Assembly: GCA_021769425.1 (NCBI GenBank)
Contig: JAETSX010000002.1
Location: forward strand, 1-64,000
Source of the DNA: Eubacterium sp.
GTDB taxonomy: Bacteria; Bacillota; Clostridia; Lachnospirales; Lachnospiraceae
Reading direction: 5' to 3'
Length of the DNA stretch: 64,000 nucleotides
Shown here: positions 1 through 64,000 of the stretch, piece after piece
How the letters are laid out: every line of letters begins with the position of its first letter
Numbering within the stretch: position 1 is the stretch's first letter
Notes under the pieces: model-generated
The model's database searches: none
Told to the model about the DNA's origin: nothing
What the model saw: the letters and a program-made list of their open reading frames with translations, nothing else
Made by a program: the position numbers and the translations under genes

Positions 1-14
1 CCAGTATCATTCAA

Positions 15-113
15 CCGGAATCTCGGTATCTGATGTCCGGAATTGCGGTATCCATCAAAGTGGAATCGCGGTACTATGTCGCCGGAATGGCGGTTCAGAA
101 TTGCCCGGAATAC
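15..113. mobile_element. Tandem 22-23 bp repeats, probable IS21-type element end
   Basis: Five imperfect copies of a motif close to CCGGAATnGCGGTA begin at about 15, 37, 60, 82 and 105. The spacing alternates 22 and 23 bp, about two helical turns, as expected for an array of binding sites on one DNA face. IS21-family elements carry several such repeats inside their ends for the IstA transposase, and this motif resembles clostridial IS21-type ends; that assignment is from memory. No transposase gene is in the window, so the element would extend to the left or be a remnant. Confidence 0.45.
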
Positions 114-452
114 TCAAGTGCAAAACCACCTATTTAACAAACCAACAAAGCAATATCTTTATTCATATCTAACAAATTCCATCTGCCAAAAACATGTTTT
201 TCAAAAAATACTATGTCATGGCAGAACCTAATTTATCCTCTCTGCAAATTTTAGCCTATCCTCTTCCCCCCTTCTCTCCCTCTCCCATCCAACCTTCATT
301 TCAAACCAAAAAAGAGAAAGAAAAAAGAAGAAAACCCATTCCACTCAGCTACCTCTTTCCTGATATTCCATCATAATCTAAATAGTATTTCCAAACCCTT
401 TTTCATGGGAAAGAAACAGAAAAAAAAGAAAGAAAAGAAGAAGGAAGGATAC

Positions 453-808
453 TTTGTTTCCAGAAGATGAAAAAGAATTTTAGAAAGGGAAAGAAGAAAG
501 ATTTGGCTGTGTGGAAACTGTATTTTAAAGAGCAATTACTATGGGAATTGGAAGAAGAAAACAACCTCACATCTTCCCTCACCCAGCAGAAAGAAAAAGC
601 TGCAAAACCCAGTATTTTCAAGGGGTAGAGAGGATTTGAAAAAGGGAAAGGAAGAAGAAAAGAAACCTATTTTTCCTCTCCTCTTCCTCTCTCCTTCATC
701 TTCCTCTTAGTCCCTCATGGCTGCTTTTTCTCTCTCCAGAAGAATGGAAGAAATCCAGTGTTTTCAAAAGATAAAAAGGGATTTGGAAGAGGGGGAAGAA
801 ACAAGATT
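453..808. repeat. Three diverged ~52-bp direct repeats in purine-rich DNA
   Basis: Copies lie at about 453-503, 610-662 and 756-808. Copies 2 and 3 open with CAGTnTTTTCAA; all three run through GATTTG- or AATTTTAG-like bases into a GGGAAAGAAGAA-like purine run. Copies 1 and 3 are also alike past the unit, ending GGAAACTGTATTTT and GAGGACTGTAATTTT, so this is duplication rather than shared base composition alone. No function is known to me. Confidence 0.5.
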
Positions 809-888
809 GGGGTGGGTTGAGGACTGTAATTTTGGGGATGGATTTTGTTGTCGGGAAGGAAGGGGAGGGGGAAGAGGGGAAGAAGGGG

Positions 889-923
889 GAGGACCTTGCA
901 AGATAGTATCTCACAAGGTCCTC
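889..923 (-). terminator. Hairpin downstream of ppdK
   Basis: Arms GAGGACCTTG (889-898) and CAAGGTCCTC (914-923) match perfectly, and the loop holds a further AGAT/ATCT pair. It lies 92 bp past the ppdK stop. No U-tract follows on the minus strand; a C/U-rich tract does. It may be a 3'-end-stabilising hairpin or part of a Rho-dependent end rather than a standard intrinsic terminator. Confidence 0.45.
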
Positions 924-1014
924 AAAGGTTAAAATTATTTGTTTTTTATAATCCTGTCAGGATAAATTAAAATCTGTCAACAGGATAAACAAGTTCTGCT
1001 GTGACATTTGTAAT

Positions 1015-3493
1015 CTACTTTCCTACATTGTTTATCGCCGCCTGTGCTGCTGCCAATCTTGCAATCGGTACACGGAATGGTGAGCAAGAAACATAGTCCA
1101 AACCAATCTTATGGCAGAACTCTACGGAAGAAGGATCTCCGCCATGCTCGCCGCAGATACCGATATGAAGGTTCGGATTAACCGGTTTGCCCAACTTGAT
1201 TGCTGTTTCCATTAACTTACCAACACCAGTCTGGTCAAGTTTTGCAAATGGGTCATTCTCAAAAATCTTAGCATCATAATATGCCTCTAAGAATTTGCCG
1301 GCGTCATCACGGGAGAATCCGAATGTCATCTGTGTCAGGTCGTTGGTGCCGAAGCAGAAGAAGTCAGCCTCTGTTGCGATTTCATCTGCGGTAAGCGCAG
1401 CTCTTGGAATCTCAATCATAGTACCTACTTCATACTCTAATTCCACACCTGCAGCAGCGATTTCTGCATCAGCAGTCTCTACCACTACTTTCTTTACATA
1501 TTTTAACTCTTTGATATCGCCGATTAACGGAATCATGATTTCCGGTTTCATATCCCAGTCTGCGTGAGCTTTCTTGACATTGATAGCTGCACGGATCACT
1601 GCGCTTGTCTGCATTTTTGCAATTTCCGGATAGGTAACTGCAAGACGGCATCCACGATGTCCCATCATCGGGTTAAATTCATGGAGAGAATCAATCAATG
1701 CCTTGATATCTTCTACAGATTTGCCCTGAGCGTCTGCCAGCTTCTTAATATCTTCTTCCTCAGTAGGAACGAACTCATGCAATGGCGGATCCAGGAAACG
1801 GATGGTAACTGGATTGCCTTCCAGAGCTTCATATAACTTCTCGAAGTCTCCCTGCTGATACGGAAGGATTTTAGCCAGGGCGGCTTCTCTCTCTTCTACG
1901 GTATCTGCACAGATCATTTCACGGAATGCTGCAATTCTGTCCTCCTCAAAGAACATATGCTCGGTACGGCAAAGACCAATACCTTCTGCGCCCAATTCAC
2001 GTGCTTTCTTAGCGTCTGCAGGCGTATCTGCATTAGTGCGAACCTTTAAGGTTCTGTATTTATCCGCCCATGCCATAATTCTTCCGAATTCCCCTGCAAT
2101 AGTTGCGTCAACAGTGGGAATCAGGCCGTCATAAATATTGCCTGTGGTTCCGTCGATGGAGATAGGATCTCCTTCATGGTATTCTTTGCCTGCCAAAGTG
2201 AATTTCTTATTCTCTTCGTCCATAGCAATGTCTCCGCATCCGGATACACAGCAAGTTCCCATACCACGTGCAACAACGGCTGCATGGCTGGTCATACCGC
2301 CGCGGACAGTCAGGATACCCTGAGCAGCTTTCATACCTGTAATATCCTCCGGAGAAGTTTCAAGACGAACTAATACGACTTTCTCACCTTTTTCTGCCCA
2401 TGCCACAGCGTCATCTGCGGAAAATACGATTTTACCACATGCGGCTCCCGGAGAAGCGCCAAGGCCTTTTCCAGCAGGAGTGGCGGATTTTAATGCGGCA
2501 GCGTCAAACTGGGGATGCAATAAGGTATCCAGGTTACGGGGATCAATCATGGCAACTGCTTCTTCTTCAGTTCTCATGCCTTCATCTACCAAATCGCAGG
2601 CAATTTTCAGAGCAGCCTGAGCCGTTCTTTTACCATTACGTGTCTGAAGCATATAGAGTTTCTCGTTCTCCACGGTAAATTCCATGTCCTGCATATCTCT
2701 GTAGTGATTTTCCAAAGTAGCGCAAACCTCTGTAAACTGTTTGAATGCTTCCGGGAATTTTTAATGCCATGCTCTGTACATTTACAGCAGTGCCCCAGGA
2801 ATATGGAATATCATTGTCACGCCGGTATACATTTGCGCGGGGGTTGTCCCAGGAACGGAATACAGCTTTTACTGCTCCCATTAACTGTTCCTTCGGATCA
2901 TCTGGGAAATCCTCTCCTATTTTCTCTTTATATTCAGCTTTAAACTGAGATGCAAGCTCTTTCAGATCGTCTGCTGTAAGTTCAACGTCCTGTGTCACGC
3001 CTCTGTCAGCTTTCATTTTATCAATCAGTTCTTCAAAATATTTCTTACCAACTTCCATAACTACGTCAGAATACATCTGGATAAATCTTCTGTAGCAGTC
3101 CCAAGCCCAACGGGGATTCTGGGATTTTTCAGCGATTACATTTACAACTGTCTCATTCAGACCCAGATTCAGGATGGTGTCCATCATACCAGGCATGGAT
3201 GCCCTTGCACCGGAACGCACGGATACAAGAAGAGGATTTTCCTTATCGCCGAATTTCTTTCCTGTAATCTCTTCCATTTTACCGATGTACTCATTGATCT
3301 GTGCCTGAATTTCTTCATTAATCTGACGTCCATCTTCATAATACTGAGTACATGCTTCTGTAGTGATAGTAAAACCCTGTGGTACCGGAAGACCTAAGCT
3401 GGTCATTTCAGCAAGATTTGCGCCTTTTCCTCCAAGAAGTTCACGCATATTTGCATTTCCCTCTTCGAAGAGATAAACCCATTTGTTTGCCAT
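1015..3493 (-). pseudogene. ppdK: Pyruvate, phosphate dikinase, broken by deletion and frameshift
   Basis: PPDK interconverts pyruvate, ATP and phosphate with PEP, AMP and diphosphate in the cytoplasm. The start (3493) has a good TAGGAGG site. The first part (3493 to about 2765) gives a normal N-terminal nucleotide-binding region up to VNVQSM. The reading frame then shifts, and the second part (about 2765 to 1015) resumes at PEAFKQFTEV and runs to a normal C-terminus, with the phospho-histidine motif GGMTSHAAVVARG and the active-site GICGEHGGDPSS. Against the 874-residue Clostridium symbiosum enzyme as I recall it, about 52 residues are missing at the join, including the GTGVAFTRNPSTG loop and the NAQGEDVV motif. 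In the downstream frame a TAA lies just before the join. The product should be inactive unless this is an assembly error. Confidence 0.9.
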
Positions 3494-3577
3494 TTGAATT
3501 CCTCCTAAAATTTACTTTGGTTTATTGTTATGCAGATAAGGACTGCCGGCCGAAAACTTCTATGCCCTATAATTCCG

Positions 3578-3660
3578 TATCTGCCATTACACAATGAGAC
3601 AGTGAATGACGGTAAAACTTATCTGTTTTATCTTATCATTCTACAGCGAGACAGTGCACG
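3578..3660 (-). repeat. Two direct repeats in the ppdK leader
   Basis: The blocks 3578-3609 and 3629-3660 share TATCT, CATT and an identical GAGACAGTG, 51 bp apart. They lie between the likely ppdK promoter and its start codon, so they would be in the 5' leader. They could be a regulator site or a duplication remnant. Confidence 0.4.
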
Positions 3661-3680
3661 ATTCTAAAGCACACACATAT

Positions 3681-3708
3681 ATTCTAACATATTTTGGAAT
3701 AATAGCAA
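3681..3708 (-). promoter_or_regulatory. Probable ppdK promoter
   Basis: On the minus strand, TTGCTA (-35, 3708-3703) and TAGAAT (-10, 3686-3681) are 16 bp apart. This gives a leader of about 180 nt before the ppdK start at 3493. Confidence 0.45.
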
Positions 3709-3779
3709 GTCTATTTTTTCGTTTTTTTTGCCATTATAATTAAGCTCAGACGAGGAAACTTTTCAAAGGAACAGTAATG

Positions 3780-3837
3780 CTGCAGCGGTTAATTTATGTT
3801 TCCGTCCATACTTAAAAAATCTTAATGAACGCTGCAG
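3780..3837 (+). promoter_or_regulatory. Inverted repeat ahead of zinc-ribbon gene
   Basis: CTGCAGCG (3780-3787) and CGCTGCAG (3830-3837) are perfect 8-bp inverted arms 42 nt apart, just upstream of the ribosome site of the 3865 gene. A TATAAT at 3735-3740 may be its -10 box, although no good -35 is visible. The arms could form a leader stem or a split operator. Confidence 0.35.
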
Positions 3838-3864
3838 AAACAGGCTTAAACAGGAGGAATTGAT

Positions 3865-4194
3865 ATGAAATGCCAGACATGCGGCGCGGAAAATTCAGAA
3901 GGCACACATTATTGCCAGAATTGCGGCGGAAAATTAAAAGTAAAGGTTTCCGGAAAATTTTCATGGGAGCATGGAACAGCTTTTGCAGGACTTGGGCACA
4001 AGGGTTCTTCCATTGCCCCGCTGGGAGCCATGGCTATTGAGAATCAGGGAAAAGATTTGGGAAAAATAACGGTCCGCAAAAATCTTGTAAAAGTCTGTCC
4101 GCGAAAAGACGGCTCCTGGTACTGCCCGGACTGCGGGGAATTAAATGAAAAATATAAAAATTTCTGCAGAAATTGCGGCCGGGATTATATATAA
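3865..4194 (+). CDS. Small double zinc-ribbon protein
   Basis: A 109-residue protein with one zinc ribbon at each end: CQTCG...CQNCG near the N-terminus and CPDCG...CRNCG near the C-terminus. The middle has no recognisable enzyme motif and no membrane segment. The start has a clear AGGAGG site seven bases upstream. It is one of the few plus-strand genes, stands alone between ppdK and glyQS, and probably has its own promoter. Zinc ribbons of this kind often bind nucleic acid or protein partners; the actual role is unknown. It is a confident gene because the cysteine pattern is intact. Confidence 0.8.
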   Translation: MKCQTCGAENSEGTHYCQNCGGKLKVKVSGKFSWEHGTAFAGLGHKGSSIAPLGAMAIENQGKDLGKITVRKNLVKVCPRKDGSWYCPDCGELNEKYKNFCRNCGRDYI

Positions 4195-4284
4195 GCAATC
4201 GTTTGCTCAGAGGAAGAGCGCTACTGCATTTCCAGCGTTTCAAAGTATCAAAACCTGACTACAGCATATCTGAAAGCGCTTTAA

Positions 4285-4326
4285 AACAGGAAGCCGGAAA
4301 GTTCTGTCCATTTCCGGCTTCCTGTT
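4285..4326 (-). terminator. Terminator of glyQS
   Basis: A perfect 16-bp stem (4285-4300 with 4311-4326) with a 10-nt loop. On the minus strand the stem runs into TTTT, so it best serves glyQS, which ends at 4343. It may also stop the zinc-ribbon transcript from the other side. Confidence 0.8.
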
Positions 4327-4342
4327 CCCATTTACATTGTAA

Positions 4343-5740
4343 TTAAAAATCAAACTTATCTGCAAAATACGCGTCCAGATCTTCTATTTTCACTCTTTCC
4401 TGCTCCATGCTGTCACGGAACCGCACGGTTACCGCGCCGTCATTTTCTGATTCAAAATCATAGGTTACGCAGAAAGGAGTTCCGATCTCATCCTGCCTTC
4501 TGTAACGCTTTCCGATATTTCCCCTGTCGTCGAATTCACAGTTATATTTTTTGGATAACTGTGAGAAAATCTTCTCTGCGCCTTCGTTCAGTTTTTTGGA
4601 AAGCGGCAGAACGCCGATTTTAACAGGCGCAAGGGCCGGATGGAAATGAAGCACTGTTCTCATATCCGGTGTTTCTTCTGTTCCGATATTTTCCTCATCA
4701 TAAGCGGAGCAGAGGAACGCAAGAACCACACGATCTGCGCCCAGGGAGGGTTCGATGACATAAGGAATGTATTTTTCTTTCTTTTCGTCATCAAAATAAC
4801 TCATATCCTGACCGGAAGTTTCCTGATGGCGGGTCAAATCATAATCCGTACGGTCTGCAATTCCCCAGAGTTCTCCCCAGCCAAAGGGAAATAAAAATTC
4901 AAAGTCTGTAGTTGCCTTGCTGTAAAAGGACAGTTCTTCCGGCTCATGGTCGCGCAGACGCAGCTCCTCTTCTTTCATGCCAAGGTTTAAAAGCCAGTCA
5001 CGGCAGAAGCTTCTCCAATACTGGAACCACTCCAGATCCGTTCCGGGCACACAGAAAAATTCCAGTTCCATCTGTTCAAATTCTCTTGTACGGAATGTGA
5101 AGTTTCCGGGAGTGATTTCATTTCGGAAAGATTTGCCAATCTGACAAATGCCGAAAGGCACTTTTTTGCGGGAAGTCCGCTGTACGTTTTTAAAGTTTAC
5201 AAAAATACCCTGAGCTGTTTCCGGCCGTAAATATACTGTATTCTTGGCGTCTTCCGTAACGCCCTGAAAGGTTTTGAACATTAAGTTAAACTGGCGGATA
5301 TCGGTAAAATTGTGTTTGCCGCAGGAGGGACATGGAATCTGATGTTCTTCGATGAAGTTTACCATCTGCTCCTGGCTCCAGCCGTCTACAGAGCCATCCA
5401 GCTCAATGCCTTTTTCTTCGGCGTAATCTTCAATGATTTTATCTGCACGGAACCGTTCATGACATTCCCTGCAGTCCATTAATGGATCGGAAAACCCTCC
5501 TAAATGTCCGGAGGCCACCCAGGTTTGAGGATTCATCAGAATGGCGCAGTCCACACCTACGTTGTAAGGATTTTCTGTCACAAATTTCTTCCACCATGCC
5601 TGTTTTACATTATTTTTCAGTTCCACGCCCAGGTTGCCGTAATCCCAGGTATTTGCAAGACCTCCGTAGATCTCGGAGCCCGGATAAACAAAACCTCTTG
5701 CCTTTGCCAGCGCCACGATTTTTTCCATGGTTTTTTCCAT
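4343..5740 (-). CDS. glyQS: Glycyl-tRNA synthetase, single-chain type
   Basis: Charges tRNA-Gly with glycine. The 465-residue length and class II core match the homodimeric form found in many Firmicutes, not the two-chain GlyQ/GlyS form. Visible are the N-terminal helix region with the glycine-pocket start [12 protein letters not shown], an inserted Cys pair (CRECH and CPSCG), class II motif 2 around [19 protein letters not shown], and motif 3 at [10 protein letters not shown]. The C-terminal anticodon-binding domain is complete. The start at 5740 has GAGGT upstream. No T-box leader is visible in the 62-bp gap before it. Confidence 0.97.
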
Positions 5741-5802
5741 ATTGCTACCTCTTTCTTATTATACTTTTACTCTTTGCTGTTTCCATTCATTACAAGAACT
5801 GC

Positions 5803-6423
5803 CTATTCATAAACTACATACACCAGAGCGGATTCCTCCCCGTCCTCTGCTTCCTCTGGAAGCTGAATAGATACGGTATCCTTTGCCTTCATCGTTGTAT
5901 ATTGGGATGAAACGTACCGAATGGCGCCGTCCACTTTAACGTCTACCTTTTCACTTAAAATAATCACTTTTGCATCCAGATCCGTAACAGCGTCTTTCTT
6001 TACGCTTCCGGCAGCTTCCCCGTCTTCAATTTCTGTAAAATCTTCCTCAAAGCTATAGCCCTCTGCCAATGCCTGAGGAATGGTTCCGGAAAATAATGTC
6101 ACATCATTAAAATTCTGATATTCTTCACAGCTGCTATACTTGATGAACAGTCTGGCAATGCCGTCTTCAACGGAAAATTCATCAATGCTTACGGTATCTT
6201 CTCCATGCTCTTCCTGATAATCCGCAACCCTTTCTTCAATATAATTCTTAAGCTCTTCTTCGTCATAATAATCTTTGTCAAAATCTGCGATAGCCGCACT
6301 GACTACATTGCCTTTTTTCTGTATGTACACGGTATCACGATCTGCCTCCAAAGATTTTCCACATCCCGCCAACAATCCGGCTGCCACAATTATGACCAGA
6401 CTGATGAAAATAAATTTTTTCAT
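5803..6423 (-). CDS. Putative lipoprotein, function unknown
   Basis: A secreted lipoprotein of about 206 residues. The chosen start (6423, MKKFIFI) follows a strong GAGGAGG site; an in-frame ATG five codons earlier lacks one. A hydrophobic signal segment ends in the lipobox LLAGC, so the cysteine should be lipidated and the protein held on the outer face of the membrane. The rest is acidic and soluble, with no enzyme motif I recognise. It lies between recO and glyQS on the same strand, but no functional link is evident. Confidence 0.8.
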   Translation of the reverse strand: MKKFIFISLVIIVAAGLLAGCGKSLEADRDTVYIQKKGNVVSAAIADFDKDYYDEEELKNYIEERVADYQEEHGEDTVSIDEFSVEDGIARLFIKYSSCEEYQNFNDVTLFSGTIPQALAEGYSFEEDFTEIEDGEAAGSVKKDAVTDLDAKVIILSEKVDVKVDGAIRYVSSQYTTMKAKDTVSIQLPEEAEDGEESALVYVVYE

Positions 6424-6490
6424 GTTAAACCTCCTCAAAGTCTAATACGTGAATCGCAAATATTATACTCTTTTCTGACTGTGATTGCAA

Positions 6491-7279
6491 CTATTGATTT
6501 CTTGATTTGGAAGAAATTCCCCTGATTTGTGCGGCAAATCCTTCGTTTTCTTCCAATATCTGAAGAGAATGAAACTTCCGCTCTACGTAAAACGCCATAT
6601 ATTCATTCATAATATCTTCCAGGTTCTCCAGAACGGTTTCTGAGACTGTGAAGGTATACAGTTTTTCAATGGTGGACGTTATGATATACTGCATAGCATA
6701 AAGGGTGGAATCGTCCATGGCTCTGCTTTTTTCCCGCCCTTTGCAGTTATCGCAGAGCGCGCCTCCGGCTCTTGTGGAAAACCAATGAAGATTCTCTTCT
6801 GTTTTGCATGACAGGCAGGAGAATACATTGGGGTATTCTCCGTTTACCGTCATGGTTTTCAATTCAAAAATCCGGCGTACCAGCCGGTTGTCTAACGTCC
6901 CCTTTTCCAGCGCCCGGAGAGACTGGTAGAGAAGTTTTAACATATGTATTTCTTCTGTATTTTCTCTGGCGTAATAATCTGCCAGTTCCAGAAAGTAACA
7001 TCCATAACAGGCATTTTCCATATGCTCTGCCAATTCCCGGAAATAGTTGGCGATGTCCGCCTTGACGATGGTATACGAGCTTCTCCCTTCGTAAGTCTCA
7101 AAACTGCCGAAGGAAAAGGGGCTGACGGCTGCCATCAGCTGATTGCCTGGCCGCCTTGCGCCTCTGGCAAAGGCGGAAATTTTACCTCTTTCCTTCGTCA
7201 GCAGCACGACTCTCCTGTCATATTCTCCCACCGGGGCTGCGGATAATACCATGCCCGTCAGCGTTATGGTCTGCCCCAT
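6491..7279 (-). CDS. recO: DNA repair protein RecO
   Basis: RecO helps load RecA on SSB-coated single strands in the RecFOR recombination pathway. The 262-residue protein has the N-terminal OB-fold (about residues 1-80, with the typical KERGKISAFARGARR), a helical middle and a C-terminal zinc site formed by CLSC and CDNC at about residues 150-185. It follows era and a YqzL-like gene on the same strand, the same order as in Bacillus (era-yqzL-recO), which supports all three calls. Confidence 0.95.
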   Translation of the reverse strand: MGQTITLTGMVLSAAPVGEYDRRVVLLTKERGKISAFARGARRPGNQLMAAVSPFSFGSFETYEGRSSYTIVKADIANYFRELAEHMENACYGCYFLELADYYARENTEEIHMLKLLYQSLRALEKGTLDNRLVRRIFELKTMTVNGEYPNVFSCLSCKTEENLHWFSTRAGGALCDNCKGREKSRAMDDSTLYAMQYIITSTIEKLYTFTVSETVLENLEDIMNEYMAFYVERKFHSLQILEENEGFAAQIRGISSKSRNQ

Positions 7280-7433
7280 TTCTTCTCACGCTCCCGCTTG
7301 TCTGCTCCTGGTCTGCCATCATTGAGAGGGTTGCGTCTCCTCGGACTCCCTCTCCGCTCCCATGGCATTTGTAAGTTAAGTAATCCTGAATGCTTCCTGT
7401 GCTTGCAAATTTCGTCCACTCCTGCGCTACCAT
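7218..7433 (-). CDS. YqzL-like small protein with long tail
   Basis: A 71-residue frame between era and recO. Its first half, EWTKFASTGSIQDYLTYK, resembles YqzL, a short protein of unknown function that sits between era and recO in Bacillus. The start (7433) has CAGGGGG about seven bases upstream. The family is usually near 45-50 residues. Here an extra tail reads into the first 62 bp of recO in another frame, and the DNA coding for it holds a GAGAGGG/CCCTCTC stem. The tail may be a recent extension by frameshift or insertion. The gene is likely; its C-terminus is doubtful. Confidence 0.5.
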   Translation of the reverse strand: MVAQEWTKFASTGSIQDYLTYKCHGSGEGVRGDATLSMMADQEQTSGSVRRNGADHNADGHGIIRSPGGRI

Positions 7434-7536
7434 TTGGATGCCCCCTGTTCTTCGTTTGTTTCTTACAGTCTGCTGTCATTAATATTAGGGTATCCTTTCA
7501 GTTTCCAGATATACCAGATAAATTCTGGCAGAAATC

Positions 7537-8442
7537 TTAATCCTCTTCCCGGTAGCCGAAATTCTTAATCAGGAAATCATTGTCCCGCCAGTCTTTCTTG
7601 ACCTTTACCCATAACTTTAAGTTCACTTGGCATTCCAGCATTTTTTCGATTTCAAACCGGGCGTTACTGCCTATTTTTTTCAGCATGGCGCCGCCTTTTC
7701 CAATGATAATTCCCTTGTGGGAATCCCGTTCGCAGATGATGGTGGCCTCGATATCTGTAATCCTGCCGTTCTTTCGTTCTTTCATCCGTTCAATGGTAAC
7801 GGCAATGCCATGAGGAATTTCTTCATTCAGTGCATGAAGGGATTTTTCACGGATGATTTCTGCTACAATCTGTCGTTTTGGCTGATCGGTAATGGTGTCC
7901 TCATCATAAAACATGGGGCCGTAAGGCAGATATTTGAAAATCAGATCCGGTAAAATTTCCGTATTTTCTCCCCGCAGGGCTGACAGTGGAACGATTTCCG
8001 CAAAATCATACTCTGTCCGGTAAGTCTCAATGGCGGCAAGAACTGTCTCTGGTTTAACCGTATCTGTTTTATTGATAATCAGAATCACCGGCGTAGTGAT
8101 TTTACTCAGTTTTTCTATAATATGCCGTTCCCCGGCTCCGATAAAGCTGGTTGGCTCCACCAGCCACAGCACAGCGTCCACATCCTGCAGCGTTCGTTCC
8201 GCCGTATTTACCATATATTCCCCCAGCTTGTTTTTGGCTTTGTGAATGCCCGGCGTGTCTACAAAAATAATCTGTCCTTTTCCTTCTTCTGTATACACCG
8301 TCTGAATGCGGTTTCTGGTAGTCTGGGGTTTCTTGGAAGTAATGGCGATTTTCTGTCCGATTAAATGATTCATCAGCGTGGATTTCCCCACATTCGGCCT
8401 TCCAATCAATGTTACGAACCCTGATTTAATATTCTGATCCAT
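7537..8442 (-). CDS. era: GTPase Era
   Basis: Essential GTPase that binds the 3' end of 16S rRNA and helps 30S subunit maturation. The 301-residue protein has the G1 loop GRPNVGKS (14-21), the effector region KPQTTRNR, DTPG, NKTD and SAL switch motifs, and a C-terminal KH domain with IIIGKGG. Length and order are normal. It precedes the YqzL-like gene and recO, and follows the M16 protease gene after about 100 bp. Confidence 0.97.
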   Translation of the reverse strand: MDQNIKSGFVTLIGRPNVGKSTLMNHLIGQKIAITSKKPQTTRNRIQTVYTEEGKGQIIFVDTPGIHKAKNKLGEYMVNTAERTLQDVDAVLWLVEPTSFIGAGERHIIEKLSKITTPVILIINKTDTVKPETVLAAIETYRTEYDFAEIVPLSALRGENTEILPDLIFKYLPYGPMFYDEDTITDQPKRQIVAEIIREKSLHALNEEIPHGIAVTIERMKERKNGRITDIEATIICERDSHKGIIIGKGGAMLKKIGSNARFEIEKMLECQVNLKLWVKVKKDWRDNDFLIKNFGYREED

Positions 8443-8547
8443 ATCCTCTCCTTCGCTTTCTGTCCGCAGGTTTTCCGGTTCTTTTCCTTTCTGCAGGCAA
8501 AACCGCCCTGCAAAGATTCTTTTTTATAAGTTTCTTTAAAACCGTGT

Positions 8548-11469
8548 TTAATAAAGGTTCTTTAATTCCAGAAACAGTTCTTTTTCGTCCTTTAATTTCT
8601 CTTCATTTCCAATGACGCAGAATGCATTTTCCTGTAATATCGCTCTCACAATGCCGGACAGGCTTCGGATATCCTCCTGGGATGCATGCAGGATTTCTTC
8701 CCGCTCTTTCTGAAGCATTTCCTCTGTGATGCCTGTAAGGTAAGCGGTTGCGCTTCTTCCTGTTTTCCCTGCCGGCGTCAGCGGCGCGTCTACGCTGCTG
8801 AAAGTTCCTAAAATATATCCGGTCATCTCTTTCTCGGTCGCCTGAAAATGCTCTAAATATTCCGGAATCCCTTCATAAACTTCATTGGTTTTTGACAGGT
8901 TCGGATCCCGATAAGAGGTAAAATAGCCGTCGCCTCTTCTGGTGAACCCGCTCATGCATCCGTATGCCCCGCCTTTTACCCGGATGTTAATCCAAAGATA
9001 CTCATAACTTAAAAGAACCTTCAGGATCCGCAATGTTCCCGTATATTCATATCCTGCCCGCTTAAAATTTCCGGCCCGGGAGACATACTGCACCTGGGAT
9101 GCATCCAGAAAGCCTTCGTTTTTCCTTTCCAGGGAAAGGGAAGATTCTGATTTTTCCGGCAGTTGTTCCGAAAGGACTGCCTTAACAGATGGGAGCTCTT
9201 TCTCCAGGGCTTCCATTCCTTCCGGTTCTGCGCCGATGCTGAACATCAGATTGTCTTTGCGGAAAATAACCTGCATCAGCGATTCTAATTTGCCGCTGAG
9301 GAAATCTTTTTTCTCATCAAAATGCTCCTCCAGCTCTTTCACTAACTGATAGAATTCGATGCCCTGAACCATATCGGTATATCGGGCGCTTTCTGAAAAA
9401 TAGGACATGGCCCGTATGGAGGAAACAGAATGCCCGCTGGCGCTTAAGGACATCTGCAGCCGGGATTTTAACTGTGCCAGAATTTCATAAAGCCGCTCCT
9501 GTCTGAGGAAATTGCTGTCGGATAGAATCTCCCGTACAATCTCCATGGTCTTGGGAATTTCATGATACAGGGTTTTTATTTTCACTTCATATTTCAGGAG
9601 AATGCTGTCTTTCCTCACATGGGGATAAATGCCAATTTCACTGAAAATCCCTCCGGTATGAAGATTGATTTCATTGGCAAGCTCCTGAAAACTGTGGGAA
9701 GAAGTATCCACATAGCCAAGCACAGACTTTAAAACGCCAAGCCAGGGAATGTCTTCTCTGGCAATTTCCCCCACATCAAAGAGCAGGCTGAAGTAAGCAA
9801 TACCGTTGGTAGCAATATCATGGCACAGCATCAGGGTGTCATCCGCCCTGTGCTCACGGATATATAATTTTTCCCCGGTTTTTTTGATGTCATCTCTGGA
9901 AAGCATCGGTATTTTGGCCAAGTCTTCCGGTGCAGAAGGCTCCTCCTGATATTGTTTCAGATGGCGGGTAAAATCAACCACGGCCTGCTGTTCTTCCAGG
10001 GACAGGGAAGCTTTATAATCTGCCAGCTTTTTGGCCAGTTCTTCTTCTCTTTTTGCATTCAGTCCGTATTTCGGCTCTGCAATCACCACGGAGGCATGAG
10101 GATTATCCAGAAAATATTTCTGAACCAATTGTTCAAAATATCCTGTTTCGGTCTGAGCTTTTAAGAATTCAATAATTTCCAGCTCTTCCAGGTGCAAAAA
10201 CGGCTGGTTTTCATCGTAGATCCAACTGTCCAGACATTTAATGCCAAGAAGAAGCCCTTTGGGGAAAGAACCATAGTCTGCTTCCCGATACCGGAATTCG
10301 AAGCTGTTGATCCCGGCCATTAAAGATTTCCGGTTAATGCCCTGGTTCACTTGTTCCCTCAAAACCTTTTGTAAGATATTTAAAAATTCCTCTTTCTGTT
10401 CTGGATTGCTGTTTTTTACGATTATGGAAAACAGGGGCTGCAGGCTGCTGCAGTCAAAAGAGGCCATAATATCCTTGCCGATTCCGGCGTCTAAAAGAGC
10501 CTGCTTTAAGGGGGCTCCCGGTGCGCTGAGCAGCGCATAGTCCAGAATATCAAAGGCTACATACAGTGTTTTGTCCAAAATGGTTTCAATGCTCACGTTA
10601 TAAGACAGATAAGTATTGTCTTTTAATTCCTCGCCGCTGGCAATATTGTAGGGAATGACAACTTCCCTGCGCTCTTGAAAGGGCTTCTGCATCTTTATGT
10701 CAGAATCCACTGAAATCCTGTCATATTTGCTGAGATATTTCCGGTCAATCCAGTTTAATTTTTCCTCCATATCCATATCCCCATAGAGATAAAAATAGGA
10801 ATTGCAGGGATGGTAGTACTTCTGGTGGAATGCCAGAAACTGCTCATAGGTTAGTTCCGGGATATTTTCCGGATTTCCGCCTGACTCAAAGGCATAGGAG
10901 GTATCCGGATAAAGGCTGTTCAAGATCTCACGCTCCAGCACGCCGTCGGGAGAAGAAAAGGCGCCTTTCATTTCATTATATACTACGCCGTTGATGGTAA
11001 GGGGGGCATCCAGTGTTTCCATCTCATAATGCCATCCCTCCTGGCAGAAAATTTCTTTGTATTTGTAAATGTTGGGATGAAAAACCGCGTCCATATAGAC
11101 TTCCATCAGGTTCTGGAAATCCTTGTCATTGCAGCTTGCCAAAGGATAAATGGTTTTGTCCGGATACGTCATGGCATTCAAAAATGTATTCAGAGAGCTT
11201 TTGGCCAGTTCCACAAATGGATCTTTGACAGGGTATTTTTCGGAACCGCACAACACGGAGTGTTCCAGAATATGGGCCGCTCCGGAGCTGTCTAAAGATG
11301 GGGTGCGGAATCCCACATAGAATACCTTGTTGTCGTCCTCATTGGAAATCAGGCAGATTCTGGCCCCGCTCTTTTTATGCTTCAGCAGGAACCCTTCGGA
11401 CTTGATATCCTCTAAGTGTTTTTCTTCCAGCAATTCATATGCGCTACAGTTTTTCAGATTCATTTTCAT
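8548..11469 (-). CDS. M16C-family zinc metalloprotease
   Basis: A 973-residue cytoplasmic metalloprotease of the insulinase/presequence-protease (M16C) type. The zinc motif HILEH is at residues 66-70, followed by a distal glutamate near NEMKGAFSSPDG. The full length covers the four-lobed clamshell, including the inactive C-terminal half that closes over peptides. Related enzymes degrade short unfolded peptides; the substrate here is unknown. The start at 11469 follows GGAAC, a weak site, and a MNLKN start two codons later is also possible. No signal peptide is visible. Confidence 0.92.
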   Translation of the reverse strand: MKMNLKNCSAYELLEEKHLEDIKSEGFLLKHKKSGARICLISNEDDNKVFYVGFRTPSLDSSGAAHILEHSVLCGSEKYPVKDPFVELAKSSLNTFLNAMTYPDKTIYPLASCNDKDFQNLMEVYMDAVFHPNIYKYKEIFCQEGWHYEMETLDAPLTINGVVYNEMKGAFSSPDGVLEREILNSLYPDTSYAFESGGNPENIPELTYEQFLAFHQKYYHPCNSYFYLYGDMDMEEKLNWIDRKYLSKYDRISVDSDIKMQKPFQERREVVIPYNIASGEELKDNTYLSYNVSIETILDKTLYVAFDILDYALLSAPGAPLKQALLDAGIGKDIMASFDCSSLQPLFSIIVKNSNPEQKEEFLNILQKVLREQVNQGINRKSLMAGINSFEFRYREADYGSFPKGLLLGIKCLDSWIYDENQPFLHLEELEIIEFLKAQTETGYFEQLVQKYFLDNPHASVVIAEPKYGLNAKREEELAKKLADYKASLSLEEQQAVVDFTRHLKQYQEEPSAPEDLAKIPMLSRDDIKKTGEKLYIREHRADDTLMLCHDIATNGIAYFSLLFDVGEIAREDIPWLGVLKSVLGYVDTSSHSFQELANEINLHTGGIFSEIGIYPHVRKDSILLKYEVKIKTLYHEIPKTMEIVREILSDSNFLRQERLYEILAQLKSRLQMSLSASGHSVSSIRAMSYFSESARYTDMVQGIEFYQLVKELEEHFDEKKDFLSGKLESLMQVIFRKDNLMFSIGAEPEGMEALEKELPSVKAVLSEQLPEKSESSLSLERKNEGFLDASQVQYVSRAGNFKRAGYEYTGTLRILKVLLSYEYLWINIRVKGGAYGCMSGFTRRGDGYFTSYRDPNLSKTNEVYEGIPEYLEHFQATEKEMTGYILGTFSSVDAPLTPAGKTGRSATAYLTGITEEMLQKEREEILHASQEDIRSLSGIVRAILQENAFCVIGNEEKLKDEKELFLELKNLY

Positions 11470-11516
11470 TGTTCCTTTCTGCTTCTTCTTAATAAATGAT
11501 TGCTCTGCCTGCTCCG

Positions 11517-11596
11517 CACCGTTGCGGTGTTAAAATTTCTAGTCGATGGAACCACCGCCGTTGAAATTTTGCCTTGCATTGGCACGAATCATGCAA
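11517..11596. repeat. Cluster of hairpins between mscS and the M16 protease gene
   Basis: Three inverted repeats lie close together: CACCG/CGGTG (11517-11529), AAAATTTC/GAAATTTT (11532-11539 with 11563-11570) and TTGCAT/ATGCAA (11574-11579 with 11591-11596). The surrounding 11470-11670 has no credible gene. It may be a structured leader of the protease gene, a terminator region of mscS, or a dispersed repeat. Confidence 0.4.
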
Positions 11597-11670
11597 AGCA
11601 CAAGTTTCATTTCTGACCGGATGGAGCGCCAGCACAGCGTTCCCTGCCAATTCCATGAGAATTCCGGCAA

Positions 11671-12594
11671 TTATGACTTCAGATTCACAGTCAGATGGTT
11701 ATAGGGAATTTCAATCTGATTTTCGTCAAAAACCTCTTTGATGCGTTCATTCAGGCGCCACTTTACCTTCCAGTAATCTTCTGCCGCCACCCAGAGCCGG
11801 CAGCCCAGCCTGACACTGCTGTCACCCAGTTCATCTACAAAAACCTGCCAGTCCTCTTCTTCCATCCGGGATTGTTCTGACAGCAGTATTTCTGTCAAAA
11901 GCTCCTTGGCGCGCCGGATATCTGTGTCATAGGAAACGCCCACAAATACATCCACTCTCCGCCTGTCCTGCTGGGTAACGTTGGTCAGACTGGCATTGGC
12001 CAGGGTTCCGTTGGGGATTACCACCATCCGGTTATCCGGCGTTGACAGTTTGGTGTAAAAAATCATAATCTCTGCAACAGTTCCTTCATTCCCATGGGTA
12101 TCTTCCATAATATAATCCCCTACTTTAAATGGTTTAAACAGCAGAATCAGAACGCCGCCGGCAAAATTGGAAAGACTGCCCTGCAGGGCAAGGCCCAGGG
12201 CAAGGCCTGCAGAACCCAGCACTGCCACTACAGAGGTTGTCTCTAAGCCAAGCTGGTTGATCACTGCTATGATCAAAACCAGATACAGGGTGATTTTGGC
12301 ACAGGAATCCAGAAACTGTTTCACCCCTTCGTCCACGCCGGAACGTTCCAACGCCCGCTGCAAAAGCTTCCGCAGCCATTTGATCATTTTTTTGCCAATG
12401 AGGTAAATCAAAATGGCAAGGACAACCCGAAGGGCAAAATCAATCAGGTGAGGAACCATATCATTCAGATAGCCTTTCAGTACTCCTGGTTTTGCAACTT
12501 TTTCCAACTGCTGAAGTTCTGCCAGATTGTCTGTGATGGATTCCGCCAGCAGAATTCCCGCTGTCAGATAATTTGCTATATTTGTCAAAAACAT
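11671..12594 (-). CDS. Small-conductance mechanosensitive channel (MscS family)
   Basis: A membrane channel that opens under membrane tension to release solutes after osmotic downshock. The 307-residue protein has an N-terminal amphipathic segment, two hydrophobic helices at about 50-70 and 95-115, and the Gly/Ala-rich pore helix (AVLGSAGLALGLALQG) followed by FKPFKVGDYI, the family signature. A cytoplasmic beta domain and C-terminal region follow. The start has AGGAGAAG upstream. It is divergent from the HD-domain gene, and the two promoters appear to overlap. Confidence 0.92.
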   Translation of the reverse strand: MFLTNIANYLTAGILLAESITDNLAELQQLEKVAKPGVLKGYLNDMVPHLIDFALRVVLAILIYLIGKKMIKWLRKLLQRALERSGVDEGVKQFLDSCAKITLYLVLIIAVINQLGLETTSVVAVLGSAGLALGLALQGSLSNFAGGVLILLFKPFKVGDYIMEDTHGNEGTVAEIMIFYTKLSTPDNRMVVIPNGTLANASLTNVTQQDRRRVDVFVGVSYDTDIRRAKELLTEILLSEQSRMEEEDWQVFVDELGDSSVRLGCRLWVAAEDYWKVKWRLNERIKEVFDENQIEIPYNHLTVNLKS

Positions 12595-12638
12595 CTCACT
12601 TCTCCTTTGTTTCAGGCGTCAGTCTCCGTATTGTTCTG

Positions 12639-12667
12639 TTGACACCCGCATTCAAATTCACTATAAT
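12639..12667 (+). promoter_or_regulatory. Consensus promoter of the HD-domain gene
   Basis: TTGACA (12639-12644) and TATAAT (12662-12667) are exactly 17 bp apart, a perfect vegetative sigma-A promoter, 74 bp ahead of the start codon at 12741. Confidence 0.85.
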
Positions 12668-12676
12668 TATTATAGT
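12660..12676. promoter_or_regulatory. Palindrome over the -10 boxes, candidate operator
   Basis: ACTATAAT-T-ATTATAGT is a perfect 17-bp palindrome. It covers the -10 box of the plus-strand promoter and overlaps that of the proposed mscS promoter, so a bound repressor could block both. It is AT-rich, so chance or simple promoter overlap is possible. Confidence 0.4.
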
Positions 12677-12700
12677 ATAATATTTATGCTGTAAAGGCAA
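12672..12700 (-). promoter_or_regulatory. Possible mscS promoter
   Basis: On the minus strand TTGCCT (12700-12695) and TACTAT (12677-12672) are 17 bp apart, upstream of mscS at 12594. It overlaps the divergent HD-gene promoter region. Confidence 0.45.
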
Positions 12701-12740
12701 ACAATATTTTCAAATGAAAACCAAAAAGGAGGTAATGTAC

Positions 12741-14012
12741 ATGAGCAGTTCCCAATTAATTAATATCGTAGAGATCATTTGCCATTCGTTCCGGCATTTG
12801 GATCCGCGACTGATCGATCACGGTGAACGTGTTGCATATATTCTGATGAAAATGCTGGCAGATACCAGTTACTACACGAAGCAGGAAAAGCAGGACATCT
12901 TTATGCTGGGGCTGCTTCACGATATCGGCGCCTACAAGGAAGAAGAAATTGACTCTATGCTGAGTTTTGATATGAATGATTCCATGGAGCATTCTGTGTT
13001 CGGATACCTTCTGCTTCAGAATTTCTCTCCCCTTTCAGATTATGCAGATATTGTTTTGTATCATCACCACTGCAATGCCCAGTATTACCCGGTTCCTATT
13101 GGTAATTATCACAGAGATATGGCCAAACTGATTTATCTGGCGGACCGCATTGATATTTTCTGTGTACTGAATAGTGCAGAGAACCTGAATTTATTTTTAA
13201 ACAGATACAGTGAAGATGTGTTTCCAGACGCCGGAGTCCGCTGGTTTTATGAAGCGGACAAGAAATACCGGGTTTTGGAATGTCTGCAAAATAAGACTTA
13301 TCAGGAAGAAGTCGCTGCCTACACCAAAGAACATCTGCTCCTGTCAGAAGAGCAGATACATAAATATCTGATGACCTTTATTTTCTCTGTGGATTTCCGA
13401 AATGAATATACGGCTCTCCATACCAGTTATGCGGTGTATTTAACGGAAAATCTGTCCCAGACGCTGCATCTTCCTGCTGCGTCTGCCAAGACGGTGCAGC
13501 TTGCCGCCATGCTGCACAATATTGGAAAGGTGGCGCTGTCCGCAGACCTGGCCAGCGCAGACGACTATGACTGCTACTTAAAAGAATTATACCAGAATTC
13601 CACCATGGATGTTACCCAAAAAATACTGTCCGGTACGGTAGATGCTCAGATTCTTAAGACTATCACAGAATCCTTCCAGATTCTGAAATGCTGGTCCGGA
13701 CATGAGTCTTTGACCTTCACCCCCTCCCCGGCGGGAGAGATTGTGGCGCTTTCCTATTTCATCAGCAATATGATGATTCCGGGCGGACATATTTCTTACC
13801 GTCCGAATCTGGTTGGATTTTTAAAAGAAAGATATAAGCTCTGCAATATGGACAGTACCATCCTGATGGCATTGGAAAAATATTTTCCCCAGATTATGGA
13901 ACAGACAAGGAATTCCTGTGAATCCATGTTCCGCACTTACCATCATGTGATGGATGAATTTCACTATCTGAATACGATACTTCTTCATTATAATACAAAG
14001 TATCGGCAATAA
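12741..14012 (+). CDS. Tandem HD-domain protein
   Basis: A 423-residue cytoplasmic protein with two HD folds. The first keeps the metal motif: H27, H60-D61 (LGLLHDIG), then YHHH and ADRID, as in HD-GYP cyclic-di-GMP phosphodiesterases. The second, around residue 260, has MLHNIGK, so the aspartate of HD is replaced by asparagine and the domain is probably not catalytic. The start 12741 (MSSSQLIN) has AAGGAGGT at ideal spacing; a frame nine codons longer would place that site inside the gene. It stands alone with a consensus promoter and a terminator, so it forms a single-gene transcript. Substrate is not provable from sequence. Confidence 0.85.
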   Translation: MSSSQLINIVEIICHSFRHLDPRLIDHGERVAYILMKMLADTSYYTKQEKQDIFMLGLLHDIGAYKEEEIDSMLSFDMNDSMEHSVFGYLLLQNFSPLSDYADIVLYHHHCNAQYYPVPIGNYHRDMAKLIYLADRIDIFCVLNSAENLNLFLNRYSEDVFPDAGVRWFYEADKKYRVLECLQNKTYQEEVAAYTKEHLLLSEEQIHKYLMTFIFSVDFRNEYTALHTSYAVYLTENLSQTLHLPAASAKTVQLAAMLHNIGKVALSADLASADDYDCYLKELYQNSTMDVTQKILSGTVDAQILKTITESFQILKCWSGHESLTFTPSPAGEIVALSYFISNMMIPGGHISYRPNLVGFLKERYKLCNMDSTILMALEKYFPQIMEQTRNSCESMFRTYHHVMDEFHYLNTILLHYNTKYRQ

Positions 14013-14018
14013 TGCCGA

Positions 14019-14058
14019 CAGGGGGAAACTGACTGTGAAACACAGACGCTTCCCCCTG
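14019..14058. terminator. Shared terminator of HD gene and serA
   Basis: CAGGGGGAA (14019-14027) pairs with TTCCCCCTG (14050-14058); the loop holds a second stem, CTGTG/CACAG. It lies between two converging genes and can act on both transcripts. Confidence 0.8.
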
Positions 14059-14066
14059 CAAATTTA

Positions 14067-15230
14067 TTATTTTACAACTCTTACTTTCAACACGCTGTCA
14101 ATCTTTTTTAACTGCTCAATAGCTGCTTCTGTTACCGGAGAATCAATATCCAAAAGGGAATAGGCAAAATCACCCCGGCTCTTATTGGTCATATCAGAAA
14201 TGTTGATGTTATGATCTGCCATCACCGCAGTATATTTTCCGATAATGCCTTTGACATTTTTGTGAAGGATTGCCACGCGGCCTGCTCCGGAGCAGACGCC
14301 CATATCACAGTTGGGGTAATTGACGGAATTACGGATATTTCCGTTTTCTAAGAAATCCCTGACTTCCTGTACGGCCATAACTGCGCAGTTATCCTCGGAT
14401 TCCTCCGTGGATGCGCCCAAATGGGGAATCAGGATGCAGCCCTCCTGTCCTGCTGTGACGCTGTTGGGGAAATCAGAGACATATTTCTTTACTTTTCCCT
14501 CTTTGATGGCCTCTAAGATTGCTGCCTCATCCACCAGTAAATCTCTTGCGAAGTTCAATACCACAACGCCGTCTTTCATCTGCGCAAAGGCTTCTTTGTT
14601 CAGCATCTTTTTGGTGTCTTCCAACAGCGGAACATGAATGGTGATATAATCGCATTCCCGGTAAATGTCTTCTAGGTTGCTGATATGCTTGACATTCCGC
14701 GACAGGCTCCAGGCTGCATTGACAGAAATAAAAGGATCGTAGCCATATACTTCCATGCCCAGATGAGTAGCGGCATTGGCTACCTTGACGCCGATTGCGC
14801 CCAGGCCGATCACGCCTAATTTCTTGCCGGCTATTTCGCATCCTGCAAAAGCCTTTTTCGCCTTTTCCACATCCTTGCTGATGGTTTCGCTTTCTTTATT
14901 TTCCAGCACCCAGTTAATTCCTCCGGTAATATCGCGGGAGGCTAACAGCATTCCTGCAAATACCAGCTCTTTGACGCCGTTTGCATTGGCTCCGGGAGTA
15001 TTGAATACTACGATTCCCTGGTCTGCGCATTTTTCCAGAGGAATATTGTTCACGCCGGCTCCTGCGCGTGCGACGGCGCAGAGCCCTTCCGGAAACTCCA
15101 TGTCATGCATAGCGGCGCTTCTTACCAATACAGCCTGCGCTTCGTTAATATCCTCGGTCTTTTGATAATCCTGGCTGAATAGATCCAGGCCCACATTGGC
15201 AATGGGGTTTAAGCAATGATATTGGAACAT
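14067..15230 (-). CDS. serA: D-3-phosphoglycerate dehydrogenase
   Basis: First step of serine synthesis: oxidises 3-phosphoglycerate with NAD. The 387-residue protein has the 2-hydroxyacid dehydrogenase fold with the NAD-binding GLGAIGVKVAN near residue 145, the catalytic Arg/Glu/His region, and a C-terminal ACT domain (GKYTAVMADHNINIS) for serine feedback. The start MFQYHC at 15230 lies two bases after the serC stop with GAGGAG in the end of serC; the longer in-frame start overlaps serC and is less likely. Translational coupling with serC is probable. Confidence 0.95.
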   Translation of the reverse strand: MFQYHCLNPIANVGLDLFSQDYQKTEDINEAQAVLVRSAAMHDMEFPEGLCAVARAGAGVNNIPLEKCADQGIVVFNTPGANANGVKELVFAGMLLASRDITGGINWVLENKESETISKDVEKAKKAFAGCEIAGKKLGVIGLGAIGVKVANAATHLGMEVYGYDPFISVNAAWSLSRNVKHISNLEDIYRECDYITIHVPLLEDTKKMLNKEAFAQMKDGVVVLNFARDLLVDEAAILEAIKEGKVKKYVSDFPNSVTAGQEGCILIPHLGASTEESEDNCAVMAVQEVRDFLENGNIRNSVNYPNCDMGVCSGAGRVAILHKNVKGIIGKYTAVMADHNINISDMTNKSRGDFAYSLLDIDSPVTEAAIEQLKKIDSVLKVRVVK

Positions 15231-15231
15231 T

Positions 15232-16311
15232 TTAATTCTCCTCTTCAAATTTTTTCATAAAAGCCACTAATTTCTCCACGCCCTCTTTCGGCATGGCATT
15301 ATAAATGCTAGCGCGCATTCCGCCTACGGTCCTGTGACCTTTTAAGTTCACAAATCCTGCAGCTTCCGCTTCTTTTACAAATTTAGCGTCCAGATCTTTG
15401 TCTCCTGTGACAAAGGGTACATTCATCAGGGATCGGTCTTCCTTTCTTACGGTTCCCCGGAACATTTTGCTTTCATCCAGGAAATCATACAGGATTTTGG
15501 CTTTCTCTTCGTTGCGCTGCTTCATAACCTCTAAGCCGCCCATTTTTTTCAGCCACTGGAAGACTTTTCCGCAGATGTAAATGCCGTAAGCCGGCGGCGT
15601 ATTGTAAAGGGATTCTGCATCTGCGTGAGTCTTATATTTCAGCATGGTAGGCGTGCCGGGCAGCGTGTCTTCTGTAATCAAATCTTCCCGGATAATGACG
15701 ATTACCACGCCTGCAGGGCCGATATTTTTCTGGACGCCGCCGTAGATAATGCCGTATTTCGATACATCCACCGGCTCAGATAAGAAGCAGGAGGATACGT
15801 CTGCCACCAGAACATGCCCTTTGGTATTGGGCAATGTTTGATACTTTGTTCCGTAAATCGTATTGTTCTCACAGATATAGACATAATCTGCATCCTCCGG
15901 AATGTCCAAGTCGGAACAGTCCGGGATATAAGAAAATGTCTCATCCTCAGAGGAAGCCACTTTTACTGCTTCTCCGTAAATCTGCGCTTCCTGAAATGCC
16001 TTTTTTGCCCACTGGCCGGTTACGATGTAAGCGGCTTTTTTGTTTTTCATCAGATTCATGGGGATCATGGCAAACTGCTGGGAAGCTCCGCCCTGCAGAA
16101 ACAATACCTTATAGTTATCGGGAATATTCATCAGTTCCCGCAAATCAGCCTCTGCTGTTTTGATAATGCTGTCATATATCTTGGAGCGGTGGCTCATTTC
16201 CATCACGGACATGCCGCTTCCCTGATAATCCAGCATTTCATCTGCTGCCTGCTGTAAAACCTCTTCCGGCAGAACTGCCGGTCCTGCGGAAAAATTGTAA
16301 ACTCTACTCAT
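15232..16311 (-). CDS. serC: Phosphoserine aminotransferase
   Basis: Second step of serine synthesis: converts 3-phosphohydroxypyruvate to phosphoserine with PLP and glutamate. The 359-residue protein opens with the family hallmark VYNFSAGPAVLP, has the PLP-lysine region GGVQKNIGPAG and the C-terminal GHRTVGGMRASIYNA. The start at 16311 follows GAGGAGG; an upstream in-frame ATG adds ten poor residues. It sits between ilvB and serA. No serB phosphatase is in this window. Confidence 0.96.
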   Translation of the reverse strand: MSRVYNFSAGPAVLPEEVLQQAADEMLDYQGSGMSVMEMSHRSKIYDSIIKTAEADLRELMNIPDNYKVLFLQGGASQQFAMIPMNLMKNKKAAYIVTGQWAKKAFQEAQIYGEAVKVASSEDETFSYIPDCSDLDIPEDADYVYICENNTIYGTKYQTLPNTKGHVLVADVSSCFLSEPVDVSKYGIIYGGVQKNIGPAGVVIVIIREDLITEDTLPGTPTMLKYKTHADAESLYNTPPAYGIYICGKVFQWLKKMGGLEVMKQRNEEKAKILYDFLDESKMFRGTVRKEDRSLMNVPFVTGDKDLDAKFVKEAEAAGFVNLKGHRTVGGMRASIYNAMPKEGVEKLVAFMKKFEEEN

Positions 16312-16373
16312 TGTCGTCCTCCTCTTTCTTATCGGTATCATACATAAAAAAAATTCCTGCTCCTATCTCCCAT

Positions 16374-18053
16374 TCAGCCTTGTTGCATATCTCCTTCATC
16401 AAATGCCTCGCTGATTGCAGCTCCCGGCGCAACCATGGGCCATACCTTATCGTCGCTGTCAATCATACAGTCAATCACTACGGGCATATCACTGGAGAGC
16501 GCTTTCTGAAAGGCTTCTGCAAATTCTTCTCTGGTGGAAGCGCGGTATGCTTTCGCTCCCATGGCTTCTGCCAGCTTCACAAAATCCACACTGTCATTTA
16601 AGACGGTTGCGGAATAATGCTGTTCATAAAATAAGGTCTGCCACTGACGCACCATGCCCAGCACATGGTTATTGACCACTACCTGTATCAAAGGAAGCTT
16701 CTGGCGCACTGCGGTGGCAATTTCATTCATATTCATGCGAAAGCAGCCGTCCCCGGCAATGTTGACCACCTGTTTTCCCGGATTGGCAATCTGCGCTCCG
16801 ATGGCCGCCCCCAGACCGTAGCCCATGGTTCCAAGGCCCCCGGAGGTAATCAGGGTACGGGGCTTCTTGTAACGATAGAACTGGGCCGCCCACATCTGAT
16901 GCTGGCCTACTTCAGTGACCATAATGGCGTCGCCTTTGGTCTGCCGGTAAATTTCTTCAATGAGATAGGGGCCGTTCAGACCGTTTTTTGGATATTTCAG
17001 AGGATAGGTTTCCTTGTAATCCATAATCTTTGCAATCCATTCCTCATGATTCTGCTGCTCCAGGCGCTGATTCAACCGCATTAAGATTTCTTTGATATCT
17101 CCGATTACATGGGCGTCGGTGACAATATTTTTATTGATTTCTGCCGGATCCACATCGAATTGAAGGATTTTGGCATGTCTGGCGAATTTCCTGGCATTTC
17201 CGGTTACCCGGTCGCTGAACCTTACGCCTACCGCAATCAGTAAATCACATTCGCTGACACCGTAATTGGATGTTTTCGTTCCATGCATTCCAAGCATTCC
17301 GGTATATAAGTTGTGGTTTCCGTCAAAGGCTCCTTTTCCCATCAGAGAATCGGCAACGGGCGCCTGAACTTTCTCCACAAATTTCAAAAGTTCCTGGCTG
17401 GCCTCAGAAATCACGGCTCCGCCCCCTACAAACAGATACGGCTTTTGGGATTTGCGAATCATATCCAGGGCCTGGTTCAGGGCTTCTTCTGTAATTTTCT
17501 CACAGCATCGCATTTCCGGTTTGATGGTAACCGGATGGAATTCTGTCTGATTGGCAGTGACATCCTTGGGGATATCCACTAAAACCGGTCCCGGCCTGCC
17601 TCTTCTTGCAATCCGAAATGCCCGGCGGATGGTATCAGCCAGTTTTTCTACTTCCTTTACAATAAAGTTATGCTTTGTAATAGGCGTTGTGATTCCTGCA
17701 ATATCAATTTCCTGAAAACTGTCTTTTCCAAGCAGCGGAACTGTAACATTGCAGGTAATGGCTACCATGGGAACGGAATCCATATAGGCTGTGGCAATTC
17801 CGGTTACCAGATTAGTGGCTCCCGGTCCTGAGGTTGCCAGGCACACGCCCACTTTTCCGGTGGAACGGGCATATCCGTCTGCCGCATGGCTTGCGCCCTG
17901 TTCGTGGGAGGTCAGGACATGCTTTATTTCATGCCTGTGTTTATATAATTCATCATACACATTTAAAATGGCTCCTCCCGGATAACCAAAGACAGTATCC
18001 ACACCTTGCTCTTTCAGACATTCTATCACAATCTGTGCTCCTGTCAGCTGCAT
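16374..18053 (-). CDS. ilvB: Acetolactate synthase, large subunit
   Basis: Condenses two pyruvates to acetolactate, the entry to valine and leucine, using ThDP, FAD and Mg. The 559-residue protein has the catalytic-glutamate region TSHEQGASHAADGYAR, the FAD-binding middle domain and the ThDP motif GDGCFRMNMNE with NNHVLG. This is the anabolic, FAD-containing type. No small regulatory subunit (ilvN or ilvH) is next to it. It is followed by serC, so branched-chain and serine pathways share one transcript here. Confidence 0.95.
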   Translation of the reverse strand: MQLTGAQIVIECLKEQGVDTVFGYPGGAILNVYDELYKHRHEIKHVLTSHEQGASHAADGYARSTGKVGVCLATSGPGATNLVTGIATAYMDSVPMVAITCNVTVPLLGKDSFQEIDIAGITTPITKHNFIVKEVEKLADTIRRAFRIARRGRPGPVLVDIPKDVTANQTEFHPVTIKPEMRCCEKITEEALNQALDMIRKSQKPYLFVGGGAVISEASQELLKFVEKVQAPVADSLMGKGAFDGNHNLYTGMLGMHGTKTSNYGVSECDLLIAVGVRFSDRVTGNARKFARHAKILQFDVDPAEINKNIVTDAHVIGDIKEILMRLNQRLEQQNHEEWIAKIMDYKETYPLKYPKNGLNGPYLIEEIYRQTKGDAIMVTEVGQHQMWAAQFYRYKKPRTLITSGGLGTMGYGLGAAIGAQIANPGKQVVNIAGDGCFRMNMNEIATAVRQKLPLIQVVVNNHVLGMVRQWQTLFYEQHYSATVLNDSVDFVKLAEAMGAKAYRASTREEFAEAFQKALSSDMPVVIDCMIDSDDKVWPMVAPGAAISEAFDEGDMQQG

Positions 18054-18101
18054 ATTTTTCCTCTCTTTCCGGGCAGGCGGCCGGCGCCGTCTCCCTTCCT
18101 G

Positions 18102-19208
18102 TTATTTTTGAATCCTTTCTGCAATCAGATATCCCATTTCGCTGGTTCCTACCTGAGTGACAGAGGATTTCTTCTCTTCTTCCTGAGGCATAATGTCAAT
18201 GGTACGGTAACCTTCTTTCAATACCCGCTTTACGGCATGCTCCACGGCATCCGCTTCTTGATCCAAATCCAGGGAATAGCGCAGAAGCATTGCAGCGCTT
18301 AATATGGTTGCAATGGGATTGGCAATCCCTTTTCCTGCAATGTCCGGCGCGGAACCCCCGCTTGGTTCGTACAAGCCGAACTTGGTATCGTTCAGGCTTG
18401 CCGAAGACAGCATTCCGATGGAGCCTGTTACCATGCTTGCCTCGTCTGATAATATATCACCAAACATGTTCTCTGTCAAAATCACATCGAATTGTTTCGG
18501 ATCTTTTACTAACTGCATGGCGCAGTTATCCACCAGCATATGTTCCAGAGTAACTTCCGGATAGTCCTTTGCCACTTCTTCCACTATTTTTCTCCAGAGC
18601 CGGGAAGAATCCAGAACATTGGCTTTATCTACGCTGGTTACTTTCTTCCGGCGCTTCATGGCAATGTCAAATCCCCGTCTGGCAATTCTGCGTATTTCCT
18701 GCTCATTGTAAGTCAGAGTGTCCACGGCGGTCATTAGCCCCTCCCGTTCTTCGGTCACCCGTGTTCCGAAGTAGAGGCCTCCGGTCAGTTCCCGCATAAT
18801 CATCATATCAAAGCCGTCCCCAATAATATCTTCTCTGAGAGGGCAGGCCTCCTTTAACTCTTCGTACAGGTATGCAGGCCGCAGGTTTGCAAACAGATTC
18901 AGGGATTTGCGCAGCTTCAGCAGCCCGGCTTCCGGCCTTAATTCCGGCGGAAGCTGATACCAGGGGGATGTACTTGTATTTCCGCCGATGGAACCCATCA
19001 GGACTGCGTCCGCCGCCTTCGCCTGAGCAATGGCTTCATCTGTCAGCGGAACGCCTGTGGCGTCAATGGAGACGCCTCCCATTAATATCTCATCATAGGA
19101 AAAGGTATGTCCGTATACCTCTCCTGCTTTATCTAATATTTTCTTTGCTTCCTTCACAATTTCCGGTCCGATTCCATCTCCGGAAATCACTCCAATCTTA
19201 TAATTCAT
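18102..19208 (-). CDS. leuB: 3-isopropylmalate dehydrogenase
   Basis: Oxidatively decarboxylates 3-isopropylmalate in leucine synthesis. The 368-residue protein starts [18 protein letters not shown] at 19208, behind GGAGAG; an upstream in-frame start has no site. Visible are the substrate and metal region [11 protein letters not shown] with later aspartates, and the NAD loop [18 protein letters not shown]. It is the first gene of the leuB-ilvB-serC-serA run. leuA, leuC, leuD and ilvD are not in the window, so the pathway is completed elsewhere. Confidence 0.95.
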
Positions 19209-19438
19209 TCCCGTTCTCTCCTTTGCATCTATAGGATTTGACAATCAATAGTACTACTATATTATATTTGCCATGGGATTTCAACTGGAAAAGATATTTT
19301 TCTTTTTTATGGCTTTTATAAGTTAAAGTTATGGTATAATGAAACTTTATTATTTTTTGATATAGGAAGATTTTTTTGCACGTTCTGGCTTTTATATTTG
19401 AATGTCTTAACCATTCGTCGTGACAAGGTGTCTCCTAT
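19209..19438. other. AT-rich leader region of leuB
   Basis: About 230 bp with no gene. A TATAAT-like box (about 19264-19269 on the minus strand) precedes leuB, but no good -35 was found at the right distance. No T-box or leucine-rich leader peptide was recognised. Confidence 0.4.
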
Positions 19439-19690
19439 GGCCATCCATGCTATGAAAGTCTTCGACTTCCATAGCATGGATGGCCATGCGGCCCGCCGGA
19501 CGACAGGCTGAGCATGATGGGGGTTCCTATGAAAGCCCTTGGCTTCCATAGGAAGGATGGCCATGCGGCCCGCCGGACGGCAGGCTGAGCATGATGGGAG
19601 TTTCCTATGAAAGCCCTTGGCTTCCATAGGAAGGATGGCCATGCGGCCCGCCGGACGGCAGGCTGAGCATGATGGGAGTTCCTATGAAAT
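19439..19690 (-). repeat. Tandem hairpin repeats, about 77-78 bp per unit
   Basis: Units start at about 19482, 19559 and 19637 (the last partial), after an outlier hairpin at 19439-19485. Each full unit carries two stems. On the minus strand these are GCCTGCC-GTCC-GGCGGGC, closed by CATGC/GCATG, and a 12-bp stem from CCTATGGAAGCC with GGCTTTCATAGG. The outlier keeps the second stem with different paired bases (GTC/GAC, GCATGG). On the minus strand the odd positions form G-U pairs, while the plus strand would have A-C mismatches, so minus-strand RNA is the likely functional form. The open frames here are repeat translations, not genes. Confidence 0.8.
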
Positions 19691-19691
19691 G

Positions 19692-19725
19692 AAAAAGACA
19701 CTCTCCGGTCCAGCCTGAGAATGTC
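19692..19725 (-). terminator. Terminator of yajC
   Basis: On the minus strand, GACATTCTC pairs with GAGAGTGTC (one G-U pair), followed by TTTTT. It lies seven bases past the yajC stop and just before the hairpin-repeat array. Confidence 0.8.
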
Positions 19726-19731
19726 CTTTTA

Positions 19732-20049
19732 CTATTTACTCTCTTTTTCTACTGCATCTTCCGGCTTCTCTACCATTGCAATGGATGCTTTCTGCATGGG
19801 GATACGACAGTTCTTGTTATTTCCAAATTCCATAATAACAGTGTCTTCTGTAATATCAATGACCATTCCGTAAAAGCCGCTGGTAGTTAATACGGTATCT
19901 CCCACCGCCAAATCTGCCAACATTGCATTCTTTCTCTTGGTCTCCTTTTGCTGCGGACGTATCATCATGAAATAAAGAGCTACCAGCATGATTAAAATCC
20001 AGACGATGGAAAATCCGGCCGCCGCTTCTGTTTGGGCTAAAATAGACAT
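19732..20049 (-). CDS. yajC: Preprotein translocase subunit YajC
   Basis: Accessory membrane subunit of the SecDF-YajC part of the Sec export machine. The 105-residue protein has one N-terminal membrane helix (IVWILIMLVALYFMMIRPQQK), then the basic stretch and the small soluble domain with GDTVLTTSGFYGMV typical of the family. The start at 20049 (MSILAQ) has AAGGAGG upstream. It follows tgt, the widespread tgt-yajC order. secD and secF do not follow here; a terminator does. Confidence 0.93.
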   Translation of the reverse strand: MSILAQTEAAAGFSIVWILIMLVALYFMMIRPQQKETKRKNAMLADLAVGDTVLTTSGFYGMVIDITEDTVIMEFGNNKNCRIPMQKASIAMVEKPEDAVEKESK

Positions 20050-20207
20050 TATTCGTTCCTCCTTATTGTCTATGTCTTTTGGACAGACACTTATTTTATT
20101 GTACACAAAATAGCAGATAAGGGCAAGTGATTTTCCAGGATTTATAAAAATTTTAGCATTTATATGGAAAAAATCCGGACAGGCCGTATGATTTCCGATT
20201 CTGCATT

Positions 20208-21341
20208 TTAATCTCTCATCTGTCCCATACCATATAATTTTTCTTCTTTATAAGTATGGAATCGTCCCTGATCCAGCGCATCCCTGATTTCTTCCATCAT
20301 GGTATTGTAAAAGTACAGGTTATGGAGAACGCACAGACGCATGCCCAGCATTTCTTTCGCCTTTAAAAGGTGGCGGATATACGCCCTGCTGTAATGCATG
20401 CATGCCGGACACTGGCATCCTTCTTCAATTGGTCTGGGATCTCTTTCATATTTTCGGTTAAACAGGTTGAGTTTCCCCTGATTGGTATACAGATGGCCGT
20501 GGCGTCCGTTTCGGCTGGGATATACGCAGTCAAAGAAATCCACGCCCCGCTCCACCCCTTCCAGAATATTTGCAGGAGTTCCCACTCCCATCAGATACGT
20601 TGGCTTTTCCAGGGGAAGGTAAGGCACAGTCACATCCAGAATATGGTACATTTCCTCATGACTCTCTCCCACCGCCAGCCCGCCGATGGCATACCCGTCC
20701 AGCTCCAGTTCGGAAATCTGCTTTGCATGTTCGATGCGGATATCGTCAAAGATTGCTCCCTGATTGATGCCGAAGAGCAGCTGGCGATGATTGATGGTAT
20801 CTTCCAGCTGGTTTAACCGGCGCATCTCCTTTTTACAGCGTTTCAGCCAGCGGGCGGTTCTTGCAACAGATGCTTCCACATAAGAACGTTCAGCCACACT
20901 GGAAGGACATTCATCAAACGCCATGGCTATGGTGGATGCTAAATGGGACTGAATCTGCATGCTCTCTTCCGGCCCCATAAAAATTTTCCTGCCGTCAATA
21001 TGCGATTGGAAATATACGCCTTCTTCTTTGATTTTCCGAAGGCCCGCCAGGGAAAACACCTGGAATCCGCCGGAATCTGTGAGAATGGGTTTGTCCCAGA
21101 CCATAAATTTGTGAAGTCCGCCCATATCCCTGATCAGCTCATCGCCCGGGCGCACATGAAGATGGTAGGTGTTTGAAAGCTGCACCTGTGTTTTGATCTG
21201 CTGCAGGTCTTGGGTGGATACTGCGCCCTTAATGGCGGCTGCAGTGCCCACGTTCATAAAAACCGGAGTTTGGATTACTCCGTGTACGGTATGGAATTCT
21301 CCGCGTTTGGCCCGGCCTTCCTGTTTTAATAATTTATACAT
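20208..21341 (-). CDS. tgt: Queuine/preQ1 tRNA-ribosyltransferase
   Basis: Swaps guanine-34 for preQ1 in GUN-anticodon tRNAs during queuosine synthesis. The 377-residue protein has the catalytic aspartate region LTDSGGFQVFSL, the second nucleophile region GVDFFDCVYPSRNGRHG, and the zinc site with CQCPAC and later Cys/His (C...H near LCVLHNLYF). Length is normal. It leads yajC and has a good promoter at 21455-21483, divergent from aroC. Confidence 0.96.
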   Translation of the reverse strand: MYKLLKQEGRAKRGEFHTVHGVIQTPVFMNVGTAAAIKGAVSTQDLQQIKTQVQLSNTYHLHVRPGDELIRDMGGLHKFMVWDKPILTDSGGFQVFSLAGLRKIKEEGVYFQSHIDGRKIFMGPEESMQIQSHLASTIAMAFDECPSSVAERSYVEASVARTARWLKRCKKEMRRLNQLEDTINHRQLLFGINQGAIFDDIRIEHAKQISELELDGYAIGGLAVGESHEEMYHILDVTVPYLPLEKPTYLMGVGTPANILEGVERGVDFFDCVYPSRNGRHGHLYTNQGKLNLFNRKYERDPRPIEEGCQCPACMHYSRAYIRHLLKAKEMLGMRLCVLHNLYFYNTMMEEIRDALDQGRFHTYKEEKLYGMGQMRD

Positions 21342-21454
21342 AAAGGATTCCTTTCTATCGTTGAGGTTTATGGGTCAGGATTTTATATTCGGATACAGCG
21401 GCAAGTCAGGGGCTGCCTGTGTATGGAACCATAAAACACTGAAAGAACGGTATT

Positions 21455-21483
21455 AGTATAACAGATTTTTTGCCCGTTCTCAA
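21455..21483 (-). promoter_or_regulatory. tgt promoter
   Basis: On the minus strand TTGAGA (21483-21478) and TATACT (21460-21455) have 17-bp spacing, upstream of tgt at 21341. Confidence 0.65.
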
Positions 21484-21491
21484 CAAAATAC

Positions 21492-21520
21492 TTTTCTTTT
21501 TCGCGCAGGTTCGTTATAAT
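21492..21520 (+). promoter_or_regulatory. Possible aroC promoter
   Basis: TATAAT at 21515-21520 is a perfect -10 box 30 bp ahead of the aroC start; the matching -35 (TTTTCT) is poor. Confidence 0.4.
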
Positions 21521-21550
21521 GGGTATGTTCACACAATTCAGGAGGTTATT

Positions 21551-22684
21551 ATGGCAGGTTCAACATTTGGAAATCATTTTAAAATTACTACCTGGGGAGA
21601 ATCCCATGGCCGGGGCATCGGCGTTGTAATAGACGGCTGTCCGTCAGGGCTTTCCCTGGATGAAACAGATATACAGAAATTTTTAGACAGAAGAAAACCC
21701 GGGCAGTCAAAGTTTTCCACTCAGAGAAAAGAAGCTGATTCCGTGGAGATTTTTTCCGGTGTTTTTGAAGGGAAAACCACAGGAACTCCCATCAGCCTTA
21801 TGGTGTTTAACAAGGATCAGCATTCTAAAGACTATGGAGAAATTGCAGGCTATTATCGGCCCGGGCATGCAGATTATACCTTTGATAAAAAATATGGATT
21901 CCGGGATTACCGGGGAGGCGGCAGATCTTCCGGCAGGGAAACCATAGGCAGAGTTGCGGCAGGAGCAGTCGCCGCCAAAATTTTAAAACAGCTGGGAATC
22001 ACCGTTCTGACCTATGCCCGCTCCATCGGCCCTGTTTCTATCTCCAGTTCTCCCCAGGAACTGTTATCAGGAGATTTAACAGAACTATCCGAAAAGATAC
22101 AATCCAATCCGCTGTATATGCCGGAAGAGCTGCCCTGCCAAAAGGCACAGGAGTTTTTGCAAACCTGTATGGCGCACAAAGATTCTGCGGGAGGGATTAT
22201 TGAATGTGTGATTGCCGGCGTGCCGGCAGGAATCGGGGAACCTGTGTTTGAGAAACTGGACGCAAATCTGGCGAAAGCCGTTTTTTCCATCGGGGCGGTA
22301 AAGGGATTTGAAATTGGAGACGGATTCGCTGCCGCCGCTGCTCTTGGGTCTGAAAATAATGATCATTTTGAAAGGAAAGACGGGGAAACCAGAACCGTTA
22401 CCAACCATGCCGGGGGTATCCTGGGCGGTATCAGCAACGGAATGCCCATTGTGTTCCGAGCAGCGGTAAAACCCACTCCATCCATTGCTTCCCTGCAAAA
22501 TACCATCACCAGAAACGGAGAAAATATAGAAATCTCCATTCACGGCCGCCACGACCCGATCATTGTTCCAAGGGCTGTAGTTGTGGTGGAATCCATGGCC
22601 GCATTAACGCTGCTGGATTTGATGATGGAACATACAGGCAGCCGGATGGAATCTCTGGAGCGGTTTTACAAACCCGGCAAATGA
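21551..22684 (+). CDS. aroC: Chorismate synthase
   Basis: Last step of the shikimate pathway: makes chorismate from EPSP using reduced FMN. The 377-residue protein has all three family signatures: GESHGRGIGVVIDGCP near the start, RPGHADYTFDKKYGFRDYRG with the RGGGRSSGRET block after it, and the C-terminal RHDPIIVPRA. The start at 21551 follows GGAGG; a 27-codon upstream extension runs through the promoter and is rejected. It is a single-gene transcript with its own terminator. aroB is at 32-33 kb. Confidence 0.97.
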   Translation: MAGSTFGNHFKITTWGESHGRGIGVVIDGCPSGLSLDETDIQKFLDRRKPGQSKFSTQRKEADSVEIFSGVFEGKTTGTPISLMVFNKDQHSKDYGEIAGYYRPGHADYTFDKKYGFRDYRGGGRSSGRETIGRVAAGAVAAKILKQLGITVLTYARSIGPVSISSSPQELLSGDLTELSEKIQSNPLYMPEELPCQKAQEFLQTCMAHKDSAGGIIECVIAGVPAGIGEPVFEKLDANLAKAVFSIGAVKGFEIGDGFAAAAALGSENNDHFERKDGETRTVTNHAGGILGGISNGMPIVFRAAVKPTPSIASLQNTITRNGENIEISIHGRHDPIIVPRAVVVVESMAALTLLDLMMEHTGSRMESLERFYKPGK

Positions 22685-22725
22685 GGGAATACGCGTTCCG
22701 ATATCTGCAATTGCTCTGTAAATTC

Positions 22726-22763
22726 AAAAGGCATATCAGGAACAGCAGCCCGATATGCCTTTT
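22726..22763. terminator. Bidirectional terminator, aroC and XRE gene
   Basis: A perfect 12-bp stem, AAAAGGCATATC (22726-22737) with GATATGCCTTTT (22752-22763), and a 14-nt loop. T-runs flank both sides, so it can end aroC and the facing XRE-family gene. Confidence 0.8.
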
Positions 22764-22793
22764 AGACTTACATCTTCACAAAGTTTACAGATT

Positions 22794-23306
22794 TTAGGCT
22801 CTTTTTCTGTGCAGTATTCTCAGTTTCAATGCCCGGATTTTTGCCATATAGCGGCTGGTTGCCAGGGCTCCTAACATCAGAACCCCAAATACGAATCCAA
22901 GAGCAAAGCTTGCAATGTCCTCATACACGCCGACAGAAGCCAGCCCCTGTATGTCAATAACGGCATACACCAGAAATGCGGCAATGGCAGCCAGAAATAT
23001 TCCGCACAGACGCTTGGAGAACTTCATTTTTTCCATATTTTCATAATCAGTGACTTTCAATAAGGTTTCTTCTGTTTTCTTATCCATCATTTCCATCTTC
23101 CTTTCTCCGTCCAAAAATTCTTCAATGCTTACGTCAAAGTAATTTGTAAGCTCAATAACCAGATCAAAATCAGGCATATTCACCCCGTTTTCCCATCTGG
23201 AAATACTTCGGTTGGTAACACCGACAATTTCCGCCAACTGTTCCTGGGTTAAATTATGTTCTTTGCGGAGTTCTTTTATGAATGCCCCTATTTTCTTTTG
23301 ATCCAT
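22794..23306 (-). CDS. XRE-family regulator with membrane anchor
   Basis: A 170-residue protein with an N-terminal helix-turn-helix of the Cro/CI type (about residues 8-62; LTQEQLAEIVGVTNRSISRWENG) followed by an acidic linker and two hydrophobic helices at about 100-120 and 130-150, ending in a basic tail. This is the common clostridial design in which the DNA-binding head is tethered to the membrane. The start has AAGGAGG upstream. Its targets are not visible; it stands alone between two hairpins. Confidence 0.85.
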   Translation of the reverse strand: MDQKKIGAFIKELRKEHNLTQEQLAEIVGVTNRSISRWENGVNMPDFDLVIELTNYFDVSIEEFLDGERKMEMMDKKTEETLLKVTDYENMEKMKFSKRLCGIFLAAIAAFLVYAVIDIQGLASVGVYEDIASFALGFVFGVLMLGALATSRYMAKIRALKLRILHRKRA

Positions 23307-23398
23307 GTGAAGTTTACCTCCTTTCCCAGAGCGTGCTTTGCAAATGCTCTGAAATCAGAATAACCTTTGAAGCAGAAAAAGTACAGGACACAGCGCGA

Positions 23399-23450
23399 GA
23401 ATGCTCTATTTTCCCTGTTTTTTATAAAATCAGGAGAAAATAGAGCATTC
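23399..23450. repeat. Long hairpin between XRE gene and lactonase gene
   Basis: Perfect 15-bp arms (23399-23413 with 23436-23450), extended by CCTG/CAGG inside after a one-base bulge. No U-tract follows on the minus strand, where the lactonase gene ends at 23519. It may end that transcript or protect its 3' end, or be a small palindromic repeat. Confidence 0.6.
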
Positions 23451-23518
23451 CCGTCCGTCTCCCATATAAATTAGCAAAGCGTATTCAGATACATTTCTGC
23501 CATGCTGCAGAATCGCTT

Positions 23519-24574
23519 CTACGCCAATTTATGAATATGAATGCAATTCGGCTGATCAATGGCAATGGGTCTGCCTTTCATCAGAAAATATTTCTTCTCA
23601 TAATCTACATGAAAGGTCATGATTTCGTTAGTGTCATGATTCAGGCTCAGGAAATGCTGACCGTCCGGAAAGATTGCGATAGATTTGGGATAGTCCCCGC
23701 TGATTTTGGAATCACAGATCATCGTAAGTTCTCCGGTCTCCTGGTTAATGGAGTAAATCACAACGGAATTGGCTCCTGCATTGGAGCAGAACAGGTATTT
23801 TCCGTCTTTGCTGACCTCCATGCCGGATGCCCCGCAGTTCATTTTTTCCTCTTCTTCCACCGTGGGAATGCTCTGCAGTCTCTCAAATTCCGGTCCCTGA
23901 GGAGTGCATTCATAACTGTATACATCCACTTCGTTGCTTTCTTCGCACAGCACATAGGCAAATTTCCCATCGGGAGTAAAACGGATCATTCTGGGAGAAG
24001 ATTCCAGATGCTCCCGCAGAATATCTGCAATTTTTAATTTGCCCCTTTCATAGTCAATCTGATATATTTTTACCTGATCCAGACCGCCGTCCACTGCGCA
24101 GAGAAACCTCTGCTGGGGAGTTAATTTGACACAGTTCACATGAGGACGGTAATTGCGCTCTGCAATGCTTCTTCCCATACCTGTATGGAAAATTCCGTCT
24201 GCAATCTCTCCAATGCTTCCGTCTTCATTCAGGCGCATCATGGTTACCCGGCCGTCATGGTAGCCGCCTACGAACAAATAGCGGTTTTCTTTGTCCACAT
24301 CCACATAACAGCCCCGCATTCCGCCGATCCACTTTTCATTCATAGCTTCCAGATCACCGTCCGGAAGGATTTTAAATGCAGCGACGCCTTCGTCTGCAAT
24401 GGAATAAAGGAATTTTCCATTTGCAGAGACGGTCAGATGGGAAGGGTTGTTGATGGGAATTACCTTGCGCTCTGTCATGCTTCCACCTTCCACATCCAAA
24501 TCATAAATATGAATTCCTACACTGGTTCCGTGGGTATAAGTTCCCACATATGCAACATATCTGTCATTGCTCAT
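23519..24574 (-). CDS. Lactonase-family beta-propeller protein (6-phosphogluconolactonase-like)
   Basis: A 351-residue soluble protein of the YbhE-type seven-bladed beta-propeller family, some members of which hydrolyse 6-phosphogluconolactone. Repeated blade motifs are visible (NPSHLTVSANGKFLYSI, GGYHDGRVTMMRL, MEVSKDGKYLFCSN, PKSIAIFPDGQHFLSL). The start at 24574 (MSNDRY) has AAGGAGG and overlaps the trhP end by 11 bp, so the two are translationally coupled. The pentose phosphate role is a family inference; neighbours point to RNA modification instead, so the substrate is uncertain. Confidence 0.8.
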   Translation of the reverse strand: MSNDRYVAYVGTYTHGTSVGIHIYDLDVEGGSMTERKVIPINNPSHLTVSANGKFLYSIADEGVAAFKILPDGDLEAMNEKWIGGMRGCYVDVDKENRYLFVGGYHDGRVTMMRLNEDGSIGEIADGIFHTGMGRSIAERNYRPHVNCVKLTPQQRFLCAVDGGLDQVKIYQIDYERGKLKIADILREHLESSPRMIRFTPDGKFAYVLCEESNEVDVYSYECTPQGPEFERLQSIPTVEEEEKMNCGASGMEVSKDGKYLFCSNAGANSVVIYSINQETGELTMICDSKISGDYPKSIAIFPDGQHFLSLNHDTNEIMTFHVDYEKKYFLMKGRPIAIDQPNCIHIHKLA

Positions 24575-25811
24575 CTGCCTGCTCCTCCTTTTCCTGTCTG
24601 CGCAGAATATCAAATTCTGCCAACGGCTGTCCTAAATCAATGTATAAGATTTGTTTTGGATGGGGCGCTGACTCCATCTCATTACCATCTTCATCCTGAA
24701 TCCGTTTCACAAGGACCGGAATATTTGTTCCATCCGGCTTCATTACTTCAATTTTTTCTCCAACGGAAAACTTATTCCTCTGTTCTATCCGGCAGAACCC
24801 TTCCTTATTGATTCCCCCCACAATTCCAAGATACGTATATTCCTTTACATAGGCGTTATTGTCATAAATCTGCGAAGTTTCATCCGGCTTTCCAAAGAAA
24901 AATCCAGTGGTAAACTGCCGATGCGTGCAGTTTGCAATCTGATCCAAATACCAGGGCATATTGGCCCGGTAAATCTCTTCTGAAACAAAATAGTCATCAA
25001 TTGCCCTGCGGTAAGTTCTTGCCACAGTAGCCACATAAAGGGCCGTCTTCATTCTTCCCTCTATCTTAAAGCTGTCAATTCCTGCCTCTGCCAGTTCCGG
25101 AATATGCTCTATCATACATAAATCCCGGGAGTTAAAAATGTAAGTCCCCCGTTCATTTTCATACACAGGCAGATATTCTCCCGGCCTTGTCTCTTCCACC
25201 ACTGCATATTTCCATCGGCAGGGATGGGTGCAGGATCCCTGATTGGCATCCCGTCCGGTAAAATAATTACTGAGCAGGCATCGGCCGGAATAGGAAATGC
25301 ACATGGCTCCATGAATGAAAGTTTCAATTTCCAGTTCATCCGGAATATAGCTGCGAAGCTCGGAAAGCTCTGCTAAAGATAATTCTCTTGCAGAAACCAC
25401 CCGCTTCGCGCCCAGTCTGTGCCAGAACCGGTAAGTTTCATAATTCGTATTATTTGCCTGAGTGGAAATGTGCACTTCCACTTCCGGGCATATTTCTTTT
25501 GCAAGGGTAAATACTCCGGGATCCGAAATAATCAGCGCATCCGGCTTCACTTCTTTTAATTCTGTGAAATATGCTCTGATCCCCGCCAGATCCTGATTGT
25601 GGGCCAAAATATTTGCGGTCACATAAACCTTTACCTGATGATCATGGGCAAACCGGATTCCCTCTTTCATGTCATCCATAGAAAAATTCTTTGCTTTTGC
25701 CCGTAATCCGAATGCTTCACCGCCGATGTACACAGCGTCGGCGCCGAAGATAACGGCAACTTTCAGCGTTTCCAGGCTGCTGGCCGGTACAAGTAACTCC
25801 GGTTTCTTCAT
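24564..25811 (-). CDS. trhP: U32-family tRNA hydroxylation protein TrhP-like
   Basis: Members of this peptidase-U32 family (YrrO in Bacillus, YegQ in E. coli) are needed for prephenate-dependent hydroxylation of wobble uridine-34 to ho5U. The 415-residue protein has the family signature around ETFIHGAMCISYSGRC, and further cysteines (CTHPC) that fit an iron-sulfur site. The ATG overlaps the trmR stop as ATGA. The trmR-trhP pairing matches Bacillus yrrM-yrrN-yrrO and supports a tRNA role rather than proteolysis. Bacillus has two U32 genes here; only one is present. Confidence 0.85.
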   Translation of the reverse strand: MKKPELLVPASSLETLKVAVIFGADAVYIGGEAFGLRAKAKNFSMDDMKEGIRFAHDHQVKVYVTANILAHNQDLAGIRAYFTELKEVKPDALIISDPGVFTLAKEICPEVEVHISTQANNTNYETYRFWHRLGAKRVVSARELSLAELSELRSYIPDELEIETFIHGAMCISYSGRCLLSNYFTGRDANQGSCTHPCRWKYAVVEETRPGEYLPVYENERGTYIFNSRDLCMIEHIPELAEAGIDSFKIEGRMKTALYVATVARTYRRAIDDYFVSEEIYRANMPWYLDQIANCTHRQFTTGFFFGKPDETSQIYDNNAYVKEYTYLGIVGGINKEGFCRIEQRNKFSVGEKIEVMKPDGTNIPVLVKRIQDEDGNEMESAPHPKQILYIDLGQPLAEFDILRRQEKEEQADEQ

Positions 25812-26461
25812 TCCCTGTTCCTCCCTTTCACACTGACCGTTACTCCGTCTCCCACAGGAAGGACAGAGGTTGTCAAAGATTCTGAATGGGTCAGTTGGTA
25901 GAGATATTCCCGCATCCGTTTGTGAATGGTGCGGTTTCTTCTGGTAACGGCAAAGCGTGATTCTATAATATCGCCGTCCTGCAGTACATTGTCCGATACC
26001 AGAATTCCCCCCGGAGCAAGCAGACGCATCACTTCCGGAAAGAAGTGGATATACTGGCCTTTGGCAGCATCCATAAAAATAAAATCATAGGTTTCCGTCA
26101 AATCCTTCAATATCAGGCTGGCGTCTCCTTCTAACAATTCTATCACATTTTCCTTCCCTGCACGCAAAAAATTTGCTTTTGCAAGGGGAATTCTTTTTTC
26201 ATAGTTCTCAATGGTTGTAATTCGGCACGGAACCGGATTGCAATCTTCCATCAAAAGGGCGGAAAATCCGATGGCCGTTCCCACTTCCAGAATCCGTTTT
26301 GGGCAGTTCACCGCCAGCAGAACCTTCAAAAGCTGCTGGGTTTCTTTTCGGATTACCGGTACAAAGGTGCGCTGCGCCTCTGCCTCGATTTCTTCTAACA
26401 GCTGGGAATTCCCGGTATCCAGAGAATTAATATACGTAATCAAACGCTCATTTTGGGTCAT
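25808..26461 (-). CDS. trmR: tRNA 5-hydroxyuridine methyltransferase TrmR-like
   Basis: A 217-residue class I SAM-dependent O-methyltransferase. The SAM loop is ILEVGTAIGFSALLM near residue 60-75, and the metal/substrate motif is FIFMDAAKGQY. Bacillus YrrM (TrmR) methylates ho5U34 to mo5U34. Its position directly before trhP with ATGA overlaps on both sides makes the same role likely: hydroxylation by TrhP, then methylation by TrmR. The generic name would be O-methyltransferase, catechol type. Confidence 0.85.
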   Translation of the reverse strand: MTQNERLITYINSLDTGNSQLLEEIEAEAQRTFVPVIRKETQQLLKVLLAVNCPKRILEVGTAIGFSALLMEDCNPVPCRITTIENYEKRIPLAKANFLRAGKENVIELLEGDASLILKDLTETYDFIFMDAAKGQYIHFFPEVMRLLAPGGILVSDNVLQDGDIIESRFAVTRRNRTIHKRMREYLYQLTHSESLTTSVLPVGDGVTVSVKGRNRE

Positions 26462-26841
26462 TCTTCTGCTTCCTCTGTCTCTTCTCCTGTCAGAATCTGT
26501 ATCATTTCTTCTGCCGTCTGGGAGGTATTCAGCGTATAGCTTCCTGATTTTAATTGATCGTCAAAAGAAGACAAACGGAGCTGTATGGAGAAAAGAATGC
26601 CGTTATCCACAAGCCCTTTCTCTTCGAACAGACTGCCCAGTTCTGAGGCAGACATTCCTTCCCGAATACGCACTGTGACATCTTTTCCAGGTTCCTTATC
26701 CACAGCAGGTTCTGTGAAAATACGATATCCAAGGGCATAGGCAGCTTCCCCCGCTTTCAGAGTCACAAACAGGATCAGGACCATAACCAGAATCCCCAAC
26801 ACGCTATTTAGAATATTCAGTGTCATTTTGCTGCTTTTCAT
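26458..26841 (-). CDS. Short MltG-like membrane protein without catalytic domain
   Basis: A 127-residue protein with one N-terminal membrane helix and a small outer domain (DVTVRIREGMSASELGSLFEEKGLV...LKSGSYTLNTSQTAEEMIQILT). That domain matches the LysM-like N-terminal part of the endolytic transglycosylase MltG, which releases nascent glycan strands. The roughly 200-residue catalytic YceG core is absent. In Bacillus the full mltG (yrrL) occupies the same place before yrrM, so this looks like a conserved reduced form. The start at 26841 has GGGGGA upstream; a longer frame overlaps the spacer. Function unknown. Confidence 0.7.
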   Translation of the reverse strand: MKSSKMTLNILNSVLGILVMVLILFVTLKAGEAAYALGYRIFTEPAVDKEPGKDVTVRIREGMSASELGSLFEEKGLVDNGILFSIQLRLSSFDDQLKSGSYTLNTSQTAEEMIQILTGEETEEAEE

Positions 26842-26891
26842 AACATTCCCCCATCTCTGGTCTTTTGAGGGCCGGGATACCATTCAATCAA

Positions 26892-27227
26892 TTATTCAAA
26901 TCCCAGATCAAATTCTATTTCTTCCATCAGGCGGTAATTGATGCGCTGTACCATCCGACATACGGCCAGTTCCGCCGCAAGATATTCGTTGACATAGGGT
27001 TCCGCCCGCAGAGGGGCAAATTCTTTTTCCAGCCGATCCATCTCAGAATATAAATCCACATCTCTTTGCCGGTGCAATTCGAAATTTCTTCTTCGGAATT
27101 CATGGATTGCTTTTTCTTTTTCCGGTTCCAAGTGAACCAGATTACGCACTCTTTGATATTCCTTGTATTCCGTACTTTCTTTTACTGCATGTATCAGAGC
27201 TTCTATCTTTTCATCAATGTAACTCAT
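26892..27227 (-). CDS. YlbF/YmcA-family protein
   Basis: A 111-residue all-helical cytoplasmic protein of the YlbF family (Com_YlbF domain). In Bacillus, YlbF, YmcA and YaaT form the Y-complex that binds RNase Y and affects mRNA processing, competence and sporulation. The gene lies 12 bp after rnj in the same transcript, which fits an RNA-decay context. Heptad-like helices are visible (EKEKAIHEFRRRNFELH). No catalytic motif is expected or seen. Confidence 0.8.
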   Translation of the reverse strand: MSYIDEKIEALIHAVKESTEYKEYQRVRNLVHLEPEKEKAIHEFRRRNFELHRQRDVDLYSEMDRLEKEFAPLRAEPYVNEYLAAELAVCRMVQRINYRLMEEIEFDLGFE

Positions 27228-27239
27228 ACCAACCTCAAT

Positions 27240-28904
27240 TTAAACTTCCATAATGATGGGCATAATCATGGGTCTTCTCTTGGTTTTCTTCCAGACAAAT
27301 TCTCCCAGCTCGTCTTTGATTTCCGTTTTGATTCTGCCCCAGTCTGTGATGTTCTTGTCCATACAATAATCCATTGTCTCATCCAGCAGCTTCCGGGCTT
27401 CATCCATCAGACTCTCCGCTCCCCGCACATACACAAAGCCGCGGCTTACAATATCCGGGCCTGCCAGAACCTGCCCGCTGCCGGATTCCAATGTCATGAC
27501 TACAATAATAATTCCATCTTCTGCCAGGTGCTGCCGATCTCTTAAGACGATGTTTCCCACATCTCCCACTCCAAGGCCGTCTACAAGGACAGTGCCCACC
27601 GGAACCTGTCCGGTAACCTCAGCGCCGTTTTCATCCAGTTCCAGTACATCTCCGGAGGAAAGTACGAATATATTGTCTTTGGAAAAGCCAAGTTCTTCTG
27701 CAATGGTGGCATGAGCCCGCAAATGCCGATATTCGCCGTGAACCGGGATGGCATATTTGGGCTTAACCAGAGAATAAATCAGTTTGATTTCTTCCCGGCA
27801 TGCATGTCCGGACACATGGGCATCCTGGAAAATCACTTCCGCGCCCTTCATAAACAGTTCATTGATTACATTTGACACGGCTTTTTCGTTTCCCGGAATG
27901 GGATTGGAACTGAAAATAATGGTATCGCCGGGCTTAATGGTGATTTTTTTATGAAGACTTGCCGCCATTCGGGACAATGCAGCCATAGATTCTCCCTGGC
28001 TTCCCGTGGTAATCAAAACGGTCTGCTCATCCGGATAGTTCTTAAGCTGTTCGATATCAATTAAGGTGTTCTCCGGAATCTGCAGATAACCGAGTTCTGT
28101 GGCAGTGGAAATAATGTTGACCATGCTGCGGCCTTCCACCACTACTTTACGGCCGAATTTGTAAGCGGAATTGATGATCTGCTGTACCCGGTCCACATTC
28201 GAGGCAAAGGTTGCAATGATAATCCTGGTATTGGGATGATCTGCAAATATATTGTCAAAAGTCTTCCCTACGGTGCGTTCCGAATTGGTAAATCCCGGCC
28301 GTTCCGAATTAGTGCTGTCACACATTAAGGCCAATACGCCTTTCTTTCCGATTTCTCCGAACCGCTGCAGGTCAATGGCGTCTCCGAACACCGGAGTGTA
28401 ATCCACCTTAAAGTCGCCGGTATGGACTACAATGCCCGCCGGAGAATAAATAGCCAGTGCAGCGGCGTCCTGTATGCTGTGATTGGTTTTGATAAATTCT
28501 ACCCGGAAACAGCCCAGATTAATGTGCTGTCCGTATTTTACCACTTTCCGCTTTACTTTGGAAAGCATATTATGCTCTTTCAGTTTGTTATCTATAATGC
28601 CAATGGTTAGTTTCGTTGCATAAATCGGCACATTGATGTCCCGAAGAACATAGGGAATGGCGCCGATATGATCTTCATGGCCATGGGTAATGAAAAATCC
28701 CTTCACTTTGTCAATGTTGTTCTTAAGATACGTAGTGTCCGGAATCACCAAATCAATGCCGAGCATGTCGTCTTCCGGAAAAGCCAGACCGCAGTCCACT
28801 ACAATAATACTGTCTTCGTATTCAAAGGCAGTAATGTTCATTCCAATCTGCTCTAATCCGCCTAAAGGAATGATTTTCAATTTTGAGTTATGTTCTTTCT
28901 TCAA
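27240..28904 (-). CDS. rnj: Ribonuclease J
   Basis: Metallo-beta-lactamase nuclease with 5'-exonuclease and endonuclease activity in mRNA decay and rRNA maturation. The metal motifs are THGHEDHIGAIP and HTGDFKVD, followed by the beta-CASP domain (GSQGESMAALSRMA, SSNPIPGNE) and a C-terminal domain. About 554 residues. I choose the TTG start at 28904, which has GGAGG six bases upstream and overlaps the fur stop as TTGA; the longer frame reads 69 bp into fur and adds unrelated residues. Tight coupling with fur is implied. Confidence 0.94.
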   Translation of the reverse strand: MKKEHNSKLKIIPLGGLEQIGMNITAFEYEDSIIVVDCGLAFPEDDMLGIDLVIPDTTYLKNNIDKVKGFFITHGHEDHIGAIPYVLRDINVPIYATKLTIGIIDNKLKEHNMLSKVKRKVVKYGQHINLGCFRVEFIKTNHSIQDAAALAIYSPAGIVVHTGDFKVDYTPVFGDAIDLQRFGEIGKKGVLALMCDSTNSERPGFTNSERTVGKTFDNIFADHPNTRIIIATFASNVDRVQQIINSAYKFGRKVVVEGRSMVNIISTATELGYLQIPENTLIDIEQLKNYPDEQTVLITTGSQGESMAALSRMAASLHKKITIKPGDTIIFSSNPIPGNEKAVSNVINELFMKGAEVIFQDAHVSGHACREEIKLIYSLVKPKYAIPVHGEYRHLRAHATIAEELGFSKDNIFVLSSGDVLELDENGAEVTGQVPVGTVLVDGLGVGDVGNIVLRDRQHLAEDGIIIVVMTLESGSGQVLAGPDIVSRGFVYVRGAESLMDEARKLLDETMDYCMDKNITDWGRIKTEIKDELGEFVWKKTKRRPMIMPIIMEV

Positions 28905-29398
28905 ATTGCACCTCCAAATGCTTTGCAGGCTTCCTGCTCTCCTTCCCGGCTCTTCTGTTCCTGTTTCAGACATGATTCACAATAGCCATAGAGCTTTACT
29001 TCATGATTGATGACTTGAAAAGAGACTGATTCTTTAATCCGTTTCTCCAATTCGTCTAACAGGTCATCCCGAAAAGATATTACTTTTCCGCATTCCAGAC
29101 ATATTAAATGGTGATGATGGTGCGTTTCCTGTCCCCCAATCCTTCCAATTTCATAACGCACATAGCCATCTCCTAACTGAATGCTTTCCACCAGTTTCAG
29201 CTCCAGGAGCAATTGTATTGTCCGATAGACAGTAGCCAGTCCAATTTCCGGAAACTCTGCCTTTACTATTTCATATATTTCTTCCGCAGTCAGATGCCGA
29301 TCTCCACAGGATGCCAATGTCTCTAACACCAGAATTCGCTGTTTGGTCTTTTTCAATCCATGTTCTTTTAATATTTTTTCAAAATCCTCCTGGATCAT
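28901..29398 (-). CDS. Fur-family metalloregulator (Fur/PerR/Zur type)
   Basis: A 165-residue winged-helix repressor. The DNA-binding half has LKKTKQRILVLETLAS and LATVYRTIQLLLELKLV. The metal half has a five-histidine run (ETHHHHHLICLECGK) and the structural zinc cysteines CLEC and CESC. Which metal or peroxide it senses cannot be fixed from sequence. It sits directly before rnj in the same transcript, so it may control RNase J and the coupled RNA-modification genes; that is inference. A 92-bp palindromic element lies just upstream. Confidence 0.9.
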   Translation of the reverse strand: MIQEDFEKILKEHGLKKTKQRILVLETLASCGDRHLTAEEIYEIVKAEFPEIGLATVYRTIQLLLELKLVESIQLGDGYVRYEIGRIGGQETHHHHHLICLECGKVISFRDDLLDELEKRIKESVSFQVINHEVKLYGYCESCLKQEQKSREGEQEACKAFGGAI

Positions 29399-29430
29399 CG
29401 CAACACCTTTCTGTAAAATTCTTATTAACG

Positions 29431-29523
29431 TATACCCGTGAGCAAAATCATTTGCCGACTAGATCTTTCACAGCTTTGAGAAAAAAGCAAATGATTTGGC
29501 AAATAAGTATGCTCGTGAGTATA
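29431..29523. repeat. Dispersed palindromic element, copy 1
   Basis: A 93-bp element whose ends are inverted (TATACCCGTGAGCA against TGCTCGTGAGTATA) with strong inner arms (GCAAAATCATTTGC with GCAAATGATTTGGC, 13 of 14 matched). A nearly identical copy is at 62044-62135. It has the form of a small non-autonomous palindromic repeat (MITE- or REP-like) and sits between the DUF1292 gene and fur. Confidence 0.85.
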
Positions 29524-29572
29524 AATACAGAACCTGCCCAAATTCTGCCTGCCAATTGCAGATGGCAGAAAC

Positions 29573-29833
29573 TTACATCGTAAAATCAATATCCTCTAAC
29601 ATTTCTCCGAATATTCTGGATATATATTCCAATTCTTCCTCAGATTCCACCATTTCATACATGGCGTCTTCCTGTTCTTCCTGTGATAATTCTTTCAAAA
29701 TAAAAGCGTCACAGTCTCCGTCTTCCTCCTCTGTCACTAAAAGATAGTTCTGACCATTGATTTTAGTCTGCTCTAATACATAAAATTCCACAGACTCTCC
29801 GCTCCGGGGAGCCTGAAATACAATTTTTTCCAT
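29573..29833 (-). CDS. DUF1292-domain protein (YrzB-like)
   Basis: An 86-residue, very acidic cytoplasmic protein with the DUF1292 pattern: beta-rich N-terminus (VEFYVLEQTKINGQNYLLVTEEE), then an acidic tail. Function is unknown in all relatives. It follows ruvX by 12 bp and keeps the order ireB-ruvX-yrzB found across Firmicutes, which is the best support for the call. Confidence 0.85.
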   Translation of the reverse strand: MEKIVFQAPRSGESVEFYVLEQTKINGQNYLLVTEEEDGDCDAFILKELSQEEQEDAMYEMVESEEELEYISRIFGEMLEDIDFTM

Positions 29834-29845
29834 TATTCTGTCCTT

Positions 29846-30292
29846 TTATTCCTCCGAATGATTCTCTCTCTGAAATGCCAGTAAATCCAGATAATTCTGC
29901 AGTATCAATACTGCAGCAATTTTATCGGAATGCTCTTTCCGATTCTCTCTGCGCAGGCCTTCCTCCATCATGCTCCGATTGGCTGCAACAGTTGTCAGCC
30001 GCTCATCCCGGAGGATAACGGGAATCTGGCACCGTCTCTCCAGCAGCTCTTTAAATTCCAGAGTTTTTCTGCAGCGCTCTCCTTCTGTGTTGTTCATATT
30101 CTTAGGAAATCCAAGTACAATTCTGTCTACCTCATATTCTCCCGTCAGTGTTTCAATCCTCGCAAGTGTCTGACGAAGCTTTCCCGGTGACTTCCGCCAG
30201 ATGGTTTCTATGCCCTGGGCAGTCATCAGCAATGCATCGCTTACGGCAACGCCCACTGTTTTAGAGCCGAAATCCAGGCCCATAATCCGCAT
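29846..30292 (-). CDS. ruvX: RuvX/YqgF-family nuclease, pre-16S rRNA processing
   Basis: A 148-residue RNase H-like fold protein. [16 protein letters not shown] opens the fold with the first catalytic aspartate; [11 protein letters not shown] and ILRDERLTT follow with further family residues. YqgF in E. coli trims the 5' end of pre-16S rRNA; it was named earlier as a Holliday-junction resolvase. Conserved neighbour of IreB and DUF1292. Confidence 0.93.
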
Positions 30293-30303
30293 AAAATGTC
30301 CTC

Positions 30304-30567
30304 CTAACCCCAGCGATTACTCTGAATATACCGGCGCAGAATCTCTTCCACCAGCTCGTCCCGTTCCACTTTCATAATCAGGCTTCTGGCATTGCGGTGA
30401 CTGGTAATGTACGTAGGGTCTCCTGACATGATGTAGCCTACAATCTGATTTACCGGATTGTAGCCCTTCTCCCGCAGGGCGCTGTAGACAATTTCCAGTA
30501 CGTCATCCACCTGTATCTGCTGTTCTTTTTCCACTTTAAAGTATTGAGTATTGTTTTTATCCTGCAT
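30304..30567 (-). CDS. ireB: IreB-family regulatory phosphoprotein (UPF0297)
   Basis: An 87-residue cytoplasmic protein. In Enterococcus, IreB is phosphorylated by the Ser/Thr kinase IreK and adjusts cephalosporin resistance. Conserved features are the N-terminal TQYFKVEKE stretch, [31 protein letters not shown] and a C-terminal RYIQSNRWG. It is the first gene of the run that reaches to the lactonase gene and has a strong promoter about 130 bp upstream. Its ribosome site is weak. Confidence 0.93.
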
Positions 30568-30693
30568 TTTTCCCGTCCTTGTTGTATACAGTCACCCTGG
30601 ACACTCTCCATCTGAGCATAAAACACCATAGATGCAGCTGCCCATAAGTGACTGCTTGATTGCTCTTTCGTTCTTAGAATATTTCTTCTTTCT

Positions 30694-30722
30694 ATTCTAA
30701 TATAAACGTTCGGAAAATTCAA
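30694..30722 (-). promoter_or_regulatory. Promoter of the ireB run
   Basis: On the minus strand TTGAAT (30722-30717) and TAGAAT (30699-30694) are exactly 17 bp apart. The leader to ireB is about 120 nt and holds a CAGTCAC/GTGACTG inverted repeat. Confidence 0.65.
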
Positions 30723-30826
30723 TCTATATTTTATAAAAATTGGATATGCAAAAAATTTCCGAATATTTCCCCATTAATGGCATGAGTTGGGATCACATTT
30801 GCATGACCCAAAGCCCGGAACAAAAC

Positions 30827-31747
30827 CTACAAATCTTTTTTCAAAAGCTCTGAAAAATATTCCGGCAAAGGCGCTGTCACCTCAAGATATGCGCCCGTAA
30901 CAGGATGAATCAGACCAAGGGTGGCCGCATGCAATGTCTGCCCCTGCAGCTTCCAGGGCGTCTTTCCATTGCCGTAAAGATCATCGCCGAGGATAGGATG
31001 GCCGATACTTGCCATATGGACGCGGATTTGGTGTGTCCGCCCGGTTTCCAGTTCAAATTCCATGTAAGTATGCTTTGAAAAACGCTGAATCACTTTATAA
31101 TGGGTGACCGCTCTTTTGCCGTTTTTAACATTCACCGCCATTTTTTTCCGTTCCACAGGGTGTCTGCCAATGGTTCCCTCAATGGTTCCGGCATCCTCTT
31201 TCACCAGGCCCTTTACAATTCCAAGATACCGCCTGGTTACAGAATGCGCCTTGATCTGCTCTGCAATTTTAATATGAGCATTGTCATTTTTGCATACTGC
31301 CAACGCTCCGGTAGTATTCATATCAATGCGGTGCACAATGCCGGGACGGATTTCTCCATTGATTCCGGAAAGGCTGTTTTGGCAATGAAACAAGACTGCA
31401 TTAACCAGAGTACCGGAGAAATGGCCCGCAGAAGGGTGCACAACCATGCCTTTCGGCTTATTTACAATCAGCAGATCTGAATCCTCATAGAGAATATCCA
31501 AAGGAATATCCTCCGGCAAAATCCTGGCTTCCTGAGCCGGCGGTATATTTAAGGTGACAATATCTTTGTCATTTACCCGGTAATTCACCTTCTGTTCTCT
31601 TCCATTTACAAGCACACGGCCTTCTTTCACCAGTTTTTGCAGAAACGACCGGGAACATTCCGGACAAACCGCCGAAAGAAATCTATCCAGGCGTTCCCCG
31701 AAATGATTTGGTGCAACACAATATTCCTGAATTTCCAACTCACTCAC
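30827..31747 (-). CDS. rluD: RluD-family rRNA pseudouridine synthase
   Basis: Isomerises uridines to pseudouridine, most likely in 23S rRNA. The 306-residue protein has an N-terminal S4 RNA-binding domain (ERLDRFLSAVCPECSRSFLQKLVKEG) and a synthase domain whose catalytic aspartate is in HRIDMNTTGALAV. The C-terminal RTHQIRVHMASIGHPILGDDLYG is typical. It follows lspA by 30 bp, the very common lspA-rluD pair. Confidence 0.93.
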   Translation of the reverse strand: MSELEIQEYCVAPNHFGERLDRFLSAVCPECSRSFLQKLVKEGRVLVNGREQKVNYRVNDKDIVTLNIPPAQEARILPEDIPLDILYEDSDLLIVNKPKGMVVHPSAGHFSGTLVNAVLFHCQNSLSGINGEIRPGIVHRIDMNTTGALAVCKNDNAHIKIAEQIKAHSVTRRYLGIVKGLVKEDAGTIEGTIGRHPVERKKMAVNVKNGKRAVTHYKVIQRFSKHTYMEFELETGRTHQIRVHMASIGHPILGDDLYGNGKTPWKLQGQTLHAATLGLIHPVTGAYLEVTAPLPEYFSELLKKDL

Positions 31748-31777
31748 TTTTTGCTCCTTTTCAGCGGAAAAACGAAA

Positions 31778-32308
31778 TTACCCGTTCTGCCCTTTTTTGG
31801 GAAAAGGCCAGAGAACCTCCAGTTCCTCTTCCTTATAGTAAAAAAACATCAGAAAAACCAATAACGCCATTCCAACAGTTACATAAATATCTGCCATATT
31901 AAAAATCGGAAAATTAATCAATTCAAAGTAGAAAAAATCGATCACATAATTCAGCCGCAGACGATCGATCAGATTTCCGATTGCGCCTGCGGTCAAAAGC
32001 GCCAGAATAAAACGAATCCAGCGATACTTTTTTTCCATGGGGACACGACGGTACACCAGCAGCATAAGCGCAAGCATAACCACTGTTATGGCAACAAACC
32101 ATAATTTCTGTCCCTGCAGCAGTCCAAAGGCCGCGCCACGATTCTCCAGATAATGCAGCTGAAACACATTCTTTATAATAATAATGGAAGAACCGCCCTT
32201 CAAATAAACCGATGCCAGGTATTTGGTCCATTGATCCAGAAACAGCAGCGCGGCCGCGCCAAAAATATAGAACAGATAGCTATTTCTTTTTTTTATTTCC
32301 ATAAACAC
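31778..32308 (-). CDS. lspA: Lipoprotein signal peptidase (signal peptidase II)
   Basis: Membrane aspartyl protease that cuts prolipoproteins ahead of the lipidated cysteine. The 176-residue protein has four hydrophobic helices. The two catalytic aspartates lie in GNLIDRL and FNMADIYV, and ENRGAAFGLLQG is the family motif. Several lipoproteins in this window (5803, 38048, 60819) are expected clients. The MEIKKRN start two codons in is equally possible. It lies between aroB and rluD. Confidence 0.95.
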   Translation of the reverse strand: MFMEIKKRNSYLFYIFGAAALLFLDQWTKYLASVYLKGGSSIIIIKNVFQLHYLENRGAAFGLLQGQKLWFVAITVVMLALMLLVYRRVPMEKKYRWIRFILALLTAGAIGNLIDRLRLNYVIDFFYFELINFPIFNMADIYVTVGMALLVFLMFFYYKEEELEVLWPFPKKGQNG

Positions 32309-32315
32309 ACTCTTT

Positions 32316-33410
32316 CTACTGCAAAATAAACCGAATTCCTGCCAAAATTTCAGAATCCGTCAATTCCTTTGTCATATATGCCTCTCCAGGCTGTTTCAGC
32401 AGGATAAACTTAATTTTCCCGGATTCCATTTTCTTGTCTAACCGGGTAGTTTCCAGAATCTCTTCCGGCGTATGGGAAAAACCTTTCAGCCTGACCGGAA
32501 GTCCGTAGCTTTCTAAAATCTTTTTCATTTCGTCCAGCGCTTCCTGTGTAATATTCCCGCGCTGGCAGGAAATATATCCGGCGCTTATCATGCCAAGGGC
32601 CACACATTCGCCGTGAAATAATGTAAAGTCAGATAATTTTTCAATGGCATGACCGATGGTATGGCCAAAGTTCAAAAGCGCGCGCTCTCCCTGCTCTTTG
32701 GGATCCTGCTCCACCACATCCCGTTTAATCTGGCAGCTTCGGTAAATCATTTCTTCCATTGTCTCATAATCCTGCTCCATAATCGCTTTGCTGCGGGTTC
32801 GGATGAAATCGGTATAGCTCTGATCTTTAATAAAGCCGTGCTTGATTAATTCGGCCGTTCCGGAGGAAAACTGGCGTTTTGGCAGTGTCTTTAATGTGGA
32901 AATATTCATATAAACCAGTTTCGGCATATAAAACGCCCCCACCATATTTTTGTATTGTAAGAAATCCACTCCGGTTTTTCCTCCGATACTGCTGTCTGTC
33001 TGAGCCAGCAAGGAAGTGGGCGCCTGAACAAAATCAATGCCCCGCAGATACGTGGCCGCTGCAAAACCTGTTAAATCCCCCACTACGCCGCCGCCCAGGG
33101 CAATCAGCACATCTTTGCGATCAAAAGAATTCTGTATCAGATGTTCATATACCTTTCCAACTGTATCTGTGTTTTTGCTGGCTTCCCCGGCTTCAAACAC
33201 AAAAGAGGTGCAGCAGGAAAACATGGGAGACAGCAGCTGCTTTAATTCTTCTAAATACAAGCTGCCCACCGTGGCCTCTGTAATGATGCAGGCCCGGTTC
33301 CTGCCGTAGCCCAGCTCTTTTAATTTCTCCGGCAAAAGCCGGAAATCTCTTTGAATCTCAATCATATAAGAAGGTTTGCCCTCATAAGATACTGTAATTG
33401 TTTTTCCCAT
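32316..33410 (-). CDS. aroB: 3-dehydroquinate synthase
   Basis: Second step of the shikimate pathway: converts DAHP to 3-dehydroquinate with NAD and zinc. Key motifs are GGGVVGDLTGFAAATYLRG, PTSLLAQTDSSIGGKTG and the zinc-histidine region NFGHTIGHAIE with HGECVALGM. I place the start at MGKTITV (33410) from the usual family beginning; the frame is open 20 codons further to 33470 and neither start has a strong ribosome site. It is wedged between ylmH and lspA, away from aroC. Confidence 0.93.
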   Translation of the reverse strand: MGKTITVSYEGKPSYMIEIQRDFRLLPEKLKELGYGRNRACIITEATVGSLYLEELKQLLSPMFSCCTSFVFEAGEASKNTDTVGKVYEHLIQNSFDRKDVLIALGGGVVGDLTGFAAATYLRGIDFVQAPTSLLAQTDSSIGGKTGVDFLQYKNMVGAFYMPKLVYMNISTLKTLPKRQFSSGTAELIKHGFIKDQSYTDFIRTRSKAIMEQDYETMEEMIYRSCQIKRDVVEQDPKEQGERALLNFGHTIGHAIEKLSDFTLFHGECVALGMISAGYISCQRGNITQEALDEMKKILESYGLPVRLKGFSHTPEEILETTRLDKKMESGKIKFILLKQPGEAYMTKELTDSEILAGIRFILQ

Positions 33411-33521
33411 AACGCTTTTCGATATGCTGCCATATCTATCCTTTCTGTCTTTTATTTTCTCCATCTGCACATAGTTCAGTCATTTCTATATCAAACTCTT
33501 TCATCCTTTCATCGACGTTTG

Positions 33522-34358
33522 CTACAGATACCGTTCATACTGTATCTTCAGGCGGCCTTTTTTCGTCTCCCCCTGACAGTCCAGGAAGCGGAACCGCCCC
33601 ACGGAACGGACAGAAATCAAATCCCGGGGCCTGCATTCATAGGTAATCTGCGAAGTCTCTTTATTATCAATAAAGACTTTGCCGCCCCGAATCCACTGGC
33701 TGGCCTGGGAACGGGAGATTTTGCAGAGGCAGGCAATCACACTGTCCAGCCGGTTAGAGGCAACAATGCCTCCCAGGGATTCCAGCTTAGGCTCAATGTG
33801 CACTTCCTCCGGTGAAGCCGGTTTAGCATAAACGGTGGTGTTCCGTATCCGCGTAAGATTCTCTGTCAGATATTCCGCAATATTCTCCTGACAGAATACA
33901 TAGCTTTCCGTCTCATCCACCAGAATATCCCCCAGCCTGGAACGTTCAATGCCAAGATTCATCAGGCTCCCCAACACATCCCGGTGGCTGATCTTTTCTG
34001 CAAATTTCCGATTCACAGGCGAGATTTTCAGGCAGGAAATGGGGAAATTCCAGGTATAACAAAGAGCATCAGGCAAAAATGCAATCATCTGACGCTCACT
34101 TAGTTCATATCCGCCGTACAGTTCAAATTCGGAATACAGCTCTGAACTCTGCCGGTGAAAAATATTCAATTCATTTAGATTTAAAAAATCACTGAATAAA
34201 ACAATATTTTTTTGCTGGGCCTGCCTGGACAAATCAATCAAACGTCTGGCAATCAAGGTATCCTGATATTCTGTCTGCCCTTTGACGGCCAAAATTCCCA
34301 TCTCTTTTGTATCTGATGAAGATTTGCGTAATACTCTGTCTCTTGCCATATCTTTCAT
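33522..34358 (-). CDS. ylmH: YlmH-family S4-domain RNA-binding protein
   Basis: A 278-residue cytoplasmic protein. The C-terminal S4 domain is at about residues 190-255 (LDSVIACLCKISRSQASQWIRGGKVFIDNKE). The N-terminal part matches YlmH of the Bacillus ylm cluster near ftsZ, a protein tied to division and, in recent work, to clearing stalled ribosomes. It starts three bases from the sepF stop. ylmG and divIVA, which flank it in Bacillus, are absent. Confidence 0.88.
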   Translation of the reverse strand: MKDMARDRVLRKSSSDTKEMGILAVKGQTEYQDTLIARRLIDLSRQAQQKNIVLFSDFLNLNELNIFHRQSSELYSEFELYGGYELSERQMIAFLPDALCYTWNFPISCLKISPVNRKFAEKISHRDVLGSLMNLGIERSRLGDILVDETESYVFCQENIAEYLTENLTRIRNTTVYAKPASPEEVHIEPKLESLGGIVASNRLDSVIACLCKISRSQASQWIRGGKVFIDNKETSQITYECRPRDLISVRSVGRFRFLDCQGETKKGRLKIQYERYL

Positions 34359-34361
34359 TCC

Positions 34362-34880
34362 TTAAAATTCCGTCTTAATGGGAGGTACATCAAACGCGTC
34401 CATAATATTTGCGAAATCACCGGAAATGTCCACGCTGGGCGGAGTGATAATAAATATGTAGTTGGAAATCTTCTGCAGATTACCATTGATGGCAAAACAG
34501 GAACCAGAGGTAAAATCAATAATCCGCTGCGCAATGTCTACATCCAGACCTTCCACATTCAGCACAACGGTGCGGTTTAACAAAAGAGTCTCTGTAATCT
34601 CCCGTGCATCCTCCACGTTGGTGGGCTTAATGACGCACACTTCCATGCCGTTTCCCTGTTTCTTATAAGAACGCATCGGCGTTACCTTCTGGGTCTTCAC
34701 CGGACGGGGACGCTTTTCCTCAAATTCTTCTTCGTCTTCCGGATCCTTATCTTTTAAAATACTCTTCCGTTTGGGTTTTTCCTCTTCGTAGTCATCGTCA
34801 TCATAATAATCGTCGTCATAAAAATCATCATCATCCGAATTCAATCTCATGACATCTAAGAATTTATCAAGCATTCCCAT
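34362..34880 (-). CDS. sepF: Cell division protein SepF
   Basis: FtsZ-bundling protein that helps tether the Z ring to the membrane. The 172-residue protein has the short N-terminal membrane-binding helix (MGMLDKFLDVMRL), an acidic linker with long Asp/Tyr runs, a basic segment, and the globular SepF domain (VCVIKPTNVEDAREITETLL ... VDIAQRIIDFTSG). The start at 34880 has AGGGAG and overlaps yggS by 14 bp. The acidic linker is unusually rich in aspartate. Confidence 0.94.
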   Translation of the reverse strand: MGMLDKFLDVMRLNSDDDDFYDDDYYDDDDYEEEKPKRKSILKDKDPEDEEEFEEKRPRPVKTQKVTPMRSYKKQGNGMEVCVIKPTNVEDAREITETLLLNRTVVLNVEGLDVDIAQRIIDFTSGSCFAINGNLQKISNYIFIITPPSVDISGDFANIMDAFDVPPIKTEF

Positions 34881-35574
34881 AATAATCTCCCTTGTTTCTT
34901 TCTCCAAAAATGCCGGTTCCAACCCGAACCATTGTGGCACCCTCTTCGATTGCTACCATATAATCGCCTGTCATGCCCATAGACAGCACAGACATATTTA
35001 CATTATCAATGTTTTTCTGCATTATGTCAACAGATAATTCTTTGATTTGACGAAAATATTCCCGATTATCTTCCGGGTCCTCCACAAAAGGCGCAATTGT
35101 CATAAGCCCCTGGATGTGAATATGGGGAAGTCTGGCGATTTCTTCCACCAACCGGACTGCTTCTTCCCGGGAAGTCCCGAATTTGCTCTCTTCCTGAGCA
35201 ATATTAACCTCCACTAAAATATCCATTTCCACCTGTTTTTTTCCTGCCTGGCTGCTGATTTCTTCTGCCAGCCGCAGAGAATCCACCGAATGAATCAAAC
35301 AAACTTTGTCAATGATATATTTCACCTTATTCCGCTGTAAATGCCCGATCATATGCCAATGAAGGTCTGACGGAAGCTGTGGGTATTTATCCATAATCTC
35401 CTGCACCTTATTCTCTCCAAACTGGCGGCTTCCTGCCTGGTACGCCTCCTCTAACATGGAAACCGGCTTCGTTTTGCTGACGGCAATCAACGTCACATCC
35501 TCCGGATTTCTTCCAGCCTTCCTACAGGCTCTTTCGATATTCTCATGCACTTTTACCAGATTTTCCTTTATCAT
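34867..35574 (-). CDS. YggS-family PLP-binding protein (PLPHP)
   Basis: A 235-residue single-domain PLP carrier involved in vitamin B6 and amino-acid balance; it has no known catalytic turnover. The PLP lysine lies in VTLIAVSKTKP near residue 34, followed by FGENKVQEI and HWHMIGHLQRNK, all family hallmarks. It corresponds to Bacillus ylmE and sits before sepF as there. Confidence 0.95.
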   Translation of the reverse strand: MIKENLVKVHENIERACRKAGRNPEDVTLIAVSKTKPVSMLEEAYQAGSRQFGENKVQEIMDKYPQLPSDLHWHMIGHLQRNKVKYIIDKVCLIHSVDSLRLAEEISSQAGKKQVEMDILVEVNIAQEESKFGTSREEAVRLVEEIARLPHIHIQGLMTIAPFVEDPEDNREYFRQIKELSVDIMQKNIDNVNMSVLSMGMTGDYMVAIEEGATMVRVGTGIFGERNKGDYYGNA

Positions 35575-35587
35575 GTCATATTACCTC

Positions 35588-36973
35588 CTACCGTATAATT
35601 TCATTTTCCTTTATCGCAGAGGAATCCAATGCGATATGGTCATACAGAGAAATGCCGTAATTTGTTCCGGTATCCACAATCGTATACTCCTGGTTCTGAA
35701 ATAATATCTCCACTTTGCGGAACACAGCATATCCTCTGTTAATATTATAAACTCCCTGCAGGGATGCTGTTTCTTCCAGGTTGTATTTCTCATTGGAATC
35801 CGGTTTAATCACAATATCCCCTTTTTCCAATCCATTTCCGGTGATATAATACTTATCTTCCGTTTCCTCCGCCACAGAAACAGGGGTAAATTCCATCACG
35901 GTTTTACCTTTTTCATCCTCGTACTGACGGGTTACCCCATTGGTATTGTCATCTCCGCCTTTGGTGAGGAATTCCTTGGGAATCAGGAAAAAAGACTTCT
36001 TGGTCAATGCCGTATTGGGAATCTTAAGACCGCTGGTGTCCGACAGCAGCAGTTCTATATCCAGATACCGATCTGTGGCAAATCTGCCTGCCGAATTCTG
36101 AAAATTAATAATCAGATACCATTTATCATCCTGATTTAAAATGCGGGAGGCTCCCCATGCAGTGGAATTATCCTTCTTAAATTCCACTTGGATATTGCTT
36201 TCCTTTGCCAGATCTTCCGCCAGATCTTTTTCAATGGGAACCACCAGATTCCAGATTTCACTGGTGATAAGCTTAAAGGCAGGTTCTCCCGCTGTCACCT
36301 GTTCCCGGGACATCAAATTATTCTTTGTGTGGGCTGACGCATTGAAAATATCTTCTGTAAAATTATCCGCTGTCACATTTTCCAGACCATCTGTGTTATA
36401 CACCACAATGCCCGGCTCCGGCGCAAGATAAGAATGGAAACCGGCAGAACCTCCGTTATAATTGTCCAAACTCGACAAGGCATTGGATCCGATGGCTTCC
36501 ATCAATTCCGCTTCCATATCGTATTGGAAGGTATAGACCTGGTAAAAATTTGCATTGGAATAATCCAGCACATAGTTTGCGGCCGTTTTCTCCAATTCAT
36601 CATAAGAGCCCTTTTCCTTAAAAAGCTGACCATCGTTTTGACTGGCAATTTCCTGATAAAAGTCTCCCGTTTCATCAATGGAATATACGTAAGAGCTGAC
36701 GCTGACTCTGGCAGCGTCTTTACTGTAATAATTGATGTAGCCGGATTTCTCCGTCTGAAATACTTTTTCTTCCCGCAGAACCACTCCGGTAAAAGTATTA
36801 TTCTGTGTAATTGTCCCCTGGGTCACCTCATACACTGCCACCTGCTTAGCCGTAAAATACTGGAAAATATTATAAAGCATATACACAAAAATAATAAGGA
36901 ATACCAGTACTCCTATATTGAAATGGGACATTCTATGGAATTTTACAATTTTTTTATTTTTCTTATTTGACAT
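35588..36973 (-). CDS. HlyD-like membrane adaptor protein
   Basis: A protein of about 461 residues with a short cytoplasmic basic N-terminus, one membrane helix (about residues 18-40) and a large outer part with the HlyD/biotinyl-lipoyl-like features: GTITQNNTFTGVVLREEKVFQTEKSGYI near the start and paired beta segments (IVVYNTDGLENV, IPNTALTKKSFFLIPKE) later. Such adaptors normally join an ABC or MFS exporter. No transporter is adjacent. The gene instead precedes yggS-sepF-ylmH, so a role at the division site is possible. The start at 36973 is favoured over one 12 codons earlier. Confidence 0.75.
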   Translation of the reverse strand: MSNKKNKKIVKFHRMSHFNIGVLVFLIIFVYMLYNIFQYFTAKQVAVYEVTQGTITQNNTFTGVVLREEKVFQTEKSGYINYYSKDAARVSVSSYVYSIDETGDFYQEIASQNDGQLFKEKGSYDELEKTAANYVLDYSNANFYQVYTFQYDMEAELMEAIGSNALSSLDNYNGGSAGFHSYLAPEPGIVVYNTDGLENVTADNFTEDIFNASAHTKNNLMSREQVTAGEPAFKLITSEIWNLVVPIEKDLAEDLAKESNIQVEFKKDNSTAWGASRILNQDDKWYLIINFQNSAGRFATDRYLDIELLLSDTSGLKIPNTALTKKSFFLIPKEFLTKGGDDNTNGVTRQYEDEKGKTVMEFTPVSVAEETEDKYYITGNGLEKGDIVIKPDSNEKYNLEETASLQGVYNINRGYAVFRKVEILFQNQEYTIVDTGTNYGISLYDHIALDSSAIKENEIIR

Positions 36974-37044
36974 ATCATTCAAGTCCTGTCTTCTGAAAAA
37001 ATGTTCCAAGCAACAGTTCAGTCAAGCGCAGGCTCATCTAAGTT

Positions 37045-37073
37045 ATTTTAACACTTTAAAAGCGGAAACTCAA
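37045..37073 (-). promoter_or_regulatory. Promoter of the HlyD-like/sepF run
   Basis: On the minus strand TTGAGT (37073-37068) and TAAAAT (37050-37045) are exactly 17 bp apart, 72 bp before the start at 36973. The -35 box lies in the first of two 44-bp repeats. Confidence 0.6.
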
Positions 37074-37145
37074 TGCTGCTTTCAGAAATTTCTGGCATCA
37101 TAAAAGCGGAAACTCAATGCTGCTTCCAGAAACTCCCAACATGAT
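37058..37145. repeat. Two tandem 44-bp direct repeats
   Basis: Copies 37058-37101 and 37102-37145 share an identical AAAAGCGGAAACTCAATGCT start and then diverge towards the end. Each includes the -35-like ACTCAA, but only the first has a -10 box at the right distance. The duplication lies between two divergent genes. Confidence 0.75.
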
Positions 37146-37192
37146 TTTTCCCCTGCTGGAAATACTAAATTCATGTAAAAGGAGGAATGCAT

Positions 37193-37405
37193 ATGAATAC
37201 CAAAGGTTTAGATTACACACTACTGGCACTTGTGATTATTGGCGCTGTCAACTGGGGATTGATTGGACTATTCCGTTTCGACCTGGTATCATTTTTATTC
37301 GGCGATATGAGCTGGCTCACCCGGATCATCTATGGAATTGTAGGAATCGGCGGTCTGTACCTCTGCAGTGTATTTGGACGTATCCGTTCCATCAACGAAG
37401 CTTAG
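37193..37405 (+). CDS. DUF378 small membrane protein
   Basis: A 70-residue protein with two membrane helices: LDYTLLALVIIGAVNWGLIGLF and IIYGIVGIGGLYLCSVFG. The motif AVNWGLIG near the N-terminus defines the DUF378 (YuzA-like) family, whose function is unknown. The start at 37193 has AAGGAGG at seven bases; an ATG six bases earlier is too close to it. It is a single-gene unit with its own terminator, divergent from the HlyD-like gene. Confidence 0.88.
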   Translation: MNTKGLDYTLLALVIIGAVNWGLIGLFRFDLVSFLFGDMSWLTRIIYGIVGIGGLYLCSVFGRIRSINEA

Positions 37406-37429
37406 TACCATTTGAATGCAACAGAGAAT

Positions 37430-37464
37430 GGGGCTATCGAACTTATTGCGATAACCCCTTTTCT
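37430..37464 (+). terminator. Terminator of the DUF378 gene
   Basis: GGGGCTATCG pairs with CGATAACCCC (one internal mismatch), followed by TTTTCTT on the plus strand. Confidence 0.8.
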
Positions 37465-37492
37465 TAAATGTAACTTCTATCTGCTCTTCTGC

Positions 37493-37912
37493 TTATAAAG
37501 ATACGAGAACTTTACCTTTGGTACACTCTGGCAAATCACTTTCATTCCTGGAAATGCTCAAAACAAAATTAACATGGAATTTCTCACTGATATTCTCCAG
37601 CTTCGTAATGGCATGGCTGATATCACTGTCTTCCAATTTGGCAATGGTAAGGAAACTGTCTAAATACATCTCTTCCAAATCATGATCCTGGGAAATGATT
37701 CCAGAAAGAAATCCCAAAAATTCATCACAATTTGAAAGCATATAATCTGAAACATTGATCAAACGAACTTTATTGCTTAATTCATACATATGTTTCTGGC
37801 TCTTATCCAGATATACGATATTACCGGTAGCTGACTTTACCGATTCATTCACCTTTTCCAACAAATGTTTTGTTTTTCCTTTTCCCTTTTCTCCAGCTAT
37901 AATTTGTACCAT
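37493..37912 (-). CDS. Small P-loop protein, function unknown
   Basis: A 139-residue cytoplasmic protein with a Walker A loop near its N-terminus (GEKGKGKTKH). No clear Walker B or sensor motif follows. Relatives in clostridia are sometimes labelled twitching-motility or ATPase proteins, but there are no pilus genes near. The start has AGGAGGAG upstream. It stands alone between a terminator and the carboxypeptidase gene. Nucleotide binding is likely; the role is open. Confidence 0.7.
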   Translation of the reverse strand: MVQIIAGEKGKGKTKHLLEKVNESVKSATGNIVYLDKSQKHMYELSNKVRLINVSDYMLSNCDEFLGFLSGIISQDHDLEEMYLDSFLTIAKLEDSDISHAITKLENISEKFHVNFVLSISRNESDLPECTKGKVLVSL

Positions 37913-38047
37913 GACAATCTCCTCCTAGTCTCAACCGTATTTGTACAAAATAGATAAATGCTTTCTGTAAATTCTCGGTTTCATTCCCTATTTTGCATGA
38001 CAACAGTAGTGTTTATGTTGTAATTATAGTATATATTCACAAAGAAT

Positions 38048-39127
38048 TCAACCGCTATTTGAAATTTCTTTCAGCAATTGTGTCATTTCTTCGTAAAGCC
38101 CGTCTGCATTGTCTGCCTTAAAAACAATGGAAATATAAGGGTCCTCACCCTTTTTGCTGTACAAAACCAGACAGGAGCCCGCATCGCTGGTGGTCCCTGT
38201 TTTTCCGCCGATCACCTGGATTCCTTCCGGCTGATCCTTTTCTCCGGTAAGAAATTTGTTGGTGGTGGTCCAATCTTTGGTCACTGCCTCCCCCGCAGAA
38301 TTGGTAATTTCCGCCGTATGGGATCGGGTGCTGATAATTTTCTCAAATTCTTCCTTCTGAATGGCAGTATTAAAAATCAGATACATGTCATATACCGTAG
38401 TATAATGTTCCTCATTCTGCAGACCGTGGGGATTTACAAAGTTAGAATTAGTGGCCCCTATCGCTTTAGCCTCCTGATTCATCAATTTTGCAAACTCTTC
38501 GGAACTTCCGGAAACCAGATCTGCAATGACATTTGCCGCATCGTTCCCGCTGCAGAGAATCAGTCCATAAAGTAAATGTTCCAGTGTAACTGTATCTCCA
38601 ACGGCAAGGCCGCAGACCGAAGAACCCGGTTCTAATTGAAGCTCTGCTTCCGTCACAGTTGCAGCGGCTTTTAAGTCGCCGTGCTTGAGAGCCACATAAG
38701 CAGTTAAAATCTTAGTGGTGCTTGCAGGATAGAGGCGTTCATGCACATTCTTGCCGAATTTCATATTCTTTTCTTTCAAATCAAACAAGCCGGCCGCCTG
38801 GGAAAGAGAATCTGTCACATTCTCACTCAGTACATTCTCATTTCCTGCCACACAGAGCTCTTTTGCAAAAAAATCATATTCCACATTTTCACTGGTTCCT
38901 GCGGCTGTGGTCAGACCATAAACCCTGGCGCTTTCTGTAATATCATAGGCATTTTCTATTTTTACCGGTTCACCGCATCCGCAAATCAATACAAAAGACA
39001 GAATCAGGCCTGCAATGCCAGAAACTTTCTTTCTGCTGTGAGATACCCCGGCTTTCATCATATGGGTGGTCATGAGGTTTGCCAGACGGCAAGCGGAGCA
39101 TGACAATAATTTATTTATACATTTCAC
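38048..39127 (-). CDS. D-alanyl-D-alanine carboxypeptidase, S11 family lipoprotein
   Basis: Trims the terminal D-alanine from peptidoglycan stem peptides outside the cell. All three S11 motifs are present: PASTTKI (SxxK), CSGND (SxN) and GGKTGTT (KTG). A hydrophobic segment ends ICGCGEP, which fits a lipobox. The start is unclear. The frame opens at a GTG (39127) inside the mgsA end, and its first codons (LLSCSACRLANLM) are translated hairpin-repeat DNA. ATG codons at 39061 and 39058 would give a normal signal peptide but have no ribosome site. The repeat may have replaced the native start region. Confidence 0.85.
   Translation of the reverse strand: MKCINKLLSCSACRLANLMTTHMMKAGVSHSRKKVSGIAGLILSFVLICGCGEPVKIENAYDITESARVYGLTTAAGTSENVEYDFFAKELCVAGNENVLSENVTDSLSQAAGLFDLKEKNMKFGKNVHERLYPASTTKILTAYVALKHGDLKAAATVTEAELQLEPGSSVCGLAVGDTVTLEHLLYGLILCSGNDAANVIADLVSGSSEEFAKLMNQEAKAIGATNSNFVNPHGLQNEEHYTTVYDMYLIFNTAIQKEEFEKIISTRSHTAEITNSAGEAVTKDWTTTNKFLTGEKDQPEGIQVIGGKTGTTSDAGSCLVLYSKKGEDPYISIVFKADNADGLYEEMTQLLKEISNSG
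39047..39103 (-). repeat. Diverged copy of the 19.4-kb hairpin repeat
   Basis: The stem GTTTGCC-AGAC-GGCAAGC (39077-39094) followed by GAGCATGA matches the GCCCGCC-GGAC-GGCAGGC stem and GAGCATGA of the array at 19439-19690, and the flanking CATGAGG / TATGGGTGG bases align as well. Paired positions differ in both arms, so the hairpin is kept while the sequence drifts. Confidence 0.6.
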
Positions 39128-39506
39128 GCCACTCTAAATCTCCTCTGTCCAATGATTTAATTAACAATTCTGCCGTGGCAAGATTGGTTGCCAGCGGAAT
39201 ATTGTGAGTATCGCATAAATGAACCACATTGTTCACATCCGGTTCATGGGATTTCGGCGTTAAGGGATCCCGTAAAAAGATCACAAGGTCAATCTGATTA
39301 TGTTCAATCTGAGCCCCAAGCTGCTGGGCCCCTCCCAGATGTCCGGCAAGATATTTGTGAATTGACAGATTTGTCACTTCTTCAATCAACCTTCCTGTAG
39401 TGCCTGTGGCATACAAATCGTTTTTACAGAGAATTCCCCGATAAGCAATACAAAAATTCTGCATCAGTTTTTTCTTGGAATCATGTGCAATTAATCCTAT
39501 ATTCAT
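39111..39506 (-). CDS. mgsA: Methylglyoxal synthase
   Basis: Converts dihydroxyacetone phosphate to methylglyoxal and phosphate, a release valve when sugar phosphates build up. The 131-residue protein has IGLIAHDSKK at the start, the phosphate-binding TGTTGRLIEE, GGAQQLGAQI and the catalytic-aspartate region FLRDPLTPKSHEPDV, with ATNLATAELL near the end. It follows rodA by one base gap, a common clostridial arrangement, so it is cotranscribed with cell-shape genes. Confidence 0.95.
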   Translation of the reverse strand: MNIGLIAHDSKKKLMQNFCIAYRGILCKNDLYATGTTGRLIEEVTNLSIHKYLAGHLGGAQQLGAQIEHNQIDLVIFLRDPLTPKSHEPDVNNVVHLCDTHNIPLATNLATAELLIKSLDRGDLEWREMYK

Positions 39507-39507
39507 T

Positions 39508-40638
39508 TTAAAAACCCTCCATTCTGTACTTCAGCGGCTGAAGCCCCACATTTAATACAAGTCCTACTCCGATAAAAAGGCTAACCAACGACGTTAGCCC
39601 GTAACTGACAAAGGGCAGCGGCAATCCGGTATTGGGCATCAGTCCGGTTACCACACAGATATTTACAAAAGTCTGAAATCCAATCCAGACAGCAACCCCG
39701 CCGCAGATCAGGCGGCCGGATAAATCCTTCGCTTTTCTTCCAATCAGAATACATTCAATCACAATCAAAAGCAGCAGAGCCAGTATCACAGCGCTTCCTA
39801 CAAATCCCAGTTCTTCTCCTGCAACTGCGAAAATAAAGTCTGTCTGAGGCTCCGGTATATAATTGCCGTTTTTCACGGAAAATGCCGTATCATTATTCAG
39901 TCCCTTACCCCATAATTGCCCGGAACCGATTGCCATGATAGAATTCTGCTGCTGATATGCATCCTTCGCATATTTCTCCGGCTGCAGCCAGGCCATGATA
40001 CGCCGCCATTGATAACCGTCGAGAATCTTCTGATTCGGCTGCAGAATCAGATAAATAAACAAACTTCCTGCAGGCACCAAAACTGCCAGTACGCCTGCTA
40101 TTATTTTATAACTTAATCCGCTTAAAAACAAGAGTGCAATGAAAATTATTGCAACAACAATACTGGTAGACAGATCCGGCTGTTCTTCAATCATGAACCA
40201 GGGAATAAAAATCAATACGCCGGAAATCAAAATCACAGGCAGGGTGTTTATTTTCTCCTGATATTTTCCAAAAAACCAGGAAAAAAACAAAATCAGCAGC
40301 ACTTTGGACAGCTCAGAGGGCTGGAACCGAAATCCACCCACTTCAATCCAGCGACCGGCGCCGTTGGCATCGCTTCCAAATACATGAAATGTAATCAGAG
40401 AAAGCAGCCCTATATTGAAAATATAAATCAGCCAGTTAAAACGCAATATAAAGGAATAATCAATCAGGGAAACCACTGCCATGACAAAAAGTCCCAGCAG
40501 CAGACCAAGCACCTGTTTGCTCTGTACAGATTTCTGCGCGCTCCCAATGACGCTGATTCCCAGCATGGTAAGCGCAATCACATAGACAATCAAACGAAAA
40601 TTGTAATTTTTAATCTGATATTGTTTTAACATAATCAC
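39508..40638 (-). CDS. rodA: Rod-shape glycosyltransferase RodA
   Basis: SEDS-family peptidoglycan polymerase that extends glycan strands during elongation with its partner PBP2. The 376-residue protein has about ten membrane helices and the SEDS signatures FQPSELSK, EEQPDLSTS and TGLPLPFVSYGLTSL. Its partner mrdA and the Mre proteins are in the same transcript, with minCDE between. The start may be MLKQYQ, two codons in. Confidence 0.94.
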   Translation of the reverse strand: MIMLKQYQIKNYNFRLIVYVIALTMLGISVIGSAQKSVQSKQVLGLLLGLFVMAVVSLIDYSFILRFNWLIYIFNIGLLSLITFHVFGSDANGAGRWIEVGGFRFQPSELSKVLLILFFSWFFGKYQEKINTLPVILISGVLIFIPWFMIEEQPDLSTSIVVAIIFIALLFLSGLSYKIIAGVLAVLVPAGSLFIYLILQPNQKILDGYQWRRIMAWLQPEKYAKDAYQQQNSIMAIGSGQLWGKGLNNDTAFSVKNGNYIPEPQTDFIFAVAGEELGFVGSAVILALLLLIVIECILIGRKAKDLSGRLICGGVAVWIGFQTFVNICVVTGLMPNTGLPLPFVSYGLTSLVSLFIGVGLVLNVGLQPLKYRMEGF

Positions 40639-40689
40639 TGTTCCTTATACCTATAGTCCTTCATAGTCAGCCTGCCTGTACCGCATGGT

Positions 40690-40971
40690 TTATCGGGAAG
40701 CATTGGGATGTTTCATATCTTTAATCGGGATATTTGCGTACAATGCAGGCACATTCCCGTTATTTCCCTCAGATTCCGTCTGGGTAATCTGAATATCCAG
40801 ACCTTCCGCATCAATTTCCATATATTTTGAAATAACCTGGATAATATCATTTTTAATCATTTCCATCACATCCGGAGAACAGTTTGCACGGTCGGAAACC
40901 AACACTAATTTTAATCGGTCTTTGGCGATGTCCCCGGAGGATTTTCTTTTAAATAAATCCATTAAACCCAT
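40690..40971 (-). CDS. minE: Division-site factor MinE
   Basis: A 93-residue protein that stimulates MinD ATPase and drives Min oscillation, so that division is kept from the poles. The N-terminal membrane and MinD-binding region (MGLMDLFKRKSSGDIAKDRLKLVLVSDRA) and the dimerisation half with MKNDIIQVISKYMEID-like pattern are clear. It follows minD. Having MinE rather than DivIVA/MinJ implies an oscillating Min system. Confidence 0.94.
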   Translation of the reverse strand: MGLMDLFKRKSSGDIAKDRLKLVLVSDRANCSPDVMEMIKNDIIQVISKYMEIDAEGLDIQITQTESEGNNGNVPALYANIPIKDMKHPNASR

Positions 40972-40983
40972 AGTGGTTTCCTC

Positions 40984-41775
40984 CTAATTTTTCTTGAAAA
41001 TCTCTTTCAGTTTCCCCCATACGCTGGATTTGATTTCCAAATCCAAAAACGGCACCTCTTCTCCCAATATTCTGTGGCAGATATTTTCAAAGGCTTTTCC
41101 TGCCAGGCAGTCGGAGCCAACCAGAGGCTCTCCCTGATTGGTGGAAATTACAATCTGCTCATCATCCGGCACCGCGCCGATGAGATCAATGGCAAGAATG
41201 TCAGTCACATCATTGATGTTCATCATGTCTCCCCGCTTTACCATATCCATACGGAGACGGTTGACTATCAACTCCGTCTGCTTTACCTCATGGGCGCCAA
41301 GAAGACCGATTATGCGATCTGCGTCTCGGATCGCGGAAACTTCCGGCGTGGTTACCACCAAAGCCCGGTCTGCCCCTGCAATGGCATTCTTAAAGCCCTG
41401 TTCAATTCCGGCCGGACAGTCCAGCAGAATATAGTCAAATTCTTCCCTTAATTCGTCAATCAATTTAATCATCTGTTCCGGCGACACGGCAGACTTATCT
41501 CTAGTCTGCGCAGAAGGAAGCAGAGAAAGATTGGGATAACGCTTATCCTTAATCAATGCCTGTTTCATGCGGCAGTTTCCCTCTATCACATCCACCAGGT
41601 TATACACGATTCTGTTTTCCAATCCCATCACCACATCCAGATTCCGAAGGCCGATATCGGTGTCAATCAGCACAACCTTTTTATTTAGCTGTGCAAGGCC
41701 TGTCCCAACATTCGCTGTGGTGGTAGTCTTCCCCACACCACCTTTTCCTGACGTTATAACAATTACTTCACTCAT
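40984..41775 (-). CDS. minD: Septum-site ATPase MinD
   Basis: Membrane-cycling ATPase that carries MinC. The 263-residue protein has the deviant Walker A KGGVGKTTTTANVG at the N-terminus, DTDIGLRNLD, DCPAGIEQGF (Walker B) and a C-terminal amphipathic targeting helix (VWGKLKEIFKKN). It starts behind AGGAGG and lies between minC and minE. Confidence 0.97.
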   Translation of the reverse strand: MSEVIVITSGKGGVGKTTTTANVGTGLAQLNKKVVLIDTDIGLRNLDVVMGLENRIVYNLVDVIEGNCRMKQALIKDKRYPNLSLLPSAQTRDKSAVSPEQMIKLIDELREEFDYILLDCPAGIEQGFKNAIAGADRALVVTTPEVSAIRDADRIIGLLGAHEVKQTELIVNRLRMDMVKRGDMMNINDVTDILAIDLIGAVPDDEQIVISTNQGEPLVGSDCLAGKAFENICHRILGEEVPFLDLEIKSSVWGKLKEIFKKN

Positions 41776-41796
41776 CCTACCATATCCTCCTGATTT

Positions 41797-42489
41797 TTAT
41801 ATACTATTCAAAAGACCCTTTGTAATCGGTTCAATATAAATATTCCCGTCTTTGACGATGGCTACCTGGGGTTCTGCCGCCGCCTGCTGTTTTCTGCCCC
41901 GCTTTTTTACGGCAAGAGGCGCTTTATCCGCACTTCTTCCTATGACATCTCCGATTTTGATCTGGATGGGATCCATGTCCAGCGCTGCTACAAATGCCTG
42001 TTCGTTTCCGTTTGCCCCCGCATAAGCATTGCCCTTCAGCGCCCCCAGCACTACAATATTTCCTTTAGAGACCACTTTCGCCCCCGGATTGATGTCTCCC
42101 AGGATAATTATGCTGGTTTCACAGTCCAAAACCTGTCCGGAACGAAGGGTTCCTTTGTAAAACTCTCCGGTCCTTCCTGCCTGTTCTTCCTCAAAACGCT
42201 CAATTTTCTGCCGGATCAGCTCTTCTTTCAGGGCATCATTATCTAAAATGCAGATAATATTCACCGCAGTATTATCTGTAATAGTTTCCACAATCCGAAA
42301 TTCTTCTTCCTGGGTCAGTTTCCTTCCTTCAAAAGAAATGGCCATTTTTGCATTTTTAAAAAACCCTTCCGATTCTTTAAAACGCTCCAACACGCAATCC
42401 AGCAGTTCTTCAAAATCCATGCTGCTGTCCAGTATCAGATTAATGCCGTATTTATTGCTCTTTAACATGACTGGCTTCGACAAATTCAT
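41797..42489 (-). CDS. minC: Septum-site inhibitor MinC
   Basis: Blocks FtsZ ring assembly away from midcell when bound to MinD. The 230-residue protein has an N-terminal MinC_N-like domain (MLKSNKYGINLILDSSMDFEELLDCVLERF) and the C-terminal beta-helix with LRSGQVLDCETSIIILGDINPGAKVVSKGNIVVLG. A basic stretch (KKRGRKQQ) near the C-terminus is slightly unusual. It directly follows mrdA. Confidence 0.93.
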   Translation of the reverse strand: MNLSKPVMLKSNKYGINLILDSSMDFEELLDCVLERFKESEGFFKNAKMAISFEGRKLTQEEEFRIVETITDNTAVNIICILDNDALKEELIRQKIERFEEEQAGRTGEFYKGTLRSGQVLDCETSIIILGDINPGAKVVSKGNIVVLGALKGNAYAGANGNEQAFVAALDMDPIQIKIGDVIGRSADKAPLAVKKRGRKQQAAAEPQVAIVKDGNIYIEPITKGLLNSI

Positions 42490-42500
42490 CCCTCCAAATT

Positions 42501-45413
42501 CTAATCTGTAAATCCATTGGCAGTACTCTCAATTTCTTCCGCCTGTCCATTCAACAGAGTGTTTTCATCCACAAGTTTAAAGTAATATTTCAAGATATTG
42601 CTGGATACTTCCGCTGCATTGGCAGAGGTGTATCCATAGGCAATACGGGTTGCAATGGCAATCTCAGGATTATCGAAGGGCGCATACCCGATAAATAACG
42701 CATGGTTTGCCCGGGTGGCAATTTGCTGTGCCGTACCTGTTTTGCCGGCAACCGCAATGGGGAAATCCTTAAAGGATTTGTTGTTTTCCGCCACCATACG
42801 CATTCCGTTGTGAATCGCATCCCAGGACACCGGAGCAACCTCTGTAATTTCCCGGATAATTTCCGGCTTGAATTCTTTTACCAGCGTTCCGTCTGAGGTA
42901 GTTTCTTTGTCCAGCAGGGTTAATTTATAAATCTTTCCGCTGCTGGCTACCGCCGTCAGATATCTGGCAATCTGTGTGGTGGTAAAGTTATGGTTACTCT
43001 GCCCAATGGATGAGGTAATCGGATATTCGTCTGCAATATGCGGTTCGTTCTCCGGTATCTCAATTCCGGTTTTCTCATTCAGGCCGAAAAGCTCCGCATA
43101 TTTGTGGATCGTGGCAATTCCTTTATTCTCATTATAAGCGCCGCCGGCAGAACTCATACGGTATCCCAGTTCGTAGAAGAAATAGTTGCAGGAATCCCGG
43201 ATGGCCTCCGAAACATTGATGGAACCATGGGTGCTTCCCGGATAAATCCAGCACTTGGGGGAAGGATTGATTTCCGTAAATTCTCCCTTGGTGGCAATAG
43301 GCTCGCTGACACTGATTACGCCTTCGGTAAGCGCCGCTGCTGCCGTCACTGGCTTAAAGGTAGATCCGGGAGCCGTCTGCTGCTGGGTCGCATTGTTATA
43401 CTGGGGAATCGACAAGTCACTCTGAAGACTGGCAAAATATTCCGAATCTACAGAATTGGCAAGCCGGTTGGTGTCATATCCCGGATATGTCACACAGGCC
43501 AGAAGCTCTCCGGTTTTGGGGTTAATCATAACGCAGCTTGCCGTGCAGGGATCTAACGCAAGCTGGGCAGGCGTAATCTGAAGGTTTTTGATTTTATCCT
43601 TCATAAAATTATACGCGCTTAAGCTTCCGCTTTGAAGCGCTGTCAGGTCACCCTCGCTTTCCTGCAGCACTCCCTGTTCAAACAGCAGCAGGCAGATCTG
43701 CGTGCCGGAAATCAGTTCCTGATTAATCATATATTTATAAATCTTTTTGCTGAATTCCCGGTCTTTTTTTAATTCTTCCGTAATATAATTTACAAGTGCA
43801 TTGTATATTTCCGTAGAATCAGAATATCTGGAATCCGTATCAAACTTTGTTATATCAATCCAGTCCATGGAAATGGCCCGTTTGAGATATTCGCACAGGC
43901 TGACGGTATCATTTTTCCAGCCTTTGTAAACTTCATCTTCGGTGTCTACTTTGTCGGACAGAAAAATTTCATTCTGATCCAGCATGGAGAGAATGTAACT
44001 CATATACATCTGCTGTTCTTCGTCCAGCTCGCCGTAAGGCGTAGGGGTGGCAGAATCAAATTGCTGCTGCAGGCTGCTGATCACAGACGCCTGTTTGCTT
44101 AAAAATGCCCCGTATACCTGCTGTTCCACTTCTTTGGCGTCTTTCTCGCTTAAATGGCTGATATTAATAATATTATTATTAATCAGTGCAAAATAAACGT
44201 CATCAATAGGTATCTTTATATCAGACGCAGAACCTGTACTGGGATCGTATTCCTTGATATTTTCTATGGTTGCATATAAGATGCCGGCCAGTTCCTGTTC
44301 TAACATACGGTAAACAGCCTTCTGCAAATCTGCGTCCAGCGACAGATAAACATCTTTCCCGGAAGAAGCGTCCACCTGTTCTATCATCTCGGTAATCCTT
44401 CCCACGCTGTCTGCATAGAACTTTTCTGTTCCTTTGGTTCCCTGCAGTTCCTGATCCATCACCTGCTCAATGCCGGACTTGCCGATGACATCATTCAGGG
44501 TATAAGAATCGTTCTCTTTGGAAAGTTCGTCATATTCCGTCTGGGATATTTTACCGGTATAACCGATAATGTGGGAAAAATAAACACTGTCTACATATTT
44601 GCGGATGCTGTCTTCCACCACATCAATGCCCTGCAGACTCTCAGAATTCTCTTTAATGACCGCCACAGTTTCTTCACTGACATTCTGGGCAATTGTAGTC
44701 AGCACATATCTCTGAAAACTATTCTGGGAAATGGCATACCGCAGAATCATAATCTTGTATGCTTCCTCTTCTGTATAGAAATCAGGTTCTCCTTCTATCT
44801 TGTCCTTATATTCCCTGCCCTCTACATAGATGGCAAACCTGTTCTGAAGATATTCCATCACTTGTTCCGGCGTGGCGGACCCTTCATTATAACCTAATTT
44901 TTTATTATATTTCAGTTCGTCTACTTTGTTATGCCCGTAAACATCGGCCAGAAAACGCTTTAAGGCCTGACCGGACACAATAAAATCATAAGCTCCGTTT
45001 TCATTTTTCTGAATCCCGAAATTATTGGAAATGGCATCGCCTTTATCCTCAATCATATGAATAACGGTGTTCAGTTCCTGATTCAGCATTTTATTCTTCT
45101 GCCGGTTGCTTTCATAGATTCCATTGTCTTCAATCGTAACAGAATAAGAAAGTTCGTTATAGGCTAACAGCTTCCCGTTGCGGTCATAAATGCTGCCCCT
45201 GGTTCCGGAAGTTACCCTCTCCTTCTGAATGCGCAGGGTGTAATTATCCATATATTCTTCGCCGTTGATAATCTGCAGCACAAAAATCCGCTGTACCAGT
45301 ATGGCAAACAGTAAAACCATAACCACACTGAGTACAAATAATCTGGAACCTATTAACTTTTTTGTAAAATTCTTGATAAATTCAAACAAACTTGCTTGCA
45401 CTCCTTCTCTCAA
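42501..45413 (-). CDS. mrdA: Penicillin-binding protein 2 (elongation transpeptidase), enlarged
   Basis: Cross-links peptidoglycan during elongation as partner of RodA. It has an N-terminal membrane helix (about 25-48), the PBP dimerisation domain, and a transpeptidase domain with SxxK at S684 (APGSTFKP), SxN at 741-743 and KTG at 891-893. The 970-residue length is well above the usual 600-750. The excess is an insert at about residues 378-620, mostly charged and helical, between the DLQ segment and the start of the transpeptidase fold (PKTGELLACVTYPGYD). The start overlaps mreD by 32 bp. Confidence 0.93.
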   Translation of the reverse strand: MREGVQASLFEFIKNFTKKLIGSRLFVLSVVMVLLFAILVQRIFVLQIINGEEYMDNYTLRIQKERVTSGTRGSIYDRNGKLLAYNELSYSVTIEDNGIYESNRQKNKMLNQELNTVIHMIEDKGDAISNNFGIQKNENGAYDFIVSGQALKRFLADVYGHNKVDELKYNKKLGYNEGSATPEQVMEYLQNRFAIYVEGREYKDKIEGEPDFYTEEEAYKIMILRYAISQNSFQRYVLTTIAQNVSEETVAVIKENSESLQGIDVVEDSIRKYVDSVYFSHIIGYTGKISQTEYDELSKENDSYTLNDVIGKSGIEQVMDQELQGTKGTEKFYADSVGRITEMIEQVDASSGKDVYLSLDADLQKAVYRMLEQELAGILYATIENIKEYDPSTGSASDIKIPIDDVYFALINNNIINISHLSEKDAKEVEQQVYGAFLSKQASVISSLQQQFDSATPTPYGELDEEQQMYMSYILSMLDQNEIFLSDKVDTEDEVYKGWKNDTVSLCEYLKRAISMDWIDITKFDTDSRYSDSTEIYNALVNYITEELKKDREFSKKIYKYMINQELISGTQICLLLFEQGVLQESEGDLTALQSGSLSAYNFMKDKIKNLQITPAQLALDPCTASCVMINPKTGELLACVTYPGYDTNRLANSVDSEYFASLQSDLSIPQYNNATQQQTAPGSTFKPVTAAAALTEGVISVSEPIATKGEFTEINPSPKCWIYPGSTHGSINVSEAIRDSCNYFFYELGYRMSSAGGAYNENKGIATIHKYAELFGLNEKTGIEIPENEPHIADEYPITSSIGQSNHNFTTTQIARYLTAVASSGKIYKLTLLDKETTSDGTLVKEFKPEIIREITEVAPVSWDAIHNGMRMVAENNKSFKDFPIAVAGKTGTAQQIATRANHALFIGYAPFDNPEIAIATRIAYGYTSANAAEVSSNILKYYFKLVDENTLLNGQAEEIESTANGFTD

Positions 45414-45906
45414 TGTTCTCTAATTTCTGATTGATTCTCAGAATGATAAAATAGAGAATAATAGTTACCAGAATCGTATATACCAGCTCCGGCAGGATAA
45501 TGTGTATCAAATAATAGTTAAACCGGAACTTTCCCCGCAGGAAAAATAAAAACAGATATACCAGCAGGTTATAAGAAAAGTCACTGACCGAAATTAGAAT
45601 CAGCGGAAGCTTAATATCATCCGGAAAAAACATTTTGCGGAAGAATCCGTTGATGTATCCCAGATATGCATAAATCAGGGCATAAAATCCAATGACGCTG
45701 CCAAAAAAAATATCCAGCAGAAGCCCGCAGAAAAATCCCGTCCACATCCCTTCTTTTCTCCCCCGCATAAATCCAAAAGAGGAAGTTACCACAATCAAAA
45801 GGTTGGGTGAAATGGAGGCGAAAGACAAGGTCTGAAATAACGTAGTCTGCAGCAGAAAGCAAACGGCAATTATCACAAACACAGAAAATTTACGTCTCAG
45901 CTTCAT
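45382..45906 (-). CDS. mreD: Rod-shape protein MreD
   Basis: A 174-residue membrane protein of the elongasome, linking MreC and the synthases. About five hydrophobic helices are visible with few charged residues until the C-terminal basic tail. FGFMRGRKEGMWTGFFCGLLLD matches the family pattern in which a positively charged loop precedes a glycine-rich helix. It starts one base after the mreC stop. Confidence 0.9.
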   Translation of the reverse strand: MKLRRKFSVFVIIAVCFLLQTTLFQTLSFASISPNLLIVVTSSFGFMRGRKEGMWTGFFCGLLLDIFFGSVIGFYALIYAYLGYINGFFRKMFFPDDIKLPLILISVSDFSYNLLVYLFLFFLRGKFRFNYYLIHIILPELVYTILVTIILYFIILRINQKLENIERRSASKFV

Positions 45907-45907
45907 C

Positions 45908-46780
45908 TTATTGCTCCTTTTTCTCTTCCTGAATCGTCTTCTTATCCAGGATCACCAGCACTTCCTGCAAATGCCTGAAATCCACAGCCGGCGTGATCGT
46001 GCCGGAATAGGTCAGGTTATTGGCGTCCCGTTCAATCTCGCTGACATATCCAATCAGAATCCCTTCCAGATATTTGTCGCTGATGTGGGAGGTCACCATC
46101 TGTTCCCCGGAGGCCACCGCATCATCCTCGCACTTCAAATCGGAAAACTCGATTACCTGATGCTCGTTCATGGACGCCAGGTTTCCATTGATAATACACC
46201 GATCCGCCGTAGAAAGGGACATGCCGCTTACGTTGCTGGCATCATCAATGATGGAACGCACTTTGGCATAATTAGGGCCTGTGTCAATGACGATTCCAAC
46301 CAGTCCGCTTCCTGCGATGACATTCATATCCTTTTCAATTCCATCGTTGCTGCCTTTATCAATTGTGAAGATATTGAACCAGTTTCCTCCGTCGCTGCCC
46401 GTCACCCGGGCCGCAACCTTCTCATAACTGGGGTATTTCTGATCCAGTTCCATCAGTTCCCGCAGATTCTCCAGTTCATACTGCTCCAGTTTAATGTTAT
46501 TTATCTCCTGGGTCAGCCGGTCCACTTCTTCCTGCAGCTCTTTGTTTTCCGCCATCACATCCCGCAATGATTTCAAATCATCCGCCTTCGACACAAACCA
46601 GTTTCCAACGGTATTGATTCCCTTCTGCATGGGCACAAACACATATCCTGCCACAGTATTTAAGGGACCTCCTGACAGATTCAGCGTAAAACTTACAAAC
46701 ATGACAATCACACAGAAAACCGTTAAAAACAGCAGCGTGTATTTGGTTGGAATTGAATGTTTCGTTGATTTACGTCTCAT
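45908..46780 (-). CDS. mreC: Rod-shape protein MreC
   Basis: A 290-residue bitopic protein. A short cytoplasmic tail and one membrane helix (about 14-34) are followed by a coiled coil (MAENKELQEEVDRLTQEINNIK) and the outer beta domain (VTGSDGGNWFNIFTIDKGSNDG, GLVGIVIDTGPNYAKVRSI) that scaffolds RodA-PBP2. It sits between mreB and mreD in the standard order. Confidence 0.95.
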   Translation of the reverse strand: MRRKSTKHSIPTKYTLLFLTVFCVIVMFVSFTLNLSGGPLNTVAGYVFVPMQKGINTVGNWFVSKADDLKSLRDVMAENKELQEEVDRLTQEINNIKLEQYELENLRELMELDQKYPSYEKVAARVTGSDGGNWFNIFTIDKGSNDGIEKDMNVIAGSGLVGIVIDTGPNYAKVRSIIDDASNVSGMSLSTADRCIINGNLASMNEHQVIEFSDLKCEDDAVASGEQMVTSHISDKYLEGILIGYVSEIERDANNLTYSGTITPAVDFRHLQEVLVILDKKTIQEEKKEQ

Positions 46781-46794
46781 AAATGATTACACCT

Positions 46795-47814
46795 TTATTT
46801 ATAAATTCTGCTTTTCATGCTAAACGCCAGCTTCCGGAATTTTTCATCGGAAACAATCTTATTCAAGCCTCTGACAGCGCTTTCTTCCGGTAATTCACAG
46901 GTATTTACCCGGATATTGGTAATTTGCGTGAACAATTCATCCAACCGTTTGATCTTAGAGGAGCCTCCGGTAATATAGATGCCGGAATGAATAATATCCC
47001 GGGCCAGTTCCGGCGGCGTCTTCTCCAAAATCATCTTAATGGAATTGCAGATGGAATTCAGATTGTCTTTGATGGCCTCGTATATTACTGGAGATGAAAT
47101 CTCCATCTCAATGGGCAGTCCGCTGACCACATCGCGCCCCACAATCACTGCGCTGGTCTCCTCTTCTTCCGGCAGCGCGCAGCCAAGAGTCTCTTTTAAA
47201 TACATAGCGGTCTTCTGACCGATCACCAGCCCGAAATTGCGCTTTAAATGGTTGATAATGGATTCATCAATGCGCTTTCCGCCGAAGTGAAGCAAATCGC
47301 TTAACACCAGGCCGCCCAAAGAAATCACTGAAATCTCCGTGGTGTCCGCGCCGATATTTACAATCATAAACCCGGTGGGAGAATTCACATCCAGATCAAG
47401 GCCCACCGCGTCTGCAATTGGTTTTTCACAGAGCAGCACGCTCTTTGGTTTAAAGCGGCTCTTGTAGAACAGGTCAAAGAAAGCCTTTTTCTCCACTTCT
47501 GTAATATCTGTGGGTACGGCAACGATAAATTCCGCCCCTTTGATATGGTTTTTCACATGCTTCTCCAGCACCTCGCCAATCATGTTCTGCATGTTATTGT
47601 AATCTGCAATCACTCCATTTACCACCGGAAATGATACTTTAATGGAATCCGGCGCTTTTTCATACATGGCATATGCATCATTTCCAAATGCATAGAGCTG
47701 GTTCTTGTTCACAATCGCAATGGTATTTTTCTCATTGATTACTTTACCGGTGCCTTTGCAAAATACTTTTAAATTGCAGGTACCCAAATCAATTCCATAA
47801 ACATTTGTTGACAT
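46795..47814 (-). CDS. mreB: Rod-shape actin homologue MreB
   Basis: Membrane-associated actin-like filament that guides side-wall synthesis. The 339-residue protein has the phosphate-1 loop GIDLGTCNLKVF, phosphate-2 region MIVNIGADTTEISVISLGG and adenosine motif ITGGSSKIKRLDELF. It is somewhat diverged from typical MreB (Cys in the first loop), but gene order radC-mreB-mreC-mreD fixes the identity. Confidence 0.93.
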   Translation of the reverse strand: MSTNVYGIDLGTCNLKVFCKGTGKVINEKNTIAIVNKNQLYAFGNDAYAMYEKAPDSIKVSFPVVNGVIADYNNMQNMIGEVLEKHVKNHIKGAEFIVAVPTDITEVEKKAFFDLFYKSRFKPKSVLLCEKPIADAVGLDLDVNSPTGFMIVNIGADTTEISVISLGGLVLSDLLHFGGKRIDESIINHLKRNFGLVIGQKTAMYLKETLGCALPEEEETSAVIVGRDVVSGLPIEMEISSPVIYEAIKDNLNSICNSIKMILEKTPPELARDIIHSGIYITGGSSKIKRLDELFTQITNIRVNTCELPEESAVRGLNKIVSDEKFRKLAFSMKSRIYK

Positions 47815-47831
47815 AATCTACGTTCCTTTCC

Positions 47832-48524
47832 TCAACCTAAAAGGCCATTTTCTCTAAAGCTGATATATCTGTTATCGCCGATGATAATATGATCCGCAAG
47901 AACAATCTCCAGAATCTTTCCGCCCTCTGCCACACGCCTGGTGACGGCAAGGTCTGCTTCGCTGGGCGTCGGATCCCCGCTTGGGTGATTATGGAGAAGA
48001 ACAATATGGGCTGCTCTGTATTCCATAGCTTTCATAAAAATCTCCCTTGGAGAAACCAGGGAATTGGTCACTGTGCCCACGGAAATGGTTTCTTCCCCCA
48101 ACAGATTGCTTTTGGCGTCAAACATCGCTAACAACAGATTTTCTTTTGTCTTGTGCCGAAGAGATTCCATATAATAGCCTGCGACGCTGGCTGGTTCATT
48201 CAATCTTACATCTCTCAGCCTGCTGGTTCTGGCAATGCGCTCTGAGAGCTCTGCAATGCACTTCAACTGCGCCGCCTTTACCTGCCCGATTCCCGGAATC
48301 TTCTGCATTTCCTCCAGCCGCATACCGGTCAGGTTCAGAAGATTTTTCTCTTTCTGGGACAGAAAAAGCTGGGCAAGCTGCAGCGCTGTCAGATTCCTTG
48401 TGCCTGTCCTTAATATCACTGCCAGCAGCTCCGCATCCGAAAGGGCCTGGGCGCCATGGCGAATGCATTTTTCCAATGGCTGCTCAGATTCCGGCATTTC
48501 TTTCATTGTAATATGTGTATTCAT
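47832..48524 (-). CDS. radC: RadC-family JAB-domain protein
   Basis: A 230-residue protein with N-terminal helix-hairpin-helix (GMRLEEMQKIPGIGQVKAAQL) and a C-terminal JAMM/MPN metalloprotease-like domain with the metal motif HNHPSGDPTPSEAD. It is named for a repair phenotype later assigned to another gene; its true role is unsettled. Its place just before mreB is conserved widely. It is probably the first gene of the mre-min-rod transcript. Confidence 0.94.
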   Translation of the reverse strand: MNTHITMKEMPESEQPLEKCIRHGAQALSDAELLAVILRTGTRNLTALQLAQLFLSQKEKNLLNLTGMRLEEMQKIPGIGQVKAAQLKCIAELSERIARTSRLRDVRLNEPASVAGYYMESLRHKTKENLLLAMFDAKSNLLGEETISVGTVTNSLVSPREIFMKAMEYRAAHIVLLHNHPSGDPTPSEADLAVTRRVAEGGKILEIVLADHIIIGDNRYISFRENGLLG

Positions 48525-48641
48525 AGTCTTCCTTCCGCTCTCTCAAAGCAAAGGAAAAAGTTTTACATTTTATTTTAGCACAAATATAGGGTTGTGTATA
48601 CTAATTTATTGTTAAAAATTCATAAACATTGCCATAATAAT

Positions 48642-49919
48642 TTATGGAAGTTCTACCAAACCGGCTTCATACAGCTTCTGCAGGGACATCAGAATTCCCA
48701 GCTTGCCGTGATACCAGGTCAGCCCGCCCTGGAAATAAACGGCGTAAGGCTCCCGCAGAGGCCCGTCTGCACTCAGTTCGATGGAAGAACCCTGGACAAA
48801 GGCTCCCGCAGCCATAATGACTTTATCGTCATACCCGGGCATTGCCCAGGGCTCCGGGGTTACATGGCTGTCTACCGGCGCTGCCGCCTGGATACCCTGG
48901 CAGAACGCAATCAGAGCCTCTTCGGAATTCAGGGTCACCGCCTGAATAATGTCATGGCGGCTTTCGGCGCCGTTTGGTATCACCGGAAAACCAAGGCTTT
49001 CATAGATATTTGCAGCAAAAACAGCGCTTTTTAAGGCAGAGGCTGTTACTGTGGGCGCCAGAAACAGACCCTGATACAAGGACTGAATCACGCCCAGGGA
49101 GGCCCCCACTTCTTTGCCCAGTCCCGGAGAAGTCAGCCGATATGCCGCCTGTTCGATACATTCTCTCTTTCCCACAATGTATCCTCCAATGGGGGCAAGG
49201 CCGCCGCCGGGATTTTTAATCAGGGAGCCCACAATCATATCCGCTCCTGCTTCCAGAGGCTCTTTTTCTTCTACAAATTCTCCGTAGCAGTTATCCACCA
49301 TGCAGATCACATCCGGTTTTATCTGTTTGATAAAAGAAATCAGTTCTCCAATCTGTTTCACAGAAAAACTGGGCCGTGTCTGATATCCCTTGGAACGCTG
49401 AATCGTTACCAGCTTTGTGCGTTCTGTCAGGGATTGTCTGATATTTTCATAATCAAACGTTCCATCGGAGCGCAAATCCGCCTGCCGGTAGGCAATGCCG
49501 TATTCCGCCAAAGAGCCCTTGGACCTGCGTATGCCGATGACTTCCTCCAGGGTATCATAAGGTTTTCCTACCGGAGACAGCAGCTCATCTCCCGGCCGCA
49601 GATTGGACATAAGAGCCAGAGCCAGCGCATGGGTGCCGCAGGTAATCTGGGGACGCACCAATGCGGCTTCTCCCCGAAAACATTCTGCATACACTTCTTC
49701 CAGGGTATCTCTTCCCAAATCATTATACCCATATCCATTGCTTCCCATGAAACATTCTGCGCTGACTTTTTTTGACTGCATGGCCTTTATCACTTTTAAC
49801 TGGTTATATTCCGCAATGCGGTCAATTTCTTCAAAACGCTCTTTTAATTTTCTTTCCTGCTTCTGGCCAAAATCCAGGACTTTTTCCCCGATTCCCAGCA
49901 TTTGGTACATTTCTTTCAT
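48642..49919 (-). CDS. PLP-dependent methionine gamma-lyase-like protein (YnbB family)
   Basis: A 425-residue fold-type I PLP enzyme of the aluminium-resistance/YnbB family. The PLP lysine lies in MIVGSLIKNPGGGLAPIGGY, and the cofactor aspartate in DVICMVDNCYGEFVE. Annotated as methionine gamma-lyase family, but the true substrate is not known. It is just downstream of miaA, an order also seen in Bacillus, where ynbB lies in the miaA-hfq-glnR region. The start has GGAAAGATC upstream. Confidence 0.85.
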   Translation of the reverse strand: MKEMYQMLGIGEKVLDFGQKQERKLKERFEEIDRIAEYNQLKVIKAMQSKKVSAECFMGSNGYGYNDLGRDTLEEVYAECFRGEAALVRPQITCGTHALALALMSNLRPGDELLSPVGKPYDTLEEVIGIRRSKGSLAEYGIAYRQADLRSDGTFDYENIRQSLTERTKLVTIQRSKGYQTRPSFSVKQIGELISFIKQIKPDVICMVDNCYGEFVEEKEPLEAGADMIVGSLIKNPGGGLAPIGGYIVGKRECIEQAAYRLTSPGLGKEVGASLGVIQSLYQGLFLAPTVTASALKSAVFAANIYESLGFPVIPNGAESRHDIIQAVTLNSEEALIAFCQGIQAAAPVDSHVTPEPWAMPGYDDKVIMAAGAFVQGSSIELSADGPLREPYAVYFQGGLTWYHGKLGILMSLQKLYEAGLVELP

Positions 49920-49937
49920 TGATCTTTCCTCTTTTTG

Positions 49938-50882
49938 TCAAATGATTTCCTTTTCTTTCAAAACTTTCTGCATATAAGCTAGCATCCTGTTATTCTCGTA
50001 GCCAAACTCCTGTTTGGAAATCCAGATTACCTCCCTCTCCCGCCGAAACCAGGTCAATTGGCGCTTTGCAAAATGCCTGGTATCCCGTTTGATTCGATAG
50101 ACTGCTTCCTCCAAGGTGCAGTTTCCCTCCAGATAATCCAGAATCTCCTTATAACCCAATCCCTGCATGGACACCATATCTCTTCTGCAGCCCATTTCCT
50201 TTAACTTTATCACTTCTTCCAAAAGCCCCTCTTCCATCATCTGATCCACCCGCTGATCAATCCGCTCATAGAGACGGCTTCTGTCATCATTCAGCACAAA
50301 ATAGGCAAACTGATAGGGGGAGCTGCGCATTCGTTCCTGCTCATTGTGTTCTGAGATTTTTTGGCCGGAGAGATGATAGAATTCCAGTGCGCGTATCACC
50401 CGTTTTACATTATTTTGATGGATGATTCCGGCAGATTTTTCATCTACCTGGGCCAGCATTTCATGAAGCTTTGCAGGTCCCTGACTTTCTGCAATCTGTT
50501 CCAGTTCCTTCCGATACACTCTGTCCTCTGGCTGCTCTGTAAAATCAATTCCATATAGCAATGCCTGAATATAGAATCCGGTGCCTCCTGCAAGAATGGG
50601 GATCTGCCCCTGTTCATAGATTTTTTCCATGGAAGCTCTGGCATATTCCTGAAACCGCACCACATGAAAACTTTCCTCCGGCTCTAATATATCTACCAGA
50701 TAATGAGGAATACCCTGCATTTCTTCTTGTTTTATTTTGGCAGAGCCGATATCCATATGCCGGTATACCTGCATGGAATCTGCGGAAATCACCGCACCGT
50801 TTACCATTTTTGCCAGTCCGATGGACAATTCTGTTTTTCCAACTGCCGTAGGCCCTGTTAAAATTATCAATGGTTTTTTCAT
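49938..50882 (-). CDS. miaA: tRNA dimethylallyltransferase
   Basis: Adds the isoprenoid group to A37 in tRNAs reading UNN codons. The 314-residue protein has the P-loop GPTAVGKTELS, DSMQVYRHMDIGSAK and the catalytic PHYLVDILEPEESF. The ATG at 50882 overlaps the mutL stop as TGATG, which decides the start. The mutS-mutL-miaA order is widespread. MiaB is not in the window. Confidence 0.96.
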   Translation of the reverse strand: MKKPLIILTGPTAVGKTELSIGLAKMVNGAVISADSMQVYRHMDIGSAKIKQEEMQGIPHYLVDILEPEESFHVVRFQEYARASMEKIYEQGQIPILAGGTGFYIQALLYGIDFTEQPEDRVYRKELEQIAESQGPAKLHEMLAQVDEKSAGIIHQNNVKRVIRALEFYHLSGQKISEHNEQERMRSSPYQFAYFVLNDDRSRLYERIDQRVDQMMEEGLLEEVIKLKEMGCRRDMVSMQGLGYKEILDYLEGNCTLEEAVYRIKRDTRHFAKRQLTWFRREREVIWISKQEFGYENNRMLAYMQKVLKEKEII

Positions 50883-52882
50883 CACAACACCCGCTTAAAC
50901 TTCTTTTCCAATTCATATTTTGTCATGGAAATAATGGTGGGCCGCCCGTGGGGACAGTGGTAGGGATTCTCCAGCGTCAGCAGTTCCCCGATTAAGGCTT
51001 CCACCTCCGGCCTGGAAATGTTCTGATTTCCCTTTACCGCTGCCTTGCAGGACATGGACGCTATTTTTTCTATTATCATCTGAGGGGTTTCCTTTCCATG
51101 GAAATCAGCCAGGCTGTCCAGGATTTCTATCACCAGCTCCTGCCCGTTCAGTCCGAAGAGGTTAGCCGGAACAGCGGTGACCGAATATTCTTTTCCCCCG
51201 AAATGCTCAATTTCATAGCCCAGCTTCTGAAAATAGTCCATATATTTCTTCAGCAGCGATTCCTCCTGCATATTCAGCGTCAGCAGAATGGGCGGATAGA
51301 TAATCTGGGAAGTAAATTCTTTGTTCTCTAATCCCGCCAGGGTACGTTCATACAGGACTTTTTCGTGGGCCGCATGCTGATCGATAATATAGAGCTGATT
51401 GTCAAATTCCACCAGCCAATAAGTGTCAAACAGCTGACCGATTATTTTGTGGTCCGGTCTGGAGGTTTCTTCTAAGAGCTTTCTCGGCTGTTCTCCCACT
51501 TCTTCGGAAGGGCCCGTCCCTTGCAATTCTTCCAAAAAATCCTGTTGTTTTGCTGTTTCAGTCTCCTGCCGGGACTGGGAATCCAGTGTTCCATAAGTAA
51601 TTTCTTCCGCTACAACGGTACGCTGATTCTCAGATTCATTCTGTCCGTCCTGTTGGGATTTTGCCGCAACAGTACGCTGACTTTCAGACTCGCCCCAGTG
51701 GGATTTTGCCGCAGTTTTCTCATATTTCAGCTCATATGGGCTGTCCCTTCGGACAGCCGCCTTTACTGCCTCCAGCCGTTTTGTTTCAAAAGGCTCTGGC
51801 GCTTTGCGGCCAGACCTCAGCCGTTCTTTTTTCTCCTGGGCCTGTTTTGCTTTTTCTTCCTGCTCCTGTTCCAGACTCACCTGATAGACCAGCTCATTCT
51901 GGTTGATGGCGTCCCGGATTAACTGTGTCAGGTATCGGTAAATTTCTTCTCCATTGCTGAACCGCAGCTCCATTTTGGTGGGATGGACATTGACATCCAG
52001 TAAATTGCCATTGATAGAGATGTGCAGAACGGTAAAAGGATATTTGTGCTGCATAACGAAAGATTTGTAACCTTCCTCAATGCTTTTGGCAATCAGACTG
52101 CTTTTAATGTACCGTCCGTTGATAAAATAATTCTCAAAATTCCGGTTCCCTCTGGAAATCAGCGGCTTGCCTATAAAACCCTCAATAGAAAACCATTCAT
52201 TTTCCCCCTGAATTTCTAACAGATTCGCAGCAATGTCGCGCCCATAAATATGGTAAATCACTTCTTTCAGGTTGGAATTGCCGGAAGTGTGCAGCCTGGG
52301 CTGATTATTTACAATCAGCTTAAAAGAAATCTCCGGGTGGGACAGAGCCAGACGTTCCAGCAAATCCCCGATATATCCGGCTTCAGTCTGGGCCGTCTTT
52401 AAGAATTTTTTTCTGGCGGGCGTATTGTAAAATAAGTTGCGCACCAAAAAAGTAGTGCCCTCCGGCGCTCCGATTTCCTCAGAGGATTTCTCTTTTCCTC
52501 CTTCAATGACATACCGCGTGCCGCTGAACTCAGAAAGGGTCTTGGTAATCAATTCCACCTGCGCCACTGCTGCAATGCTGGATAGCGCCTCTCCCCGAAA
52601 TCCCAGGGAGGATACGGTCAGCAAATCTTCCACATTGCGGATTTTGCTGGTGGAATGGCGCAGAAAAGCCAGAGGAACCTGCTCTCTTTCAATTCCGCAT
52701 CCGTTGTCTGTAATGCGGATGAACGAGATACCCCCTTCTTTGATTTCCACAGTTATGGCGCTGGCTTTGGCGTCTATGGCATTTTCCACCAGCTCCTTCA
52801 CCACGGAAGAGGGACGCTCAATCACTTCTCCCGCTGCAATTTTGTCTATGGTCTGTTGGTCTAAGATCTCTATATTCGGCAT
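50882..52882 (-). CDS. mutL: DNA mismatch repair protein MutL
   Basis: Coordinates mismatch repair after MutS. The 666-residue protein has the GHKL ATPase N-terminus (KIAAGEVIERPSSVVKELVENAIDA, DNGCGI, GFRGEAL) and a C-terminal domain with the endonuclease metal motif DQHAAHEKVLYE plus CPHGRPT, so it is the nicking type used by bacteria lacking MutH. The linker (about 350-470) is charged and has a repeated ENQRTVVA/ESQRTVAA-like segment. It follows mutS. Confidence 0.96.
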   Translation of the reverse strand: MPNIEILDQQTIDKIAAGEVIERPSSVVKELVENAIDAKASAITVEIKEGGISFIRITDNGCGIEREQVPLAFLRHSTSKIRNVEDLLTVSSLGFRGEALSSIAAVAQVELITKTLSEFSGTRYVIEGGKEKSSEEIGAPEGTTFLVRNLFYNTPARKKFLKTAQTEAGYIGDLLERLALSHPEISFKLIVNNQPRLHTSGNSNLKEVIYHIYGRDIAANLLEIQGENEWFSIEGFIGKPLISRGNRNFENYFINGRYIKSSLIAKSIEEGYKSFVMQHKYPFTVLHISINGNLLDVNVHPTKMELRFSNGEEIYRYLTQLIRDAINQNELVYQVSLEQEQEEKAKQAQEKKERLRSGRKAPEPFETKRLEAVKAAVRRDSPYELKYEKTAAKSHWGESESQRTVAAKSQQDGQNESENQRTVVAEEITYGTLDSQSRQETETAKQQDFLEELQGTGPSEEVGEQPRKLLEETSRPDHKIIGQLFDTYWLVEFDNQLYIIDQHAAHEKVLYERTLAGLENKEFTSQIIYPPILLTLNMQEESLLKKYMDYFQKLGYEIEHFGGKEYSVTAVPANLFGLNGQELVIEILDSLADFHGKETPQMIIEKIASMSCKAAVKGNQNISRPEVEALIGELLTLENPYHCPHGRPTIISMTKYELEKKFKRVL

Positions 52883-52955
52883 AAGCGCTCTCCTTTGATT
52901 CTGAATCCTGCAGGCTGCCGCCAGTTACCATGTCCTGTATTAAGTAAAAAGCAGG

Positions 52956-55601
52956 CTACCACCGGTTCTTTATTTTACTCTGAAGCTGATACAATTTATT
53001 CAGCGCCTCAATAGGCGTCAGATTCCCCAGATCCAGCTCCCGCAGTTCCTGAATAATATCATCGTCTTTCACTGTATCAAAAAGGGACATCTGCGTCAAA
53101 TCCACCTCATCCAGTTTTTCCTTCTTTTTCCGGGGCTTATGGCGTTCTGCAATGAGATTTCCGGTCAGATCCGCAATATCATGGGCGCTCAGTTCCTCTG
53201 ATATTTCTTTTGCCCGTTCAATGACACTCTCCGGCACGCCTGCAAGCTTTGCCACCTGAATGCCGTAGCTTTTATCTGCGCCGCCGGGGACAATTTTCCG
53301 TAAAAATACAACGTCATCTCCTTTTTCCTTGACGGCAATGCAGTAATTATTCACATTATTCAGCTTGCCCTCTAACTCGGTCAATTCATGGTAATGGGTG
53401 GCAAACAAGGTCTTGGCTCCTAAAAGCTTGGGATTGCTGATATGCTCCACCACAGCCCAGGCAATGCTCAGCCCGTCAAACGTGCTGGTTCCCCGGCCGA
53501 TTTCATCCAGCACCAGAAGGCTGTTGCCGGTGGCGTTGCGCAGAATATTGGCAACCTCTGTCATTTCCACCATAAAGGTACTCTGGCCGCTGGCCAGATC
53601 ATCGGAAGCCCCTACTCTTGTAAAAATCCGATCCACAATTCCGATTTTTGCATGCTCTGCAGGAACGAAGCTTCCAATCTGCGCCATCAAAACTATCAGC
53701 GCAGTCTGGCGCATATAGGTGGACTTTCCGGCCATATTAGGGCCGGTGATAATGGAAATACGCTTCTTGCTGTTATCCAGATACGTGTCATTGGAGATAA
53801 ACATGTCATTGTTTATCATCTGTTCCACCACCGGATGACGGCCGCCTTTAATATCAATCACACCGGTTTCATTGATGGAAGGACGGCAGTAATTATTCCG
53901 TTCCGCCACTAAGGAAAGGGAGGACAATACATCAGTTTTTGCCACAGCTTTGGCGGTCTTTTGAATCCGCAGCACCTCATCTGCTATTTTATCCCGGATT
54001 GTCCGGAAGGTTTCGTATTCCAGTGTTACCAGCTTATCCTCCGCTCCCAGAATAATGTCTTCCAGTTCCTTCAATTCTGCCGTAATATAACGCTCTGCGT
54101 TGGCAAGGGTCTGTTTTCTGGTATAATAATCCGGCACCAGGTTCTGGTAAGAATTGGTTACTTCCAGATAATAGCCGAAAATCTTATTATATTTAATTCT
54201 CAGGTTCTTAATTCCGGTTTTCTCCCGTTCTCTGGTCTCCAGTTCCATCAGCCAGGTCTTTCCTTCTGTCTTGGCATGGCGGAGCCTGTCAATTTCTTCG
54301 TCGTACCCCTCTTTGATGATGCCGCCGTCCCGGATAGAAATGGGAGGATCTTCTTTGATGGAAGCGTCAATCAGCTGATAAATGTCCTCCAGAATATCCA
54401 GTTCTTCCCGTGTTTCCAAAAGCATAGGAGCGTCAAATTCTCCCAGAAGGCTGTGAATATGAGGGAGCATTTCCAGAGAACTTTTAAATGCGGTTAAATC
54501 TCTGGGATTGGCCGTCTGATAAGTGACCCGGCTGATCAAACGCTCTAAATCATAAACCGGATTCAGATATTCCCGGATTTCTTCCCGGGTCATGGCATTT
54601 TGATTGAACGCTTCCACTGCGTCCAGCCGTTTTTCGATCTCTCCCTTATCGATCAAAGGCTGTTCCACAAAGCTTCGGAGCATCCTGGCGCCCATGGCGG
54701 TTTTCGTCTTATCCAACACCCACAAAAGGGAACCCCGCTTTTGTTTTTCCCGCAAAGTCTCCACCAGTTCCAAGTTGCGCCTGGTGGAGCTGTCAATAAT
54801 CATATATTTTCCTGTAATGTAAAGCTGCAAAGAAGTCATGTTGGCAAGGGAATTTTTCTGTGTCTCATATAAATACCGCAAAAGGGATCCCGCCGCAATG
54901 GAGCCGCACTCGTAATCCTGAATGCCGAGTCCCGCAATATCCGATATTTTAAAATGCTCCAACAGCGTATTCCTGGCCGTTTCATCGCTGAAATACCAGG
55001 AATCCAGTGCATACACAGCAATGGAAAGACGCTGTTTTAAATCGTCAAAATCCATTCCAGTCATATAAAAAGCTTCGTTGCAGATAATTTCAGAAGGAGC
55101 AAATTTATGTATTTCATCCATCAGCTTCTGTTCCTGATCCACCTCTGTCACAAAATAATCTCCGGTGGTCACATCGGCGATGGAAACCCCGTACCGATCC
55201 TCCATATAAACCACGCACATAATATAATTATTCTTTGTCTCATCCAATGCCTGGGTATCCAGGTTGGTTCCCGGGGTAACAATCCGCACCACTTCCCGGC
55301 GCACTAATCCCCTTGACATTTTGGGATCTTCCACTTGTTCGCAGATGGCAACTTTATATCCCTTTGCCACCAGCCGGTTCAGATAAGATTCCACTGAATG
55401 ATAAGGTACGCCGCACATGGGCGCTTTCTCCTCCTGTCCGCAGTTTTTTCCGGTGAGGGTGATTTCAAGTTCTTTAGAGGCTGTCTTTGCATCCTCAAAA
55501 AACATTTCATAGAAATCCCCCAAACGGTAAAAAAGAATACAGTCCTTATAATCTTTCTTGGTATCTATATATTGCTGCATCATTGGCGTATATTCTGACA
55601 C
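52956..55601 (-). CDS. mutS: DNA mismatch repair protein MutS
   Basis: Recognises mispaired bases and starts repair. The 881-residue protein has the mismatch-reading motif near residue 30 (YRLGDFYEMFFEDA), clamp and lever regions, and the ATPase core with GPNMAGKSTYMRQ, DEIGRGTSTFDG and ATHYHELTELE. The start is GTG at 55601 behind AGGAGG in the end of the preceding flavoprotein gene. A 73-bp gap separates it from mutL. Confidence 0.97.
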   Translation of the reverse strand: MSEYTPMMQQYIDTKKDYKDCILFYRLGDFYEMFFEDAKTASKELEITLTGKNCGQEEKAPMCGVPYHSVESYLNRLVAKGYKVAICEQVEDPKMSRGLVRREVVRIVTPGTNLDTQALDETKNNYIMCVVYMEDRYGVSIADVTTGDYFVTEVDQEQKLMDEIHKFAPSEIICNEAFYMTGMDFDDLKQRLSIAVYALDSWYFSDETARNTLLEHFKISDIAGLGIQDYECGSIAAGSLLRYLYETQKNSLANMTSLQLYITGKYMIIDSSTRRNLELVETLREKQKRGSLLWVLDKTKTAMGARMLRSFVEQPLIDKGEIEKRLDAVEAFNQNAMTREEIREYLNPVYDLERLISRVTYQTANPRDLTAFKSSLEMLPHIHSLLGEFDAPMLLETREELDILEDIYQLIDASIKEDPPISIRDGGIIKEGYDEEIDRLRHAKTEGKTWLMELETREREKTGIKNLRIKYNKIFGYYLEVTNSYQNLVPDYYTRKQTLANAERYITAELKELEDIILGAEDKLVTLEYETFRTIRDKIADEVLRIQKTAKAVAKTDVLSSLSLVAERNNYCRPSINETGVIDIKGGRHPVVEQMINNDMFISNDTYLDNSKKRISIITGPNMAGKSTYMRQTALIVLMAQIGSFVPAEHAKIGIVDRIFTRVGASDDLASGQSTFMVEMTEVANILRNATGNSLLVLDEIGRGTSTFDGLSIAWAVVEHISNPKLLGAKTLFATHYHELTELEGKLNNVNNYCIAVKEKGDDVVFLRKIVPGGADKSYGIQVAKLAGVPESVIERAKEISEELSAHDIADLTGNLIAERHKPRKKKEKLDEVDLTQMSLFDTVKDDDIIQELRELDLGNLTPIEALNKLYQLQSKIKNRW

Positions 55602-55605
55602 GACA

Positions 55606-57249
55606 CTACTTCCCTCCTACTTTCTTTTGTACTGTTTCGCAATTGCCTCTCGCCTGAATTCCTTTGTACTGTCCCGCAATTGCCTCAGCAATCTTCATTC
55701 CATCCATGGCTGCAGACATGATGCCTCCGGCATATCCCGCACCTTCTCCGCAGGGATATACCCCTTTTTTATTGCTCTCAAAATTCTCATCTCTGATGAT
55801 CCGCACCGGAGAGGAAGTTCTGCTTTCCACACCGGACAAAATCGTATCCGGACGGTCAAATCCCGGAATATACCGGGAAAAATGATGCATGCCCTGACAG
55901 AAAGAATCGCGGATTTCTTCGGAAAATAACTGATGAAGATTTCCAAATTCCCGCTGTCCCATCACGGCAGAGGAAAATCCGCCGTAGGAAGAGGAGGCCG
56001 TTCCCTGTTCAAAATCCCCAAACAATTGCTGGGGAACCTTACCGCATCCAAGCCGATATGCCTGCTCCTCTAATCTGCGCTGAAACGCTACGCCGCTTAA
56101 AGGTCCGGCGCCGAAATCTTTGGGAGTTACCGTTACAATAATGGCGCTGTTGGCATTTTTGCCGTCCCTTTTGCTGTAACTCATTCCATTAACTGCAAGC
56201 CGTTCCGGTTCCGAAGAAGCATTTACCACATAACCGCCGGGGCACATACAGAAAGAATACACTCCTCTGTTATTTTCCAGATTTGCCGTTACCTTGTAAG
56301 GCGCCGCCGGAAGTTTTTCGGCTGCTTCTTCTCCATACTGGCTTTTGTTTATCATGGACTGGGGATGTTCTGCCCGCAGTCCCACGGCAAAGGCTTTTGC
56401 CTCCATCTGAAAACCCAGGTGATGCAGCATTTCAAAGGTGTCCCTGGCGCTGTGGCCGATGGCCAGCACGGCAAGTTCTGTATCAATCTGAAGCGTCTTG
56501 CCGTTTTTGATGCAGTTCACCCCTGTCAGTCTGTTCTGATGAAATTCCATTCCGGTGACGCAAGTCTCAAACAGGCAGGTTCCGCCCCAGTCCTGGATTT
56601 GACGGCGCATATCTTTGACCACATTTTTCAAAATATCCGTTCCAATGTGAGGTTTGCTCTGATATCCGATTTCCTCCGGCGCACCGTGGCGGATAAAAAT
56701 ATCCAGCGCCGCCTGATTCCTTCCCTGCACGTCCTTCACCAGCGTATTCAGCTTTCCGTCAGAAAAAGCGCCGGCGCCGCCTTCGCCGAACTGTACATTT
56801 GAATTTGGATTCAGTCTGTTATCTTTCCAGAACTGTTCCACATCTTTGGCGCGCCGGTCTATGGTCCTGCCCCTTTCCAGCAAAATAGGGGAAAAACCAT
56901 GCTGTGCCAGAAAATAAGCGCTAAACAGCCCTGCCGGGCCGCTGCCGATTATCACGGGAGGATGACTCAGCATCTTCGTTCCGCCGGCGGGAAATTGATA
57001 CTGCACATCCTTTGCCGCTGCAATCCGGCTGCTCTTTGCCCTGTGCAGCACATGAGATTCCTGTTTTACCTGTACGTCAATGGTATAAACATAGGAGATC
57101 TGGCCTTTTTTCCTGGCGTCTATGGACTGTCTGCGTATTTTGTAAGCTTGAATTGCCTCCGGCCGGATCTTAAGCTCTCTGGCAATCTTTTGCGTCAGTT
57201 GTTCCTTTGTATGGGAAATGGGAAGTTTTAATTGCTGTATTCTGATCAT
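55606..57249 (-). CDS. FAD-dependent oxidoreductase, function unknown
   Basis: A 547-residue flavoprotein. The N-terminal ~85 residues form a small basic domain (LPISHTKEQLTQKIARELKIR), then comes the dinucleotide loop IIGSGPAGLFSAYFLAQHG near residue 100 and a later GEGAGYAGGIMSAAMDGMK that completes FAD binding. CMCPGGYVVNASSE is a family hallmark. Relatives are called FAD-dependent protein or NAD(P)/FAD oxidoreductase without known substrate. Its ATG overlaps the upstream flavoprotein stop as ATGA, so both are coupled. Confidence 0.85.
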   Translation of the reverse strand: MIRIQQLKLPISHTKEQLTQKIARELKIRPEAIQAYKIRRQSIDARKKGQISYVYTIDVQVKQESHVLHRAKSSRIAAAKDVQYQFPAGGTKMLSHPPVIIGSGPAGLFSAYFLAQHGFSPILLERGRTIDRRAKDVEQFWKDNRLNPNSNVQFGEGGAGAFSDGKLNTLVKDVQGRNQAALDIFIRHGAPEEIGYQSKPHIGTDILKNVVKDMRRQIQDWGGTCLFETCVTGMEFHQNRLTGVNCIKNGKTLQIDTELAVLAIGHSARDTFEMLHHLGFQMEAKAFAVGLRAEHPQSMINKSQYGEEAAEKLPAAPYKVTANLENNRGVYSFCMCPGGYVVNASSEPERLAVNGMSYSKRDGKNANSAIIVTVTPKDFGAGPLSGVAFQRRLEEQAYRLGCGKVPQQLFGDFEQGTASSSYGGFSSAVMGQREFGNLHQLFSEEIRDSFCQGMHHFSRYIPGFDRPDTILSGVESRTSSPVRIIRDENFESNKKGVYPCGEGAGYAGGIMSAAMDGMKIAEAIAGQYKGIQARGNCETVQKKVGGK

Positions 57250-58547
57250 GTTCTGCCTCTTTCCTTCTTTTCCTGAAACCCGCCGGGGTTCTTCCTGCCT
57301 GTGGAATCAACAGCAAAACCTGCCGCAGCTTTTCCTGCCGCAGCGCCGCTGCTCCATGCCCACTGCAGATTATAGCCGCCGCACATGCCGTCAATATCCA
57401 TCACCTCGCCGGCAAAAAACAGCCCCGGCGCCAGCCTGGATTCCATGGTATCCGGACAGATTTCATCCGTCTCCACTCCACCGGCTGTCACCTGCGCATG
57501 GTCAAAGCCTTTGGTTCCGATTATTTCAGATTCTAAATGCTGTATGAGAAAAGACAGACCTTTCAGTTCCTTGTTCCCGCAGGAAACTGCCGGTTTCTCC
57601 GGCTGAATCTGGCTTTCCTTTAAAAAGACAAGATTCAGTTTCCGTGGAAACAGTCCAATCATTGCTTCTTCTGCCGTTTTCCCTTCTCCATACACAAGAA
57701 ACTGTTTCTGAATCAATTCTTGGGCTTGTTCCCGCGAAAACCCGGGAAGAAAATTCATGCTGACCAGGACTTTTTTTCCTTCCAGAAGCCCATAAGCGGC
57801 ATATCTGCTCACCTGAAAAGCCGGAATTCCCGATACGCCTAATTCCGTCAGCTGGAGTTCCCCCAAATCCTCCGCTATTTTCTCATGTTCTATGTATAAT
57901 TTCAGACAACATTCTGCACGAATTCCTGCAGCTTCCTTAAAAAATGACTGTTTTCCCTGCAATTGAACCAAAGCAGGCACAATATCCGTCAACTTGTGCC
58001 CAAAACTTGCAATATATGGGATGCCGCTTCCGTCGCTTCCTGTCTTTTTGGCCGCTTTTCCCCCGGTGGCAATGATACATGCCCTGCTGTAAAAGTTTCC
58101 CTGTTTGGTATGAAAGCAGAAATTTTGATTTTCTTTCTCAATGGAACGGATTCCGATTTCATATGCGATACTTACCTTCTGACGCCGGCACTCCATCAGC
58201 AATACCTCCAGAACAGAAGAAGCCTGGCCGCTGGCCGGATAATAATAGCCATCCCTTTTGCTGATCGGACGAACGCCCAACTCACGAAAAAAGCGCAGGG
58301 TTTCTTCTAATCCGAACTGTTCCAAAGCAGGCAAGACAAAGGCAGGGTTCTTGCCTCTGTAATACGCAATGCCCTGCTTTTCATTGGTAAAATTACATTT
58401 TCCGTTTCCTGTTGCCAGAATCTTCTTTCCGGCCCGATCCATATGTTCTAAAATCAGGACCTTTGCGCCGTGCCTTGCGGCCTGTATTCCTGCCATAAGA
58501 CCTGACGCACCGGCCCCTGCCACAATCACATCAAATCTCTGCCTCAT
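57246..58547 (-). CDS. HI0933/BaiN-like flavoprotein
   Basis: A 433-residue NAD(P)/FAD-dependent oxidoreductase of the HI0933 family. VAGAGASGLMAGIQAARHG opens the FAD fold; AGKKILATGNGKCNFTN is the family signature, and the C-terminal FFAGEVMDIDGMCGGYNLQWAWSSG closes the FAD site. One relative, BaiN, reduces bile-acid intermediates in Clostridium scindens, but most members are uncharacterised, so bile-acid work should not be assumed. Coupled to the next flavoprotein. Confidence 0.85.
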   Translation of the reverse strand: MRQRFDVIVAGAGASGLMAGIQAARHGAKVLILEHMDRAGKKILATGNGKCNFTNEKQGIAYYRGKNPAFVLPALEQFGLEETLRFFRELGVRPISKRDGYYYPASGQASSVLEVLLMECRRQKVSIAYEIGIRSIEKENQNFCFHTKQGNFYSRACIIATGGKAAKKTGSDGSGIPYIASFGHKLTDIVPALVQLQGKQSFFKEAAGIRAECCLKLYIEHEKIAEDLGELQLTELGVSGIPAFQVSRYAAYGLLEGKKVLVSMNFLPGFSREQAQELIQKQFLVYGEGKTAEEAMIGLFPRKLNLVFLKESQIQPEKPAVSCGNKELKGLSFLIQHLESEIIGTKGFDHAQVTAGGVETDEICPDTMESRLAPGLFFAGEVMDIDGMCGGYNLQWAWSSGAAAGKAAAGFAVDSTGRKNPGGFQEKKERGRT

Positions 58548-58643
58548 CCTATCACTCCAAATTGCAAATTACCGGCTTATATCATTCTCAGAAACTCTAT
58601 CATCTTTGTATGCCATCCTCAGAACTGCTGTGGTTTCTGCATA

Positions 58644-59051
58644 TTAACTTGTGTAATTTTCCAGAAAATTATAAAGCTGTTCTTCATCCCGGATGGATTT
58701 CCCCTGGCTGATTTCCGCCTGTAAATCCTCAGGCAGCGCATCCATACGGATATCGGTTACCGCATACAGCGTTTTCTCATCTGCATAATAAACGGCCACA
58801 TATCCTTCTTCTGCCAGCAGAATATACTCACAGGGCTCCAAAAGATTCATGCTTTCGGCAAGCTCCGCCCTCTCTTCTGCCTCTTTCTGCATGGCCAGCA
58901 GATTCTCGTTCTGCTGCTTTAAGAGAACGATGCGCTCTTCATATATTTTCTGTGTTTTATGATTTCCTGCAAAAAAGCCAATGCAAAGACAAAGCGCCCC
59001 GCTGATTAAGACTCCGGACAAAAATAAGCGAATACTACATTTCTTTTCCAT
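58644..59051 (-). CDS. BofC C-terminal-domain-like membrane protein
   Basis: A 135-residue protein with one N-terminal membrane helix (about 8-28), a short coiled coil (EERIVLLKQQNENLLAMQKEAEERAEL) and a C-terminal part (YVAVYYADEKTLYAVTDIRMDALPEDLQAEI) that resembles the BofC C-terminal domain. BofC controls sigma-K activation during Bacillus sporulation; relatives in clostridia lack a proven role. It follows the SpoVB-like flippase gene on the same strand. Start and length are sound; function is inferred from weak similarity. Confidence 0.65.
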   Translation of the reverse strand: MEKKCSIRLFLSGVLISGALCLCIGFFAGNHKTQKIYEERIVLLKQQNENLLAMQKEAEERAELAESMNLLEPCEYILLAEEGYVAVYYADEKTLYAVTDIRMDALPEDLQAEISQGKSIRDEEQLYNFLENYTS

Positions 59052-59101
59052 CTCAAACTCCTTTTTCTGGTAGTATCTGCTATTTTTGTTATTTTATACA
59101 T

Positions 59102-60757
59102 CTACATCAAATGCAGCTTCTTTGCAATTTTAATAATCAGGTTCCCCATGGGAAAACTGCGCAGCTCATTCTCCTTAAGCCCCCGCATCAGCAGCAAAAG
59201 AATTCCATAGACACATACCCCTGCTCCGATGGACACTCCGGTGGAAACCGCATTGATTTTCACTGTTTTCATCAGAAAATAATATATGCCGTAAACTGCA
59301 ATGCCCATAACAGCCGCAGCCAGGCTGGGAATCACAAAAGTACGCATAATCTCCTGCCGGTACTTTAAATACTTCCGGATTGCCATTCCGTTTAAGATAC
59401 ACATCAGAAAAGAGAAGAACATATTCGCCCATACTACGGCATAGATATTCAAATCCAGCCCATACATCAGAGCCGCCAGTACGCCAATATGTAACACAAG
59501 CGCAATCACTGCGTTTTTTACAGGAACATTCATGCGGTTGATCCCCTGCAGTATCCCATTGCTTAAGGTGGACAGGGAATAAAACACAATGGTAACCGCA
59601 CCGATCTGCATCATTCTTGCCGTCATTATTCTGTCATCCTGAAAAAGAAGCTGCAGAATCGGAGACGCCAGCACTGTCATTCCTACGGCGCAGGGAATGG
59701 CAATTACCATAATGAACCGTATGGAATATGCCACTTTCCGCTTCACATGGGAAATATCCTTTGCCGCAAAAGCAGTGGAAATACTGGGCACGCTGGAGGC
59801 AGATATGGAAGAAGCAATGGCTATCGGCACATTGACAAGCACCTTATATTCTCCCACATAAACTCCCCACATGGTGCTGAAATCCTTCGCCTGATATCCC
59901 TGGAGGGCAGCAATATGCTTAAACACGCCCATATCCAGAAAAGAAGTAATATTATAAATGGTAGTGCTTAAAAGTACAGGAATAATCGTCATAATCAGGA
60001 TGTGGAAAATGCTTCCGTAACTCTCCGTCTTTTTCCCTTTATCCTTCTGTGCCATTTTCTGAAATCTGGGCCGGTAAATCGCCAGCACAAACAGCGTAAA
60101 CAGCAGCGCGGCAACAGCGCCTGCACCGGTTCCGATGGTTCCGCCTGCCGCACCGTACGCCTCCGCATAGGTGGCGGGATTCCCTAAAACGGCTCCGATC
60201 CTGGTTCCATATTGGTACAGCATGTAAGCAGTCCACACGCTGATTACTGCATTCACGATCTGTTCAATTAACTGGGATACCGCGCTGGGCATCATCGTGC
60301 CCATTCCCTGGAAAAAACCGCGGATTACTCCAAGCACTGCCACCACTAAAAGAGTGGGAGCCAATACCTGCAGGGCAAAAATGCTTAAAGGCGTCCGCAC
60401 AATGTAAGTTGTGATAACGCCCGCACCAAAAAAAACGATCAGGCCGGCAGCCGTTCCGGATACCAGGGCAAAAATCAGCGCGCCTTTGAAAATTCTATAT
60501 GCATTTTTCCGCTGTCCTTTTGCCATCCTGGTAGACACCAGCTTGGAAACAGCCAACGGCAGGCTGTAGGAGGATATCAGCAGCAAAATACTGTATATCT
60601 CCATCGCCGTGCCATAATAATCATTTCCAATATCACCGATAATGGATTTTAAAGGAATCCGGTACAGCAATCCTATGATTCGGCTGATGATGGAAGCTAC
60701 CGCCAGAATGGAACCCTGTACCAGAAAATCGGATTCACTTTTTTTCTTTTTACTCAT
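59102..60757 (-). CDS. SpoVB/MurJ-type lipid flippase
   Basis: A 551-residue polytopic membrane protein of the MOP superfamily (polysaccharide biosynthesis/SpoVB type), with about fourteen hydrophobic helices. The N-terminal SIISRIIGLLYRIPL and IYSILLLISSYSLPLAVSKLVSTRMAKGQ are typical. Members move lipid-linked sugars across the membrane for cell wall or spore cortex. Whether this one serves growth or sporulation is unclear. It lies between the DUF3048 lipoprotein and the BofC-like gene. Confidence 0.88.
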   Translation of the reverse strand: MSKKKKSESDFLVQGSILAVASIISRIIGLLYRIPLKSIIGDIGNDYYGTAMEIYSILLLISSYSLPLAVSKLVSTRMAKGQRKNAYRIFKGALIFALVSGTAAGLIVFFGAGVITTYIVRTPLSIFALQVLAPTLLVVAVLGVIRGFFQGMGTMMPSAVSQLIEQIVNAVISVWTAYMLYQYGTRIGAVLGNPATYAEAYGAAGGTIGTGAGAVAALLFTLFVLAIYRPRFQKMAQKDKGKKTESYGSIFHILIMTIIPVLLSTTIYNITSFLDMGVFKHIAALQGYQAKDFSTMWGVYVGEYKVLVNVPIAIASSISASSVPSISTAFAAKDISHVKRKVAYSIRFIMVIAIPCAVGMTVLASPILQLLFQDDRIMTARMMQIGAVTIVFYSLSTLSNGILQGINRMNVPVKNAVIALVLHIGVLAALMYGLDLNIYAVVWANMFFSFLMCILNGMAIRKYLKYRQEIMRTFVIPSLAAAVMGIAVYGIYYFLMKTVKINAVSTGVSIGAGVCVYGILLLLMRGLKENELRSFPMGNLIIKIAKKLHLM

Positions 60758-60818
60758 ATAAATTCCTCAAATCCTGTCTTCCCATGCATGCCAGATACGC
60801 TTCCAAAGCCATATTTTC

Positions 60819-61952
60819 CTATTCTTCCGTTGCCCTGGCCTGTGACAATTCCTCCTGCGTTGCATAAACGCCGAAACGATCTTTATAGTCTTTCCTTGCA
60901 ATACATACCCAGGTCTTTCCCTGATTCAGAGTAATTTCTTCCCCTGCTTCATTATAGTAGCGGGCGGCCTGAAAATCTCCATCAGCCTTACTCCAGGTGA
61001 CACGTTCCATCTTGCCGTTTGTGATATAGATACCTTCTCCGCCGGAGTAGGTATTAATGTCCATATAACCGTTCTCATCCAGTTTCGACCAGTCACAGTA
61101 CTGGATCAGGATATTTTTGGCAGTAAGCTGGCCCTCGGTGGCGCCGTCAATCTGCTTATCTTTAAATTCGTATCGGTAATAAAGCCCGTCCTCGCTGTTA
61201 TATACAAACCATGGCTTGTTGACAAAATATCCTGGGCTTACCACAATTGCGTCTTCCCCTGAGGGAGTCACTTCTGCATCATCTTCTGCAAATTTGTAAT
61301 GTCCGCTGTAAGCGTCTGCAAGTTCCGTGCGGTACCCCTTCTTCTCAATGCCGGCCTGAATGCCCTCTGCACTGGTAAATGCATTGTGGGGAGACTTCCG
61401 GTTGGCGTCACGGTAGAACATAATAGTCTCAATGGCGGAATCCATTCCGCTTAAGTTATGCACGTCTTCCCTCTCCAATACCGGCTCCGCATAGGCAGCC
61501 TGGCCGTAATGAGCATAGATTGCATCAAACTCATTTGCAAAATGAATAAAATAGTGGCGGCAGCTTCGTACAGAACCTATCTTCTCCAGTCCGGAATAAT
61601 CCTGAAAAATTGCCATCAGACGGGTGTAAGAACCCTCCACCGGCACCTCATAGATAACATCCGCAGAAGAAATTCCGTATTGGGGCAGCGCATCTGAAGT
61701 ATTGCCGATCATAATGGCAACGGGCCGCTTCTTTGCCAGCTCTCCGTCAATCCACTCTCCCGTCAGGTAACTTCTTGCCATTCCCTCCGGCGCTTCCGGA
61801 GTGGGCTCCGGGGTCGGGGTAGCCGGTTCCGGAGTGGGCGTCTCTTCCTCCACCGCCGGCTCTTCTTCCGGTTCTTCTTCCTTTTTGCCGCAGCCGGCAA
61901 ACATGCTCAACACCAGAGCAGCCAGCAACAGCCATGCGATTCGTTTTTTCAT
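60819..61952 (-). CDS. DUF3048 lipoprotein (YerB-like)
   Basis: A 377-residue secreted lipoprotein. The signal helix ends in the lipobox LSMFAGC. A linker rich in Glu, then in Thr/Pro repeats (about residues 25-56), leads to the DUF3048 domain (RPVAIMIGNTSDALPQYGISSADVIYEVPVEG, GSVRSCRHYFIHFANEFDAIYAHYG). The domain's role is unknown; the linker suits a surface protein held away from the membrane. The start has GGAGGAAT upstream. A 92-bp palindromic element lies just upstream. Confidence 0.9.
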   Translation of the reverse strand: MKKRIAWLLLAALVLSMFAGCGKKEEEPEEEPAVEEETPTPEPATPTPEPTPEAPEGMARSYLTGEWIDGELAKKRPVAIMIGNTSDALPQYGISSADVIYEVPVEGSYTRLMAIFQDYSGLEKIGSVRSCRHYFIHFANEFDAIYAHYGQAAYAEPVLEREDVHNLSGMDSAIETIMFYRDANRKSPHNAFTSAEGIQAGIEKKGYRTELADAYSGHYKFAEDDAEVTPSGEDAIVVSPGYFVNKPWFVYNSEDGLYYRYEFKDKQIDGATEGQLTAKNILIQYCDWSKLDENGYMDINTYSGGEGIYITNGKMERVTWSKADGDFQAARYYNEAGEEITLNQGKTWVCIARKDYKDRFGVYATQEELSQARATEE

Positions 61953-62043
61953 GATTCATTCCTCCAAATTTTCTTTGTAGCCGCAGACAGGAAAGCGCCA
62001 TCCGGCACAACCTGCACTGCAAATTTATATTTAAGAGTATTCT

Positions 62044-62135
62044 TATACCCGTAAGCAAAATCATTTGCCGACAGATCTTTCACGACTTTGAGGAAAAAGC
62101 AAATGATTTGGCAAATAAGTATGCTCGTGAGTATA
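62044..62135. repeat. Dispersed palindromic element, copy 2
   Basis: A 92-bp element almost identical to 29431-29523, differing by a handful of bases plus one missing T in the loop. The inner arms are unchanged. It lies between ybeY and the DUF3048 gene, again in a gap between two minus-strand genes. Confidence 0.85.
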
Positions 62136-62159
62136 ACTGCCAGGCAATTGCTGTCTGGG

Positions 62160-62693
62160 CTAATGGGGGCCTATGGCCAAATGTTCCGGCTTGCGAAAGT
62201 CTCTCAAAATCCCCATTCGATCCAGGATCTTTCTCTGCTTTTCTTCCATTACAGCAGCATCTTCCTTCGTCATATGATCATATCCCAGTAAATGCAGCAT
62301 GCTGTGCAGGATTAAAAAAGCATATTCCCGTTTCTCACTGTGGCCGAATTCCTCTGCCTGTTTACGGACTTTGTCCACACACAGCACAATATCTCCCAGC
62401 ATTGCCTCTCCGGTATCCGGATTGAAATTGTCTTCCTCCTGGTCCAGAGATTCAAAATACCCCGGCGATTCATACTCTATCAACGGAAAAGAAAGCACAT
62501 CCGTAGGCGCGTCCATACCCCGGTGTTCCCGGTTCAGCTCCCGAATCTCCTCCGGGGAAACCAGCAGCAGGCTCACCTCCGCTTCAAAGGGAAATTTCTC
62601 TGCCTCTAACGCGGCATCTATGACCTTTTCTGCCAATTCTTTATAATCAAAGGAAAAGAATGCCTCTGTTTCTTCTTCCAGCGTCACTGTCAA
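62160..62693 (-). CDS. ybeY: Endoribonuclease YbeY
   Basis: Zinc-dependent nuclease for 16S rRNA 3' maturation and 70S quality control. The 177-residue protein has the family motif HSMLHLLGYDH (H3xH5xH zinc site) and the N-terminal LNREHRGMDAPTDVLSFPL. The start is a TTG (62693) that overlaps the stop of the preceding gene, with AGGAGG about ten bases upstream; a GTG two codons in is an alternative. It usually pairs with an HD-domain membrane protein, as here. Confidence 0.94.
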   Translation of the reverse strand: MTVTLEEETEAFFSFDYKELAEKVIDAALEAEKFPFEAEVSLLLVSPEEIRELNREHRGMDAPTDVLSFPLIEYESPGYFESLDQEEDNFNPDTGEAMLGDIVLCVDKVRKQAEEFGHSEKREYAFLILHSMLHLLGYDHMTKEDAAVMEEKQRKILDRMGILRDFRKPEHLAIGPH

Positions 62694-63931
62694 AACAATT
62701 CCGCCTCCTTTATTAAATAATCTCTGATTTTTAAAAACATATTCATACTGAACCCGGATTTATCGTACAGACCCGAAGCAGAGTTCTCATTTAACGTCTG
62801 ATACACCAGCATATCCTGATTCCAGGAACTGGAAAGAGTCGCCCGATCCAGCACGTCAAACTTTGCCACCACACTGTCCACAATATGCACAATGGCGGAT
62901 TCTAACGTAGAGGGAAGCTGCTGTTCCCCGTTATATTCCCGTAAAATTCCCACAATCTCTCTGGGCAGATGGTTGCTCCTTGCAAGAGCCACCCCATTTT
63001 CCACGTAAGGTTCCCCTTCCATCCTTCCGATACGGTAATAAAACCCTCCGGCTGCGGCCACATCCGGATCCGCATCCACAAGACGGGCGCAGTTTCTGGC
63101 AATCTCAGACACCTTTCTTCCATGGTTATAATCTGCCTGGGAAAAATTAGACACTGCCTGCACTAGCCCGAAATCTGACTTTAAAATCCGCTGCAGCTCC
63201 TGTTTTCTGGCAGCCTGCAGATACCGGTGCAATGTCTGATACAAAACCCATGCCCCCACAGAGGAAATCACTCCGTTGCAGGCGCCGTAAAACAATACAT
63301 TCCAGTCCAACTGCCCGGTTCGGATAAAAGAAAAAATCAGAATGCAGTCAAAAGTATAGAGAAACAGGAAAATAATCCCCCATCGCCGGTTTCTGATTTC
63401 TTTAAAAAAAGTTACCGCCAGGCATCCCCCCGCCAGAAGGAAAATATCGCAGAGCATCATATAAACATTCTCCTGGCCGCAGACGGCAAATACCGCCACA
63501 TGAAAAATTCCTGACAGCAGCCCGAAAAAGGAATTGGACACAATCGTCCCTCCCGCCGCCAGAAGAAGAACCGGCCTTATATATTCCGGCAGATATTCGA
63601 ATAAAACCGCAGCCGCGCAGGAAACTGCATACCATCCTGCAATATACCTGTAATCCCTTGCTTTTTCATAAAACCAGTCTTTTTGTATCCGATACAGTTC
63701 CATCCCTGCAAGAAATGTCACAGAATACAAAATTCCGAAAAAAATCAAAACAGCCATCCGATCCGGTTCCCGGTTTCTTATGATTCCCGAGAAAGCACAC
63801 TCCAGAATCCCGCAGGATGCCATGCCCAAAAATATCAGATTCCTGCGCCCTCTGCTGCTGTCTCTTGCACGTATATGCTCTTCTTTCTTTGTTGCATTCT
63901 CTTTTGTCGTTTCCGGAGCCTTTTCTCTCAT
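62690..63931 (-). CDS. Membrane HD-fold protein (PgpH-like, degenerate site)
   Basis: A 413-residue protein with a charged N-terminus, about seven to eight hydrophobic helices (about 30-245) and a C-terminal HD-fold domain. Its position directly before ybeY, and the layout, match 7TM-HD proteins such as PgpH, the cyclic-di-AMP phosphodiesterase. The metal motif is altered: the first region has YNHGRKVSEIA with one His, but the usual HDIGK is YYRIGRM, so both H and D are missing. Hydrolysis is unlikely; it may act as a sensor or scaffold. The large outer loop of PgpH is also absent. Confidence 0.75.
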   Translation of the reverse strand: MREKAPETTKENATKKEEHIRARDSSRGRRNLIFLGMASCGILECAFSGIIRNREPDRMAVLIFFGILYSVTFLAGMELYRIQKDWFYEKARDYRYIAGWYAVSCAAAVLFEYLPEYIRPVLLLAAGGTIVSNSFFGLLSGIFHVAVFAVCGQENVYMMLCDIFLLAGGCLAVTFFKEIRNRRWGIIFLFLYTFDCILIFSFIRTGQLDWNVLFYGACNGVISSVGAWVLYQTLHRYLQAARKQELQRILKSDFGLVQAVSNFSQADYNHGRKVSEIARNCARLVDADPDVAAAGGFYYRIGRMEGEPYVENGVALARSNHLPREIVGILREYNGEQQLPSTLESAIVHIVDSVVAKFDVLDRATLSSSWNQDMLVYQTLNENSASGLYDKSGFSMNMFLKIRDYLIKEAELF

Positions 63932-63940
63932 GTTTTCAAA

Positions 63941-64000
63941 CTATCCCTGCCGTTTCTTTCTTCTCTGGTAATCAGGAACCTGACTGACCTTTTTCTCTGC
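63941..64000 (-). CDS. C-terminal end of an upstream gene (partial)
   Basis: The last 19 codons of a minus-strand gene that runs off the right edge, ending VPDYQRRKKRQG and then TAG at 63943-63941, ten bases before the start of the HD-fold gene. A basic C-terminus; the family cannot be told. PhoH or YqfD genes often precede this pair, but neither can be confirmed. Confidence 0.5.
   Translation of the reverse strand, partial: AEKKVSQVPDYQRRKKRQG

Follow-up and report, generated by a model that had tools for sequence, protein, structure and literature searches.

A 155-bp gap in the single-copy pyruvate phosphate dikinase gene of a Eubacterium genome: a probable young null allele

Near the start of a contig in a draft Eubacterium genome, the minus-strand gene for pyruvate phosphate dikinase (PPDK, ppdK) runs from an ATG at position 3493 to a stop at position 1015, split into two open frames. 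This arrangement raises the question of whether the strain has lost the enzyme or whether only its assembly has lost part of the gene. Here, we analyse the first 64,000 bases of this 124,262-bp contig (C57; hereafter, the window), which belongs to a genome of 4.9 Mb, and compare the locus with relatives and with other genomes of the genus. A sequence-only reading of the window had proposed a deletion of about 52 codons together with a frameshift at a single join, where the two parts meet at about 2760–2770. Alignment with the intact ppdK of relatives bears this out: 155 bp (51 codons and 2 bases) that 28 of 28 relatives carry are absent here. The gene was probably disabled by a true deletion in the strain, a reading that we favour over an assembly artefact.

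Architecture of the split gene

On the gene strand, the join reads GGCATT followed directly by AAAAATTCCC, with the break between window positions 2763 and 2762. Because 155 bp amount to 51 codons and 2 bases, the reading frame shifts, and the codons touched number 53 (244–296 in the numbering of the relative L012). Past codon 243, the upstream frame continues for 42 wrong residues, ending at 2636. The sequence-only reading had followed the upstream frame to VQSMALKI before it goes out of frame and had seen the correct frame resume at PEAFKQF with a TAA three codons before it, both of which we recover. A short A run is present at the join. The coordinates are collected in Table 1.

Table 1. 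Coordinates of the split PPDK gene and of the features at its join
Feature	Position in window	Strand	Description
N-part ORF	2636..3493	-	285 aa: 243 correct codons (first part, nucleotide-binding domain) and 42 out-of-frame residues
C part, correct frame	1015..2760	-	End of nucleotide-binding domain, mobile (central) domain, PEP/pyruvate domain
Longest C-part ORF	1015..2715	-	566 aa, from a TTG start at 2715
Join	2762..2763	-	155 bp of relatives absent; no shared bases, judged by eye from relatives
TAA of downstream frame	2761..2763	-	Created across the join
AGAGG	2727..2731	-	11 bases before the TTG at 2715; weak, putative ribosome site for the C part

Matches to family models place both parts within the same enzyme. 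Against the NCBIfam model for pyruvate, phosphate dikinase (TIGR01828), the N part aligns with model positions 1–242 (362 bits) and the C part with positions 309–865 (894 bits); the C part thus exceeds the cut-off of 843 bits alone, although its match starts only at model position 309. A functional PPDK would be expected to cover the whole model in one frame of about 875 residues, and here there are two frames. Pfam matches PPDK_N in both parts, and the nucleotide-binding domain (PF01326) is incomplete, the best stretches covering domain positions 74–175 in the N part and 281–325 in the C part. The mobile (central) and PEP/pyruvate domains are present in the C part (PF00391 and PF02896).

By alignment, the lost stretch corresponds to residues 244–296 of a solved PPDK (9pzl), inside the nucleotide-binding domain, and it is largely invariant across 25 relatives, as in the motifs TRDPATG and NAQGEDVVAGVRTP. 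The earlier suggestion that an ATP-grasp loop had been lost is therefore right as to the ATP-binding domain and too narrow as to the extent: the missing piece spans about 53 residues, carries conserved motifs and is more than one loop. For Flaveria PPDK, one report gives residues 1–340 as the nucleotide-binding domain and names Arg95 and Glu324 as directly involved in ATP binding (PMC5507339). Judged by position, the counterparts of these two residues would here sit on separate chains, that of Arg95 in the N part and that of Glu324 in the C part.

Relatives, copy number and constraint

The DNA alignment comprised 28 relatives (L006–L030 and L032–L034; L031, with just the gene's later portion on its contig, was omitted), and every one of them has 155 more bases between window positions 2763 and 2762. 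Identity to the 13 closest relatives is 87–93% in DNA and 96–99% in protein for the N part, and 87–91% and 98–99% for the C part, so the two-part match to PPDK is not due to chance. With one genome taken per species, the window's own genome is the only one of 29 in the genus to show the join pattern; none of the 28 from other species has it.

To place the break in its gene neighbourhood, we compared ORFs of at least 100 aa from stretches of four relatives (L116–L124) with the window. This gave 67 same-orientation matches at 60% identity or more, grouped into 24 places of the window (1018 to 30570), and in 20 of these a single uninterrupted piece covers at least one relative ORF to 90% or more. 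The other four are PPDK, 7221–7463 (81% of a 100-aa relative ORF), 19735–20085 (89%) and 30307–30570 (51%), the last being where synteny ends; the stretch of a relative that comes next after the compared region (L119) had no match in the window at the thresholds used. Apart from PPDK, each of these four is in one piece, leaving PPDK as the only one of the 24 places, over about 30 kb compared, that lies in two pieces in two frames. Judged from this synteny, the PPDK gene is at its orthologous place, and a frame-breaking difference at such a place is what a pseudogene would show.

No second PPDK was found in the assembly, and the N part, searched against the genome, matches this locus only. Two weak matches of the C part elsewhere in the genome were considered as a second PPDK and rejected: both lie in one 564-aa frame on contig C130 that is a PTS enzyme I (TIGR01417, 613 bits; cut-off 342). 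A search of the assembly for the missing piece, using 159 nt of L012 spanning the loss, gave a best E value of 2.36 (20 bases) for DNA and 0.69 for protein. The lack of a real match anywhere else in the assembly argues against an intact copy having been left on a different contig. No mobile element was seen in the gene, where the alignment has a plain gap.

The age of the break was bounded from changes unique to single tips, in a set of ten sequences: the window plus the nine relatives left after L007, L010, L011 and L013 had been removed from the 13 closest as near-duplicates. In PPDK, 21 silent and 3 replacement changes are peculiar to the window, against a joint 139 and 11 for the other nine sequences (Fisher p 0.41). 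Both parts retain the look of sequence under selection, and the tip changes give no sign of relaxed constraint; together with the identities and the correct frames, this agrees with the earlier view that the rest of the gene is intact. Had the gene been unselected over the whole tip branch, about 55–75 replacement changes would be expected beside 21 silent ones. A simple model puts the unselected part of the branch at no more than 8.5–11.5% (95% upper bound; roughly 9–12%), varying with the assumed transition rate. The break is therefore recent or not real, the same two options that the sequence-only reading had put forward. The constraint data fit a recent deletion and an artefact equally well.

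Deletion in the strain or fault in the assembly

We propose that a 155-bp deletion would have removed part of the nucleotide-binding domain and shifted the frame of a formerly normal, single-copy ppdK, leaving a null allele, or young pseudogene, in the sequenced strain. The deletion would then exist in the chromosome itself rather than just in the assembly, and active PPDK would not be made. That this deletion is real is, in our assessment, probable. The alternative, that the strain's ppdK is intact and that 155 bp were lost through the assembler or a chimeric read, is possible although less so. Such a fault would leave the rest of the gene with normal constraint and would fit a single such break in the roughly 30 kb compared. 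It would also be in keeping with a draft assembly of 228 contigs (97.44% complete, 1.91% contaminated), with a gene that ends about 1 kb from the contig end, and with the presence of PPDK, whole or in part, in most genus genomes, those without it all being less than 90% complete. Against a fault stand the unbroken state of the compared neighbour genes, the absence of the missing piece elsewhere in the assembly and the join itself, which has no overlap able to cause a false merge. By eye from the relatives, no bases are common to the two sides of the join, unlike contig ends falsely merged by overlap. As to the mechanism of a deletion, of deletions of this length in L012, 58% would share no bases at the join and 42% would share at least one; a zero-overlap join is therefore common and says little. 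All 25 relatives compared at the join have an ATGG three to four bases ahead of the left break, and 22 of them have one ahead of the right break too; slippage between these copies just before both ends may have helped the deletion. A hairpin across the lost piece was considered and discarded, as codons 241–300 of L012 have a fold energy of -51.0, not unusual beside 200 mononucleotide shuffles (mean -54.2, sd 4.3).

Readings in which the split gene still serves a function are far less credible. The C part (about residues 312–875) might be made from its own start and retain the PEP/pyruvate half-reaction or act as a phospho-carrier; we regard this as very improbable. Its 566-aa frame is intact, with the mobile histidine domain (PF00391), PF02896 and a score above the TIGR01828 cut-off in its own right, it has a TTG start with AGAGG upstream, and replacement changes are few. 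The youth of the break explains the constraint equally well, however; the ATP reaction needs the nucleotide-binding domain, from which stretches invariant in 25 relatives are lost, and a TTG with a distant, weak site is in our judgement probably a poor start. It would likewise be surprising if the C part had become a free-standing PEP/pyruvate-histidine domain protein that moves phosphate back and forth between PEP and pyruvate or donates it to other proteins, PPDK having turned into a new phospho-carrier while glycolysis ran via pyruvate kinase. Least probable of all is that ribosomal or RNA-polymerase slippage near the join, where the short A run lies, reunites the two frames, as the rejoined product would still be without conserved residues of the nucleotide-binding domain and full activity would be unexpected.

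At the very start of the contig (window 1–110), there are several copies of a CCGGAAT..CGGTA-like motif, which we take to resemble the end of an insertion sequence, perhaps of IS21 type; these insertion-sequence-like motifs may be why the contig breaks off at about 1 kb from ppdK. Positions 240–900 are marked by long runs rich in purines or in pyrimidines, along with weak direct and inverted repeats, and no gene there is convincing. An rRNA or tRNA at the contig end was also considered: no tRNA was found in the 64-kb window, and the relative stretch L116 had no Rfam match at the gathering threshold.

Metabolic setting and known counterparts

Under the favoured reading of a deletion, PEP would be converted to pyruvate by pyruvate kinase and the sugar phosphotransferase system, and the reversible PPi-linked PPDK step would be lost. 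The sequence-only reading had expected such a loss to matter for PEP/pyruvate flux and had advised a search for a second ppdK or a pyruvate kinase. The concern is reasonable, given that no second ppdK turned up, but it is tempered by two pyruvate kinase genes: a full-length one on C51 (583 aa; TIGR01064 607 bits, NF004978 754 bits) and a shorter, pyruvate kinase-like one on C56 (405 aa; TIGR01064 324 bits, cut-off 306). Pyruvate kinase is found in 29 of 29 genus genomes, so loss of PPDK is survivable in principle. In a pyruvate-kinase-bearing anaerobe, ppdk is reported as not essential (PMC6997586). For Clostridium thermocellum, another report states that single deletions of four putative PPi sources, including the Ppdk-malate shunt, had no significant phenotypic effect (PMC8863071). 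Loss of PPDK need not halt glycolysis, and lethality would not be expected.

The shorter pyruvate kinase-like gene (C56:22500–24100; L132:201–1418) contains a tandem in-frame peptide repeat made up of two full copies of ERLSLRGMGDEKCQWQPQE and one partial copy. Pfam matches the gene in two separate pieces, and the same holds for the second copy in four relatives, G014, G018, G025 and G028. The genome also encodes a divergent ATP-PEP carboxykinase-like protein of 559 aa (C228:5500–7700; L131:176–1855), which may offer a route to PEP. It scores 75 bits with PF01293, above the Pfam cut-off, and its best NCBIfam match, NF006821, reaches 135 bits (below the cut-off of 369). Across the genus, this weak-scoring type occurs in 19 of 29 genomes and the canonical, high-scoring type in 9; one genome has neither, and none was seen with both.

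PPDK, whole or in part, is present in 24 of the 29 genus genomes, the exceptions being G005, G010, G016, G017 and G020 (63–88% complete). Among the six genomes at 80–90% completeness, four have no PPDK (G005, G016, G017 and G020) and two have it (G001 and G021). The absence from those four is perhaps beyond what incompleteness explains, through true losses or contigs missed near repeats. In a wider draw from the family, at least 262 of 299 genomes had a PPDK match at E 1e-100. The PPDK regulatory kinase (PF03618) was found in none of the 29 genus genomes, and its absence from the window genome is therefore uninformative.

Brucella ovis offers a comparison in which ppdK has likewise been put out of action, in another phylum and, by the title of the report, through laboratory disruption; we liken the two by description (PMC7427901). 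If the deletion is real, the window documents a natural loss of ppdK in a genus that usually has both PPDK and pyruvate kinase, and so a small natural test of doing without the reversible PPi-linked step; if it is an artefact, it bears only on the quality of this assembly. Among known systems, both parts are PPDK over the correct length, of the TIGR01828 family with solved structures 1kbl, 1dik, 2r82 and 9pzl, which are presumably from Clostridium symbiosum. The gene is intact in close relatives; the window gene differs from it in that 53 codons of the nucleotide-binding domain are touched, the frame is broken and two separate ORFs result. Short frame-breaking deletions make young bacterial pseudogenes, and the window gene shares with these one sharp apparent deletion, an otherwise constrained sequence, a syntenic place and a step that is dispensable in others, showing nothing distinctive beside them. 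Either way, the broken PPDK is not a new kind of thing: an ordinary gene-breaking deletion is most likely, if it is not an assembly fault.
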